Shown: positions 1 to 53,343 of the stretch, piece by piece
How positions within the stretch are numbered: the stretch's first letter is position 1
Layout of the letters: every line of letters starts with the position of its first letter
Assembly: GCA_030432035.1 (NCBI GenBank)
Contig: JAUIHO010000003.1
Coordinates: 1-53,343, forward strand
DNA length: 53,343 bases
Direction: 5' to 3'
From: Phycisphaerae bacterium
GTDB lineage: Bacteria; Planctomycetota; Phycisphaerae; UBA1845; UTPLA1
The notes under the pieces: generated by a model
What the model was told of the DNA's origin: nothing
What the model saw: only the letters and a program-made list of their open reading frames with translations
The model's database searches: none
Made by a program: the position numbers and the translations under genes

Positions 1-1582
1 TTGCATTTGGTGTGGCCGACGGTGGTAGCGACAATGCCGAGTGGCTCGGTGCTTGCTGACTGGATGCGATGTCAGCAGATACGTCGGTGGTATGCACGTC
101 GAAATTCGTAGCGATTTGTTGCGACTCGCTCGGCGACGAGGTCGATTCCGTCGGGGCGAACTCGCTTCGTTCTGGAAGCACCACTTCGGCTTGGGCCAAT
201 TGTGGCGCCGCTTCTGTCGGCATCTCAAACGCAAACGTAGGCGTCTCAACGAACGCACCGCGCACTTGCTGGCCGATTTCGCCTGCGTTAGCGGTGGACG
301 TGAGCGTGACGTGCATCCCACTGCTTTTGCCGAGCGACGATGCAAGCGTGGTCGTTACCTTCAACAAATTGAACGCCAGCATCAACAACAAATGCACGAA
401 TAGAGACAGCGCCAAACAGCGCGCGAGCAGGCTGACTTGTCGGTCGCGAAAATCGCGGATCAACGCGAGAAATAAGAGCGATAGGAGCAAGGCAAAGGCG
501 GCCCACAATAGATTCGGCCCGACTTGCCGCCACAACGCCGCCCAATCGATCGTGCCGCGCTCGAAGGTGACATCTCGAAATACTTCGCGCGATACGGCGC
601 GATAAAGCGCTGAGCCGTCGTTGCCTTGTTCAACCGACCGATACGTTAGTTCGAAACCGGCAAGCCCAAGATAGGGATCGAGCTCATCCCGTTTGCTGTT
701 GATCGTGTCATCCAGCGGTTCGACTTTACCGAATCCATCGATGAGTATGCGAAGACGATAGATGTCGAATCCGCCCAAGCCCGTATCGCGATTAGAGGCG
801 AAGTAAAGGAAGTCACCGACGGGGCTGAGGCAAGGGCCGAGTTCGGCGGCGGTCGTGTTGGCAATGTGTATCGCGGTAGGCGGTGCAGTTGATTTCAGGG
901 TGGTGACGAACAAGTCGAACGACGGTAATGATGCGGAATGGTCGCCTTCTGATTCGATTCGTGATGTGTCTGCGCTTCCAATTTGATCAGAATCGAATGC
1001 AACAGCGTGACTTCGATTCGAAGAGAAGTAGAGCGTGTGGTTTATTGCCAACGTGGGGCCTAGATCGTCGTCTTCAGAGTTTGCGTGCGCAAGCAGCTCT
1101 GGTTGGCGCCATACGTCGCCGTCGCGCTGACTAACGAATAAGTCAAAGCCACCTTTAACGCCAGGGCGATCGGATGCGAACAGCAACGTTTGACCATCAG
1201 GTGCAAGGGCTACGTCGCGTTCGATGTGTGCGCTATTGAGGGTATCAAGCGGCGCAGGTTGGCTCCACTGTGTGCCAATGCGTCGTCGTTCGTAGATGTC
1301 GGCATCGATTCCAGTGCCGTCCACGTAAACCAGCAATTGTCGATCGGCATCAAACGCATAATCGGTTGCGCCGTTAGTGAGTTTCAACAATGCGTCGGCG
1401 TCGGTTGGCTCATCCCAAAGAATGTCGCGCACCTGCACCGCATCGATGGGGCGGCGGATGTTGCGCGCATCGGTGATATAGCTACGTTCGCGCGGCCAAA
1501 CGCGCCATGCCAACGCGCCGCCGCCGCCGATCAACAGCACGACGATCACGATCACCAACCATCGCCAACCGCGCTTCGTCAT
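1..1582 (-). CDS. PD40/TolB-like repeat membrane protein (partial, C-terminus beyond left edge)
   Basis: The reading frame is open from an ATG at 1582 to the window edge (527 residues visible, no stop). Residues 7-25 form a hydrophobic anchor. Residues about 40-320 contain WD40-like (PD40) blades of the TolB type: LLFASDRPG...GGFDLFV and LYFASNRDTGLGGFDIYRL. Two more hydrophobic segments follow at about 357-375 and 388-405, then a Ser/Thr/Pro/Ala-rich stretch that continues off the window. The ATG overlaps the stop of the ExbD-like gene (ATGA), so the two are translationally coupled. In proteobacterial Tol systems TolB is a free periplasmic propeller. Here a propeller-like region seems to be anchored and joined to a multi-pass membrane part. 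An energised envelope role together with the ExbB/ExbD-like proteins is inferred from the operon only. Confidence 0.75.
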   Translation of the reverse strand, partial: MTKRGWRWLVIVIVVLLIGGGGALAWRVWPRERSYITDARNIRRPIDAVQVRDILWDEPTDADALLKLTNGATDYAFDADRQLLVYVDGTGIDADIYERRRIGTQWSQPAPLDTLNSAHIERDVALAPDGQTLLFASDRPGVKGGFDLFVSQRDGDVWRQPELLAHANSEDDDLGPTLAINHTLYFSSNRSHAVAFDSDQIGSADTSRIESEGDHSASLPSFDLFVTTLKSTAPPTAIHIANTTAAELGPCLSPVGDFLYFASNRDTGLGGFDIYRLRILIDGFGKVEPLDDTINSKRDELDPYLGLAGFELTYRSVEQGNDGSALYRAVSREVFRDVTFERGTIDWAALWRQVGPNLLWAAFALLLSLLFLALIRDFRDRQVSLLARCLALSLFVHLLLMLAFNLLKVTTTLASSLGKSSGMHVTLTSTANAGEIGQQVRGAFVETPTFAFEMPTEAAPQLAQAEVVLPERSEFAPTESTSSPSESQQIATNFDVHTTDVSADIASSQQAPSHSALSLPPSATPNA

Positions 1583-2001
1583 CCGCCGGCACCTACCAAG
1601 ACGGTATCGAGATAGGGCTCCTGAATGCCTGCCTGCTTGCAGATATCCAACGGCTGAACGATGTGTTCGTAACGTGCCTGACGATCGCCGCGAATCGTAA
1701 TCTTCTGTTCGGGGTTGTCTTTCAGGGCGTCGTCAATCAGCGACGTAAGCTGTGCGGCGTCGTGCGGTTGGCCACCTACGATCATCGTACCGTCGGCGGT
1801 AACGTTGATGATGATCTCGCGCATCGCACCCGAGATCGGGCCGGCGGCTGCCGCTTGCGGTAGGGCGATTTGCAGTTCGCGCTCTTCTTCCTGAAACGTG
1901 GTTGCAACCAGAAAAAAAATCAGCAATAGAAAGACCATATCGATCATCGGTGTCAGTTCGATCGATGGCGAAGCATTGGTGTCGGCGCGTTTAATGAGCA
2001 T
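1579..2001 (-). CDS. ExbD/TolR-type biopolymer transport protein
   Basis: A 140-residue protein with the ExbD/TolR layout: a short cytoplasmic N-terminus (SPSIELTPMIDMVF), one membrane helix at about residues 19-36 and a periplasmic domain to the end. Asp21 at the start of the helix matches the conserved proton-pathway aspartate of this family. The partner is the ExbB/TolQ-like protein encoded just upstream, whose stop overlaps this start by one base (TAATG). The family turns proton motive force into movement of an envelope partner (TonB, TolA or others). No TonB or TolA is seen in the window, so the driven partner is unknown. The PD40 membrane protein downstream is a candidate. The helix codons contain a T8 run that simply encodes Ile-Phe-Phe. 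Confidence 0.92.
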   Translation of the reverse strand: MLIKRADTNASPSIELTPMIDMVFLLLIFFLVATTFQEEERELQIALPQAAAAGPISGAMREIIINVTADGTMIVGGQPHDAAQLTSLIDDALKDNPEQKITIRGDRQARYEHIVQPLDICKQAGIQEPYLDTVLVGAGG

Positions 2002-2825
2002 TACGCACCTCCGCTGAGCTCGGTCACGTTGCCGACGGTCATTGTGCTGTGACCGTTGCCACCATCCGATGTTGGTGCCTTAGGTGCGGATGTATTAGCG
2101 TTACTCGTTCGCGCTACAACAGCGGGCATTGCCTGTTGATAAGCGTGCTCGTCCAAGAACTCGACAGTCAGCCGATCCATCTCGGTAACGAGGCCGTCGA
2201 TGCGTGCGGTCAAGTAGTGATAGCCGATCAGTACGGGGATCGCGACCAACAATCCGGCGGCGGTCGTAATCATGGCTTCGTAAATGCCCTCGGCGAGCAA
2301 CTCGGTCTTGCCCAGCGCTTCACCGGAGATGGCCACGGTTTGGAATGCATCGATCATACCGAAAATGGTTCCGAGCAGCCCCAGCAGCGGACAGATCGAT
2401 GCGATGACGGTGAGCACGCGCACGTTCTTGCGCAGCGTTAGGAGTGACCTTTCACCGGCGTCTTGCACGTGTTTCTCCATCAGTTCGGGCGTGGCGTTGA
2501 GTCGCTTGATACCTGCGGCGAGGATGGGGCCGAGTGGTGATTTTGTATCGTGACAATACGCCAATGCCGCGCTGCGATCGCGCGTGGGGCTTCGCATGAT
2601 ATTGTGAAGGCCGTCGAGAAAATCGGGCGGGATGATCGTCGACTTGCTGAGGCTGCTAACGCGTTCGACGAAGACGCCGAGCGCGAACAGCGAGCAGATG
2701 AAGATCGGAATCATCATCGGGCCGCCTTTGACGACGAAATCCCAAATCGTGTTGATCGCGACGTCGGAACCGGCGGCGTCATTCGCCTGTGCCAACATGG
2801 ATGTGATGAATAAATCGCTAAACAT
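2001..2825 (-). CDS. ExbB/TolQ/MotA-family proton channel protein
   Basis: A 274-residue inner-membrane protein with three membrane helices at about residues 36-55, 136-160 and 180-205. The second and third contain the family signatures SICPLLGLLGTIFGMIDAF and ITTAAGLLVAIPVLIGYHYL. The cytoplasmic region between helices 1 and 2 is of normal size. The C-terminal 40 residues are low in complexity (Ala, Thr, Ser, Asn). It forms the proton channel with the ExbD/TolR-like protein encoded next. It starts 114 bases after the end of the large TPR gene and overlaps the next start by one base. Whether it is ExbB, TolQ or a dedicated third type cannot be decided from sequence. The PD40 and TPR neighbours favour a Tol-like role. 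Confidence 0.92.
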   Translation of the reverse strand: MFSDLFITSMLAQANDAAGSDVAINTIWDFVVKGGPMMIPIFICSLFALGVFVERVSSLSKSTIIPPDFLDGLHNIMRSPTRDRSAALAYCHDTKSPLGPILAAGIKRLNATPELMEKHVQDAGERSLLTLRKNVRVLTVIASICPLLGLLGTIFGMIDAFQTVAISGEALGKTELLAEGIYEAMITTAAGLLVAIPVLIGYHYLTARIDGLVTEMDRLTVEFLDEHAYQQAMPAVVARTSNANTSAPKAPTSDGGNGHSTMTVGNVTELSGGA

Positions 2826-2939
2826 GGTGCAGTGTTCCTTTTAACGTGCGACGGTTTGGTTGCCGCAGTGAGGCGTTTGGTTGCGTCGCGATTTCGCTAT
2901 GCTGGGCTAAGTGCAGCGCATGGTGGCTGATGAATTGGA

Positions 2940-5900
2940 TCAGCTACCGGGAATGTGCCGTTGCGATAACGCGGTCAACCGTTCTTGCGCGGGGGCGGCC
3001 CACTTGGATTCGGCAAAGCGTTGTGTGACGGCGGCGAACTGTTCGCGCGCGGCACCGACGCGTTGCAATCGCTCAAGACAGCGACCCGCTTCAAATAATG
3101 CCGCGGCACTCCATTCCGGATAGGCATAGAGAATGTCGGTCTTTAGCAACTCACCAACGGCGGCTTCGTACCGCTGTTGCGCGAACAGACATTGCCCGAT
3201 TTGGAATTGGGCGCGGGCGGCCGTCTGACCTTGGTGCGTATTGGTAACTTCGCGGTAGTGTTTGAGCGCGTCGTCGGTCTTACCCTGATTCTCTAACGAC
3301 CACGCCAAGCCGAATCGTGCCTGATACGTCAACGGATGTTCGGAATGATCGGTAAGGAACGTGGTGAAATGTTGCGCGGCATCGGGCCAACGTTGCAAGT
3401 CCAGGTGACAATCGGCCAAACGCAGGCGTGCCGTGCTTGCATACTCGCCATCCGGCTTGGCAGTCAGAGCGGCGTCGAAGTGAGCCGCTGCGGCTTCCCA
3501 TTGTTGCATTGCATACGCGGATTCGCCGGCAAGATATTGTGCCGCGCTGGCATATGAACTATTGGGAAACTGTTGCAACAGTGTTTGGAGTGTGCGACTG
3601 GCAGGGGCGAACTGCTGTAACTCAAAATGTGCACGACTCTTCTGATACAGCGCTCGATCAAGCGCCAAGTCAGGCGGAAGTTTCTTTGTTTCGTTCGCAG
3701 CGACGAGTTGATCGAGATAGGACAGCGACCGCTCGTTGTCCTTGTTTTGAGCGGCAAGCTCTGCCAATGCCATGAGCGCGTGATATTTTAGCGGATTGTC
3801 CACTGCCGTTTCGACGATCTGCTGAAACACGCGTGCCGCTCGTTCGTTGTCTTCGAGTTTGCGCAGGCAATAGGCGAAGTCGAATAAGGTTGTCGTACGG
3901 AGGTCACCGTCAATAGATTCGATTTTAAGTTTTGCAAAGGCGTCAGCGGCTTGCTGGTACTGTTCAGCGCGGGCCAACGCGATTACGCGATTGGCATACA
4001 AGTGACCGAGCGTTGCCACGGGCAGCTTATCTGTATCGTCATCAATGGGCTTTAGAAACGTCCGGATCGCCTTGGCGGCGTCGGCGTATTGCTGTGCCTG
4101 CAATAGCGAATCGGATTGGCGGCAAACGGCGGCGGCGCGTTGGTTGAGGTCGTCGGACGATTCCGCCGCTTCGGCATAGTATCGCGCGGCCAATTCCGGT
4201 TTACCGAGTTTAAGGCCGAGCGCGGCTAGATGGTCGCGCGCGGAATCGTGCAGGCGCTTGGCTTTGCGATTCTTCAGCACGCTTTCGAACGACCGAGCGG
4301 CATCTTCGAAGCGCTTTAGAGCGAGTAGGCATTGACCGCGCTCGAACATGGCTTGTGGCGCGTGGGTGCTATCGGCGTCGCGCTCCAATAGGGCGTTAAA
4401 CCGTTCGATTGCAGAGTCAAACTCGGAAAGCCGCATCTGCGCGAGGCCGAGTTTGATCAGTCCGTCGTCGATACCCGTCTTTGGTTTGCCGGCGACAAAG
4501 CGTGCGAGCCACGTTTGTGCGTTTTGCCAGTCGCGCTTGCTAAAGTGGATATCACCGACGGCGTAAGTCGATGCGGGCGTATGGTCGGCGTCGGCTAGTT
4601 TGGCTAACGCCGCGAGTGCGGGTTCATATTGTTGCATTCGATAGTGAGCCAACCCCAAGCGACGCCGCGCGGCGGCCGCGCGATCGTCCGTTTCATGCGT
4701 CGATAGGAAGTTGCGATAGCCGGTGATCGCATCGGCGAATTCGTCGGTCAAGAACGCGTTCTCGGCTTGAATGAAAATCAGATCTGCGGGTAACGCGTTT
4801 GCTTTAGTATTGGTGCGCGCTTGCCACTTGGCAATGTAGTCGCTGCTGGTTTGATATTGCGACAAACGATGCGTCACGATTGCACACAGTCGCAACGCTT
4901 CGGGAATAAATTTGGCCTCTTCGTGCTTGGCTAGCACGACCTTTAGCGATGAAAGCGCTTCGTCGAATCGGTCAAGTCGCACCATCGCTACGGCGCGTTC
5001 GAACCGTAGGTCGCCGATGAGGTCGCTATCCGAATACCGCTCGACGGCGTCGTTGAGAACATCAACGGCGCGGTCGTTACGATCGAGCCGTGCCAACGTT
5101 TTCGCGAGCCAGTAGGCATCACTCGCGCTGCGACTAACTTCGTCGTCGTAGAGCGTTTCAAAGTCGCTCAACGCGTCGGTAAAAGCGTTGCGTTGAAAAT
5201 TGATGCGGCCGCGTAGTTGCAAAGCAAAGTCGCGATCAATGGCGTCGGGGTGCTTCAACGCGAGGTTAATTGCGTGCAGTGCGCTCGCCAAATCTTCGGC
5301 TTGCCAGGCTAGTAAAGCCAATCCCTGCTGAGCGCGGGCGGCGAGCGGTGGGGCGGCATTGACGAGTTCGCCGAACGCCGCGCGTGCCTCGTCGGTCTGC
5401 CCCTGTCGGGCCAACGCTTCGGCCAGCGTTAGGCGAACGTGTGCCACGTGGGATGCGGGTACGTCAAAACGCAGCGCGTTGTTGAGCCATTTGATGGCCG
5501 CGCGTTCCTTTCCCAAGTTGGCTTGCGCCATCCCGGCATAGGCGCAAACCAAACCGGCCGACGGCGATTGAACGTAACGCGCCATAAATGTGTCGGCGTT
5601 TTCGGCACATGCTTCGAGGTGACCCGCTCGGTAAAGTGCTTCAATGCCCAATGCGGCCGCGTCGTCGGCGAGCGGATGATCGGCAAACTCCTCGCGATGG
5701 TCGGCGATGATCTGTGCGGCTGTGGTGTATTCGGCAGCCGCCAGTTTGCACTGCGCCAACATGATGGCGACATCGGCGGTGAATTCGAATTCGTCCGCGT
5801 CGATTAATTTTGCCAACAGCTCGGTCGCCGAAGAAAGTTTCTCTTGACGCATGAGCGCGACGGCTAGACCGTACTGCGCTTGTTGTCGCCGCTCGCCGTT

Positions 5901-6080
5901 CGGATCGGTCGCCAACACGCGTCGATATTCCGCTTCGGCCAAATCGTAAAGCTTGCGATTGAGTAGGCCGTTGGCGACCTTGATCGACGCGGGAGGCGCG
6001 TCGTCGGCGTAAGTCATCGGACAAAGCAATCCAACGACGACGATCAACGGCAGGCCGATACGGCGAAGTATCACAGTCAT
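2940..6080 (-). CDS. large periplasmic TPR-repeat protein
   Basis: A 1046-residue protein built almost wholly of tetratricopeptide-like helical pairs after a signal peptide (MTVILRRIGLPLIVVVGLLC, cleaved near TYADD). Repeats with the A-x-x-x-Y/F-x-x-L pattern run from about residue 25 to the end. The open frame reaches further upstream to 6287, but that extension has no signal sequence and looks non-coding, so I place the start at 6080. It is first in the minus-strand operon before the ExbB/ExbD-like pair. In proteobacteria the Tol operon also carries a TPR protein (CpoB/YbgF), though of about 260 residues. Here the protein is four times longer. A scaffold role in the envelope is inferred. 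No catalytic motif is visible. Confidence 0.85.
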   Translation of the reverse strand: MTVILRRIGLPLIVVVGLLCPMTYADDAPPASIKVANGLLNRKLYDLAEAEYRRVLATDPNGERRQQAQYGLAVALMRQEKLSSATELLAKLIDADEFEFTADVAIMLAQCKLAAAEYTTAAQIIADHREEFADHPLADDAAALGIEALYRAGHLEACAENADTFMARYVQSPSAGLVCAYAGMAQANLGKERAAIKWLNNALRFDVPASHVAHVRLTLAEALARQGQTDEARAAFGELVNAAPPLAARAQQGLALLAWQAEDLASALHAINLALKHPDAIDRDFALQLRGRINFQRNAFTDALSDFETLYDDEVSRSASDAYWLAKTLARLDRNDRAVDVLNDAVERYSDSDLIGDLRFERAVAMVRLDRFDEALSSLKVVLAKHEEAKFIPEALRLCAIVTHRLSQYQTSSDYIAKWQARTNTKANALPADLIFIQAENAFLTDEFADAITGYRNFLSTHETDDRAAAARRRLGLAHYRMQQYEPALAALAKLADADHTPASTYAVGDIHFSKRDWQNAQTWLARFVAGKPKTGIDDGLIKLGLAQMRLSEFDSAIERFNALLERDADSTHAPQAMFERGQCLLALKRFEDAARSFESVLKNRKAKRLHDSARDHLAALGLKLGKPELAARYYAEAAESSDDLNQRAAAVCRQSDSLLQAQQYADAAKAIRTFLKPIDDDTDKLPVATLGHLYANRVIALARAEQYQQAADAFAKLKIESIDGDLRTTTLFDFAYCLRKLEDNERAARVFQQIVETAVDNPLKYHALMALAELAAQNKDNERSLSYLDQLVAANETKKLPPDLALDRALYQKSRAHFELQQFAPASRTLQTLLQQFPNSSYASAAQYLAGESAYAMQQWEAAAAHFDAALTAKPDGEYASTARLRLADCHLDLQRWPDAAQHFTTFLTDHSEHPLTYQARFGLAWSLENQGKTDDALKHYREVTNTHQGQTAARAQFQIGQCLFAQQRYEAAVGELLKTDILYAYPEWSAAALFEAGRCLERLQRVGAAREQFAAVTQRFAESKWAAPAQERLTALSQRHIPGS

Positions 6081-6405
6081 GATCGAATCCCGATGTAAGT
6101 TAGAAAGTGATCGGATTACGTGGCGTTTTGTTGTGTTGATCCCGTAGAACCGAACACGCCTTTTCGCGAAGCTATCTTTACAAGTGGCGGTGTGGATGCA
6201 GCATAGCGTGTTCGCTGGATGAAGTACGATTGTTAAATCGCTGCGGTTCGAAGAAAAAGTGATGCAATTCCGAGTGCCGCATTGCAATTACGTGTCGAAC
6301 GAAAAAACACGCGCAACATGAATGCCGCAGGCCGTTCACGGTATGTGTACGGCCTGCATCATCATTGAACGCTCCAGTAATTCGCCAGCTACGCGGCGTC
6401 GCGCA
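6081..6405. other. intergenic region upstream of the Tol-like operon
   Basis: No gene was found in these 325 bases. The stretch holds the promoter region of the minus-strand TPR/ExbB/ExbD operon and the 3' flank of the M56 peptidase gene. A strong hairpin lies at 6327-6357. No convincing -35/-10 pair was found for the operon. Confidence 0.6.
6327..6357 (-). terminator. hairpin after the M56 peptidase gene
   Basis: A perfect 9-bp stem (GCAGGCCGT / ACGGCCTGC) with a 13-base loop lies 48 bases beyond the stop of the M56 gene. A T-run appears only about 20 bases after the stem on the minus strand, so it is not a textbook intrinsic terminator. Confidence 0.45.
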
Positions 6406-9288
6406 TTAGCCGTCGGCGAGTTCGTCCATCTCGTCGCCGAGTTCTTCGATTTCGGCTTCTGCTTCGGCGGCAGCGTCGTAAAGTTCTTCAGCTTGCGCTT
6501 CGATATCAGCCTGGGCGGCACGGATTTCGGCAAGCTTCTGATCGAGTTCCACAATTTGATGGTCTGCATTGGCTCGTTGGCGTGCCGCCTTGAGTTCTTG
6601 GTAATGCGCCCGCAGCGTTTCGGCGCGAGCTTGCATTTGGTCGGCCTTGGCCTCTAACTCGCGAGCGCGGCGTTTGACCTGTTCCTGCGATTTTTGGATT
6701 CTGCCGCGAACCGCTGCATACTCTCGCGCGACCAACGCCTCGCGCTGCGCGCGCTCGGCGGCTTCTTTGGCTTTCAAAGCGCCCGATAGGCGAGCATCTG
6801 TGTACACCGAGGGCCATGCAGCAGGGGCGGCCGTGCGGAGCTTCGAGTGCTTGCCGCCCTTCGGCGCGATCATGTCGACAAAGTCGCTGAAGGTTTTTTG
6901 GATCAACTCATTGCCGTGCACGGTAATGCGATCGTCGTCGGGATCGACCAAAACGGGCACATCGTCGCGAACCATCAACGTTCGCAGGTCGTCCATTTGG
7001 GCCGGATGGATTTCATAGGTCTTCGTGTGGTCCATACCCTTGCCGCCGAGCATCAGCACGAAGCGTTCGAACACTTCGTGTTGTTCGGCATTGCCGATGA
7101 GTTCGATGCCATCGGGGCGCGGCCGCATCAAGACCGGCACATCGCTGCGCTTCATCAAGGTGTTCAGCGCATCGCGCTTGCCGTCTGGTAGTTTGTAGCG
7201 GCGGGTTAGCGTGTGTTGGCCGGGAAGCGCGCGGGCGGGCGTTAATCTTGTCGTCGGCACTTCGGCGGCAGGCCAGCTTTTTGGTTCTGTGAGATGTAAG
7301 CCAGGGGCAGGTTTCGGAAGGCGTTCCCGTCGTTGGTCGAGGGATGCCGTCAAATGCTCGACTTGCTCTGTGAGTCGCGCAAGCTGCGCTTCGAGGCGCG
7401 CCATGCGACCATTCTCATCGTGGGATGCATGTCGCAACGTGTGTGCGCGACCGCCGCCCGAATGTGCATGAGCATGGTCGTGGTCTTCGTCATGATCGTG
7501 ATCGTCGTGCACGGCTACGGCCACTGCCGGTGCGGCGGGCGATTTGGGAGCAACCACGACATGGCCGCTACCCGTTCCGGCGACCACCACCGACGGCGCA
7601 TCCGGGACTTCAGCGACGACCACCTCGTCCGCTTCGGGCGCGACGCCAACGGAGACCGCAGTTTGCGAATGGGCCGGGACCGTCACCCAAGCAGCGAGCA
7701 AGAGGGCGGGCACACACATAAAGCCGAATGACGAAGAGCGTGGCGTGTTTCGATGCGTCATAATCATGGTTAACCTCCGCGCAATTCGCTGCGCTTGCGG
7801 GGACAGAATTCCCACGGCCGACGCGGGCGTGGGCGTGAATTGCTTTGTGGTAAGGAACTGTTGCGTTTGAATGAGGGCCGTGGCGTAAGCGCGGCGCGAC
7901 GTTGGTGCCAGCCATGTGACCCACATGTCACATGCATTTTCGGCTTCGTCGGCAATGCGGCGGCGCATCCACCAGACGAGTGGGTGCCACCAATACAATG
8001 CACCGAGCAATTCGTTAAACCAATGGGTCCAATGATCGCGGCGCTTGAGGTGCGCGAGTTCGTGCAAGATCACCACACGGCGCGAATCGGCGTCGAGTTC
8101 GGCCCAAAGTTCTTCCGGAATGATCAGTCTCGGTCGCGGATAGCAAAGAATCAACGGTGAGACGCGCTGCCCGACCAAGTGGGCGGTCGGTGCGCATCGC
8201 AGCCCGATCAGTTCTGCACATTCATCAACGAGCGATTGCACGGCATGCGGCGCTGGTCGAGCACGCTTCAGGCTGCGCGTGAAGCGTATGCTGGCGAAGC
8301 CACGCCATGAGATGATGACAAAGGTTAATGCTAACCACAGTTGCCAAGGCAATCGCGGCAACGCAGACAACTGTTGCGACCATTTCTGGACGATTGCAAC
8401 GGCAGCGGCGAAGGGTTGTTGTAGGGGCGTGAGCCAGCCGGATATCGGGGCATCATCCAGTAACGGCGATGCAACTGTTTTTGGAGGATCGACGGTTGCA
8501 GCGTGGTCATTGAGTGGTAGTCGGGCCGCACGCTTTGTTGCATCAAAGGAATCGGCGGCGTTCGCTAAGGGAGGATGCTCATATTCGTTCGCGAGCAGCG
8601 ACGTTGTTTTATGAGCGACTTGTGCGTCGTCGCCGCCGAAGATGGCGTCGGGCGACTTGGCGTCAAGCGTTGCTACTTCGACCGGTTCTTGAATAGTGGG
8701 TGACGATTGCCCGACCGAACCAACCATCGAAGTTGAGACATGCGACGGTTGGCATGACGATCGGGCAATCGTCGTGGGTGGAGTGGGGTCTTGTGATCGT
8801 TCATTCGAAGGCAACGCTTCAGAAGGAACGGTTATGTCAGTGCCACGCTCAGACGGTTTAGCATCTAAGCACGTATTCGATGCGTGCAGAGATTCGGATC
8901 GTAGCCAGTCATGCTCCCAGTTTGAAAGCAGCACTGCATCATGCGAAACAGATTCGACGGGATGGATTCGATCTTGCCGCGAACGGTCAGCATGTTCAAC
9001 GGCCTGAGTTTTCTCGACTAACGACGAATTCGCAAAAAAATCTTTCGACGCGGATGTTATGCGCTCGTTACGTAAACCCACATCGTCTGAATGGTCCGAC
9101 GCCGATGGCAACGGTGGCAATAACAACCCGATCACGAGCCAACTGAGCGCGCCCAACCAGATAACGTGACGAGTAGCAGGGCGACGTGCCATCAATTGAA
9201 CGGCGAGCCAAGCGAGCAACGCGACCGGCACCAACGCCAGCCCGTTTCGCCACAAGGCATCGATCCACCATTCAAAAGAAACGAACAT
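6406..9288 (-). CDS. BlaR1-like M56 family metallopeptidase with His-rich linker and coiled coils
   Basis: A 960-residue membrane protein. Two hydrophobic helices lie near the N-terminus (about 12-30 and 36-55). After a long Ser/Thr/Asp-rich insertion comes the M56 zinc peptidase core at about 330-470: HELAH at about 407-411 and a downstream EAENACD glutamate. Another membrane helix is near 545. It is followed by a His/Asp-rich stretch (about 591-623), a short coiled coil, two related repeats (about 699-747 and 762-810) with the shared pattern L-x-T-L-M-x-R-x-DVPVL, and a long charged coiled coil (about 833-960). The start at 9288 has an AGGAGAGAGG upstream; the open frame extends 15 codons further. 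BlaR1/MecR1 proteins cleave BlaI-type repressors, and such a repressor is encoded just upstream. The penicillin-binding sensor domain of BlaR1 is absent. The ligand is unknown. Confidence 0.88.
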   Translation of the reverse strand: MFVSFEWWIDALWRNGLALVPVALLAWLAVQLMARRPATRHVIWLGALSWLVIGLLLPPLPSASDHSDDVGLRNERITSASKDFFANSSLVEKTQAVEHADRSRQDRIHPVESVSHDAVLLSNWEHDWLRSESLHASNTCLDAKPSERGTDITVPSEALPSNERSQDPTPPTTIARSSCQPSHVSTSMVGSVGQSSPTIQEPVEVATLDAKSPDAIFGGDDAQVAHKTTSLLANEYEHPPLANAADSFDATKRAARLPLNDHAATVDPPKTVASPLLDDAPISGWLTPLQQPFAAAVAIVQKWSQQLSALPRLPWQLWLALTFVIISWRGFASIRFTRSLKRARPAPHAVQSLVDECAELIGLRCAPTAHLVGQRVSPLILCYPRPRLIIPEELWAELDADSRRVVILHELAHLKRRDHWTHWFNELLGALYWWHPLVWWMRRRIADEAENACDMWVTWLAPTSRRAYATALIQTQQFLTTKQFTPTPASAVGILSPQAQRIARRLTMIMTHRNTPRSSSFGFMCVPALLLAAWVTVPAHSQTAVSVGVAPEADEVVVAEVPDAPSVVVAGTGSGHVVVAPKSPAAPAVAVAVHDDHDHDEDHDHAHAHSGGGRAHTLRHASHDENGRMARLEAQLARLTEQVEHLTASLDQRRERLPKPAPGLHLTEPKSWPAAEVPTTRLTPARALPGQHTLTRRYKLPDGKRDALNTLMKRSDVPVLMRPRPDGIELIGNAEQHEVFERFVLMLGGKGMDHTKTYEIHPAQMDDLRTLMVRDDVPVLVDPDDDRITVHGNELIQKTFSDFVDMIAPKGGKHSKLRTAAPAAWPSVYTDARLSGALKAKEAAERAQREALVAREYAAVRGRIQKSQEQVKRRARELEAKADQMQARAETLRAHYQELKAARQRANADHQIVELDQKLAEIRAAQADIEAQAEELYDAAAEAEAEIEELGDEMDELADG

Positions 9289-9389
9289 CGGTTTGGTGCC
9301 TCTCTCCTGGCGTTTCGCGATGATGCTAGGCACACATCGCTTACTCGTACAACCAAACAGTTAATGGCTCACAAGTCGATTAAGACCGA

Positions 9390-9779
9390 CTAGCTTGCTT
9401 TATCATCCAACTCATCAATGAGTTTTTGCAGCGCTTCGATGTCGTCGCGATTTAGATGTTGCGACTTGAGCAGTTGCAGCACCATCGGGCCGGCGGCACC
9501 GTCGTACAGTTCTTCGACCAACGACTTGATGCGATCCTTGCGGACGCGATTGCGCGTGACGGTCGCGCGATAGACGTAGGCCATGCCCGTCTTGTCGCTG
9601 CGGACCAAGCCCTTTTGTTCCATTCGCGTCATGAAGGTGAGCACAGTGGTGTACGCCCAGTCCTTACCGCGCTCGGTTAATGCGTCTAGCACCTGCCGCA
9701 CGGTGGCCGGACCGATGTCCCACATCACGCGTAGCACTTCGAGTTCGGCGGGGCTGAGATCGAGGGGTTTCTTACCCAC
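9390..9779 (-). CDS. BlaI/MecI-family transcriptional repressor
   Basis: A winged-helix repressor of about 129 residues. The N-terminal domain (LSPAELEVLRVMWDIGPATV...TTVLTFMTRMEQKGLV) is typical of BlaI/MecI, and the C-terminal helices form the dimerisation part that M56 peptidases cleave. A GTG at 9794 is possible, but I prefer the GTG at 9779: it has a GGAGGA ribosome site at 9787-9792 with 7-base spacing, and it leaves the operators wholly upstream. The M56 peptidase gene follows 101 bases downstream in the same direction, so this is a two-gene sensor/repressor unit. Autoregulation is expected from the two operator-like sites just upstream. Targets other than its own operon are not visible. 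Confidence 0.93.
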   Translation of the reverse strand: MGKKPLDLSPAELEVLRVMWDIGPATVRQVLDALTERGKDWAYTTVLTFMTRMEQKGLVRSDKTGMAYVYRATVTRNRVRKDRIKSLVEELYDGAAGPMVLQLLKSQHLNRDDIEALQKLIDELDDKAS

Positions 9780-9792
9780 GGGCGTATCCTCC

Positions 9793-9824
9793 ACTACAGT
9801 TGTCGTAGGCTACTACATCTGTCG
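9793..9824. promoter_or_regulatory. two tandem BlaI-type operator sites
   Basis: Two copies of ACTACA-NN-TGTCG lie at 9793-9805 and 9812-9824, 19 bases apart (about two helix turns). Each matches 7 of 8 positions of the TACA-NN-TGTA core known for BlaI/MecI operators. One overlaps the predicted start of transcription and the other lies between the -35 and -10 hexamers, which is where repressors of this family bind. Confidence 0.65.
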
Positions 9825-9835
9825 GAGGGTTGCAA
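9807..9835 (-). promoter_or_regulatory. candidate blaI-M56 promoter
   Basis: On the minus strand TTGCAA (9830-9835) is followed after 17 bases by TAGCCT (9807-9812). The match to the sigma-70 consensus is modest. The placement relative to the two operator copies and the repressor start is the main support. Confidence 0.4.
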
Positions 9836-10043
9836 GGATTTTCCCCGCTTTTTTCCGAAGGCCTGATTTTTCAGTAGCGAAGCGTCGGCACGAACGAGTG
9901 GATACCTGCTAAAACGCGGTAGCGAATCGGTTATCACGATTTGATTTTCGCCGCCGGAGCGAAAATATTTCGGACGACGGTCGGATTTTCGTCGCTGTGC
10001 CGCGATCGGTTTCAAAATAGGTAAGCTTTGCGGGTCGGGCTGG

Positions 10044-10247
10044 ATGAAATCGGCGGTTTTCGTTCAAATGGGCGGTATGAACGCGATTTTAGCTACATCC
10101 GAATCGGCAGGGGGCTGGGAGCTAACGCCTCAAAACATGTGGATCCCGTTTGCGATCATCGCCGTGCCGCCGGCCGTGCTGATGATCTGGTTCTTCTGGG
10201 CCGACAAACGCCTCCGCGAACGACGAGCGCGCCGCGCGAGCAAATAG
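10044..10247 (+). CDS. small single-pass membrane protein
   Basis: A 67-residue open frame with a hydrophobic helix at about residues 33-51 (WIPFAIIAVPPAVLMIWFFW) followed by a strongly basic tail (RLRERRARRASK). This is the positive-inside pattern of a membrane anchor, which a chance frame would rarely give. Internal ATG codons allow a shorter form from 10077 (56 residues). No good ribosome site is seen for either start. It lies 137 bases before the ABC transporter genes in the same direction. Function unknown. Confidence 0.5.
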   Translation: MKSAVFVQMGGMNAILATSESAGGWELTPQNMWIPFAIIAVPPAVLMIWFFWADKRLRERRARRASK

Positions 10248-10384
10248 CGAGCCGCCTCAACAGGTAAACGGCAGTGACTCAGCGCGATCGGGCCGAACCG
10301 TTGGGCAGGCGCGGTTGCCGTGATATCTCAATGGGGGCGTCGCTTCCGCGTTGAATGCGCGGGGCGTTCTTTGGAAGTCTTACC

Positions 10385-11350
10385 ATGCAAATTGCATTTG
10401 ACGGCGTTTCAAAATCCTTCGGTAGCGGTGCGCGGCGCGTCGTCGCTGTGAACGACGTGAGTTTCGAAGCCGCCGGCGGTACGGTGTTCGGCATACTGGG
10501 GCCGAACGGTGCCGGCAAGACCACGATGATCCGCATGCTGCTCGATGTGTTTCGGCCCGATTCGGGTCGCATTCATACCGACGGCGTCGTCAACGGCAAT
10601 CGCGAATTGTCGTTTCGCCAGCGCGTGGCCTATCTACCCGAAGAACGTGGCCTCTATCAAAAACGCAAAATCTCGGACGTGATTCATTACATCGGCGCGC
10701 TACGCGGTATGGATCGCGATCTAATCCGCACGCGCATGATGCCGCTGCTCGAACGGTTCGATCTTGTCGACTCACTCAAAAAGAAAGTGTCAACGCTATC
10801 GAAGGGCATGTCGCAAAAGCTGCAGATTATTCTCAGCGTCATACACGACCCGGATATGTTGATCTTTGACGAGCCGTTTAGCGGGCTCGACCCGGTCAAC
10901 GTACGTTTGGTGCGCGAACTGGTACGCGAACACCGCGACCGCGGCAAGCTCGTGTGCCTCTCGACGCACATGATGGCCGAGGTCGAAGCGCTGTGCGATC
11001 GCGTGATGATGATCGATCACGGTCGGCGCGTGTTATACGGCGCGCTGGATGAGGTGCGTCGCGCCAATACCGATTTTCAAGCGAGCGTGAATAAGGATTG
11101 CGACCCGACGGGCCTGCCCTGCGTCGTGCGTGTCGTGAAGGACGTCGATTTGAATCACGTGTATTTGAAAGATGGTGCGACGATCAACGACCTGATGCGC
11201 GAATTGGCGGCCGCCAAGCGCCCGGTCCGGCGACTTGTCGAAGGCATGCGCCCGATTGAAGACATCTTCATTTCAGTGGCGGGTAGCGCAGCCGATGGTG
11301 ATGCCACACCGCCGACGAAGCAAGCCGACGCCGTGGAGCGCAGTCTATGA
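10385..11350 (+). CDS. ABC transporter ATP-binding protein, NatA-like
   Basis: A 321-residue ATPase with Walker A GPNGAGKTT (39-47), the variant Q-loop YLPEERGLY (84-91), signature LSKGMSQKLQ (138-147), Walker B MLIFDEP (158-164) and a C-terminal domain of the DUF4162 type. YLPEERGLY is typical of the NatA branch of ABC-2 exporters. The open frame begins at 10355, but homology starts at MQIAFDGVSKSF, so I use the ATG at 10385. Its stop overlaps the start of the permease gene (ATGA at 11347-11350), so the two form one exporter. The substrate cannot be read from sequence. Sodium, drugs or peptides are all possible in this family. Confidence 0.95.
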   Translation: MQIAFDGVSKSFGSGARRVVAVNDVSFEAAGGTVFGILGPNGAGKTTMIRMLLDVFRPDSGRIHTDGVVNGNRELSFRQRVAYLPEERGLYQKRKISDVIHYIGALRGMDRDLIRTRMMPLLERFDLVDSLKKKVSTLSKGMSQKLQIILSVIHDPDMLIFDEPFSGLDPVNVRLVRELVREHRDRGKLVCLSTHMMAEVEALCDRVMMIDHGRRVLYGALDEVRRANTDFQASVNKDCDPTGLPCVVRVVKDVDLNHVYLKDGATINDLMRELAAAKRPVRRLVEGMRPIEDIFISVAGSAADGDATPPTKQADAVERSL

Positions 11351-12708
11351 CGGGCACGATCGCCAAATACGAGTTTTTGTTCACGATCAAGCGACCGGGC
11401 TATTTGATACTGACGTTTGGGTTGCCCGTGATCCTTGGAATGTATGCCGGTTTCATTTCGTTGATATCCGTCGCCACCGCAGGCGCGATGGCGAGCGGCC
11501 TATCGGCGCAAATCGGGGTGGTGGATAAGACGGGCTTGATTGAAGCGGCCGAACAGGCGGCGGAAGAAGCAGAGGCGACTCGGCGTGCAACGGAAGAGGC
11601 TGCGGCTACCATCGGTGCCGATCCAAAATCCGGGAAACTCAAGTCGCAACTCGACGCGCTCGAAGCCATGGTGCGTGAAGTCATCCCCGACGCACAACGA
11701 TACGACAGCTTAAAGGCAGGCCGCGTCGCACTGGAAGCCGGTGAGATCGACGGCTTGGTGCTCGTGCCGGAGGATTATCTACAAAAACGAACGCTCGATT
11801 ATTACACGCGGACGTGGCAGATGTTTAAGGGGCTCTCGGCGCCGCAGCAGGTGCGGCGACAGTTGTACGTCGGTGTGCTCGAACGGGCTGAGTTGACTGC
11901 CGAAGAACGCGCGATGATCGAAAGCCGCGGCAAAGGCGAAGGCTTAACCGAAACGGCGTACTACGAATTGGGGCTGGATGGCAAGTTCCTCAAGGTCGAC
12001 ACGCTCTCGCGGACCGTGAGTTTCGTGCTGCCTGCCGCCGTGGCCGGCATTCTGATCGTGGCGCTGTTGATTAACGCGGGCTTTCTGCTGGCGGGCGTGG
12101 CGGAAGAGAAAGAGAACAAGGTTTTCGAAGTCTTGTTCTCAATGGTGCGCGTCGATCACTTGTTGATGGGCAAAGTATTGGGCTTGAGCGCCGCTGCGTT
12201 GCTGCAGTTATTGATATGGGGCGCGATGATCTTGCCGCTCCCGTTTCTAACGTTTCTTGTTATCGATCAGGTCGTCGATTTCGAATGGCACGCGACGTCG
12301 TTATTACTCGCCGCACTGTTCTTTATTCTGGGCTTCTTGTTCTACGGCTCGCTCTTCGTCGGCATCGGCGCGTTGGGCAATAACGTCAAGGAATCGCAAC
12401 AGTATTCGACCATCATAGCGCTGCTGCCGGTGGTACCGATGGTCGCGTTTATGAGCCTGCTCAACAGTCCAAACGGTATCGTGGCGAGGGTGCTGGCGTG
12501 GTTTCCGCCCACGAGTGCGCCAGCGATGATGTTGCGGCTGGCGACACGCGAAGTGCCGCTGTGGGATGCTGCCGTTGCGGCGTTGTTGCTGATCGTTGGG
12601 ATTTGGATTTCCGTCAAAATCGCGGCGCGCATGTTGCTCGTTGGCGGCATGATGCGCGGTCAATCGCCCAACCCGCTCAAGATGCTGCGGCTGTTGCTCA
12701 ATCGATAA
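11347..12708 (+). CDS. ABC-2 type transporter permease, NatB-like
   Basis: A 453-residue permease with the ABC2_membrane_3 layout: one membrane helix at about 17-45, a large external domain of roughly 180 residues (Ala/Glu-rich coiled part first), and then five or six helices from about residue 225 to the end. The segment GVAEEKENKVFEVLFSMV after the second helix is the typical cytoplasmic loop of this family. It is translationally coupled to the ATPase gene. The two proteins should form a homodimer-based exporter in the inner membrane. Confidence 0.93.
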   Translation: MTGTIAKYEFLFTIKRPGYLILTFGLPVILGMYAGFISLISVATAGAMASGLSAQIGVVDKTGLIEAAEQAAEEAEATRRATEEAAATIGADPKSGKLKSQLDALEAMVREVIPDAQRYDSLKAGRVALEAGEIDGLVLVPEDYLQKRTLDYYTRTWQMFKGLSAPQQVRRQLYVGVLERAELTAEERAMIESRGKGEGLTETAYYELGLDGKFLKVDTLSRTVSFVLPAAVAGILIVALLINAGFLLAGVAEEKENKVFEVLFSMVRVDHLLMGKVLGLSAAALLQLLIWGAMILPLPFLTFLVIDQVVDFEWHATSLLLAALFFILGFLFYGSLFVGIGALGNNVKESQQYSTIIALLPVVPMVAFMSLLNSPNGIVARVLAWFPPTSAPAMMLRLATREVPLWDAAVAALLLIVGIWISVKIAARMLLVGGMMRGQSPNPLKMLRLLLNR

Positions 12709-12739
12709 CTTGCATATCAACTTTTACTCCGGGCCGATT

Positions 12740-13432
12740 ATGAAGAAAAAGAAACGCAAGACGAAAAGCATCGCCGACCATCCGGATGTGCAGCGGATGT
12801 ATGCACTCTCGGTCGAGTATTGCGACCTGCTGGAAAAGGGCACGCGAAGCAAACGCTATCTGTTGCGCCATCTGGGCGATTTGCTACCTCAGTTGTTCGC
12901 GGCGGCGATGGCGCTGCCATACGCACCTTGCTCGCGGCGCATTCAACGTGAGTTGTCTCATTGCTCAACGTACCTTGCAGGTAGGGAGCAATCGCCAAGT
13001 ATCCAACGCATAGCGAAGAGTAGTTCGTATTTAGATACCGTTGTTTCTACAAAGCCGTTTTTTAGGGTCATGGCTCGAATTCGCAATATCCTTGGCGAGT
13101 ATGACAAATATCGACACACGTTTGATCCCTACCGTGATCGAGATGTCATGTCGTCTACGCTCAGCAACGATTTAGCTGAGATATGGCAAAATGTCAGTCA
13201 TGCTCGCCTGCTGTTCAAACTGGATGAAGATACAGCAAAGAAACATGCGATTTGGTCGTGGTCGTTCGATGTACGACAACATTGGGGAAGTTGTCACTAC
13301 TGCGATGCGATGAAGGCGATCTTCTTTGCGATGAGCGATATTGGCGATGACGACTGGCGCTATCGAACGCTTACAGCAAAACGCCTGCCACGCGGACAAT
13401 ACCGTCGTACCAAGCGTAGAAAAAGAGTCTAA
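12740..13432 (+). CDS. DUF5063 domain protein
   Basis: A 230-residue soluble protein. The C-terminal half fits my memory of DUF5063: a FDPY segment, then SNDLAEIWQNVSHARLLF and AIWSWSFDVRQHWGSC. The N-terminal half is helical (SVEYCDLLE...YLLRHLGDLLPQLFAAAMALP). The N-terminus and C-terminus are both very basic (KKKKRKTK and RRTKRRKRV). The open frame starts at 12710, but the ATG at 12740 gives the natural start. It follows the permease stop by 31 bases and may be co-transcribed with the exporter. No function is known for this domain. It is convergent with metH, 43 bases away. Confidence 0.8.
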   Translation: MKKKKRKTKSIADHPDVQRMYALSVEYCDLLEKGTRSKRYLLRHLGDLLPQLFAAAMALPYAPCSRRIQRELSHCSTYLAGREQSPSIQRIAKSSSYLDTVVSTKPFFRVMARIRNILGEYDKYRHTFDPYRDRDVMSSTLSNDLAEIWQNVSHARLLFKLDEDTAKKHAIWSWSFDVRQHWGSCHYCDAMKAIFFAMSDIGDDDWRYRTLTAKRLPRGQYRRTKRRKRV

Positions 13433-13475
13433 CGCGCGCAGCCAGCAACGCAGGCCACTAGAATAACCGCGACTT

Positions 13476-16400
13476 CTATGCCACCCCAATCCGCTGCTTC
13501 ACCTCTGGGTCGGTCGCAGCATTGCGCACGTTGAAGTACCGCGCTTCCGGGTGATGCGCCACGATCGCGCTGGTGCTTTGCTCGGGCTCAAGCTGATATT
13601 CTTCGCTCAGCGTGATGCCGATGCGCTCGGGTTCGAGTAGCGGCCAGAGTTTTTCCTGATCGCCCAGTTCCGGGCAAGCCGGGTAACCAAAGCTGTAACG
13701 GCTGCCCTGATAACCTTGCTGAAAGAGTCTACGCATCTCGCGTGCGTCGTCACCGGCAATGCCGAGTTCCATGCGGATTTGCTTGTGCATGTATTCGGCC
13801 AACGCTTCGGCGCACTCGACGCCAAGGCCGTGCAGGTGTAGGTAGTCGCGATATTGATCGGCCTTGAACCACTGTTGCGCGACTTCCGTTGCCGCGCGGC
13901 CGACCGTCACGATCTGAAACGCCGCGACATCGATCTCGCCCGACGACACCGGTCGCCAGAAGTCCGACAAACACCAGAACGGCTTCTTGTGTTGCCGCGG
14001 GAAGTTGAAACGCATGATCTCGCGGCGATCGAACGACTTGGCATCGATCGCGCCCGGGTCGGTCGGCGGTTCGTAAAGAATCAGGTCGTCGCCTTCGCTG
14101 TTGCAGGGCCAATAGCCATAAACGGCTTGCGGATTCAGGATGTTCTCGGCACGGCACCGCGCGACGAGATCGTTCAGGATCGGTCGCACTTCACGCTTCA
14201 CATAATCGGCGTACTCATCTGCGCTGCGACGATTCTTTTTGTATTGCCACTGCACCTGGAAGAGCATGACTTCGTTGATGTAGCCGAGCACGCTTTGCAG
14301 GTCGATGCGTTCGATCACGCGCGAGCCCCAGAAAGGCGGCGCGGGAATCGGGTTATTCGTTGCAACGTCGCTGCGGTCAGGAATCTCAATCTGCGGTGCG
14401 GCTACGCCGCCGTCGTTCTTGGGTTGCGCCGCAGCTTTCTTTTCTTGCTTCGGTGCTTCAACCAACGATTCACCGGCGGCGAGTTTATCCATCAGGCGCA
14501 AACCTTCGAAGGCATCTTTGGCATAAGCGACGTCGCCGTTGTATAGATCGCGCAAATCGTGTTCGACGTAGTTGCGCGTCAGCGCTGCGCCACCCAAGAT
14601 TACCGGAATCTTCATCCCGCGTTCGTTTAGCACCTGCAAGTCATCACGCATGACGACGGTCGATTTCACCAACAAGCCCGACAAGCCGACGGCGTTCGGC
14701 TTATACCGGTCCCAGGCTTCGATGATGTTATTGATCGGTTGCTTGATGCCAAGATTGTGCACCTTGTAGCCGTTGTTGGTCAGGATGATATCGACGAGGT
14801 TCTTACCGATGTCGTGCACGTCACCTTTGACGGTTGCGAGCACGATAATGCCTTTTTCTTCGCCCTCGATGCGTTCCATATGCGGTTCGAGATGCGCGAC
14901 GGCGGCTTTCATCGTTTCGGCCGAGCTAAGCACGAACGGCAATTGCATCTTGCCCGCGCCGAACAAATCGCCGACGACCTTCATCCCGTTAAGCAGAAAC
15001 GTATTGATGATGTGCAACGGCTCGTACTGTTGCATCGCTTCGTCGAGGTCTTCACCGATGCCGATGCGATTACCGTCGATGATGCGCTGCTTGAGGCGTT
15101 CTTCGATCGGCAAATCTTCGATCGATTCCTTCTCGTCGAACTCGCTGCTATCGCTGAAGAGCGACATAAAGTGCGTGAGCGGGTCGAAGCCTTCGCGCCG
15201 GCGGTCGTAAATCAAATCGAGCGCCGCATCCCAGCGTTCGTCGCTGATCTTGTTGCGCGGCAGAATCTTACTGACGTGCACGATGGCACCCGTCAGCCCG
15301 CGGTCGCGCGCTTCGGAGAGAAACACCGAGTTCAACACGGCTCGCGCCGCCGGGTCGAGGCCGAAGCTGATATTGGAAAGCCCAAGTAGCGAACCGCACT
15401 TGGGGAATTCCTTCATGATCATCTCGATGCCGTCGAGCGTTTCCAAACCGAGCCGACGATCCGCGTCGTTGCCGGTCGTGATTGGGAACGTTAGGCAGTC
15501 GAACAGGATGTCTTCTTCATCGATGCCGAATTTATTGGTAAGCAGGTCGTGCAGGCGGCGGGCAATCTCGATCTTGCGCTTCCCCGTTTTGGCCATCGCC
15601 TCTTCCGGGTCTTCGTCAATCGTGAGCGCGACCACAGCCGCACCGTACTTGCGCAGCAGCGGGCATACCTTTTCGAGTTTCTCTTCGCCGTCTTCGAGGT
15701 TGACGGAGTTAATGATGTTCTTGCCGCCGGCCAGCTTGAGCCCGGCTTCCAATACCTCGGGCTCGGTCGAGTCCAACATCAGCGGCACGGTCACATCTTT
15801 GGCATAGCGTGCGGCGAGCTTGGCCATATCGGGGGCGCCGTCGCGCCCGACGTAGTCGACACAAAGGTCGAGGACGTGCGAACCTTCTTTAACTTGTTCG
15901 CGACCCATCTCGACGAGGCCGTCGACGTCGTCTTCGAGCAGCAAACGCTTGAACTTGCGGCTACCATTGGTGTTGCTGCGCTCGCCGACGATGAGGAAGC
16001 TGTTGTCCTGCACCAGCGTGCAGTTTTGATACAGGCTCGACACGCTGGCTTGATGAATCGGCTCGCGTTTCTTCGGCTTGAGATCCTTAACGGCTTCGTG
16101 AATCGCCTTGATATGCGCGGGCGTGGTTCCGCAGCAACCGCCGACGATGTTGACGCCGTCGGCTTCGACGAACTCGCGCGCCCACTTGGCAAGTTCTTCG
16201 GGCGTCAACGCGTAGTGCGTTTTGCCATCGACCAATTCCGGCAAACCCGCATTGGGCACCACACTGATGAAGCGATCGCAGTAGTGGCCCAAGTGCTGTA
16301 CGTGTTCGGACATTTCCTGCGGGCCGGTCGCACAGTTCATGCCGATGACCTGCACTTGCGGAAACGCTTCGAGCGCCGTCATCGCCGCGCCGATCTCGGT

Positions 16401-17027
16401 GCCGACGAGCATCGTGCCCGTCACTTCGATCGTCACTTGCACGATGATGGGCAGCTTCTTGCCGCGCTCTTCCATCGCGATGGTCGCACCGTTGATGGCC
16501 GACTTGGCTTGCAAAATATCCTGACAGGTTTCGATGATGAATGCATCTGCGCCGCCGTCGATTAGTCCGCGCGCTTGTTCGGCGTAGCTGTCTTCGAGTA
16601 CGTCGTAAGGCGCGTGGCCGAGGGAGGGCAGTTTGGTTCCGGGGCCCATTGATCCCAACACGAAGCGCGGCTTGTCGGGCGTGGAATATTTATCCGCCAC
16701 GCGCCGCGCCAATTCGGCGGATTGCTTATTAAGCGAATACGTTTCGTCGGTCAGATCGAATTCCGCCAACACGATCTTGTTGGCACCGAACGTATTGGTC
16801 TCGATGCAGTCGGCGCCGACTTCGAAAAAGCTCGCGTGAATTTCCTCCATCACGTCGGGCCGCGTTTCGGTGATCACCTCCGGACAGTTCTCGCAGTTCC
16901 GATAATCCTTTTCAAGCGTCAGGTCGTACGAGTACACGCTGGTACCCATCGCACCATCGATGATCAGGATGCGGTCGCGCAGGGCGTCAAGAAACGGGCT
17001 ATCAAAGCTGAAGTCGGGTTTCGCCAA
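13476..17027 (-). CDS. metH: cobalamin-dependent methionine synthase
   Basis: Full-length MetH, 1183 residues. It transfers the methyl group of 5-methyltetrahydrofolate to homocysteine through cobalamin. The order is homocysteine domain (about 10-330, with zinc ligands in GMNCATGP and GGCCGTTP), pterin domain (about 340-600), cap and B12 domain (about 640-860, with the cobalt-ligand histidine in DVHDIGKN near 739), an Ala/Lys linker, and the AdoMet reactivation domain (about 940-1183, ending near AIVAHHPEARYF). The start codon is TTG at 17027, with AAAGGAG eight bases upstream and homology beginning at once. All four modules are present, so no separate reactivation protein is needed. No cobalamin or SAM riboswitch was recognised in the 229 bases upstream. 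Confidence 0.97.
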   Translation of the reverse strand: MAKPDFSFDSPFLDALRDRILIIDGAMGTSVYSYDLTLEKDYRNCENCPEVITETRPDVMEEIHASFFEVGADCIETNTFGANKIVLAEFDLTDETYSLNKQSAELARRVADKYSTPDKPRFVLGSMGPGTKLPSLGHAPYDVLEDSYAEQARGLIDGGADAFIIETCQDILQAKSAINGATIAMEERGKKLPIIVQVTIEVTGTMLVGTEIGAAMTALEAFPQVQVIGMNCATGPQEMSEHVQHLGHYCDRFISVVPNAGLPELVDGKTHYALTPEELAKWAREFVEADGVNIVGGCCGTTPAHIKAIHEAVKDLKPKKREPIHQASVSSLYQNCTLVQDNSFLIVGERSNTNGSRKFKRLLLEDDVDGLVEMGREQVKEGSHVLDLCVDYVGRDGAPDMAKLAARYAKDVTVPLMLDSTEPEVLEAGLKLAGGKNIINSVNLEDGEEKLEKVCPLLRKYGAAVVALTIDEDPEEAMAKTGKRKIEIARRLHDLLTNKFGIDEEDILFDCLTFPITTGNDADRRLGLETLDGIEMIMKEFPKCGSLLGLSNISFGLDPAARAVLNSVFLSEARDRGLTGAIVHVSKILPRNKISDERWDAALDLIYDRRREGFDPLTHFMSLFSDSSEFDEKESIEDLPIEERLKQRIIDGNRIGIGEDLDEAMQQYEPLHIINTFLLNGMKVVGDLFGAGKMQLPFVLSSAETMKAAVAHLEPHMERIEGEEKGIIVLATVKGDVHDIGKNLVDIILTNNGYKVHNLGIKQPINNIIEAWDRYKPNAVGLSGLLVKSTVVMRDDLQVLNERGMKIPVILGGAALTRNYVEHDLRDLYNGDVAYAKDAFEGLRLMDKLAAGESLVEAPKQEKKAAAQPKNDGGVAAPQIEIPDRSDVATNNPIPAPPFWGSRVIERIDLQSVLGYINEVMLFQVQWQYKKNRRSADEYADYVKREVRPILNDLVARCRAENILNPQAVYGYWPCNSEGDDLILYEPPTDPGAIDAKSFDRREIMRFNFPRQHKKPFWCLSDFWRPVSSGEIDVAAFQIVTVGRAATEVAQQWFKADQYRDYLHLHGLGVECAEALAEYMHKQIRMELGIAGDDAREMRRLFQQGYQGSRYSFGYPACPELGDQEKLWPLLEPERIGITLSEEYQLEPEQSTSAIVAHHPEARYFNVRNAATDPEVKQRIGVA

Positions 17028-17256
17028 GGGAAAATCTCCTTTCGGAGCATGTTACGCCGGAAATTCTGTTGATGGTAGCAAATCTCAACGGCCATCCGCC
17101 AAAAATCGACGGATAGGGGCCGCTAGGGGGATGCTATATCCATTTATTCGGATTTACAAATGAATTAGGGTGGAATTTGACGCATCCCAGCCGAAATGGC
17201 GGCGGCGTCGATCAGAAAATTTTCGAGAGGGTGCGGAGGAAAAATCGGGGCCTGGG

Positions 17257-18081
17257 TTACTCGGTGCCCACCGCCAACCTCGGCTCCAGATGATGGTGCA
17301 CCTGGCGCGAGCCGCGGTTGGTCTTCACGATGTGCTTGTAGAGTTCACCGCGAACGAAGCGACGCGTGACGCAGTCGGCGTGGCCGCCCGTCCAGCCGAG
17401 GCTGGCGTGTTGGCGCGTGCGGCTGATGTTAACGACCCGACCCGAATCGGAACCCGGTCCGCGCAGGCCGACAAGGCCAGCCGAATCGTCAAAGCTTCCG
17501 TCGATCGTCCCCAGCGTTCGGACCGGCCCTTGCAAGACCGGGTCGCTGGTCGTGTGGTAAACGTAAATCTTGCCCTTCATGTTTTTGAGGGCCTTTGTCA
17601 CGTCGTAGCGGCTCGACAAACTGGAGCCAACCATGATGAAGTTATTCACCTTGTAGGGCGGCTTTACGTTTTCAATGGCCCAAATGCCAACACCGGTGCC
17701 GGCGGATAGGGCGATGATATTGGCGTCACGCTTGGGGTGAGTTCTAAGGTAACGGGTGATGTCGCGGCCGAGCGATTCACCCGAGCCTCGCGCGATAAAA
17801 CGCAACGTTTGATCGAGCGCGGGATTGAGCGTAAGCGACCAACGATGGTTGCTAACGGCACCTTGGTAACCGCGATCTTCGAGACCGGCGGGCACGCCAA
17901 TGGCTCCAAAGCCCCAGTTGCCGGCACCGTCGATGTACCATGTGCGGCCGAACTCTTCCTTCGGATCGGAGCAGCCACCTGCCACGGCGGCAAACCCTGC
18001 GACGATTGCGACGAGGCAGATGGTGCGTACGAATCGGGAATGGCCAAGCGCGGTTGTTGCGCGGGTCGAGTCGATCAACAT
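17257..18081 (-). CDS. lipoprotein with alpha/beta-hydrolase-like fold
   Basis: A 274-residue protein with a signal sequence ending in the lipobox VAGGC (Cys37), so it is probably lipid-anchored. The mature part has features of an alpha/beta hydrolase: a nucleophile-elbow-like IIALSAGTG, a later Asp in YHTTSDPVLQG, and a His near the end (GGHADC). These could form a Ser-Asp-His triad, but the elbow lacks the first Gly of G-x-S-x-G. The open frame extends to 18126, but the signal peptide starts at the ATG at 18081. It lies between metH and mutS in the same direction with large gaps, so it is probably separately transcribed. Substrate unknown. Confidence 0.75.
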   Translation of the reverse strand: MLIDSTRATTALGHSRFVRTICLVAIVAGFAAVAGGCSDPKEEFGRTWYIDGAGNWGFGAIGVPAGLEDRGYQGAVSNHRWSLTLNPALDQTLRFIARGSGESLGRDITRYLRTHPKRDANIIALSAGTGVGIWAIENVKPPYKVNNFIMVGSSLSSRYDVTKALKNMKGKIYVYHTTSDPVLQGPVRTLGTIDGSFDDSAGLVGLRGPGSDSGRVVNISRTRQHASLGWTGGHADCVTRRFVRGELYKHIVKTNRGSRQVHHHLEPRLAVGTE

Positions 18082-18394
18082 AAGACGTGCTTCTCTATAT
18101 CTGGTGCCGAAATGGCTGCTGAACACTGAGTTTGACCGCTCCGCCGTCGGTCAATCTATGGTTGAAATGGTAGCAATTTTTGCCGATCCGTCCAGCAGGA
18201 GGGACGGGATATGGGCCTTTTGCGTGGTGATCGAGATTCCCAATCGCCGTCCTGCACTTAGCCCTCCGGCCATTGGCCGAGGACTGCTCGGGACGTGACG
18301 TGCGGCATATCGAAAGATTTCCCAACCTTCGCTGGCACGAAGGATGGGGCACCCCAGAGGCGTTCCGCACGGCACATGGCCTCGCCGTCTGGCT
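18082..18394. other. intergenic region between mutS and the lipoprotein gene
   Basis: No gene was seen. The stretch contains short inverted repeats: CCGTCC/GGACGG at 18188-18207, a CGGCC/GGCCG dyad near 18267-18279, and the larger hairpin at 18321-18348. Confidence 0.55.
18321..18348. repeat. intergenic palindrome, possible dispersed element
   Basis: An 11-bp inverted repeat (CCCAACCTTCG / CGAAGGATGGG, one mismatch) with a 6-base loop lies 47 bases beyond the mutS stop. The GATGGGGCACCC flank resembles palindromes that recur between genes in planctomycete genomes. It may also help end the mutS transcript. Confidence 0.5.
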
Positions 18395-21163
18395 TTACTC
18401 CGCGTCTGTTTGATCTGCAATTCGCTTCTTCAAATTCGCCAACACCTGCAACGCTTCCATCGGCGTGGTTTCGTCGATTCGCACGTCGGCCAGTTCATCG
18501 AGCAGCGATTGCAATTGCGGGTGCATCGTCGCGGCTGGGGTGGCGGGTTCGTCGCTTCCAAATAGCAACATCTGATCCGGATCGTGATCGCCCGGGTTGG
18601 CAGCAACGGCTGAGCGCTGTTCGAGTTGCGCCAAAATCGTTTCGCTGCGGCGCGTCACGCTCTTCGGCAGGCCCGCCATCTCGGCCACATGCACGCCGTA
18701 ACTTCGATTGGCAACACCGGGAATGATCTTGTGCAGAAACGCAATCTCGCGACCGCTACCGTCGGGGCGCAGCGCTTCGCTCACGGCAACGTTGAAGTTT
18801 CGCACGTGCGGCAAACGCTCGGCCAGGTCGGTCAGCTCGTGATAGTGCGTCGCAAACAGCGTGCGGCAGCCGATGCGCTTGGCGACGTGCTCGGTAATCG
18901 CCCACGCGAGAGATAAGCCATCGTACGTACTCGTGCCGCGCCCAATCTCATCGAGAATAACGAGCGATTGTGCCGTCGCGTTATGCAGAATGCGCGCCGT
19001 TTCAACCATCTCGACCATAAACGTCGAATGACCGCGCGCGAGTTCGTCGCTCGCGCCGACGCGGGCGAAGATACGATCGACGGGGCTGAGCCGCATCGAC
19101 TGCGCCGGCACAAAGCTGCCTGTCTGCGCCAATAGCGTGAGCAGCGCGACTTGGCGGATGTAGGTCGACTTACCCGCCATATTCGGGCCGGTGAGTATCA
19201 ACAAGCGTGCGTCGTCGGCAGCAAGCGCACAATCGTTGGGCACAAAGCGTTCGGCCAGCGTGCGATCCAACACCGGGTGCCGGCCTTCGACGATATCGAG
19301 CGTGAGTTCGTTTTCGCTTTCGATTAACTCGGGCACGACGTAACCGCGTTGCCGGGCCAATTCGGCAAAGCCGGCCAACACATCGAGATTGGCAAGGGCG
19401 TCGGCGGCCTGTTGCAACGGGCCGAGCTGCGCTGTGACTTGTTCGCGCAGGGCGGTGAACAAATCCTGCTCGCGCGCCTTGGCGCGATCGGCAGCCGTCA
19501 GCACTTCGTTCTCGTGATCTTTGAGCTCGCTGGTGATGTAGCGCTCGGCGTTGCGGACCGTCTGCTTACGCGTGTAACGATCGGGCACGCGCTCGCGATG
19601 TTGGTGCGTGACTTCGATGTAATAACCGAAGACCGAGTTGTATCCGATCTTGAGCGTGGATATGCCCGTCTTCTCGGCTTCGGCGGCTTGATACTCTGCC
19701 AGCCAAGCCGCGCCGTCGCTCTCGATACTACGCAGGCGATCGAGTTCGGCATCGACACCGCCGGCAATGTAGCCGCCGTCGCGCTGAATGGGTGGCGCTT
19801 CTTCGATCAGTGTGGCGCAAATCGTCGCACCGATATTGGCCATGCCGTCGAGAGACTGTCGAATGGCTTCGAGCAGATCGGCGTCATCTTGCTGAATCGG
19901 TGCGGCGATGGCGTCGCGGAGCGTATCGAGCGCCTGCAGCGTATCGCCCAATGCCCGCAAATCGCGCGGCGAAACGCGGCCCACACCGAGCCGACCGAGG
20001 ATGCGCTCGACGTCACCGAACTCACGCAGTGACGCGCGAATCCGCTTGAGTCGTTCGGGTTGATCGCGTAAGTCGGCAATGGCCCGTTGCCGCGCGCGAA
20101 TCGCATCGACTTTTCGCAACGGGAAGCACAACCATTCGCGCAGTCGCCGAGCGCCCATCGGGTTGGCCGTTTCATCGACGGCGGCCAGCAGTGTGCCCTC
20201 GCGGCTGCCGTCGCGCAGGGCGGTTTCGACTTCGAGCGAACGCAACGTGACCTGATCGAGCATCAAACAATGGCTCGATTGGGCGGGAAGCAACTTGGCA
20301 ATGTGCGCGAGGCTACTGCGCTGCGTCTCACCGAGGTAGTCGAGCACGGCACCTGCCGCGCGCAGCGACGCGTCGAAGCTATCGAACCCAAACCCGGCAA
20401 GCGAACTCACACCGAAATGGTCGGTCAGCGTTTTCTCGGCGTGGCGTTTTTCAAACGTGTGTGCGGCGCGTGGCGAAACGACGGTCCGAAGATGCGCCGC
20501 AAGATCGGCATCGAGCGGACATGCATGCGCGTCGTCGAGTTCGGGGATCAATACCTCTGCCGCGCCGACGCGTGCCAGATGATCTTCGAGCGCCGTTCGG
20601 TCGATCATCTCGGCGGCGAAGCGACCGCTGGCGAGTTCGAGTGTGGCAATGCCAAATTGGCTAGCGCTCCAACTAGCGGTGCGCGGGCAGAGCGCGACCA
20701 ACACGTTCGCGCGCGTGGCGTGCAGCAGCGCGTCGTCGGTAAGCGTGCCGGGCGTGATGATGCGTTGCACCGCGCGCTTGACGACGCCCTTAGCCGTCTT
20801 TGGGTCTTCGATTTGTTCGCTGATGGCAACCTTGAAGCCCGCTTTTACGAGGCGTGCGATGTAACCTTCGGCAGCGTGATAGGGCACGCCCGCCATCGGG
20901 ATCGGATCGTCGCCGCTTTTGTTGCGTGCCGTGAGCGTGAGGCCCAGCGCTTTGGCGACGACAGCGGCGTCGTCGTAGAACACTTCATAAAAATCGCCCA
21001 TGCGAAAAAGCAGCAGGGCGTCGCCAACCTCAACCTTTTGGTCGAGATATTGCTGCATCGCGGGCGTAGGGCCGGCGGCTTTTTTCGCGGTTTTCTTGGC
21101 GGCGGCGGCCGGTTTGCTCGTGCGGCTGCTCTTGCCGGGTTGTTTGGGGGCTTTGGTGGGCAA
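18395..21163 (-). CDS. mutS: DNA mismatch repair protein MutS
   Basis: A 922-residue MutS. An Ala/Lys/Pro-rich basic N-terminal extension of about 33 residues precedes the mismatch-recognition domain, whose Phe-x-Glu motif is in MGDFYEVFYDDAA. The connector, lever and clamp domains follow, then the ATPase with Walker A GPNMAGKSTYIRQVA, a Walker B region with LVILDEIGRGTSTYDG, and a C-terminal HtH/tetramer region. The start is TTG at 21163 with GGAG six bases before it. A start at the later Met near MQQYLDQ would remove only the extension. The basic extension is unusual and could be a DNA or clamp tether. No mutL is in the window. Confidence 0.97.
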   Translation of the reverse strand: MPTKAPKQPGKSSRTSKPAAAAKKTAKKAAGPTPAMQQYLDQKVEVGDALLLFRMGDFYEVFYDDAAVVAKALGLTLTARNKSGDDPIPMAGVPYHAAEGYIARLVKAGFKVAISEQIEDPKTAKGVVKRAVQRIITPGTLTDDALLHATRANVLVALCPRTASWSASQFGIATLELASGRFAAEMIDRTALEDHLARVGAAEVLIPELDDAHACPLDADLAAHLRTVVSPRAAHTFEKRHAEKTLTDHFGVSSLAGFGFDSFDASLRAAGAVLDYLGETQRSSLAHIAKLLPAQSSHCLMLDQVTLRSLEVETALRDGSREGTLLAAVDETANPMGARRLREWLCFPLRKVDAIRARQRAIADLRDQPERLKRIRASLREFGDVERILGRLGVGRVSPRDLRALGDTLQALDTLRDAIAAPIQQDDADLLEAIRQSLDGMANIGATICATLIEEAPPIQRDGGYIAGGVDAELDRLRSIESDGAAWLAEYQAAEAEKTGISTLKIGYNSVFGYYIEVTHQHRERVPDRYTRKQTVRNAERYITSELKDHENEVLTAADRAKAREQDLFTALREQVTAQLGPLQQAADALANLDVLAGFAELARQRGYVVPELIESENELTLDIVEGRHPVLDRTLAERFVPNDCALAADDARLLILTGPNMAGKSTYIRQVALLTLLAQTGSFVPAQSMRLSPVDRIFARVGASDELARGHSTFMVEMVETARILHNATAQSLVILDEIGRGTSTYDGLSLAWAITEHVAKRIGCRTLFATHYHELTDLAERLPHVRNFNVAVSEALRPDGSGREIAFLHKIIPGVANRSYGVHVAEMAGLPKSVTRRSETILAQLEQRSAVAANPGDHDPDQMLLFGSDEPATPAATMHPQLQSLLDELADVRIDETTPMEALQVLANLKKRIADQTDAE

Positions 21164-21315
21164 GCAAGGCTCCGAAGAATTCGTTACACACGTCGAATGA
21201 TTGCGTCGGTCTGCCGAAACGGCATTTTCGTATCTTCAATCTCTCGTTGATCATATGCGAAGCAGGCGATTTGTGGTTGAATGCGACTACGATTTCGCGA
21301 GGCAAAAATCACAGC

Positions 21316-21825
21316 ATGGATATCAGCATTCTTAGCACCGGCGGCACGATCGAGAAGACCTACGACGAGACCGATGGGTCGATGCGTAACGTCAAATCGG
21401 TACTCGACGACATTTTGCTCCGGCTGCGATTGTTTAACCTGAACATTCGCCACACCAATTTAATGTCGAAGGATTCGTTGCATCTGACCGACGAAGATCG
21501 CGGCATCATTCTTGCGGCCGTGCGATACGCGATGGGGCAGGCCGACGCAATTATCGTCGTGCACGGCACCGATACGTTGAGCACGACGGGCGAATTGCTC
21601 GTGCGCGAGTTGCCAGACATTACTAAGCCGGTGATTCTGACGGGCGCGATGCGGCCGTACGAGTTTCGCGATACCGACGCGATCCAGAATTTGACCGAGT
21701 CGCTTCTGGCGTGCCGATTGGTGTCGCCGGGCGTGTATGTGGCGATGCACAACCGCGTGCTGCAGTTCCCCGGTGTAACCAAAGACCGCAAGCGGCTGAC
21801 GTTTGTGAAGGGTGCAGAGGATTAG
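21316..21825 (+). CDS. short asparaginase-domain protein
   Basis: A 169-residue protein that matches only the N-terminal domain of type I/II L-asparaginases. It has both catalytic threonine motifs: STGGTIEKTY near the start and VHGTDTL near residue 80, followed by KPVILTGAMRPYEF. Full asparaginases are about 330 residues with a second C-terminal domain that is absent here. Free-standing proteins of this length exist in other bacteria, so this is probably a natural short family, not a truncation. The open frame starts at 21247, but homology begins at the ATG at 21316. Hydrolysis of an amide is plausible; the substrate is not proven. Confidence 0.85.
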   Translation: MDISILSTGGTIEKTYDETDGSMRNVKSVLDDILLRLRLFNLNIRHTNLMSKDSLHLTDEDRGIILAAVRYAMGQADAIIVVHGTDTLSTTGELLVRELPDITKPVILTGAMRPYEFRDTDAIQNLTESLLACRLVSPGVYVAMHNRVLQFPGVTKDRKRLTFVKGAED

Positions 21826-21839
21826 AGGGTCTAAGTTTT

Positions 21840-21872
21840 CCCCTCCCTTGCAGGGAGGGGTTAGGGGAGGGT
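21840..21872 (+). repeat. G/C-rich palindrome after the asparaginase-domain gene
   Basis: A perfect 8-bp inverted repeat (CCCCTCCC TTGCA GGGAGGGG) at 21840-21860 is followed by TTAGGGGAGGGT. This pattern is typical of small mobile-like palindromes scattered between genes in many bacteria. It lies 15 bases after the stop codon. There is no T-run, so terminator function is doubtful. Confidence 0.65.
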
Positions 21873-22040
21873 TGCATTCTCAAAGGAAACCCAAATCGTT
21901 GCGAGCAATCTAAAAAGCAGCTCGCGGTTTGTGGACAGCCTTAATTGGAGCGACTGTTCCGTATGCCTAAATTTAGTTTCGGCCTGGATTAGCCGCCAAC
22001 TATTCTGACGTTTTGACGTCTCGACTTTTCGACGTTTCCC

Positions 22041-22991
22041 ATGATCGTATTGCAAAGTACCGCCGCAGTGATGAGCCAAGCCCGGCACGTTCGAATCAAT
22101 GATGCGGCCATTCGCACGTGGGCGCGCACCACGCCCGATGTGCAGCCTGCCGCCGCTTTCAAACGCGAGTTGTTAGCCGAGTTGCCTCCGCAGCGCGATG
22201 CGTTGGCAAATTTGATTCTGCTGATCTCGGCACTCAACTTCTCATTCTGGGGGGACGAACCGCTCAGCATTCAATGGCGCGGTCAAACCTACACCGGTTT
22301 CACGGCGATGCTGATCTCGATCACGATGGCCGCCAAGCACGATGCGTCCTGGTCGAAGCCCGAGTATTGGGTGTCGGCACCGCTCGACGAGTTGGAGCAA
22401 GTGCTGCAGGGACGGCATCAACTGCCGATGATGGACAAGCGGATTCAGATCGTGCGCGAGACCGGTCAAACGCTGATCGACCGCTTCGACGGCAAGTTCA
22501 CGTTTGCCCTGGATTCAATTAACGAGCGCGCATGGCCGTTGGCGGTATTGTTGATGACGAACTTCGATTCGTTTCGCGATGTCGCGTCGTTCGGCAACAC
22601 GCCGGTGTACTTTCTGAAGCGGGCGCAGATTTGTGCGTTGGATTTATCGCTCGCATACGAAGCCAACGGCCACTCGGGGCTCGTCGGCGTTGAAACGCTA
22701 ACGGCCTTTGCCGACTATCGAATTCCGCAGGCGCTGCGTCATTTGGGCATACTCGAACTGGATACGGATCTCGAAGCGCGCATCGAAGGCGGCGAGGAAC
22801 TTGCCAAGGACTGCGTCGAAGAAATCGAAATCCGCGCCGCCAGCGTTCGGGCCGTCGACATGATGCTGAGCGAATTGCATCACGTCGATCGTCGGGGCTG
22901 GACGTGGGAGATCGACGCCGCATTATGGGAATTGGCACGTAGCGACGCCGTGACGGTCGCACATCATCGGACGCGTACGGTGTTCTACTGA
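22041..22991 (+). CDS. queuosine salvage protein (DUF2419/Qng1 family)
   Basis: A 316-residue protein of the queuosine-5'-phosphate N-glycosylase (Qng1, DUF2419) family, which frees queuine from queuosine nucleotides for tRNA modification. Recognisable features are ISALNFSFWGD near the N-terminus, the central NFDSFRDVA, the AFADYRIPQALRHLG segment and the C-terminal HHRTRTVFY, all typical of the family. The length is normal. The start at 22041 has no ribosome site; an internal Met at residue 11 is possible. No queuine transporter or tgt gene is in the window. Assignment is by family memory, not by search. Confidence 0.85.
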   Translation: MIVLQSTAAVMSQARHVRINDAAIRTWARTTPDVQPAAAFKRELLAELPPQRDALANLILLISALNFSFWGDEPLSIQWRGQTYTGFTAMLISITMAAKHDASWSKPEYWVSAPLDELEQVLQGRHQLPMMDKRIQIVRETGQTLIDRFDGKFTFALDSINERAWPLAVLLMTNFDSFRDVASFGNTPVYFLKRAQICALDLSLAYEANGHSGLVGVETLTAFADYRIPQALRHLGILELDTDLEARIEGGEELAKDCVEEIEIRAASVRAVDMMLSELHHVDRRGWTWEIDAALWELARSDAVTVAHHRTRTVFY

Positions 22992-23076
22992 CTCTCGGTT
23001 CTAGGCCGGAAGTTCATTCGTTGCTCAACGTGACCGAAAGACCGATAGACGGGGCTACCACACAGAGGTGATTCAA

Positions 23077-24996
23077 ATGTTGATTCGAAACGGGCTGATC
23101 ATTGGAGTTGCACTAAGCGTCGCAGTAATGCCTACCGGCTGCGATAAATCGACTACTTCGCCGCCCGAGCGAGCTGGATCGTCGTCCGGCATCGAATCAG
23201 AAAATCGAGTTAGTCCAAAGGACGACCCAGATTCGGAAACACCGACAGTTGAAAGCGAGTCGTCAGCGTCGACGACAGGCGGCGTGGACGTCGCTGAAAA
23301 GCCGTCGATACGTGAATCGAAAGCAACGGAGGTGTCGGGCGTACCGATGGTCGCGCTCGACCAAGTTCCGGAACAACGGCGACCGCAATTTGAATTTGCG
23401 CAAGAACAGGTTCGTGATGCGCCCAAAAGTACCGATCGCATCTGCGACTTGGGGTTGCATTACTTGGCATTCGGATTCAATGACGAGGCCGTGACATGTT
23501 TTTCTATCGCGATCGAGCAACAACCGATGGCGATGCGATTTCATTACTTTCGTGCACTCGCATTCGAAGCGTCAGATTTGACAGCAAAGGCTCGGGAAGA
23601 TTTCGAACGGGCGCTGGAGTTGGCCCCGGAGTATGTTCCCGCATACGTACGATTGGGAATGATCGTTCAAGAAACTGACTTGAAACGTGCCGCCGCGCTG
23701 TTCGAACAAGCGACGCGGCGCGACGGGAATGACGCGCTGGCCTGGTTCGGTCGCGGGCAGGTTGCGCATCGAGAGGGTAAGACAGACGACGCGATCGCCC
23801 ATTGGCAAAAAGCGATTGCCTTACAACCGGACTATGCCGACGCTCAGGCAGCGCTGTCGGATGCGTACGAAGGGCAAGGCAAAAAGGATTTAGCTCAGAA
23901 ACATCGCCGGCGCGCCGAACTCGGTGGAAAGCCGGTTGTTCAAAACGACCCACTGGCGTTTCAAGTGACTCGACGGACGCGCGATCAGGATTCGATCGCG
24001 CTCGAAGCGGTGGAAATGGCACGCAAGGGCCATCCGATCACGGCGGCTCGTTACTTGGAAGCGGCTCAATTTCACGGAATTGAGTCTGAGTCGATTCGCC
24101 TTGCGCTCGGCGGCATCTATTTGGATGCCGGCAAAACCGAAGAGGCGATCGGTCAGTTCTTGTCAGCGATGCGGTCGTACCCGGACTCCGTTGACGTCAA
24201 ATTGGCACTTGCTCGCGCCTATGCTGAGGGTGGGATGACGACGCGCAGCTTTGCGTTGTTTGACGAGTTGATGTCGAGCAATTCCGAATCCGCCAAGGTG
24301 TTGATGGAACGTGGCCGACTGTATGCACGGGAGGGTGAGCCGCAAAAGGCGCTCGCCGATTTGCGCAAGGCGGCGGATTTAGATCCGAAAGATGCCGCTG
24401 TTTGGTTCGACCTGATCGAGCTGTTGCTGCTTATGAATGATGTCGACGGAGCCGAGCAGGCTTTGCGACAGGCACCGAACGAAGCGAACACGGCAGGGAG
24501 AAGGTTGTTATTTGAGGGAGCGGTGGCAGCGCGTCGCGGTGAAACCAGTTCTGCGGAATCAAAATGGCGCACGGCCATCGAGACGGAGCCAACCTTGGTG
24601 ATGGCCTACCAAAGCCTCGCACAGTCCATGCAGCAGCGCGGAAACGTCGCCGCCGCGTTAAAGGTCCTGCTCGCCGGCATCGAGCAGACGCCATCCGCGG
24701 CGGACTTACAGAATAATGCGGCATGGATACTCGCCACGGCAACAGATCAAAATCAGCGCGATGGCAAACTCGCATTGGAGCTAGCGACGCGCGCATGTGC
24801 ACTAACGGGAAATCGTCGGCATAATTTTGTGGGAACGTTGGCCGCCGCTCATGCGGAGACCGGTGATTTTAATGAAGCGGCTCGTCTCGCCGAAGTTGCC
24901 GCTCGATTGGCCGAGGCCGATGGTTTGACGGAGGTTGCCGAACAGCATCGCATGCGCAAGGCGCATTATGAAGACCAACAGCCGTGGCGACAATGA
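23077..24996 (+). CDS. TPR-repeat lipoprotein
   Basis: A 639-residue protein with a lipobox at residue 22 (MPTGC), a low-complexity Ser/Glu-rich spacer to about residue 100 and then TPR units to the end (for example FEQATRRDGNDALAWFGRG and HWQKAIALQPDYADAQAAL). The start is the ATG at 23077, with GAGGTG six bases upstream. The frame could open three codons earlier at a GTG. It should sit on the periplasmic face of a membrane as a scaffold. The gene stands alone. Partners are unknown. Confidence 0.88.
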   Translation: MLIRNGLIIGVALSVAVMPTGCDKSTTSPPERAGSSSGIESENRVSPKDDPDSETPTVESESSASTTGGVDVAEKPSIRESKATEVSGVPMVALDQVPEQRRPQFEFAQEQVRDAPKSTDRICDLGLHYLAFGFNDEAVTCFSIAIEQQPMAMRFHYFRALAFEASDLTAKAREDFERALELAPEYVPAYVRLGMIVQETDLKRAAALFEQATRRDGNDALAWFGRGQVAHREGKTDDAIAHWQKAIALQPDYADAQAALSDAYEGQGKKDLAQKHRRRAELGGKPVVQNDPLAFQVTRRTRDQDSIALEAVEMARKGHPITAARYLEAAQFHGIESESIRLALGGIYLDAGKTEEAIGQFLSAMRSYPDSVDVKLALARAYAEGGMTTRSFALFDELMSSNSESAKVLMERGRLYAREGEPQKALADLRKAADLDPKDAAVWFDLIELLLLMNDVDGAEQALRQAPNEANTAGRRLLFEGAVAARRGETSSAESKWRTAIETEPTLVMAYQSLAQSMQQRGNVAAALKVLLAGIEQTPSAADLQNNAAWILATATDQNQRDGKLALELATRACALTGNRRHNFVGTLAAAHAETGDFNEAARLAEVAARLAEADGLTEVAEQHRMRKAHYEDQQPWRQ

Positions 24997-25443
24997 GAAG
25001 GTTTGAGACGGCGCCTATGAGTGGAGAGCTTGACGGCCGACTGTTCGATTGTTGATTAACCATGACGGCGATCTTTGGTAAGCCTCTATTTAGGTTACAC
25101 AAGAGCCGTCCCACCAGTATTCACTTTAATCCGATTTCATTTTACATTTTGTGACCAGGGCAAGGAGCACTTTCTGACACGCCGAGAATCACGTTGTCTG
25201 GTTGAAATACAACCTCAGCAGCCGGATACATCGATTGGAATTGGCATCCAAAAGAGACGGTGATGGTTTCGGCGTTGCGGGGCGCATATTCCAAATAACC
25301 ATACGCTGACTTCGTTGTGCCACACCTCTGATTTTCCGCGTTACTTTAGGATTTCCCCTCCCGATAGGTTATCAACGATTCATGTATTGGATAGGTTCAT
25401 GAACGCGTGATGTGAGCCGGTCGATCTCACAAATTGAACTCGT
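24997..25443. other. intergenic region between the TPR lipoprotein and the first PEP-CTERM gene
   Basis: No intact gene was found. On the minus strand a frame without stops runs from about 25355 to a TAA at 25143 and reads like protein (for example AEVVFQPDNVILGVSES), but it has no credible start. It may be a gene remnant or chance. The two flanking genes are convergent. Confidence 0.4.
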
Positions 25444-25482
25444 AAAAAAAGAGCGGACCAACATAAGATGTCGGTCCGCTCT
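25444..25482 (-). terminator. intrinsic terminator of the first PEP-CTERM gene
   Basis: On the minus strand a perfect 10-bp stem (AGAGCGGACC / GGTCCGCTCT) with a 13-base loop is followed by TTTTTTT. It begins 34 bases after the stop codon of the PEP-CTERM gene. This is a textbook intrinsic terminator. Confidence 0.9.
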
Positions 25483-25516
25483 GAAGAATCAAACTAGCTG
25501 CGATATTGAGAATCGC

Positions 25517-26488
25517 TTAGCGACGGCGGCGGACGAGCACGATGCTGACGCCCATGCCGAGCAGAGCCAACGAGGTCGGCTCAGGAATGACGATGTATTC
25601 ACCGATCAGGTTTGCGCCGGCAATGTCATCGCTGGTATCGGCCGGGAAGTAAACGTTACCGCTCGTGGCACCGGCCAGCAATTCGGCGTAAGCGCCGGAC
25701 GAAATCGTCCAAGTGCCCGAGCCGGAGAATGCGGTTGCTCCAGCCGTGAACGTCGAACTTGGGTCGTCCGTGTAGCTGTAAACGTTGAGGCCAGAATCAC
25801 CACCAAACCCGCGGAACAACACCGGCGAATTATCCGACAGGTTGTTGGCCGACGTCAGGTCACCACCACCGGATGCACCCAAGCTGCTGGTGCCGGGGCC
25901 GAAGATACCGTCGAGGTAAAATCCGGTGCTGTCAGAGCCGGAGGCATCGACTGCCGACAAACCGCCAGTTGCAGTGATCGTGACTTGATCCGGCACGCTA
26001 ACGTCCACAATCAAAACAACTTCGGAAGGTGGCGGGGGGACGCCTGCGTTAAAGGTAAAGTCGATGTTGTCCCAAATAGCGTCGGCCATGCCGTCGCTAC
26101 CGTCGTCAAAACTCTCATCGAACTCAAACGTCCAGAGGCCTGCCGGGTCGCCTGCGCCGTTAAACGCGTTTGAGCTTCCCGAAAAGGGGACTGTGCCCAC
26201 AAAGCCACTGCCCGAGCCAAGCTGGATTGTGGCGTTGCCCAATGGGCTGGTAATGTTTACTTCGGCTTCGCTTCCGAACGTACCGGTATTGATTTCCGTG
26301 AGGAGACCATCCCAATCGATCGAACCCAGCGTGTAGCCGCCGGTAAGGGTGCACGAAGCCGTATTCGCCGTCGTGCCACCGCTCTCCACGGCCGTGAAGT
26401 TACAAAATTCCGGCTGTGCCTGTGCCGTGGATGACCACGCCAACAGGGCAGCCACGCCCAGACTCAAAAATCCTTTGCGAAAGCTCAT
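25517..26488 (-). CDS. PEP-CTERM secreted protein with extra N-terminal domain
   Basis: A 323-residue exported protein. It has a signal peptide (MSFRKGFLSLGVAALLAW, cleaved near AQA), an N-terminal beta-rich domain of about 130 residues that resembles a proprotein-convertase P-like sandwich (GLWTFEFDESFDDGSDG), then a second domain closely related to the neighbouring PEP-CTERM protein. It ends in the sorting signal IPEPTSLALLGMGVSIVLVRRRR-type (PEP, hydrophobic helix, Arg tail). Such signals are handled by exosortases; none is seen here. The ATG at 26488 has a strong GGAGGA eight bases upstream. The leader shares an exact 19-base block with the paralog. Surface or matrix role inferred. Confidence 0.9.
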   Translation of the reverse strand: MSFRKGFLSLGVAALLAWSSTAQAQPEFCNFTAVESGGTTANTASCTLTGGYTLGSIDWDGLLTEINTGTFGSEAEVNITSPLGNATIQLGSGSGFVGTVPFSGSSNAFNGAGDPAGLWTFEFDESFDDGSDGMADAIWDNIDFTFNAGVPPPPSEVVLIVDVSVPDQVTITATGGLSAVDASGSDSTGFYLDGIFGPGTSSLGASGGGDLTSANNLSDNSPVLFRGFGGDSGLNVYSYTDDPSSTFTAGATAFSGSGTWTISSGAYAELLAGATSGNVYFPADTSDDIAGANLIGEYIVIPEPTSLALLGMGVSIVLVRRRR

Positions 26489-27040
26489 ATGCCTTCTCCT
26501 CCAACTTCCTGCCCATACTTTTAGATAAGGGCGAACCATGGTGGTAGCCATCGGCACGTTTCTCACTGCAAACTCTGCGAGCGATTGCCGATTGACCCGA
26601 ATTGCAACGTCATTTTGGGGGCGGATGCGACGACCGAATGGTCGTTACAAAGGACGCTAAATCCCTCACTTGGCATCTTTCCCACTTAGACGGAAATCTA
26701 GATTAATCAAAGTTTTATCAAGAAACAAGAAAAAAGGCACAGAAAAGGCGCTAAACGCAGAAATTCTCGCGCGGCATGCTTCAGGTTGTGGTTTTTGACC
26801 GACTACCGGTTCGACGCTTCGACGTTATCGGGCAACTCTTTGGGCCGGATCAGGCCTCCGGATAGCAATTATTGGCCAGTTAATAGAATAGTAGTGGAGC
26901 ACTTGTTTGGGGAATTCCAATAAGTCGCCTCTGGCTCGCGGCTGAGGGATTCTTGCCATCTTGCCAAAGTTATTCCCATCTCGGTCGCTCTCGCAACAGG
27001 CGTGAAGCCGAATACCTCTCGGTGATTTCGGATCAATATA
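26489..27040. other. intergenic region between the two PEP-CTERM genes
   Basis: No gene was seen in about 550 bases. The stretch is locally AT-rich around 26690-26760. It contains a small dyad, ACGACC GAAT GGTCGT, at 26630-26645. The promoter of the first PEP-CTERM gene should lie here, but no clear -35/-10 pair was found. Confidence 0.5.
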
Positions 27041-27070
27041 AACCGGCAGCTCCGCATGGAACTGCCGGTT
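27041..27070 (-). terminator. hairpin after the second PEP-CTERM gene
   Basis: On the minus strand a 13-bp stem (AACCGGCAGTTCC / GGAGCTGCCGGTT, one G-T pair) with the loop ATGC lies 34 bases after the stop and is followed by TATATTGAT. The stem is strong. The T-run is weak. Confidence 0.7.
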
Positions 27071-27104
27071 CGACATGTCATGTCAGTTGGGCGAACGCGT
27101 GAGG

Positions 27105-27683
27105 TTAACGCCGCTTGCGTGCCAGCGTGATGCACACGCCTGTACCAAGCAAAGCCAACGACGTCGGCTCGGGTATCACGCGATACTGGCCGATCAGCGT
27201 GGCGGTGGAAATATCCACATCCTGATCAGCGGGAAAATAGACGTTACCGCTTACGCTGCCGCCCAGAAGTTCGGTATAGGTCAGGGCTGCGATATTCCAT
27301 GTGCCGGAGCCGGTGAACGCGCGCGTACCGGCCGTGAATGTCGAGTTCGCGTCATTCGTGTAACTGAACACGTTAAGACCGGCATTGTTGCTAAAGCGGA
27401 ACAGGTCCGGGCTGTTGTCCGACGTATTATTGAAATGCGTCAGGTTGCCGGATACCAGCGTATCGCTAAGGCCGGTGCCGGGCGCGCCGAAGATATTCGC
27501 CAAGTAGAATCCGATGTTGTCGCTTCCAGAAATGGTAGCCGCCGAAAGCCCGGTCGTTGACGAGATCGTAATTTGGTTTGGCGTGCTTAGGTCAACTTCC
27601 AACACAATTTCGGCCCGTGCGGCCGACGCCATCGTCGCGACCGCAAGGGCAATCCCCAAACCCATCAATTTTCGAAAGCACAT
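27105..27683 (-). CDS. PEP-CTERM secreted protein, paralog of its neighbour
   Basis: A 192-residue exported protein with a signal peptide (MCFRKLMGLGIALAVATMAS, cleaved near ARA), one beta-rich domain and a PEP-CTERM tail (IPEPTSLALLGTG then KRR). It aligns along its whole mature length with the C-terminal half of the PEP-CTERM protein at 25517-26488: shared landmarks include SGSD, GFYL, SDNSP-LFR, GLNV-SYT, STFTAG and SGNVYFPAD. The ATG at 27683 has GGAGGA eight bases upstream. The open frame extends upstream to 27860 but lacks a signal there. The pair looks like a tandem duplication. Expected location is the outer surface or exported matrix. Confidence 0.9.
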   Translation of the reverse strand: MCFRKLMGLGIALAVATMASAARAEIVLEVDLSTPNQITISSTTGLSAATISGSDNIGFYLANIFGAPGTGLSDTLVSGNLTHFNNTSDNSPDLFRFSNNAGLNVFSYTNDANSTFTAGTRAFTGSGTWNIAALTYTELLGGSVSGNVYFPADQDVDISTATLIGQYRVIPEPTSLALLGTGVCITLARKRR

Positions 27684-27997
27684 ATGCCTTCTCCTCCAAA
27701 ATATCCCGCCCAGTACCACCTGGACGGACGTGTTTTTCCCATCAGACCGAGTCACCACGCACCGGCGGCGCGTGGATGGCTGATGGATCCTTTTTCGAAA
27801 AAGAAAGAGGCAAGATGCCGCGACCGAACAGTCACGCTGCCGTGCAATTTCCCCACGCACGCATATTGCCTAATATAGACAATGCGCTAGATTAGCAATT
27901 CGCATTTATGAGTTCAATAGAAAAAACATCGCCATGCCAAAATATACAAATTGAAATTGCGGACGAATAAACATGGCGAACGGGCTTTAAATCTGCC
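27684..27997. other. intergenic region between recR and the second PEP-CTERM gene
   Basis: No gene was seen. The stretch contains the palindrome CTTTTTCGAAAAAG near 27790-27804 and an AT-rich segment (27860-27970) that could hold the promoter of the PEP-CTERM gene. TATATT on the minus strand at 27872-27877 is a weak -10 candidate without a good -35. Confidence 0.45.
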
Positions 27998-28594
27998 CTA
28001 AAACTCGCGGCGACCCTCGATCGCGTCCTGCAGTACAGCCCGCGTCGCGTATTCGATCTGGGAGCCACTGGGCAAGCCACGGGCCAGCCTGGTGACGTTT
28101 ACGCCTTCGATTCCCGTTAACTCGCTTTTAATATGGAGTGCCGTGCCTTCGCCTTCGATGGTCGGGTTGGTGGCGATGATCACTTCGGTGACGCCGCCGG
28201 CGCGGACGCGGTCGAGCAAGGCGGCAATCGTAAGGTCGCCCGGTTCTACGCCGTCGAGCGGGGCGATGTGACCCAGTAGCACGTGATACACGCCGCGAAT
28301 GAGGCCCGTCGCTTCCAATAGCAGCAGGTCTTTGGGTTGCTCGACCACGAACACTTTGCTGTGGTCGCGACGGCTATCGGCACAGATGGGGCAGGGGTCC
28401 TGCTCAGTCAGGTTAAAACACTTGCCGCAATGCTTGACCATCGATTTGACGTCGCGAATAGCATCGGCAAGGGCCAAGGCGGATTTCTTGTCGGATTTGA
28501 GGATATGAAATGCCAAGCGTTCGGCGCTACGTGGACCGATCCCCGGCAAGCGGGCGAATTCTTCCATCAGGCGATCGAGGGAGCGGGGCGTCAT
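27998..28594 (-). CDS. recR: recombination protein RecR
   Basis: A 198-residue RecR of normal length. It has an N-terminal helix-hairpin-helix (ARLPGIGPRSAERLA), a four-cysteine zinc site (Cys56, Cys59, Cys68, Cys71 in CGKCFNLTEQDPCPIC), a TOPRIM domain (VFVVEQPKDLLLLE to about 175) and a C-terminal Walker-B-like segment. With RecF/RecO it loads RecA at gaps during recombinational repair. It is the last gene of the minus-strand set SRP RNA - dnaX - ybaB - recR, an order also found in Bacillus. The 424-base gap before it holds only repeats. Confidence 0.97.
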   Translation of the reverse strand: MTPRSLDRLMEEFARLPGIGPRSAERLAFHILKSDKKSALALADAIRDVKSMVKHCGKCFNLTEQDPCPICADSRRDHSKVFVVEQPKDLLLLEATGLIRGVYHVLLGHIAPLDGVEPGDLTIAALLDRVRAGGVTEVIIATNPTIEGEGTALHIKSELTGIEGVNVTRLARGLPSGSQIEYATRAVLQDAIEGRREF

Positions 28595-28731
28595 AGGTTG
28601 GTTGGTAAAAAGTGTTCGGAGGCGTTTTCTTTTTTTATACCCGCGTCACGCGGCGCTTCGCCAGCTACATGTCTGCGGCCTAAGTTCTGAGACCTTTGCA
28701 ATGCAAGTCGAACCATGAAACACGGTGGTTC

Positions 28732-28767
28732 GAAATTTGAAATCTGCAAATTTGAGATTTGAAATTC
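28732..28767. repeat. dispersed AAATTTGA-type motif, copy 1
   Basis: A run of overlapping AAATTTGAAAT and ATTTGAGATTTGAAATT units. A second copy of the same type lies at 51001-51041. Such tracts recur between genes in some planctomycete and deltaproteobacterial genomes. Function unknown. Confidence 0.6.
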
Positions 28768-28930
28768 ACGCGTCGTGCCACATGGTGACCGGGAGATTGT
28801 GTGCTTGGGAGACCAAATGTCTAATGTTTCGTGGCGATCCTTTAGTCGGGGCATTCTAGCCTTTTGCACTTTCAACTTCGCACATAACGCCAGCGAAAAA
28901 AGTCAAACGGGCTAATCCCGATCAAAGCGC

Positions 28931-29014
28931 CTCAAGACCCAAGACCCACGACTCAAGCCTCAAGACCCAAGCCCCATGACCCACGACTCAGGTCTCAAGC
29001 CCCAAGCCCCACGC
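28931..29014. repeat. degenerate low-complexity tandem repeat
   Basis: About four imperfect copies of a unit built from CTCAAGACCCAAG and CCCATGACCCACGA. It ends just before the ybaB stop codon at 29019. It has no coding potential. Confidence 0.7.
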
Positions 29015-29018
29015 CTCT

Positions 29019-29267
29019 CTACTGCCCACCCAGCATCTTATCAAGCCCCGGCGGCAGACCCATCTCTCCCGTCATGCTCGTCAACTCTTCCTTCATGGCT
29101 TCCGCCGCTTTGGTCTGTGCGGCGACGAAGGCGGCTTTCACGAGGTCTTCGATCATCTCGACATCGAAGCGCGTCGCGGCGACCTTCGCCTGCATCTCCT
29201 TCATCTTGGATTGCATTTCCTGAGCTTTTTTGAGCATGTTGGCCATGTCGCCGATTTTTCCAAACAT
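29019..29267 (-). CDS. ybaB: YbaB/EbfC-family nucleoid protein, shortened
   Basis: An 82-residue protein. Its N-terminal helix (MLKKAQEMQSKMKEMQAKVA) and C-terminal part (EDLVKAAFVAAQTKAAEAM, then TGEMGLPPG) are clearly YbaB/EbfC, a small dimeric DNA-binding protein usually encoded between dnaX and recR, as here. The usual length is about 100-110 residues. The middle beta-strand region (the GGGLVKV-x-NG... segment and the DP-x-LL-DD turn) is missing: ATRFD joins directly to VEMIEDL. No frameshift is visible. The ATG at 29267 has GGAG seven bases upstream. DNA binding may therefore differ from the family norm. Confidence 0.88.
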   Translation of the reverse strand: MFGKIGDMANMLKKAQEMQSKMKEMQAKVAATRFDVEMIEDLVKAAFVAAQTKAAEAMKEELTSMTGEMGLPPGLDKMLGGQ

Positions 29268-29424
29268 TCGTCGCTCCGTGGGGGGCTACTGTTAATCTCG
29301 ATGCCGCGCGTGTCGATGACGGCGGCATTCCTGAATCTTCGCAATGGTCGTCGTTCGGTAATGACGCGTGCGCTACCCACTCCAAGGCTGGTCGCAATCG
29401 CATCGTTCACGATTTGATGGGATT

Positions 29425-31008
29425 CTAATCGTCGTCGTCGTCATCGTCTGCGGGCGGGGGGCCGACCGGCGTTTCGCGCCGCACTTCGACAATTTGGCCG
29501 CCGAACAAGTCGAGCGCGGCCCGCACCAACGGCTCTGCCTCGGCCGCACGAATATCGTCCATCGTGGTTCGCGGGGCGGATACCGTTCGCGCCGGTGTCT
29601 TTGTCGTTTGCGTACCTTGGTTTGCAGTCGCATCGCCGGTGCGACCAGCAGCGATTTGCCCGTTTGGCGCTCCCCCCGCGTTTCGCGTTGGGTTTGACGC
29701 CACCGGCGCACTCACAGCAGGCCCGCTCGTGGCCTCCGCCTTCGCCGGTTCGCGCCGCGATGCCGCGGGCGGGCTCGAACTTCTCGCTACGTCATTTGGT
29801 GGCGCGTTTTTTTTTGCGACGGGTGCACTGGCCGAGGGCGGAGGCGCGGCACTGCGGGCGGGGGCTGCGGTGCCGCCTTGTACCGAGGCGAGCAGGCTTT
29901 CAATCGATGAGAAGTTCGACGCTTCGGCCAACCGCACGACGGCGGCTTCGACCAAGGCGCGCCCGCTTCCCGATGATTTCACCGCCCGTCGCAGCTCTTC
30001 GAGCACTGTAATCATGTGAACCCAAGCACCGCCGTCGAACTTTTGAGCCTGTTCGAAAATCGTATCGCGCAGACCGGCAGGCACGTCGATCAACTCGGTC
30101 TCTTTTCCGCAGGTGCGCATGATCATCAGGTCGCGCACCTGGGCGATCATCAGGCTGCACCAGCGGTCGGGCGTCACGCCTTCGGAAAAGATGTCGTCAA
30201 TGACGCGCAGGGCGTCGGCGGGGTTGTTACTGGCGACCGCGTCGATCAACTCGGCGTTACGCTCGTCGTGGGCCGCGGGGAAGATGCTGTCGACCAACTC
30301 GCCGGTAATGCCCTTGTCGGAGAGCGACATGACCTGATCGAGCAGGCTCAGCGCGTCGCGCATCGAACCGTTGGCCAAGCGCGCCAAACGCTTGGCGGCG
30401 GCCTCGTCGATTTTGATCTTTTCGTCTTTGCAGATGCTGCGCAGTTGCTCGGCGATTTGCTCGGGGCGGATGCTCTTGAAATCAAACTGCTGCACGCGGC
30501 TGCGGATGGTTGCGGGCACCTTATGTGTTTCAGTGGTCGCGAATATAAACTTCACATGGCTGGGCGGTTCTTCCAGCGTCTTCAGTAGCGCGTTAAACGC
30601 GCCGGTGCTGAGCATGTGCACTTCGTCGATGATGTAAATCTTGAAACGCGAGCGTGTGGGGCGGTAGATTGCGTTGTTGCGCAGCTCGCGGATGTCGTCC
30701 ACGCCCGTGTTGCTGGCGGCGTCGATTTCGATCACGTCAACATCGTCGCCCTTGGAAACCGCCACGCAGGAATCGCACTCACCGCACGGTTTGACGGTCG
30801 GACCGTCGGACTGATGGCAGTTGAGCGCCTTGGCCAGAATGCGGGCCATGCTGGTCTTACCCACGCCGCGCGTGCCGCAAAACAGATAGCCATGGTGAAT
30901 GCGATCGTGCTCGATGGCGTTCCGCAGCGTTTGCGTAATGGCGTCCTGACCGACGACTTCGTCGAAATCGCGGCTGCGGTATTTGCGGGCAAGGACGGTG
31001 TAGGACAC
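29425..31008 (-). CDS. dnaX: DNA polymerase III subunits gamma/tau
   Basis: A 527-residue clamp-loader ATPase. Walker A is GTRGVGKT (45-52), the zinc site Cys64, Cys75, Cys78, Cys81, the Walker B IIDEVHML (Asp128, Glu129), and an SRC-like sensor in TIRSRVQQF. The collar domain follows to about 365, then an Ala/Pro/Ser-rich linker, a short conserved tail (PLVRAALDLFGGQIVEV) and an acidic end of seven Asp. The start is GTG at 31008. Codons 398-401 contain nine A in a row (29815-29807), after which the -1 and +1 frames both stop within ten codons. This predicts a tau form (527) and a gamma-like form (about 405). ybaB and recR follow; SRP RNA precedes. Confidence 0.96.
   Translation of the reverse strand: MSYTVLARKYRSRDFDEVVGQDAITQTLRNAIEHDRIHHGYLFCGTRGVGKTSMARILAKALNCHQSDGPTVKPCGECDSCVAVSKGDDVDVIEIDAASNTGVDDIRELRNNAIYRPTRSRFKIYIIDEVHMLSTGAFNALLKTLEEPPSHVKFIFATTETHKVPATIRSRVQQFDFKSIRPEQIAEQLRSICKDEKIKIDEAAAKRLARLANGSMRDALSLLDQVMSLSDKGITGELVDSIFPAAHDERNAELIDAVASNNPADALRVIDDIFSEGVTPDRWCSLMIAQVRDLMIMRTCGKETELIDVPAGLRDTIFEQAQKFDGGAWVHMITVLEELRRAVKSSGSGRALVEAAVVRLAEASNFSSIESLLASVQGGTAAPARSAAPPPSASAPVAKKNAPPNDVARSSSPPAASRREPAKAEATSGPAVSAPVASNPTRNAGGAPNGQIAAGRTGDATANQGTQTTKTPARTVSAPRTTMDDIRAAEAEPLVRAALDLFGGQIVEVRRETPVGPPPADDDDDDD
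29807..29815 (-). promoter_or_regulatory. A9 slippage site in dnaX
   Basis: The coding strand reads GCA AAA AAA AAC, nine A in a row. An extra A (or -1 shift) gives Lys-Arg-Ala-Thr-Lys then TGA (29794-29792). A lost A (or +1 shift) gives Thr-Arg-His-Gln-Met-Thr then TAG (29789-29787). Thermus dnaX is known to make gamma by transcriptional slippage at an A9 run, and E. coli by -1 ribosomal frameshifting at A6G. Confidence 0.7.
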
Positions 31009-31206
31009 GGGGTCGGGGCTCCCAATTTATGCTGCGTTCTGAGCGAGTCGCAGTACGAGCAACATTCTACGCGACCAACGCCTTTGGATTTTCAAATCGT
31101 ACCGCACACGCCAGCCGCATCGGGCATCGTGCACGCATTTCGGAATAACTGAGCGTCAAAGCGGTAGGATAATCGAGGATTCGATTTGATTGAAATCACA
31201 GGGGAA

Positions 31207-31372
31207 GGTTGGTCGCCCATTCGGGCGTCAGCCGAATCCGGCCCGGCTGGCCACGCACACGGTCTGACGAGGGTGGGCTGCTTGGTTTCCCACCTGACCC
31301 GATGCCCATGCCCGAGCGTTGCATGGGGCCGAACCGGATTCGACTGACGCCACGCGGGCGCCATTGCGGAAC
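31207..31372 (-). ncRNA. ffs: signal recognition particle RNA (4.5S-type)
   Basis: The helix-8 core reads GGGTCAGG TGGGAAACC then AAGCAGCCCACC, the Ffh-binding site of bacterial SRP RNA (GGTCAGG...GGAA...AAGCAGCC). It is enclosed by long pairing arms: GGCGTCAG and TCGAATCCGG on the 5' side pair with CCGGATTCGG and CTGACGCC on the 3' side, and CGCCC pairs with GGGCG beyond them. Ends are estimated: the 5' end from TATACT at 31378-31383, the 3' end from the last pairing. That gives about 165 bases, longer than the 114-base E. coli RNA. I saw no Bacillus-type Alu domain. It lies just before dnaX, as the SRP RNA does in Bacillus. Confidence 0.85.
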
Positions 31373-31377
31373 GCCAA

Positions 31378-31383
31378 AGTATA
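31378..31383 (-). promoter_or_regulatory. -10 box of the SRP RNA gene
   Basis: TATACT on the minus strand, about six bases before the estimated RNA start. The -35 region (around TAGCCC at 31401-31406) does not match the consensus. Confidence 0.45.
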
Positions 31384-31473
31384 AGGGGGATGGGGGAAAC
31401 GGGCTAGGTGGCGGTTGCGTCGTGATGAATCGGCTTACCGCCTGATCGTGACGACTCGTTTGGCTGCTAGTAG

Positions 31474-31493
31474 GGTGCATCCCTCGATGCACC
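31474..31493. repeat. palindrome upstream of a lipoprotein gene
   Basis: A perfect 8-bp inverted repeat, GGTGCATC CCTC GATGCACC. It resembles the TAGGGTGCATC-type palindromes scattered in some bacterial genomes. It lies 34 bases before a start codon and could instead be a local regulatory hairpin. Confidence 0.5.
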
Positions 31494-31527
31494 AACCTTA
31501 CTATTTTTATTCAGAAGGATATCCGCC

Positions 31528-32091
31528 ATGCGCATTTGTGGTCTTGTGTTCGTCACGGTCAGCCTGTTCGTCTCCGGCTGTGCCAATCCAAAGAACCCAC
31601 CGATTGATGCAACGGACAAGGCGGCGAATTTCCCCGCCGCCTGGCTCGGCACCTGGTCGGGCACGGCTACCGTCACGCTGCCAGATGGCAAGCAACCCTT
31701 CGAGACTGACATGTCGCTAACGATCGAGCCGTTGGACGATGGTAATGGCGTCACGTGGGCCATTGACTATCACCAAGAAGACGGTGTGCGGGCGTACGAA
31801 CTGCGTGCCGAAGACGCGAGCACTGGTCGTTACCAGCTCGACGAGAAGAACGGCATCGTTATTCCCAACGCGCTGGTCAGCGACACGCTTTATAGCAGTT
31901 TCACGGTTGGAAAGGCGCAACTGATTACGCGCACACGACGAATCTGTAACGACACGTTGTTGTTTGAAATCATGACATTCCCATCGGCGGATTCGTCGAC
32001 GACAGGTAATCAAGACGGCGTGCCTGCCGTTGGAACACGAGAGCTCAAGTCGATTCAGCGGGCCACGTTGCACAAGGCGTCGAGCAATTAA
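31528..32091 (+). CDS. small lipoprotein of unknown function
   Basis: A 187-residue protein with a lipobox (SLFVSGC, Cys18) and a predicted beta-rich mature domain starting at AAWLGTWSGTATVTLPDG, of the kind seen in lipocalin-like or DUF-type extracytoplasmic proteins. AGAAGGA lies nine bases before the ATG. It is convergent with the FAD/Fe-S dehydrogenase gene, 34 bases away. I do not recognise a family. Confidence 0.75.
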   Translation: MRICGLVFVTVSLFVSGCANPKNPPIDATDKAANFPAAWLGTWSGTATVTLPDGKQPFETDMSLTIEPLDDGNGVTWAIDYHQEDGVRAYELRAEDASTGRYQLDEKNGIVIPNALVSDTLYSSFTVGKAQLITRTRRICNDTLLFEIMTFPSADSSTTGNQDGVPAVGTRELKSIQRATLHKASSN

Positions 32092-32125
32092 CGAACAGCG
32101 AGGTTCGACCAATGCACGCTGTGCG

Positions 32126-35086
32126 TTACGGCGCACGATCATTCCCGCGCTCCGCCATCGCCTCCGCCACCCATTCCAGCACATGCTTCGGATGGCTGCC
32201 CGTATGGTGTTCGATTTGATGCCGACAACTAAAGCCTGTCACGGCGATGCGGGCTGTCGGCGCGGCGTTGACGGCGGGGAACAAGCGTTCACCACCCATC
32301 GCGGCGGCCACGTCGTAATGTTCGCGCTCGTGACCAAATGCACCGGCCATGCCGCAGCAACTGCTGTTAATCTCCTCGGCACGACCGTTGGAAATCATCT
32401 TCAGCAACTGCACCGAAGCGTCCATCTCGTGCATCGCCTTCTGGTGGCAATGACCGTGCAGCAGATAACGCGTTTCGGAATCGGCCCCCTTCCCATCGTT
32501 ATCGCCGGGCGTATCGAACAACGATAGGTCGCTCTTTTCTAATTGCTCGACCAAAAACGCATCGACGGGTTGAATGACGTTCGCGATTTGCCGCGCCGCA
32601 TCGTTGTGCACTAACTGTGGCAATTCGTCTTTCAACGCCGACCAACAACTGGGCTCGCTCGCGATGATTGGTACACCATCGCTAACATACGGCCCTAAAA
32701 CATCGGAGACCTGAGCTAACCGTCGCTGCGCATCATCGAGCAAGCCCTGACTGATGGCGGGGCGACCACAACACATCGGCGGCGGCACGATTACTTGCCA
32801 CCCCAAACGCTCCAGAATCGCCACCAGCGCCTGACCCACGGCGGGCGTGATGCAATCCGTCCACGTGTCAACGAAATACACGACGCGCCGATCCGAGCCC
32901 GCGCCGTTGCGCACAGGCCGATTCGCGAACCAACTCCGAAACGTCTGGCTTGCCAAGCGTGGCGGCGGCACGCGTTTGTCGATGCCGACGAAAAAATCCG
33001 CCATTTGCCGACCGATTCCGGACTGTGCCATCGCGTTCGCCGCCCACGGCCAGTGCGCTGCGGCCCGCAACACGTCTGGCGTCGCCGCGATCATGCGGGC
33101 ACGCAGCGGCGCACCCTCGCGTTGGTGTTTTTGAAATTGCCACTCGGCCTTGAGCCGCGCCATGTCCACGCCCGTCGGGCATTCCGTCTTGCACGCCTTG
33201 CAACTGATGCAAAGGTCCATCGCTTCATCGAGGGCCGGGTCGGTTAGGTCTTTGATCAACCGGCTGTCGGTCATCGCATGCCGCAGGGCGTTCGCACGAC
33301 CGCGCGTGGTGTGTCGTTCATCGCGCGTGGCGATATACGACGGACACATCACGCCCGATTGCGATTGGCGACATTGCCCGACGCCGCTGCACATGCGCGC
33401 CAAACCGAGCATGCCATCGTGTTTGGAAAAATCGAGCGTCGTTTCGCCGGGCGCTGGCGTCGGCAACGTACCGTAACCGCGCCGCAACGATTGATTCATC
33501 TTCGGCGCGTTCACGATCTTGCCGGGATTGAGAATACCGTGCGGGTCGAACGCGCGTTTGATCTCGCCGAACGATTCCATCAATTCGGGGCCGTACGTTT
33601 TCGCCAGCCATTCCGAACGCAACAATCCGTCGCCGTGCTCGCCTGTCATCGCGCCACCGAATTCGAGCGCGAGCGAACTGACGCGATCCGCTACCCGATG
33701 CATGCGCTCGATATCTTCCGGCTTACCCAAATTCAGCACCGGCCGCACGTGTAGGCAGCCGACGCTCGCATGTGCATAGTAGCCCGCTTGGCCGACGCCT
33801 TCTTCGCTCAGAATTTTCGCAAAACGTTCGATGTAATCGCGCAAACGCTCCGGCGGCACGGCCGAATCTTCGACGAACGCATAAGATTGGTTCGCGCCGG
33901 GCTTTGACATCAACAAACCGAGGCCCGCATTTCGCATGTTCCAGACCGTCGCCTGCTCTAACTTGTCGGTAACTGTCGTAACATGAATGGCACGCGTATC
34001 TTGGCTGGCGGTTTGGGTGATCGCTGCCAAACGCTCGTTTAACTGCACATCGTCGTCGGCGGTGCACTCCACGACTAAGAGGGCTTCGGTTGCGAGCGGG
34101 GCAAAGTCGGCATCGGTTTGAAATGCGCTGCTTGCACGCGACGCATCGAGGATGAGCTTATCAACCAACTCCACGGCGGCCGGTTGGTTTTCCAACAACG
34201 CGGGTACTGCCGCCAACGATTCGAGCAAGTCGTCAAACGCAAGGACGACCAACCCTTTACACGTGGGCAATGGCAACAGGTTCAACGTCGCCTTGGTCAC
34301 GATTCCCAGCGTGCCTTCGCTACCGCATATCACGGCTTCGGTATTGATCGAATCATTTTCTCCTCGCAAGCGATCCAGACCGTAACCGCCGTTGCTCCGC
34401 AGGACCTTTGGATATCGTTCGTCGATCAGCGCGCGTTGTTGTCGAATCGTTCGCTTGAGCAACTGCTCGGCATTCGCTTGCATTGGAGTGACAGTTTTAT
34501 TGGGGCGATGCGTACCGAAGTGGGCCAGCTTGCCGTCGCCTAACACGACGTCTAGCCCAAGGACATGGTCGACCGTGCGCCCCGTTGAAACCGAATGCGC
34601 TCCGCAGGAATTGTTCGCGATCATGCCGCCGATCGTGGCGCGACTGCTCGGCGCGACGTCGGGCGCGAAGTACAAGCCGTAGGGTGCGACGGCGGAGTTT
34701 AAATGATCGAGCACGACGCCGGGCTCGACGACGGCAATTCGCCGTTCGGCGTCGATCTCCAAAATGCGGTTGAAATAGCGCGAGCAGTCCAGTTGTATCC
34801 CGCGATTGACGGCACCGCCGGTTAGGCCCGTGCCGCCACCGCGCGCCGTGATCGGCACGCGATGTTCGACGGCGACCTGCACGGCTTTGCGCACATCGCC
34901 AACGGTCCGCGGCATCAGCACCAAGTCGGGTTCGATTTCGAAGATACTGGCGTCGGTGCTGTAAAGCGCACGGTGCAGTCGATCGGAGCGCACGTCGCCA
35001 AGAAATCCGCCCTGTAGCGCGTTCAGAATGGCGGCTGTGTCGAAACTCTTATCGCTTAGGGCAGCGGAATTCGTCGCAAGGTTCAT
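32126..35086 (-). CDS. FAD-linked D-2-hydroxyacid dehydrogenase with Fe-S and CCG domains (YdiJ-type)
   Basis: A 986-residue fusion. The N-terminal half is a GlcD/D-lactate-dehydrogenase-type FAD-binding oxidoreductase (ARGGGTGLTGGAVN, then IGGMIANNSCGAHSV) with its FAD-oxidase C-terminal domain. A cysteine motif (CSGVGQC...GVMCPSY, about 563-580) and a 4Fe-4S ferredoxin motif (CISCKACKTECP, about 625-640) follow, then two CCG cysteine-rich domains (MCCGRP near 770 and SCCGMAG near 910). This is the layout of E. coli YdiJ, which oxidises D-2-hydroxyglutarate. Substrate here is inferred and could be lactate or glycolate. The open frame starts at 35125, but MNLATNSAAL at 35086 is the likelier start. 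Electrons probably go to the quinone pool. Confidence 0.93.
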   Translation of the reverse strand: MNLATNSAALSDKSFDTAAILNALQGGFLGDVRSDRLHRALYSTDASIFEIEPDLVLMPRTVGDVRKAVQVAVEHRVPITARGGGTGLTGGAVNRGIQLDCSRYFNRILEIDAERRIAVVEPGVVLDHLNSAVAPYGLYFAPDVAPSSRATIGGMIANNSCGAHSVSTGRTVDHVLGLDVVLGDGKLAHFGTHRPNKTVTPMQANAEQLLKRTIRQQRALIDERYPKVLRSNGGYGLDRLRGENDSINTEAVICGSEGTLGIVTKATLNLLPLPTCKGLVVLAFDDLLESLAAVPALLENQPAAVELVDKLILDASRASSAFQTDADFAPLATEALLVVECTADDDVQLNERLAAITQTASQDTRAIHVTTVTDKLEQATVWNMRNAGLGLLMSKPGANQSYAFVEDSAVPPERLRDYIERFAKILSEEGVGQAGYYAHASVGCLHVRPVLNLGKPEDIERMHRVADRVSSLALEFGGAMTGEHGDGLLRSEWLAKTYGPELMESFGEIKRAFDPHGILNPGKIVNAPKMNQSLRRGYGTLPTPAPGETTLDFSKHDGMLGLARMCSGVGQCRQSQSGVMCPSYIATRDERHTTRGRANALRHAMTDSRLIKDLTDPALDEAMDLCISCKACKTECPTGVDMARLKAEWQFQKHQREGAPLRARMIAATPDVLRAAAHWPWAANAMAQSGIGRQMADFFVGIDKRVPPPRLASQTFRSWFANRPVRNGAGSDRRVVYFVDTWTDCITPAVGQALVAILERLGWQVIVPPPMCCGRPAISQGLLDDAQRRLAQVSDVLGPYVSDGVPIIASEPSCWSALKDELPQLVHNDAARQIANVIQPVDAFLVEQLEKSDLSLFDTPGDNDGKGADSETRYLLHGHCHQKAMHEMDASVQLLKMISNGRAEEINSSCCGMAGAFGHEREHYDVAAAMGGERLFPAVNAAPTARIAVTGFSCRHQIEHHTGSHPKHVLEWVAEAMAERGNDRAP

Positions 35087-35360
35087 AGTCGCGCAAGTAT
35101 AACGGGTTGGTGCCGATCCGCGCAAAGCTGGCAGGCAATAGACCGGTCGGGCGATCGATACTTGACACTACCGAAACGACGCGCTCAGACGCATTGGATA
35201 TCCAGATTCCTTTCGCGAGCAGATTGCTTGTCCGGCCATGCAAGTTGGCAATAGTCATGAAGGAGTCGTTCCCCGTCTGCTTGCGTTGTAAGTGAGCCTT
35301 TCCCCTTCAATCAGGCCTCCTCTATTGTGCACAACGCATGCTTCGCCAAGAATCTCGCGG

Positions 35361-36704
35361 GTGAACGCACCCACGGCAGACAGACAAACCCTCAACGCGC
35401 TCGACCGGCTCATGCTGGCGGTCCATGACGGCCTCGTTGCCATCGGGCACTACGGCTTCGTCTGCCAAACCCATGTCTGGCTGGCCGGTCGCGTTGATGT
35501 GCCGACATTGCAACGCGCGCTCAATCAACTGAATCAGCATTACCCCGTCATGACGGCGCGATTACGCTCGCCGGTGATCGGTAAACCTTTCTGGCAGTTT
35601 CGGGCCGACGCAGCACCGACGATCATTGAAAAGGACCTAGCAGGCGCTGACCCGACGGCCGTCTGGCAATATGCGGAAACCCTCTGCCATCAGCCATTGC
35701 CGCTGCGCGACGTCGATCCGCTTCAATGGCACCTGCTACACCTTCCCGACGGTCGCGATGTGCTCGTCATACTGTTCTCGCATGCATTGATGGATGGCAA
35801 AGCGCCCGAGCATGTGCTTAAGCAGTTGAACAGCATCGCAAATGACGCGCAACCCAAAAATGATTCGATAGACGAGGGAGGCAAAGATGCGCTGACTGCC
35901 CACCTTCGGAAAACGCCGAAACTCAAACGCGTGCGGTTGGCTTTTCGGCGATTGTTTCACGAGATGCGTTACTCGCGTCGCGCTGCAACGCTAACCACTT
36001 GTCCGCGTCGCTGGAATGGCGACCGGTTTCGCATCTACGTGCATCAACTCGATGAAACCGATACCGCCGCCGCCGTACAGCGCGTGCGCCGGCTGTGTGG
36101 CTTTCCCAACCTATCGCCCGCCGTCTTGGCGGCGGTTTTTCGAGCGCTCGATGCGTTGGGCCCCGGCGTGCGCGATAACAAGTTGCGCTTTCGAACTGAC
36201 ATACCGCTCAATTTGCGACCGCCCGGTAGCAGTGAGCCGTTGTTTCGAAATTTTATGAGCTTTATCAAAATGGGGGCGACCCGCGAGGACTTGCGCGACG
36301 CCGACGAACTGGTGCGCAAGCTCAACGCGGGCATGCGAAACGAAATTCGACGCGGCATCGATCTTGGCGGTCTCGAAATGATCGATGCGGTCGCACCGTT
36401 CTCGTTTTTGGTGAAGCCGACGTTGCGACTCAGTGCGGGAAAAGTGCCGTCGCTTGGCTTCGGCTTTCTCGGGCCGGTGCTGCCCGATTTGAAGTCGTTG
36501 CTCGACGTCGATATCGACTGGCTTTACACCATGAACATGCCTGTCAGCCCGCCCGGCATCACGCTACAGGCCCATCAATTTGGTCCGCGGCTCAATTTGG
36601 TGCTCACATTTATCGACGCGGCGGTGAGTGAATCCGAAGCAAGGCGATTCTGCGAGTTCGTTGCCGAGGAATTGACAGGGCGTGACGGAGGAGCGTGGAA
36701 CTGA
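35361..36704 (+). CDS. condensation-domain-like acyltransferase
   Basis: A 447-residue protein of the condensation / wax ester synthase / PapA fold. The active-site motif H-x-x-x-D-G is present (His141, Asp145, Gly146 in FSHALMDGK). The N-terminus is typical (NALDRLMLAVHD) and the second half ends with a region like the DFGWG part of the family (LNLVLTFIDAAVSE). The start is uncertain: GTG at 35361 fits homology, while the open frame reaches 35292. It is followed after 64 bases by an acyl-CoA dehydrogenase, so an acyl-thioester substrate is plausible. It has no carrier protein or adenylation partner nearby. Product unknown. Confidence 0.75.
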   Translation: MNAPTADRQTLNALDRLMLAVHDGLVAIGHYGFVCQTHVWLAGRVDVPTLQRALNQLNQHYPVMTARLRSPVIGKPFWQFRADAAPTIIEKDLAGADPTAVWQYAETLCHQPLPLRDVDPLQWHLLHLPDGRDVLVILFSHALMDGKAPEHVLKQLNSIANDAQPKNDSIDEGGKDALTAHLRKTPKLKRVRLAFRRLFHEMRYSRRAATLTTCPRRWNGDRFRIYVHQLDETDTAAAVQRVRRLCGFPNLSPAVLAAVFRALDALGPGVRDNKLRFRTDIPLNLRPPGSSEPLFRNFMSFIKMGATREDLRDADELVRKLNAGMRNEIRRGIDLGGLEMIDAVAPFSFLVKPTLRLSAGKVPSLGFGFLGPVLPDLKSLLDVDIDWLYTMNMPVSPPGITLQAHQFGPRLNLVLTFIDAAVSESEARRFCEFVAEELTGRDGGAWN

Positions 36705-36768
36705 CTAAGATGGCGATTTGAAATCTTCAGCGCTGCGTGATGCGAATGATCCAAATCAAACCAACACG

Positions 36769-37914
36769 ATGAATCCCATGTCATACGACCTTACCGAACA
36801 GCAACACAACATTCGAAGCGAAGCCGAAGCCTTTGCCACAGAAAACCTTGCCGCTACCGAATTCAATGCGACCTTTGACCGTAGCGGTTGGGATGCCTGC
36901 GCGCAGTTCGGCGCGATGGGCGTGACGATTCCGGCCGAGTTCGGCGGGCGCGGGGCGGGATTGGAAGAATTCGTCGCCATGTTCGATGGCCTCGGTTACG
37001 CCGCGCCACATCGCCTCGGCTTATTCATTGCCATTAACGCACACGTCTTCGGCAGCGTCGAAACGCTCTTCAAGGCCGGTACCGACGAACAGAAGCAACG
37101 CTTTTTAGGAAAGCTTGCCACGGGCGAGTGGGTTGCCGCACATAGCGTGACCGAACCCGACGGCGGCTCCGACATCGGCAATATGAAAACAATCGCACGT
37201 GAGGCCAATGGTGGCTGGGTCATCAATGGCATTAAGAAATACACGACGTGCGGGGCCGGCGCCGATTTGCATATCGTGTATGCGCGGATGGATGATCCCG
37301 AACGGTATCGGCTCAGTTGCTTTTTGATCGAACCCAACACGCCCGGCATGACGGTGCGACCATTACCTGCTTCGGGCCTGGATGGTTCCGGGCTATCAGA
37401 AGTTACCTACGAAAACGTGCGCGTGCCTGCGGAGAATCTACTCGGCAAGGCCGGTGCCGGTGCAATGTTGTTTCAAGGTTCTATCGAGCGCGAACGCGCC
37501 TGCATCTTTGGCTTCGTCATCGGCGCGATGCGTCGGCAAGTCGAGATGGCGACCGAGTATGCCCGGCAACGCGTGGTGAGCGGTAAGCCCATCGCAGGCT
37601 ATCAAGCCATCTCGCATCGCATCGCGGAGATGCGCGTGCGGCTCGATGCGGCTCAGATGTTGCTCTATCGCGCGGCCGCGTTAAAGGCGGCAGGTAAGCG
37701 AGCCCCGGTCGAATCGGCCGTGGCCAAGCTCTACGTCAGCGAAGCGTTTCTCGAAAACAGCCTGGCGCTCAGTCGCGTGCACGGCGGAAACGGCTTCCTG
37801 AAAGAAAACGGCATCGAACGATTTGTACGTGATGCGCTCGGCACGATCATTTTCAGCGGCACGAGCGACATCCAACGCAACATTATCGCGGCCCAAATGG
37901 GCGTTCGAGAATAG
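36769..37914 (+). CDS. acyl-CoA dehydrogenase family protein
   Basis: A 381-residue flavoprotein with the full acyl-CoA dehydrogenase fold: helical N-domain (YDLTEQQHNIRSEAEAFA), FAD/substrate beta-domain (AAHSVTEPDGGSDIG), and C-terminal helices ending in RVHGGNGFLKENGIERFVRD and SGTSDIQRN. The usual catalytic Glu in the Y-E-G-T motif is replaced: here the motif is Phe362-Ser363-Gly-Thr. Glu242 (IERERACIF) sits at the helix-G position used by isovaleryl-CoA and long-chain acyl-CoA dehydrogenases, so activity is likely kept. Two ATG codons (36769, 36778) are possible starts; neither has a clear ribosome site. Probably paired with the upstream acyltransferase gene. Confidence 0.93.
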   Translation: MNPMSYDLTEQQHNIRSEAEAFATENLAATEFNATFDRSGWDACAQFGAMGVTIPAEFGGRGAGLEEFVAMFDGLGYAAPHRLGLFIAINAHVFGSVETLFKAGTDEQKQRFLGKLATGEWVAAHSVTEPDGGSDIGNMKTIAREANGGWVINGIKKYTTCGAGADLHIVYARMDDPERYRLSCFLIEPNTPGMTVRPLPASGLDGSGLSEVTYENVRVPAENLLGKAGAGAMLFQGSIERERACIFGFVIGAMRRQVEMATEYARQRVVSGKPIAGYQAISHRIAEMRVRLDAAQMLLYRAAALKAAGKRAPVESAVAKLYVSEAFLENSLALSRVHGGNGFLKENGIERFVRDALGTIIFSGTSDIQRNIIAAQMGVRE

Positions 37915-37996
37915 GCCGTTTCTTGTAATTCGGTCGATGCAGGCGAAGCGGGTATAATGCCGCCGGTAAACACCGAAACGGTGGAAGGGAGAATGC

Positions 37997-39013
37997 ATGA
38001 GCACCGAAGGCCCAGATCAGTCCACGCCCAAACCAACCGGCGAACAGCCGACCGCTGCCAATACGCCGAGCGAACCATCGCCCAGTCCGCAGGCACAGCC
38101 TGCGCCGACACCGGCGAAAGTTGGTGGTGACAAGCTCGCCAAAGACACTTCCGCCTCCGACGCGTTTGGCTCGTCGGCGGAAAAAACGAACACGGAAGCA
38201 AAGGCCGGACCAAAGAAGAAGGAAGAGAAAGAAAGCAACTGGCGCGAAATCGTCTCGAAGATTTTCGGCATCTTGCTTTGGCCTTTTATCTTTGTATTTC
38301 GACCGCTCATTTTCCGCGTGACCAAAGAGCAGGGGAACCCCAAGGTGCACTTCACCAGCTTTTCGGCTTTGTTCTACCTGTGGCCGGTGATGGTGGTCGG
38401 TTGGCTCGGTGTATTGTTTTATGACCTTATCCGGCCCGAAGTGTTAGGCTGGGCGTGGATCACCACGTTGCTCCTCGTCATGATTACCATTGCCACCGAT
38501 ATCGACCGCAACAAACTGATCGGCCTCGCGTTAGTCGTCGGGCTCTGCTGGGCGGTCGGATTTATCTTGCAGAGCAACCAGGATATTCCGGTCTTGTCGG
38601 GCATCTATGGATTCTTCGCCAAGCAAGAGGTGCAGTTCAACGTCGGCATGGCCAACGTGATAAGCATCATTATCTTGATCATCCAAATCGGCGTCATTGG
38701 TTACGCGTGGGTCGATGGTCGTTACGAAATCACCACGCGCGAGATCACCCACCGCAAGATGCTTCGTACCAGCGATTCATTGCCGCGCGCGGCCAAGCGC
38801 ATCAAGCAGGATTGGCGCGATATCGCCGAACTGATCATCGGTCTCGGCGCGGGTGATGTGATTGTGCTCGACACGCAGAAGAACATCATCATGCGCATTC
38901 CGAACGTGCCGTTCCTCTGGTTTTTCCGCCACGATGTCGACCACGTACTCGAAGTGATCGCCACAACCGACGTGCATGAAATCGCCGCCGCGCTCGAAGA
39001 AGAGGAGTTTTAG
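37997..39013 (+). CDS. multi-pass membrane protein with PH-like C-terminal domain
   Basis: A 338-residue protein. Residues 1-80 are Pro/Ser/Lys-rich and disordered. Five hydrophobic segments follow (about 90-107, 121-143, 151-168, 174-191, 219-240). The C-terminal 95 residues look like a bacterial PH domain (RYEITTREITHRKMLRT, then GDVIVLDTQKNIIMRIPN and VDHVLEVI). The start at 37997 has AAGGGAGA just upstream. The zinc-ribbon membrane protein follows 55 bases downstream. Such PH-like domains often sit on membrane stress or envelope proteins. No function can be assigned. Confidence 0.75.
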   Translation: MSTEGPDQSTPKPTGEQPTAANTPSEPSPSPQAQPAPTPAKVGGDKLAKDTSASDAFGSSAEKTNTEAKAGPKKKEEKESNWREIVSKIFGILLWPFIFVFRPLIFRVTKEQGNPKVHFTSFSALFYLWPVMVVGWLGVLFYDLIRPEVLGWAWITTLLLVMITIATDIDRNKLIGLALVVGLCWAVGFILQSNQDIPVLSGIYGFFAKQEVQFNVGMANVISIIILIIQIGVIGYAWVDGRYEITTREITHRKMLRTSDSLPRAAKRIKQDWRDIAELIIGLGAGDVIVLDTQKNIIMRIPNVPFLWFFRHDVDHVLEVIATTDVHEIAAALEEEEF

Positions 39014-39068
39014 CGAACCCGCCGCGCCTGTACGACGTTCTTTCTGGTAACGATAAGGAGTGTGCGCC

Positions 39069-39782
39069 ATGCCCGCTGCCGAGCACCTATGCCAAGGTTG
39101 TCGCCATCAGAACCGACCGGCGGCGCAATTCTGCGCCAATTGCGGTGCCGACCTTTCGTTGGCCGTTATGGCGGATGCGGCTCAGCAGACATCCATCGGT
39201 GTAGCGAAAACACACGCGGCAGAACGCGAGCCGTCTTATGACGGGAGCGCGAGAAGCAGCCCGATTCGGCTTTTCATTTTTGTTTTCATCGTCTTCGCAT
39301 TAGCGGCCAGTGGCGTCTTTTGGAAGGCGTTCCGCAAGCCGCCGCAGGTTATCAAACTCGATCACGGCGACGCTGTTGCGGTCGAATCGCACCACCACGC
39401 ATACCACGGTGATCACCATGTCTCTGTTACCGAAAGCGACGATCTAGCCGACCGTTGGATCCGGCGTATCGCGCAGGGCGCGAAAGACCCTTACACCGTC
39501 AAGCAAACCGTGCAGCGAATGTTGAAGTTCGCTCGGAGGCAGTCGCGCGATGGCGAATCGGACCTGCGATTTGAAGCACGTTATGAAGTGCCCGAGGCAA
39601 ACGTGCATGCGCTGGAGGTCGCGCTCAAGTCGATCCACGGTGAATTGACTTTTTTCTATCGCGACAATCGCTTCACCGTCGAGGCGGCGGGGGATGTTCA
39701 TACCGTTCTACGCCGCGTTGTATCGCTGCTCGACGGTTACACGATTATGAAACAGGTGCGCAGCGATGGTGATGAGTATTAA
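39069..39782 (+). CDS. zinc-ribbon single-pass membrane protein
   Basis: A 237-residue protein. The N-terminus carries a zinc ribbon with two CxxC pairs (CQGCRHQNRPAAQFCANCG). A membrane helix lies at about 70-95 (FIFVFIVFALAASGVFW). A His-rich spacer (ESHHHAYHGDHHVSV) and an extracytoplasmic domain of about 110 residues follow. AAGGAG lies eight bases before the ATG at 39069. The pair with the PH-like protein upstream suggests a common membrane role. The partner domain is not recognised. Confidence 0.75.
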   Translation: MPAAEHLCQGCRHQNRPAAQFCANCGADLSLAVMADAAQQTSIGVAKTHAAEREPSYDGSARSSPIRLFIFVFIVFALAASGVFWKAFRKPPQVIKLDHGDAVAVESHHHAYHGDHHVSVTESDDLADRWIRRIAQGAKDPYTVKQTVQRMLKFARRQSRDGESDLRFEARYEVPEANVHALEVALKSIHGELTFFYRDNRFTVEAAGDVHTVLRRVVSLLDGYTIMKQVRSDGDEY

Positions 39783-39818
39783 GCGTGCCAATGACGATTG
39801 ATGCATGAATGTAGAGTC

Positions 39819-40211
39819 TTACGTATTCGTCGCCGCTTTCCGTCGATCACATATATAAATCTGATGCCCGTGATGCCCCGGCAAGATGACCAGCTTGCCA
39901 CCCAGCGCACCGACAAAATCCTCGAGCAGTCCGCAAACGCCCGTCCATTCCTCGCCTTCCATGCGGCAATCCTGGAAATTAAGAACCACAGTGCGCGGAA
40001 ATGTTTGGTCCGCTGCTTGTCTTAATAGCATCAGCAATCCGGCAAGCGTGGCGATCGAACAGCCTTTGCGGCGCGCGCGAAAAAGCAAATCACCGGCGGC
40101 TGTCGCGCGAAAATCCCAGCGACATAGCAAGTACTCGCTCTCCGCCAAGGCGGCGCGCCGCGCAGCATTTATAGGGGCGGCTGATTGCCGTTCAGGTTGG
40201 GTTGGCTTCAT
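39819..40211 (-). CDS. small protein, possibly STAS-like
   Basis: A 130-residue protein. The central part (RTVVLNFQDCRMEGEEWTGV) followed by LLEDFVGALGGKLVILP has the beta-alpha-beta rhythm of STAS/anti-sigma-antagonist domains, but it lacks the usual D-S/T-S-G phosphorylation site. It is convergent with the zinc-ribbon gene and divergent from the SGNH lipoprotein gene. The start at 40211 has no ribosome site. The family is uncertain. Confidence 0.55.
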   Translation of the reverse strand: MKPTQPERQSAAPINAARRAALAESEYLLCRWDFRATAAGDLLFRARRKGCSIATLAGLLMLLRQAADQTFPRTVVLNFQDCRMEGEEWTGVCGLLEDFVGALGGKLVILPGHHGHQIYICDRRKAATNT

Positions 40212-40402
40212 GATATTGTTCGACTACGTTTTCGTGGCGAAGTAGGAGTGCTCCGTTTGGCAATGCCGCACGGTGTGGGTGACGGTGTAACGAATTGCAA
40301 GATGCTTGCCATCTGCATCGCAATATCAGCGGCGTTGTTTCAGTCCCGCTAAAATCCGGTTGGTTAGCTAACGTTTTGTATCGAATCGAAAAGAGAGAGT
40401 TG

Positions 40403-41248
40403 ATGCCCTGCATACGCGCGAATAATCGGACGAACTCAACCGTAACTTGGGCAACTGTGCGCAGCGTTTTCGCGCGAATGGTTCCCACATCAACCTTTTG
40501 CATCGCACTCTTGATCATGATCGCGCTCGGCGGATGCAACGGCACACCGTTATTTCAATTGCCCGATCCGGCAGTGCGCGTGATCGCGTTTGGCGATTCA
40601 ACAACGGATGGACCATCCGACAAACAATACACCGAGTTTCTGCAGGAAAACCCGGCGATCGATCCCGCCGCAATCACCAACGCGGGCATGGGTGGTGAAA
40701 CGACCACCGACGGGTTGCCGCGCTTACAACAAGTGCTCGACAGCGGATTGTTTCCCAACGCCGAGATGGTGATTATTTGGGAGGGCGGAAACGATCTGAT
40801 CGATTTTATCCAACAGCGCGATCCGTTTATCGCCGTGCCGCCCGAGTCGCCGCTATTTCTTTTCGGCCCGCAACTCGATGAACTGCTCGCGCAGGTGCAG
40901 GCCAATCTCGTGCAGATGATCGCCGCATCTCGCAACGCTGGTGCCACGCCGATATTGGTGACGTACTTCTTTATCCCGGAAGAGCCGATCGATTGCGGTT
41001 TGTCGCCATTGCCGACCTTGCTAGCAGCTCAGGCCACGACCGCCAACGGTTACGTCGAACGCTTGAATACCGTGATTCGTGACGTGGGTGCGAGCGAGAC
41101 TGTTGCCGTAGTGGATGTGGCCACGCTCGATGCCACGCTGCGTGCTGACATCGCCAACTACACCAATTGCAATCACCTCAGCGCAAACGGCAACGCGCTC
41201 GCTGCTGACATGATTGGCGAAGCAGTAATTACAGAACTGAACAACTAG
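40403..41248 (+). CDS. SGNH/GDSL hydrolase lipoprotein
   Basis: A 281-residue protein with a lipobox (IALGGC, Cys45) and an SGNH hydrolase domain: block I VIAFGDST (catalytic Ser66), block III WEGGNDLI near 127, and a C-terminal CNHLSANGNALA block with the catalytic His. The acidic residue that usually precedes the His is replaced by Cys-Asn. The N-terminus before the lipobox is long; a shorter start at 40478 (MVPTSTF) would give a cleaner signal. GAGAGAG lies just before 40403. An esterase acting on the cell surface is likely. Its end overlaps the convergent transglutaminase gene by four bases. Confidence 0.82.
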   Translation: MPCIRANNRTNSTVTWATVRSVFARMVPTSTFCIALLIMIALGGCNGTPLFQLPDPAVRVIAFGDSTTDGPSDKQYTEFLQENPAIDPAAITNAGMGGETTTDGLPRLQQVLDSGLFPNAEMVIIWEGGNDLIDFIQQRDPFIAVPPESPLFLFGPQLDELLAQVQANLVQMIAASRNAGATPILVTYFFIPEEPIDCGLSPLPTLLAAQATTANGYVERLNTVIRDVGASETVAVVDVATLDATLRADIANYTNCNHLSANGNALAADMIGEAVITELNN

Positions 41249-43509
41249 CGTTCGTTACTGCGCGACTTCTGACCGAAGCCCGCGTTTTCACGGAGCAGTT
41301 TAAAGAACCGACTCAGTCGACTCTCACGTTGGTCGTCGATTTCTTGACGACCGTACTGTGCGGCGTAGAACCAATCGGTGTATTCGGGCAGGTCGCGCAA
41401 ATCGTCTGTCGTTGATGCCAGCCGTTGGGCAAACTCACGCGGCGTGGCCGAGTTTGATTTCACGTGTCCCTTACTCGCGAGCAACACCAACAGTCGATCG
41501 TAAAAGCGGGCCATCGGCTGGCGCGGTACCACGCGCTCGTGTGCAACGGGTTTGCCGAACCGCTCGCGCACCAGCAGCGACAAAATGATGATCACACGCA
41601 GCAGTAGCACCAACCCTACGACGAAAAGCAATAGCACAAACCAATAGCCGGCGCGTTGCCACCACGTTAGCCCGCTCGGGCCATAAAAAAAGCTGGTAAA
41701 CAATTCGCCGAAACTTCGCGGGGCGGTTTCTTCCTGCGTGAAGTTTGCCAACCACAACCGCACTTCGTCATAAATCGTCTTGCGCGTTTCGCGGTCAAAC
41801 GACACGATCCACGTGGACCAACGGAATTTTAAAAAGTCGATCGCGCGGACTGTGCGTGCCCAGAAGGAGTTGTCTATGCCGCCGTCGCGCACAGTTGATG
41901 CGGGCGTCGGATCGAACGTGGTCCAACCCTTATTCGGCAGAAACACTTCGACCCATGCGTGGGCGTCTTTTTGACGGAAGCGATAGTACTCGCCCGCAAC
42001 GTTCAACTCGCCGCCTTGATACCCACTAACCAAGCGCGCGGGAATATCCAACGCCTGGCACATCAGCACCATGGATGACGCAAAATATTCGCAATGGCCG
42101 CGCTTGCTCTCGAATAGGAAGTAATCGACCCAATCGCGGTCGCTCGGCACGCGCTGCGGTCGCAACGTATATTCAAACTCGGATGATCTAAGATGCGATT
42201 CGATCGCGCGGGCAATCCGTGCGTGCTGGTTGGCATCTGTCGGGTCGCCGACGTTGATAGCGAACTCGCGAGCAAATCGTTTGACCGATTCGGTAAATTT
42301 CGATTCACCGTCGCTTCGGTCGCTCTCGTACACTTGTAGCCACTCGGCTATCTCCGGATTGTGCTCGTTGGCCGATTGCACGATGTAGTGCGCGGCGCCG
42401 CGCGAGTTATCCGATTCGAGAATGAAGTCGCGTTTGTCGAGCTTGACCACGCGCAGGTCGTCGGAGCCGATGTAGATCGGCGCGTAAAGCGCATAAATCT
42501 TGCCGTTGCCGCGCGTTTCGAGCCAGACTTTCTGCGTAATTAACTCGGTGCCGTCAGGAAGCGCTCGACCGAAAAACGACCTCGGCCGCCTGAGCTTCGT
42601 CGGGGGCACGATGCGCGGGGCGGTGATCGGCGTCCGCCGCCATTCACCGTTGTAGTAGCGCGTAAACGTCTGCGCCCGCATGTACGGCTCGAACGATTCG
42701 TCGACGATGAGCCGACCGCCGCGCTCGAACTGTACCTTCATTACGGGCGTGGGATCTTCGAAGATGGCCGTATGGTCGAGATCGACAACATCGCCGATGC
42801 CCGTCATCGCGCCCGGCACCAAATCGTGCATTCGACCGAAGATGCCGCCGTACAGTCCGCGCGGCATCAGCACGAAAATAAACGCCGCAATCAGCAACAT
42901 ATACAACGCGTTTACCAATACGACGCGCGATAGCCCGCGACCCACGAGTCGTTTGACAGTCGCCGGTGCGGTCGGCACGTGGCCGTTTGCTCCGTCCGTT
43001 GTTCTGCGCACGAGCCGTTGTTGTCGCTCAGCGATCTGGGCTTCCATGCGCGCCGTGTGAAACACGATCAACCAGCCCAACCCGAATGTGAGGTCGATCA
43101 GGATGACGATTGCGAATAGTAGGCTGGCACTCACGAGCGCGCCGATCGCCATCAACAAGAAGCCGATGACGGTAATCAGCCCCGCATCGCGATACGACGT
43201 GCATTCATAGAACTTGCAGCAAGCCAACAATGCGACGAAGTGGGCCAAGTCGATAATGTGCACCGACGGTTCTTCGTGCGGGCCGAACATTTCCCACAAC
43301 AGAAACACGAGCGCGACCAACACGCTGATGTTGATGGCGATGGAGGGTAATGGCTTGCCGCCCGAGCGAGAGAACCAGACGAGACTTCCGACCGCAAGCG
43401 CACAGGTCAGCCCCATGAGCCCCCACGATTGCTCGACCTCCATCGTCGGCAACATGTTCAACACTGCCAGGCAGATCAGCGTGATATGTAAACCGCCCAA
43501 CGGTTTCAT
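41245..43509 (-). CDS. TgpA-like transglutaminase membrane protein
   Basis: A 754-residue protein with N-terminal membrane helices (DUF3488 region, about 1-220), a periplasmic transglutaminase-like domain with a Cys-His-Asp triad (Cys near 472 in RGHCEYF, His near 518 in DAHAWVEV, Asp near 531 in TFDPTP), another membrane helix near 625-650 and a DUF4129-type cytoplasmic tail. It is the third gene of moxR-DUF58-tgpA, with its start overlapping the DUF58 stop (ATGA). In Pseudomonas the homologue TgpA is important for viability. The activity on peptide substrates in the periplasm is inferred from the family. Confidence 0.93.
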   Translation of the reverse strand: MKPLGGLHITLICLAVLNMLPTMEVEQSWGLMGLTCALAVGSLVWFSRSGGKPLPSIAINISVLVALVFLLWEMFGPHEEPSVHIIDLAHFVALLACCKFYECTSYRDAGLITVIGFLLMAIGALVSASLLFAIVILIDLTFGLGWLIVFHTARMEAQIAERQQRLVRRTTDGANGHVPTAPATVKRLVGRGLSRVVLVNALYMLLIAAFIFVLMPRGLYGGIFGRMHDLVPGAMTGIGDVVDLDHTAIFEDPTPVMKVQFERGGRLIVDESFEPYMRAQTFTRYYNGEWRRTPITAPRIVPPTKLRRPRSFFGRALPDGTELITQKVWLETRGNGKIYALYAPIYIGSDDLRVVKLDKRDFILESDNSRGAAHYIVQSANEHNPEIAEWLQVYESDRSDGESKFTESVKRFAREFAINVGDPTDANQHARIARAIESHLRSSEFEYTLRPQRVPSDRDWVDYFLFESKRGHCEYFASSMVLMCQALDIPARLVSGYQGGELNVAGEYYRFRQKDAHAWVEVFLPNKGWTTFDPTPASTVRDGGIDNSFWARTVRAIDFLKFRWSTWIVSFDRETRKTIYDEVRLWLANFTQEETAPRSFGELFTSFFYGPSGLTWWQRAGYWFVLLLFVVGLVLLLRVIIILSLLVRERFGKPVAHERVVPRQPMARFYDRLLVLLASKGHVKSNSATPREFAQRLASTTDDLRDLPEYTDWFYAAQYGRQEIDDQRESRLSRFFKLLRENAGFGQKSRSNER

Positions 43510-44762
43510 AGTAGCGCCGCCTTTACCGCACCGGGCACAGGGTTGACCGGAACGTCAACACGCTCACTCGCGGTATTCAGATTTGGCAGCCGAATGAATT
43601 TGTCGAAAGATCGCGACCCCGGAACCAACACACGGACTGTTCCCAATGCACGCTCGATCGCCGCAACAGATTGATTGACATCGTCGTCTTCGCCGCAGGC
43701 AAAATAGAAACAGGCACCGTGCCAACGCGCGGGCCACGGATGACTGCGAATGTGCGGGGCGAGACCGTCGTGATGGTCGCCCGCGCGCAGTGCCAACTCG
43801 CGTAACAAGCGCGGTCGATGCGACCGCCCGGCACCCGGCGGTAGGATCACGAGCGGATCACCGTTACAGATTAGGCCGACGCTGGCACCTTGTTCCAGTA
43901 CGGCACACACAAACGTTGCCGCAGCAGATAGCACTTGCTCGAGATGGCCGGCGGGATCGTCGTCACCTTCGATGCGACGCGAATCCACGACGCACCAATA
44001 TTGTTGCGTGGCCGTCGCGGCCGTTTCGCGAATCATCAATTGGCCGGTGCGGGCACTGCGACGCCAATGTATCTTGCGCAAACTGTCGCCGTGACGGTAT
44101 TCGCGAATGCCGAAATATTCCTCTTCGCCGCGCTGTCGCCCGAGATTGCTCGAATTGCTCGACGTCTCCAACGCGCGGGCAAACGTCCGCGGATCGGCGC
44201 GCAGGCTGCCAAGCATCGGATAGATCACCATTTCGCGCTCGTCGATAAGCCGCCGCCATTTCACTAGCAAATTGAATGGAAACCCACTCATCACGCGAAA
44301 CGATGAAAACGTGAGCCGACCGCGATAGTCACATAGATAAGGAATGTTAATCGTCTGCGTTTCACCCGGCGCGAGTGCAGTAATGAAGCCTTGCGGGCTC
44401 GGAATCGACGCACTGCTGTGGGCTTCGTCTTCAATGATCAGCGCGCGGGCAGTGATCCAACGGTGTTTGTTGGTAATCACGTAACGCAAATCGAATTGCT
44501 GGCCAACCACCGCCGCGTCAGGCGCGATGCGCCGAATGCTGATAAAACGCAAGCATCGCCAACCCAATAGGAAGTTCACCAGAAATGCGCCGACGCATAA
44601 ACCGAACAGCATGAGCAACAGATTCACGTCGGCATCGACGGCCGTGAGCCCGATGAGCGTCGTACCCAACAAAAAGCCAAGCCCGCTTAGCGTCGGACGA
44701 ATGCCCGTCGTCATGCGGGTCGGTCGGGTCAGCCATGCTTGAAGGCGTTGCAAGAGCATCAT
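43506..44762 (-). CDS. DUF58 domain protein
   Basis: A 418-residue protein with two N-terminal membrane helices (about 24-65) and the DUF58 signature EYFGIREYRHGDSLRKIHW near residue 220, followed by a von Willebrand A-like region. It always pairs with MoxR AAA ATPases, and the moxR gene lies just upstream here with a 15-base gap. Its stop overlaps the transglutaminase start. The set is thought to act as a chaperone-like assembly system for envelope or secreted enzymes. The target is unknown. Confidence 0.93.
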   Translation of the reverse strand: MMLLQRLQAWLTRPTRMTTGIRPTLSGLGFLLGTTLIGLTAVDADVNLLLMLFGLCVGAFLVNFLLGWRCLRFISIRRIAPDAAVVGQQFDLRYVITNKHRWITARALIIEDEAHSSASIPSPQGFITALAPGETQTINIPYLCDYRGRLTFSSFRVMSGFPFNLLVKWRRLIDEREMVIYPMLGSLRADPRTFARALETSSNSSNLGRQRGEEEYFGIREYRHGDSLRKIHWRRSARTGQLMIRETAATATQQYWCVVDSRRIEGDDDPAGHLEQVLSAAATFVCAVLEQGASVGLICNGDPLVILPPGAGRSHRPRLLRELALRAGDHHDGLAPHIRSHPWPARWHGACFYFACGEDDDVNQSVAAIERALGTVRVLVPGSRSFDKFIRLPNLNTASERVDVPVNPVPGAVKAALL

Positions 44763-44777
44763 GAGCGTGGCTTGCGG

Positions 44778-45740
44778 CTAACTGGGGGCGGGCGTCGATT
44801 CGAGAATTTCCAACAGCACCTGATCGCTCGACACGGCACCGCCATCGTGCAGGTAAGACTTGCTCACCAAGCGGTGCGAAAAGCAGGGGAGTACCAGCGT
44901 CTTTACGTCATCGGGAATGGCGTAATCGCGACCATCGAGCAATGCCATGGCACGCACGGCTCGCAACAGGGCGAGTGCCCCGCGCGGTGATACGCCGACT
45001 TGAATCGCATCGTGATGTCGCGTGGCGTGCACCACGTCCTGCAAGTAGTCGAGCAGGACGTCATCGACGCGGACCAGATCGGCCTGCTTTTGCAGTTCGA
45101 TGATATCGTTGCCATGCATCGTCGGCCTTAGCGCTTCGAGCAAGTTTCGGTCAGGCTGTTCGAGCAGAATCTGACGTTCAAATTCGCGCGACGGATAACC
45201 GATGTTGATGCGCAGAATGAATCGGTCTAGCTGGTTCTCCGGCAGGAAGTACGTGCCTTCAAACTCGTGTGGGTTTTGCGTCGCGATCACCATAAACGGT
45301 TTTTCGAGCGGGCGCGTCTGGCCTTCGACGCTGACCTGCGTTTCGTTCATGGCTTCGAGCAACGCCGACTGCGTGCGCGGCGTGGTTCGGTTGATTTCGT
45401 CGGCCAATACGATGTTGGCAAAGATCGGGCCGGGTTTGAAATCGAAGCTGCCGCTTTTTTCGTTATAAACGCTGACGCCCAAAATGTCGGACGGCAGCAG
45501 GTCGGGCGTCATCTGCACGCGCGAAAACTGGCAATCGATGCTGCGTGCGACGGAGCGGGCCAATACCGTTTTACCGACGCCGGGCACGTCTTCGACCAAT
45601 ACGTGGCCGCGCGCCAACAGGCCGATTAGCATTTGGTCGATCGCGTCGGATTTCCCGATGAAGACCGACGCGATGTTGTCGCGCAGAGCGCGCAGTTTCT
45701 TAAGCGGTTCGGTTTGGGTTTCGGCGGCAGTCGTCGTCAT
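44778..45740 (-). CDS. MoxR-family AAA ATPase
   Basis: A 320-residue AAA+ ATPase of the MoxR type: Walker A EDVPGVGKTVLARSVA, Walker B VLADEINRTTPRTQSALLEAM, sensor IATQNPHEFEGTY and a C-terminal lid helix. It begins the moxR-DUF58-tgpA operon. The open frame extends to 45842, but homology begins at MTTTAAETQTEPLKK (45740). The ribosome site is poor. Expected to be cytoplasmic and to act on a VWA-type partner, here the DUF58 protein. Confidence 0.95.
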   Translation of the reverse strand: MTTTAAETQTEPLKKLRALRDNIASVFIGKSDAIDQMLIGLLARGHVLVEDVPGVGKTVLARSVARSIDCQFSRVQMTPDLLPSDILGVSVYNEKSGSFDFKPGPIFANIVLADEINRTTPRTQSALLEAMNETQVSVEGQTRPLEKPFMVIATQNPHEFEGTYFLPENQLDRFILRINIGYPSREFERQILLEQPDRNLLEALRPTMHGNDIIELQKQADLVRVDDVLLDYLQDVVHATRHHDAIQVGVSPRGALALLRAVRAMALLDGRDYAIPDDVKTLVLPCFSHRLVSKSYLHDGGAVSSDQVLLEILESTPAPS

Positions 45741-45944
45741 GGTCCCGTCTTCGACACTTCGGTCGGTAAGGTGCCAAGTTATCGAAAGGCGTAAGCCTTG
45801 CAGAATTCTCCGATCGGGCTCGATGATGTCGAGCAACGTCACAAAGCCCGGCTCTTTTTCACCAGCAGGAGCGTATCCTTCGCTGCCGATTGTACCGGAT
45901 TTCGCCCACGGTCACACGCCGCTTTTAACAAGGCAACGACCGGC

Positions 45945-46793
45945 CTAACGTGAGCCTGTCGGTCGCCACAAATCGAGCGTAACCCATAGGATTTGCACGC
46001 CAAACGCCGAACCGAAAATCGCACCGCCGGCGAGAACCGAATATACGCCGATCTCGGACGAGCGCGACAGCCACCAACCACCGAAGTCAAGCAGCAATGC
46101 GAGCATGGGCAGCGGCAAGATCGCGTTGCGTAGGGTCGTCGGCCCCCGCGCGCCGGCAAATAGCATGGCGACGACCAGCGTGAACATTGGGATCGATAAC
46201 ATATGAATGTGCGAGATCAGAATCAGCCGCGGCATATCGTATTGCGGCTTTAACGTTTGCCTGCCTTTTTCGACTTTGGTATCGCTGGCTAGATACGGTT
46301 TCATCTGTTCGTATTCGGGCGAGAATTCGTCGGGGCCGAAGGGGGCTTCGCGCGAGATATCCGTGCCCGTGCTGACGGCGTGGCAGCGCATGCATTGTTT
46401 AATTAGCACGCGCCGCGGCGATTTGCCGTTCTCGTGTTTCTCGTCGAGGCCTTCTTCCGATCCGCCGTCTTTGAGCCAGGCTTCCAGCGTTTCAAACTGC
46501 GCGTCGGTCTCGATGTATTGCCGCATGCTGGTGCGCACCTGCGTCAACATGCGCGACGGCAACACGGTTTCTTCCGTCACCTTGATCGTCAACCCGGAAT
46601 AGACCGCCTTAACGTCGTCAACACTAAGGCCTTCCTTACCGTCGGCGAGCTGATGCTTTTCATAGAGATTTGCCAGCGCGACGAGATACCCCGTGCCGAT
46701 GATCGCGAGAAATGCCGTCAACATGACGCGCACGGCCAACGGCCAGCGTGATGGTTGCCAAAGTGAATTCGATTGGGGACTTGCTTCGCTCAT
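45945..46793 (-). CDS. membrane cytochrome c-like protein
   Basis: A 282-residue protein. A membrane helix at about 23-42 is followed by a periplasmic domain with one c-type haem motif, CMRCH (about 133-137), and by four C-terminal helices (about 190-270). The helical tail has histidines (ISHIHMLSIP) that could ligate a second haem. Planctomycetes and Verrucomicrobia have proteins of this layout. A membrane electron carrier is likely; partner unknown. Its start overlaps the nrnA stop by four bases (ATGA), so it is translated with ribF and nrnA. Confidence 0.82.
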   Translation of the reverse strand: MSEASPQSNSLWQPSRWPLAVRVMLTAFLAIIGTGYLVALANLYEKHQLADGKEGLSVDDVKAVYSGLTIKVTEETVLPSRMLTQVRTSMRQYIETDAQFETLEAWLKDGGSEEGLDEKHENGKSPRRVLIKQCMRCHAVSTGTDISREAPFGPDEFSPEYEQMKPYLASDTKVEKGRQTLKPQYDMPRLILISHIHMLSIPMFTLVVAMLFAGARGPTTLRNAILPLPMLALLLDFGGWWLSRSSEIGVYSVLAGGAIFGSAFGVQILWVTLDLWRPTGSR

Positions 46794-47812
46794 GAACGAT
46801 CTTTGGTTGCAGTTTGAACGGCCGTTACCATCGCGGCCGTCACCTGTTGGTATGCGTCGTCTAGCGACGTGAACAGTTTCGCGCCGGCTGCCCGTTCGTG
46901 ACCGCCACCGCCGAACATGCGGGCGACGGCGGACACGTCTACATCGTGCTTGCTGCGAAAACTCACGCGAATGGGGCCGTCGCCTTCGTAAGGTTCGACC
47001 AACAGCAGGGCGGCCACCACGCTGCCGATGCGCTGCGGCTCATTGATCAACTCTTCCGTCATCTTGCCCGTTGCGCCGACGCTCTTGAGCATCGCGCGGT
47101 CGATACGAATCACGGCCAGCTTTTCGTCAGCCAGCAACTCAAACGTACGCAACACTTCGCCCAACAAACGCAAACGCGGTGCCGGGTCGCTCATGTATAG
47201 TTCTTCGTACAGCTCGTTGGGCTTCACGCCGCATGCAACGAGCGCGCCAGCGGCCTCGTAACAACGGGCGTCGGCATTGGAGAATCGAAACCACCCCGTG
47301 TCGGTTGCCATACCAGCGTATAGCAGATGGGCCAAATCGACGTCGATGGGCCAGCCGCTCTCATGACAGAGCCGGTAAATCATTTCGCAGCACGCGCCTG
47401 ACGTATCATCGACCCACGCTTCCTGCACGATCCCCTCGCGCGTCTTGTGATGGTCGATCGCCATGCGGGGCGTTTCGCTTGCCGTCCAGATCTCGGCTAT
47501 CGCGCCGATTTGTATCGCCGCGCAGGTATCGACCACCACGAGCAAATCCGCAGCCTGCATTACGTCGCCGGCAGTCGCCACATCCCAAACACGCATCTGA
47601 TCCATATCCGGCAGAAAACGATAGCGCGGCAACACGGGTTCATGTAAGTAGACATCCGCCTGTTTACCGAGAGCCTGCAGTGCGCGGCGCAATCCCGCCG
47701 CCGAACCCAGCGCGTCGCCATCGGCGCGCGCGTGCGTCGTTATCACGATGCGCTGCGCGGCCTTCAATCGCGCCGCTGCTTCGTTTACCTCAATGCGCTT
47801 CGGTTCGTTCAC
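46790..47812 (-). CDS. nrnA: DHH-family phosphoesterase, NrnA-like
   Basis: A 340-residue protein with a DHH domain (HARADGDALGS, VVDTCA, AIDHHKT) and a DHHA1 domain with the GGGGHERAAG motif. NrnA proteins degrade short oligoribonucleotides and hydrolyse 3'-phosphoadenosine 5'-phosphate. The GTG at 47812 is the best start. It overlaps the end of ribF by 23 bases, and the wider open frame to 47968 would overlap it further with no family support. The stop overlaps the next gene by four bases. Confidence 0.92.
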   Translation of the reverse strand: MNEPKRIEVNEAAARLKAAQRIVITTHARADGDALGSAAGLRRALQALGKQADVYLHEPVLPRYRFLPDMDQMRVWDVATAGDVMQAADLLVVVDTCAAIQIGAIAEIWTASETPRMAIDHHKTREGIVQEAWVDDTSGACCEMIYRLCHESGWPIDVDLAHLLYAGMATDTGWFRFSNADARCYEAAGALVACGVKPNELYEELYMSDPAPRLRLLGEVLRTFELLADEKLAVIRIDRAMLKSVGATGKMTEELINEPQRIGSVVAALLLVEPYEGDGPIRVSFRSKHDVDVSAVARMFGGGGHERAAGAKLFTSLDDAYQQVTAAMVTAVQTATKDRS

Positions 47813-48776
47813 CTGCCAGCCTTTCCGCGGTAATCGCTTCGCGTACCACTTCAATATCCACACCGATCTGCGCCGTGAGCGCCTCGCGTGATTCGAAACG
47901 CCGTTGGGCGCGCACGAACGTATGAAACTCCAGCCGCACCCGCCGGTCGTATAGGTCGTCGGATTCATCCAGCAGGAACGCTTCGACGACCAGCGACGTG
48001 CCGCCGAGTGTCGGCCGTAGGCCCACGCTGATCGCCGCGGTGCGCCGCCGGTCGCCTAAATCGGCCACGCCCGCATACACGCCTTCGCCGGGAATGATCT
48101 GACCGCTGACGTCGAGGTTGATCGTCGGGTAACCCAGCTTGCGACCTTCGGCTGCGCCGTGCACGACCTGCCCGAACATCGTGAACGGTCGGCCCATGCA
48201 TTCATTCGCCAGCCGCACGTTGCCCGCCGTTAGCGCCACGCGAATCGCGCTGCTGCTGACGGTTAAGTTGGCGTCGTCGGCGGTGCGCAATTGATAAGGT
48301 TCGACAATCGCAACTTGAAACCCGCCCTTGGCCGAATGCTCGCGCAGCGTATCAATATTGCCCTCGCGACCGCGGCCAAAACCGAAGTCGGGCCCTTCCA
48401 CGATGTAAGAGGGATGAATTTGCTTGACCAACACGTCGCGCACGAAATGATCCGCCGACAGCGCCAGCAGCGGTTTGTCGGTGGACAACCGAATCACGGC
48501 ATCGGCACCGCATGCAACCAACAGGCGTGCCTTTTCGGCGAATGGCGTGATCAACTTCGGAGCGGCATCGGGCCGAAGCAGTTTGAGTGGATGCGGGTCG
48601 AACGTCATCGCCAATACGGCCGCGCTCGATACGCGCGCCAACGCCCGGGCCTTCCGCAAAATGCGCTGATGCCCGCGATGCACGCCGTCGAAATTGCCGA
48701 CGGTCAGCACGGCACCGCGCCAATGATCGGCAACGGCGTCAACGCCTTCGATGATGGTGGTTTCCGCATCGGTCAT
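47790..48776 (-). CDS. ribF: bifunctional riboflavin kinase / FAD synthetase
   Basis: A 328-residue RibF. The N-terminal FMN adenylyltransferase domain has TVGNFDGVHRGHQ near residue 25, and a later SSSAIR motif near 180. The C-terminal riboflavin kinase domain has the GYPTINLD motif near 215. It makes FMN and FAD from riboflavin. It starts the ribF-nrnA-cytochrome set on the minus strand. No FMN riboswitch is visible upstream; only 83 bases separate it from the divergent gene at 48860. Confidence 0.96.
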   Translation of the reverse strand: MTDAETTIIEGVDAVADHWRGAVLTVGNFDGVHRGHQRILRKARALARVSSAAVLAMTFDPHPLKLLRPDAAPKLITPFAEKARLLVACGADAVIRLSTDKPLLALSADHFVRDVLVKQIHPSYIVEGPDFGFGRGREGNIDTLREHSAKGGFQVAIVEPYQLRTADDANLTVSSSAIRVALTAGNVRLANECMGRPFTMFGQVVHGAAEGRKLGYPTINLDVSGQIIPGEGVYAGVADLGDRRRTAAISVGLRPTLGGTSLVVEAFLLDESDDLYDRRVRLEFHTFVRAQRRFESREALTAQIGVDIEVVREAITAERLAGERTEAH

Positions 48777-48859
48777 ATGGTGGGGGATGATAGTAGATTT
48801 GGCGGAAGTGGGCGACGCGAGGGGATTTGGGCTGGTACAATGATCTGATCGAGGATCGG

Positions 48860-49381
48860 ATGATGGAGATTAACGACTACAACGGCACCGGCATCTGGAG
48901 CGCGGACGAGATCGTTCGTCGCTATCAGTCGTATGCGCAACAATTCGGTATTGATCCGCCGCGCGATATTCAGCCGGACATTACGGAAAGAGTAGGGCGT
49001 CGTTGGGTATATCCCGTGATGGACCAAATCATCGACGGCATCCGCGCCGGAGATGTGGCTTGCGCGCAAATCGGCGTCGAATTTATCTGCGAGGATCAGG
49101 GCTTTACCTTCGGCTTGATCTTAAAAGAAGGCGCGGCGCGAGCATTGCGGCAGTTTGATGGATTAACGCCCGATCAAGTCGCGACGATTCGCAAGCGCAT
49201 CGTCGGCATGCTGACGTCAGGTATCGTTCCGCGCGAGTTCGAATCGTATAAACGCCTGCTGCGAAAAGTCGGCGTCGGAGAATATGCCAGTGCGATCAAA
49301 GCGGCGAAACCGCAGAACTATTACGCCGCCCGCGGTAAGCGTTATCTTGAGCGCCACGTCTTAATGGTTTTACAAGGTTAG
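48860..49381 (+). CDS. conserved-looking protein of unknown function
   Basis: A 173-residue soluble protein, mostly helical at both ends (SADEIVRRYQSYAQQFGID and KRLLRKVGVGEYASAIKAAK). There is no signal peptide or membrane helix. A short central segment reads CAQIGVEFICEDQGFTFG. The ATG at 48860 has GAGGA five bases upstream. It is divergent from ribF. I do not recognise a family. Confidence 0.7.
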   Translation: MMEINDYNGTGIWSADEIVRRYQSYAQQFGIDPPRDIQPDITERVGRRWVYPVMDQIIDGIRAGDVACAQIGVEFICEDQGFTFGLILKEGAARALRQFDGLTPDQVATIRKRIVGMLTSGIVPREFESYKRLLRKVGVGEYASAIKAAKPQNYYAARGKRYLERHVLMVLQG

Positions 49382-49863
49382 ACCTAGGCGAAGCCCTTCG
49401 CAGCTATTGCCGCTTCATAGTTCAAAAATCAGCCGATACCCCATTTGATAAAGTGATTCAAAATCGTCGGCTCGTTTTGCGCGGTTTACCGCCTTCTATC
49501 CTAAACTACCGCTTTGAGTATTCTCCGTGCCCGCGCCATGACACGTCCATGGCTGACGCGGCGTAATAGCGTTTTATGTCGCGCAACGACAGTCGAAAAT
49601 TCAGGACTCGAAATGTGCGAAATCGCACGCTCGGTATGGCCATACGCTCTGCAAATAACGATTTCGTTAAGGTTTAAAAAATCCCGCAAAAAACGGAGCG
49701 TCACACTTTTTGCGTGCCTAGTATCGATTGTGGACGTTCGTCCGGTATTGAATGAAATACCAGTGTTGAGTATCATAGTAAGTCACATCGAAAGTAAATG
49801 GTCGTCGTTTAATGCATCGGTGCAGCGGCGATTCCCAACCCATACCTCAGAGGGAGTTAGAAC
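49382..49863. other. intergenic region upstream of the third PEP-CTERM gene
   Basis: No gene was seen. The stretch contains a small dyad (GTGCGA AA TCGCAC, 49615-49628) and an A/T-rich tract around 49670-49690. The promoter of the PEP-CTERM gene must lie in this 480-base stretch, but no convincing hexamers were found. Confidence 0.5.
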
Positions 49864-50883
49864 ATGAAACTCAATGGCATATCGTGCTGGATGGCGGCAG
49901 CGACCGTCCTAACGGCGGCTTCCGTGTCGCAAGCTATCGACCAGATGATCTTCGGCGTTCCGGCCAGCATCTACGTCGACAACATCAACGGCCCGGTCGG
50001 TCTCGACTTTGCCCCCGATGGTGCGCTGTTTGTGGGCCGTGACTTGTCGCTAAGCGGTGGCACCAGCGGTCAATCGACTCGGATTCATCGGGTTGCGCCT
50101 GGTGGAGTTAGCTTCGCTGAATTCGGGGACGTCATCGGCGATCCCGACGAGGTATTTGTTGACGTAACGGGACAGTACAGCGGCACGCCAGGCTCTGTTT
50201 TGGTTGCGGGCAATAATACTCCTGCCATTACCGGCGCGATTAGATCGATTGCACCGGATGAAACGACGACCTTGCTCGTTGAAACCGTTGCATCCGTCAA
50301 TATTAACGGCCTCGGTGCGCTGAGCGACGGGACGCTGTACGCGGGATCGAATGAAGGTGATTACTACGTTTATAACCAAGGTGCAAATAGTCTCGACCTT
50401 GACTTCTTTATGGACATCGGCACGGGTGGGGTGGCGGTCGACAGTCAGGACCGAATCTACACAACCGTGGCGCTTCAAATCTTTCAAGGCGGAATGCTGG
50501 TGCCTAGCGCCAATCCTGGCGATATCCTTCGCTACGATCCGATGACTGGCATGGTTGAAACGTTCGCAGACTTGAACATGGACGTATCGTCTGGCGGTTC
50601 TGCTGCAGTCTTTGGCCCCGGTGATGCATTCTGGGGTTCGGATCTGTACACGTTTGATCGCGGCACTGGCGATTTCTTGCGTGTCGACTCTATGGGCAAT
50701 GCCACGATCATTGGCAGTGGCTTTGATCAGGGCATCGTTGCTGACCTCGAATTTGGTCCCGACGGCGCACTATACGCTTCGTTGCTTCAGGACAATCAGA
50801 TCATCCGCTTCGCACCCGAACCGTCGAGCGTGATTCTGCTCGGCCTCGGTGCCGTCGGCCTCATTCGCCGCCGCCGTGCATAA
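49864..50883 (+). CDS. PEP-CTERM beta-propeller protein
   Basis: A 339-residue exported protein: signal peptide (MKLNGISCWMAAATVLTA, cleaved near SQA), a beta-propeller of NHL/SMP-30 type with repeated blade motifs (LDFAPDGALFVG, VAVDSQDRIYT, LEFGPDGALYA), and a C-terminal PEP-CTERM signal (APEPSSVILLGLGAV then RRRR). GAGGGAG lies before the ATG. It differs from the two PEP-CTERM proteins at 25-28 kb. No exosortase is in the window. It should be exported to the cell surface. Confidence 0.92.
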   Translation: MKLNGISCWMAAATVLTAASVSQAIDQMIFGVPASIYVDNINGPVGLDFAPDGALFVGRDLSLSGGTSGQSTRIHRVAPGGVSFAEFGDVIGDPDEVFVDVTGQYSGTPGSVLVAGNNTPAITGAIRSIAPDETTTLLVETVASVNINGLGALSDGTLYAGSNEGDYYVYNQGANSLDLDFFMDIGTGGVAVDSQDRIYTTVALQIFQGGMLVPSANPGDILRYDPMTGMVETFADLNMDVSSGGSAAVFGPGDAFWGSDLYTFDRGTGDFLRVDSMGNATIIGSGFDQGIVADLEFGPDGALYASLLQDNQIIRFAPEPSSVILLGLGAVGLIRRRRA

Positions 50884-51000
50884 GCTCGTGCGAGATAGCG
50901 AATTATTGATCGTTTGAATGTCTGATTGATCTTTCGAATATTCGATGGATCGACTGACGGATTGTTCATTCGATTTGAGTGAATGAGTGATCGGAAAAGC

Positions 51001-51041
51001 AAATTTGAAATTCGAGATTTGAGATTTCGAATTTGAAATTG
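51001..51041. repeat. dispersed AAATTTGA-type motif, copy 2
   Basis: A second copy of the motif at 28732-28767. Here it also forms a hairpin (AAATTCGA...TCGAATTT). It lies between the PEP-CTERM stop and its terminator. Confidence 0.6.
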
Positions 51042-51057
51042 CAAGCTAGAGATTAGG

Positions 51058-51089
51058 AAGCCCGGATCATGATTGGTCCGGGCTTTTTT
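51058..51089 (+). terminator. intrinsic terminator of the third PEP-CTERM gene
   Basis: A perfect 9-bp stem (AAGCCCGGA / TCCGGGCTT) with a 10-base loop followed by a T-run, 174 bases after the stop. It also abuts the stop of the opposing gene at 51088. Confidence 0.9.
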
Positions 51090-51477
51090 ATTTATGATGG
51101 GTGCTGTCGTTTTCGAATGACGTTAGGGCTGGTAGTCCAAACTCTTTGAATAGTTCGAACATGGGTTCTGGATTTTCGGGAGTTTGCCAGGCCTCATGGT
51201 TGCGCGCTGTAAGCCACTTCTGATGGTCGTCAACCAGCCATCGCATCCCTCTCCAAGAGTAGGCGTCGTGTATTAAAGGATGGGTTTTGGGACAATCGTC
51301 GCGATCGACTTGGCCCAAAATCACGACCGCGTATCGTTCGTGATATCGGCACGTGACCATAACCGTGATACGACCGCAATATTTGTACCAGTTCAGTTTC
51401 TTACGTTGATATCCGCACGGCAGCAGCAGTTGATTCATGCCGCGGATCATGGCGCGTTGGAAAGGAAGCATTTCCAT
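51088..51477 (-). CDS. small protein of unknown function
   Basis: A 129-residue protein with the segment MNQLLLPCGYQRKKLNWYKYC followed by a hydrophobic strand pair (TVMVTCRYHERYAVVILGQ), a faint resemblance to DUF4304 proteins. It begins six bases after the metallophosphoesterase stop and is probably co-transcribed. No motif allows a function. Confidence 0.65.
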   Translation of the reverse strand: MEMLPFQRAMIRGMNQLLLPCGYQRKKLNWYKYCGRITVMVTCRYHERYAVVILGQVDRDDCPKTHPLIHDAYSWRGMRWLVDDHQKWLTARNHEAWQTPENPEPMFELFKEFGLPALTSFENDSTHHK

Positions 51478-51483
51478 CGCTCG

Positions 51484-52353
51484 TTAAATCTCCAAAACCT
51501 CCACCGCCTTCTCCTTATAGCCCGATCCGATACTCATACATTCAATGCTGCCCTTGCGGCAGCGTTTCTCGCGATGGATGTGGCCGCAGAACATGTGGCT
51601 GACTTTATCGAACTCGAGCAACACCTCGCCGAGCATCTCGCTACCATGAAACGCCGTCGCGAACTCCCAATTTGGCAACACGCTGTGTGGCACCAGCTCG
51701 GCAAACGGCAAGTGGTGTAAGATCGTCACGATTCGCTCGGCGCGCGTGCTGGCTTGTTGTAGGTGGTCGCGTAACTTTTCGGCGAGCATGCTCGTAAAGG
51801 CCACATCGCTCACCGGCAGCTTCACGCGCACGCCGTCCATCCACCGCGTCGTGATCGCGCGGGCATCGTCGCTCACGTCTTCTTCGACGGTCAGCAAGCC
51901 GCCGTAATTCCCCAGCCGTGCCGCCGCGCCGGGCGCGACCTTTCCCTGATAGAACCGTAGCGGAATTTGCAGCGCCGAAGGTCGGAAGCTGAAATCGTAC
52001 CAGCCCATGTTGCCGACGAACGCAGTCTCGTCGAGGTAGAACGGTGCCGCATCGAGATAGTGCACACCGTTACGCGCGAAGATTTCCGCCAGCTCGGTTC
52101 GATAGCGCTCAAGCGAATCGGCACCGCCCGTTGTCCAAATATCGTGATTGCCGGCAATGGCCAGCTTGTGACCGTTGAAGCCGCCAAATAACCCAAACAC
52201 CTCGTCGAAGTACTTTGGATCGTCAGCGGCGATATCGCCTGCGAATATGAGAACGTCACCACCGAGCTGGCACACGCGTTCGGCCAGCGCCCGCGTCGGC
52301 TTGCGGCTGCGGGCCACGTTATAGTGAAGGTCAGACGTAATCAGAATTCGCAT
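51484..52353 (-). CDS. metallophosphoesterase
   Basis: A 289-residue calcineurin-type phosphoesterase with all metal-binding motifs: ITSDLH at the start, FAGDIA, AGNHDIW near 85, ILHHLPF and CGHIHRE near the end. Length and order are normal. The open frame extends to 52374, but the DLH motif is best placed from the ATG at 52353. Two metal ions cleave a phosphoester; the substrate is not evident. The small gene downstream is likely in the same transcript. Confidence 0.92.
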   Translation of the reverse strand: MRILITSDLHYNVARSRKPTRALAERVCQLGGDVLIFAGDIAADDPKYFDEVFGLFGGFNGHKLAIAGNHDIWTTGGADSLERYRTELAEIFARNGVHYLDAAPFYLDETAFVGNMGWYDFSFRPSALQIPLRFYQGKVAPGAAARLGNYGGLLTVEEDVSDDARAITTRWMDGVRVKLPVSDVAFTSMLAEKLRDHLQQASTRAERIVTILHHLPFAELVPHSVLPNWEFATAFHGSEMLGEVLLEFDKVSHMFCGHIHREKRCRKGSIECMSIGSGYKEKAVEVLEI

Positions 52354-52470
52354 GGCAATCGCACTTTCGACCAAATATCAACACAAGTCTAATAGCATAG
52401 TCGGGTAAGAAGTTGATGCCAAAGCGGATAGTGGTGGAGCAGGTATTACGTGACTGCGCACAAAACGAGA

Positions 52471-53343
52471 TTAATCCGATTCGCTTCGGTCAACGTAACC
52501 GCGATCAATGAGATACTCTCCAATCGCTTCCGCCGCGACGCGATTGCCCGTTGCGTTGTAATGCAAATCGTTCTCAAAACATAACGGTCGCTCGTCCGTC
52601 AATTGAAAGGCAGGCAGCAGATTTAACACCGACACGCCGTCGCGCTGACCGCGCTGTTCCATTTCTTCGAAAAACGCAAACCGATAAGGTTCCTCGCCGG
52701 TGTATTCACCGTTGATACGACCGATGTCGTTCGGCGCCTCTGCCGCATCGTAATGAAAGCCAAACGGCAACAAAACGAGCACAAATTCCGATCCGATGGC
52801 ATCGCAACGTTGTTTCAACGCGTGCATTTGTTGCCATGTTGCATCGTAATAAGGCTTTAACTGCTCGGCGGGATAGCGCATCACGAAGAAATGACTGGTT
52901 TCAACGTGACCGTCGATGGTAACTTGAAACTTCTGATAATCGTAGCGATCGATTTGGGTTTCATCGGCCGTTTCGAGGCCTAGCGCATCGCCAAGCGACT
53001 GCAGCGGATGAAGGATGCGCGACTCACGCAGCGCCTGTAAGCTAACGGGCTGCTCCCACGGTTTGGTTTCTAGTTCGGTCCACGATTCGGGATAGGGGAA
53101 ATGCAATTCGTCCCATGTCCCCGTGTTTTCTTGCGCGTATTGATAGTCGTTGCCGATCTCGTTGAGATGCATCACCGCAATTGTGATCTGCGGTCGATAG
53201 TGTTGCACGATATCTTCAAATTGTTGCCGTTCGAGCAGGGGCGCGTAGCTCAGGATGCCGGCATTTAACACGCCGACGGTACGATCGGCGGAAATGTCCT
53301 TCTCAAGTCGGCTTTCGAGAAACCCGGGCAGGCTCTGCGCATC
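52471..53343 (-). CDS. SGNH-hydrolase-like protein (partial, N-terminus beyond right edge)
   Basis: The frame is open from the right edge to a TAA at 52471 (290 residues visible). The visible start reads like an SGNH protein: SADRTVGVLNAGILSYAPL (block II-like), then a long insertion, and near the end DLHYNATGNRVAAEAIGEYL, the typical D-x-H block V. A GTG at 53271 would be a false start because the similarity continues upstream of it. The block I Ser lies beyond the window. The product probably acts on acyl or sugar esters in the envelope. Confidence 0.75.
   Translation of the reverse strand, partial: DAQSLPGFLESRLEKDISADRTVGVLNAGILSYAPLLERQQFEDIVQHYRPQITIAVMHLNEIGNDYQYAQENTGTWDELHFPYPESWTELETKPWEQPVSLQALRESRILHPLQSLGDALGLETADETQIDRYDYQKFQVTIDGHVETSHFFVMRYPAEQLKPYYDATWQQMHALKQRCDAIGSEFVLVLLPFGFHYDAAEAPNDIGRINGEYTGEEPYRFAFFEEMEQRGQRDGVSVLNLLPAFQLTDERPLCFENDLHYNATGNRVAAEAIGEYLIDRGYVDRSESD

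Follow-up and report, generated by a model that had tools for sequence, protein, structure and literature searches.

The window, by which we mean the whole 53,343-nucleotide stretch of DNA that was analysed, carries dnaX on its minus strand at positions 29425..31008. The open reading frame (ORF) encodes 527 aa from a GTG start and is followed downstream by a ybaB-like gene and recR. Its product matched the NCBIfam models PRK05563 (473 bits, cut-off 400) and TIGR02397 (444 bits, cut-off 250). The latter places the ATPase, lid, and collar at residues 3-360 (29929..31002, minus strand), and the Pfam domains DNA_pol3_delta2, DNAX_ATPase_lid, and DNA_pol3_gamma3 reach residue 371. On the 3' side of this point, which is the end of domain III, the coding strand contains nine consecutive A's (29807..29815, minus strand) across codons 398-401, read in frame as GTC GCA AAA AAA AAC GCG, where GCA is codon 398. 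Stops are near in both other frames. The TGA at 29792..29794 (minus strand) closes the -1 frame, which is entered with one extra A (A10), 8 codons past the run, and the TAG at 29787..29789 (minus strand) closes the frame of messages with one A fewer or two more (A8 or A11), 9 codons past it. Run and stops lie exactly where the first-pass annotation had put them when it reported an A9 run with stops in both other frames within ten codons. The tau frame itself is uninterrupted over its 527 codons and includes a conserved tail at about residues 480-511 (MDDIRAAE..LFGGQIVEVRRE; 29476..29571, minus strand), which aligns with relatives over residues 480-517 and has the host-order consensus DP..VR.A..LF.G.L..V. 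The stretch 3' of the run (29727..29806, minus strand) shows no stable hairpin of the ribosomal-frameshift kind, and Rfam gave no match in the run region.

Product sizes were obtained by mechanical translation of messages with 8-12 A's. The A9 message yields 527 aa and the A12 message 528 aa (56.5-56.6 kDa). The A10 message gives 405 aa (44.28 kDa, ending ...AKKKRATK), the A8 message 406 aa (44.45 kDa, ending ...AKKTRHQMT), and the A11 message 407 aa. The predicted sizes are thus 56.5 kDa for tau and 44.3-44.6 kDa for a gamma-like form, and the translations reproduce the roughly 405-residue, 44-kDa product with the ends KRATK or TRHQMT that had been expected beforehand. Judged from the domain architecture, the predicted gamma would retain the ATPase, lid, and collar and lose the conserved C-terminal tail; the domain positions (residues 3-360) bear out the earlier claim that ATPase and collar would be kept.

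Conservation of the run and of its closed frames

A8 matched the 53-kb window three times against 2.7 expected, about as often as chance would give, so the window alone could not decide the matter and dnaX was gathered from the whole host order. We searched 113 genomes, and 98 dnaX genes were readable across the linker. A run of A9 or A10 was present at the same place, codons 379-434, right after the collar domain, in 69 of the 98 (53 of 75 genera), and the linker surrounding it is fast-evolving. The A-run lengths in the 98 ORFs numbered 17192, 3832, 562, 147, 57, 11, and 3 for lengths of one to seven, followed by none of eight, 13 of nine, and 56 of ten; no A11 or longer run and no T run longer than six was found in these ORFs. 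The codon phase of the run differs between lineages (0 or 2 for A9, 1 or 2 for A10), so that the encoded peptide changes (e.g. EKKK, AKKK, AKKN) though the run in the DNA stays.

Both genomes of the window's genus (G001 and G002) keep A9. All 25 members of one host-order family have the run, and it is present in 9 of the 17 members of the window's own family. It is absent from 29 of the 98 genes, and in these run-less relatives the nearby out-of-frame stops are gone too. According to the first-pass annotation, slippage would be refuted if close relatives had lost the run and yet kept the reading frame. On this check the slippage reading was supported: the same-genus genomes and the 69 genes retain A9 or A10. 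Eight of the 17 same-family genomes do lack the run although their frame is intact, so it is dispensable in places. In G002, dnaX falls into two overlapping reading frames (L013 and L111) that part at about residue 180-190. This break is within the ATPase domain, well away from the A run, and probably reflects a sequencing error in a one-contig genome.

For the 64 run genes with tau in frame, we next measured how many codons past the run each shifted frame first meets a stop, the +1 frame being entered by loss of one A or gain of two and the -1 frame by gain of one. The median was 5 codons in the +1 frame and 6 in the -1 frame, whereas at other places in the same linkers it was 32 and 25 codons, respectively. 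Both stops fell within 15 codons at 77% of the run sites, at 8% of the other linker places, and at 0% of the homologous stretches in run-less relatives. Reducing the data to a single value for each of 49 genera left both frames significant at p ~1e-9 each, although these p-values are indicative because related genera are not fully independent.

The possibility that the run arose by chance was rejected. The window's 5.12-Mb genome contains 31 A9/T9 matches, or about 26 distinct runs, few others of which fall within a credible gene on the coding strand, and shuffled linkers gave 0.01 runs per 98 genes. A second coding-strand A9 was seen in the same genome (locus L203, contig C272, about 1673-1681) at residue 170 of 392 in an ORF resembling a PpiC/SurA-type lipoprotein. 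When the 64 genes were resampled synonymously with each gene's own codon usage, a run of A9 or longer survived in a mean of 2.8 of them, a result that speaks to codon choice only because the genes were picked for having the run; the absent A8 class and the fixed position of the run are free of this limitation. Conservation in relatives is the decisive point in these comparisons for regarding the run as real. The run and the closed frames are conserved jointly, under selection that the comparisons place at the level of the DNA.

Gains, losses, and other layouts of dnaX

When presence, absence, and reversal of the run are mapped on a dnaX core tree of the 98 host-order genes, 18 changes of state are required; counting well-supported branches only, the in-frame run must have been gained or lost at least 10 times. 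Five separate tips (G019, G044, G077, G101, and G106) are reversed, in that the zero frame stops 7-10 codons after an A10. The tail is found in the A11 frame in four of them (G019, G077, G101, and G106), and the G044 contig ends too early for the tail to be read. Of the 29 run-less genes, 26 were found to have a linker free of any -1 slippery heptamer that is closely followed by a stop; the exceptions are G067 (a G8 run) and G018 (A7). The species lacking such a heptamer probably make tau only, or make gamma by proteolysis as in Caulobacter (as cited in PMC5009743). The G8 of G067 lies just past the collar at codon 376, with shifted-frame stops 18 and 9 codons on, and is a possible G-run substitute.

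Outside the host order, the layout was classed only where the tail was readable, because the tail profile built from the order failed in 61 phylum loci. A9 or A10 with near stops occurred in Gemmata sp. IIL30 (L042), a Schlesneria MAG (L044), Aporhodopirellula aestuarii (L078), and other planctomycetes, and also in one Spirochaetales MAG (L100). Within the phylum sample such sites were found in families f10, f13, f14, and f35, and most other families were without them. The recurrences in Gemmata, Schlesneria, Aporhodopirellula, and the others are independent, and they speak for the slippage reading set out below, as do the reversed genes at separate tips that have their tail in the A11 frame.

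Several planctomycete genes have a different arrangement. In four Phycisphaerales loci (L034, L035, L036, and L041), codons 374-384 of dnaX contain A7 or A8, the zero-frame stop follows one codon later, and the tail is in the -1 frame. A hairpin was counted just after the stop in three of the four (z of -4.4, -3.8, -0.9, and -3.0, respectively). Unlike those of the window's group, these sites look ribosomal. In family f9, dnaX of three loci (L248, L249, and L251) ends ...GGA AAA GCC TGA, with G_GGA_AAA in L248 and a near variant in L251; a hairpin follows the stop (z -1.1 to -3.3) and the tail (HDHALVRRARELF) is in the -1 frame, so that the site is apparently ribosomal with tau as the shifted product. 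Six loci of family f21 (L258, L270, L278, L279, L291, and L323) have no A run. Their zero frame terminates once a gamma-sized protein has been encoded, a C_CCN codon lies a short way ahead of the stop, a strong GC hairpin comes right after the stop (z -3 to -7), and a tau-like tail is in the -1 frame, suggesting a possible -1 ribosomal shift at the proline codon. One fold of L279 (298-378), taken from the wrong strand, was left out of account. No significant hairpin was detected in three other f21 members (L300, L304, and L272). One locus, L268 of G169 (family f56), runs the other way from every other reversed case: its dnaX frame breaks off after a gamma-sized product and the tail carries on in the +1 frame. 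This layout could be a sequence error.

Probable slippage during transcription and its alternatives

The A9 run is very probably a programmed transcriptional slippage site of the kind in Thermus thermophilus dnaX, by which one gene would provide both tau and a gamma-like protein. RNA polymerase copying the run would insert or drop A's, so that the mRNAs differ in their number of A's. Those with 9 or 12 A's would then encode full-length tau (527-528 aa), and those with 8, 10, or 11 A's would reach a stop within 8-9 codons and encode the gamma-like protein (405-407 aa), which would keep the ATPase and collar and lose most of the linker and the conserved tail, a polymerase-binding region by analogy. 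We infer that slippage occurs, that transcription is the step concerned, and that both products enter the clamp loader.

The main evidence for a transcriptional mechanism, comparative rather than biochemical, is the double closure, which favours this step because A insertions and deletions reach both shifted frames and a -1 ribosomal shift reaches one. If ribosomes instead shifted by -1 at A_AAA_AAA or A_AAA_AAC in the run, gamma would be made from a uniform mRNA. Any A9 contains A_AAA_AAA, and both heptamers are in the right frame in the window; the A_AAA_AAG of E. coli is not among them, and was found in 27 of the 69 run genes. The apparently ribosomal dnaX sites of other planctomycetes (A7/A8 plus hairpin, GGGAAAA plus hairpin) lend this reading some weight, as does the tail frame of the readable reversed genes, one A forward, which a -1 ribosomal shift could reach as well. 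However, seven nucleotides would suffice for such a shift, yet 9 or 10 A's are kept and 8 were never found, a length that favours transcription, and the +1 frame, unreachable by a -1 shift, is shut as tightly as the -1 frame. The usual ribosomal stimulators were not enriched either. Folding of the 60-80 nt 3' of the window's run was no better than that of shuffles (z -0.01 to +1.28), and over 68 run genes the mean downstream fold z was +0.16, with 3% below -2. A Shine-Dalgarno-like motif preceded the run in 4 of these 68 genes against a background of 5.5%, and the window has no such stimulator upstream, as the first-pass annotation had noticed. In addition, the A-site codon of the last heptamer in the window is AAC, which is reported to shift far less readily in E. 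coli than AAG does (PMC5009743). We consider ribosomal shifting at the run unlikely, and closure of both frames together with run length gives comparative support to the earlier preference for transcriptional slippage. Both tRNA-Lys isoacceptors are encoded in the window's genome. The idea that they favour slippage was set aside as non-discriminating, because run-less and ribosomal-type genomes have both too and their presence is uninformative on mechanism.

Two further readings are far less probable still. The run might simply follow from a linker peptide that is rich in lysine, or from neutral drift, given that lysine stretches are common in linkers and that lysine codons make A runs. Outside the run, however, 72% of lysine codons are AAG, few runs survive the resampling and the shuffling described above, the run persists although the peptide differs from one codon phase to another, and the near out-of-frame stops come and go with the run. 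The peptide reading was rejected on the resampling, the phase changes, and the missing A8 class, and we give it and drift very little credence. It is similarly hard to credit that the run serves phase variation, as a hypermutable tract at which slippage in DNA replication turns tau on and off. Long runs do mutate readily, and tau is out of the zero frame in five genomes, but it is in frame in 64 of the 69 run genes, the readable reversed cases share one tail frame, the length is held at 9 or 10 over deep branches, and dnaX is expected to be essential. Transcriptional slippage at the run accordingly remains our preferred explanation.

Relation to known dnaX systems

E. coli dnaX uses a -1 programmed ribosomal frameshift at A_AAA_AAG with a Shine-Dalgarno sequence and a hairpin. 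The purpose there is the same, namely to obtain gamma from inside the tau gene. The window's gene differs in having neither hairpin nor Shine-Dalgarno sequence, a longer run, A_AAA_AAC as the last heptamer, and a +1 frame that is closed too.

In Thermus thermophilus, RNA polymerase slips at an A9 in dnaX, and the mixed mRNAs give about equal tau and gamma (Larsen et al. 2000, as reported in PMC1088944 and PMC5009743). The match to this mechanism proposed in the first-pass annotation is supported by what we found. As in the Thermus gene described in those accounts, there is an A9 in the coding strand after the collar, tau is encoded in one ORF, and near stops lie in both other frames; gamma is likewise predicted from slippage by other than multiples of three, and two tRNA-Lys isoacceptors are present (the argument made in PMC5009743). 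As far as those sources describe the Thermus case, the differences are that the window belongs to another phylum, that its run lies 75% of the way along the gene (codon 398 of 527) and not seven-eighths, that relatives have A10 as commonly as A9, that the run was repeatedly lost and reversed, and that slippage here is predicted from sequence. GeneTack has predicted two-ORF dnaX genes with poly-A in other groups (PMC3711429). The genes set out there have A7-A10 between a gamma ORF and a -1-frame tail, an arrangement they share with the reversed G019, G077, G101, and G106. Tau is in frame in the window's gene, however, and a program that looks for frameshifts passes over such a layout. In the literature searched, we came across no account of a dnaX slippage site from Planctomycetota. 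The mechanism itself is known from Thermus; for Planctomycetota, where we found no earlier report, the comparisons make a strong case for it with what appears to be unusual evolutionary mobility.

Thermus is the single experimental precedent we found in the literature for transcriptional slippage making gamma and tau. In another phylum, dozens of genera appear to keep the same design, clearly under selection; there it was repeatedly lost and reversed, and sister groups have apparently ribosomal versions. Ordinary genome annotation of such genes gives tau only, and the predicted second product is missed. There is perhaps an even chance that lineages of Planctomycetota have switched repeatedly among four states of one gene: transcriptional slippage at A9/A10 that yields gamma, the reversed form in which slippage yields tau, a -1 ribosomal shift that yields tau at A7, G_GGA_AAA, or a C_CCN site with a hairpin, and a gene whose second product is lost altogether. 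The phylum would then be a natural laboratory for dnaX recoding. With conserved, lost, reversed, and apparently ribosomal versions side by side, and with the site present in cultured relatives (Gemmata and Aporhodopirellula), these bacteria would let the role of gamma be tested directly, along with what decides between polymerase slippage and ribosome shifting.
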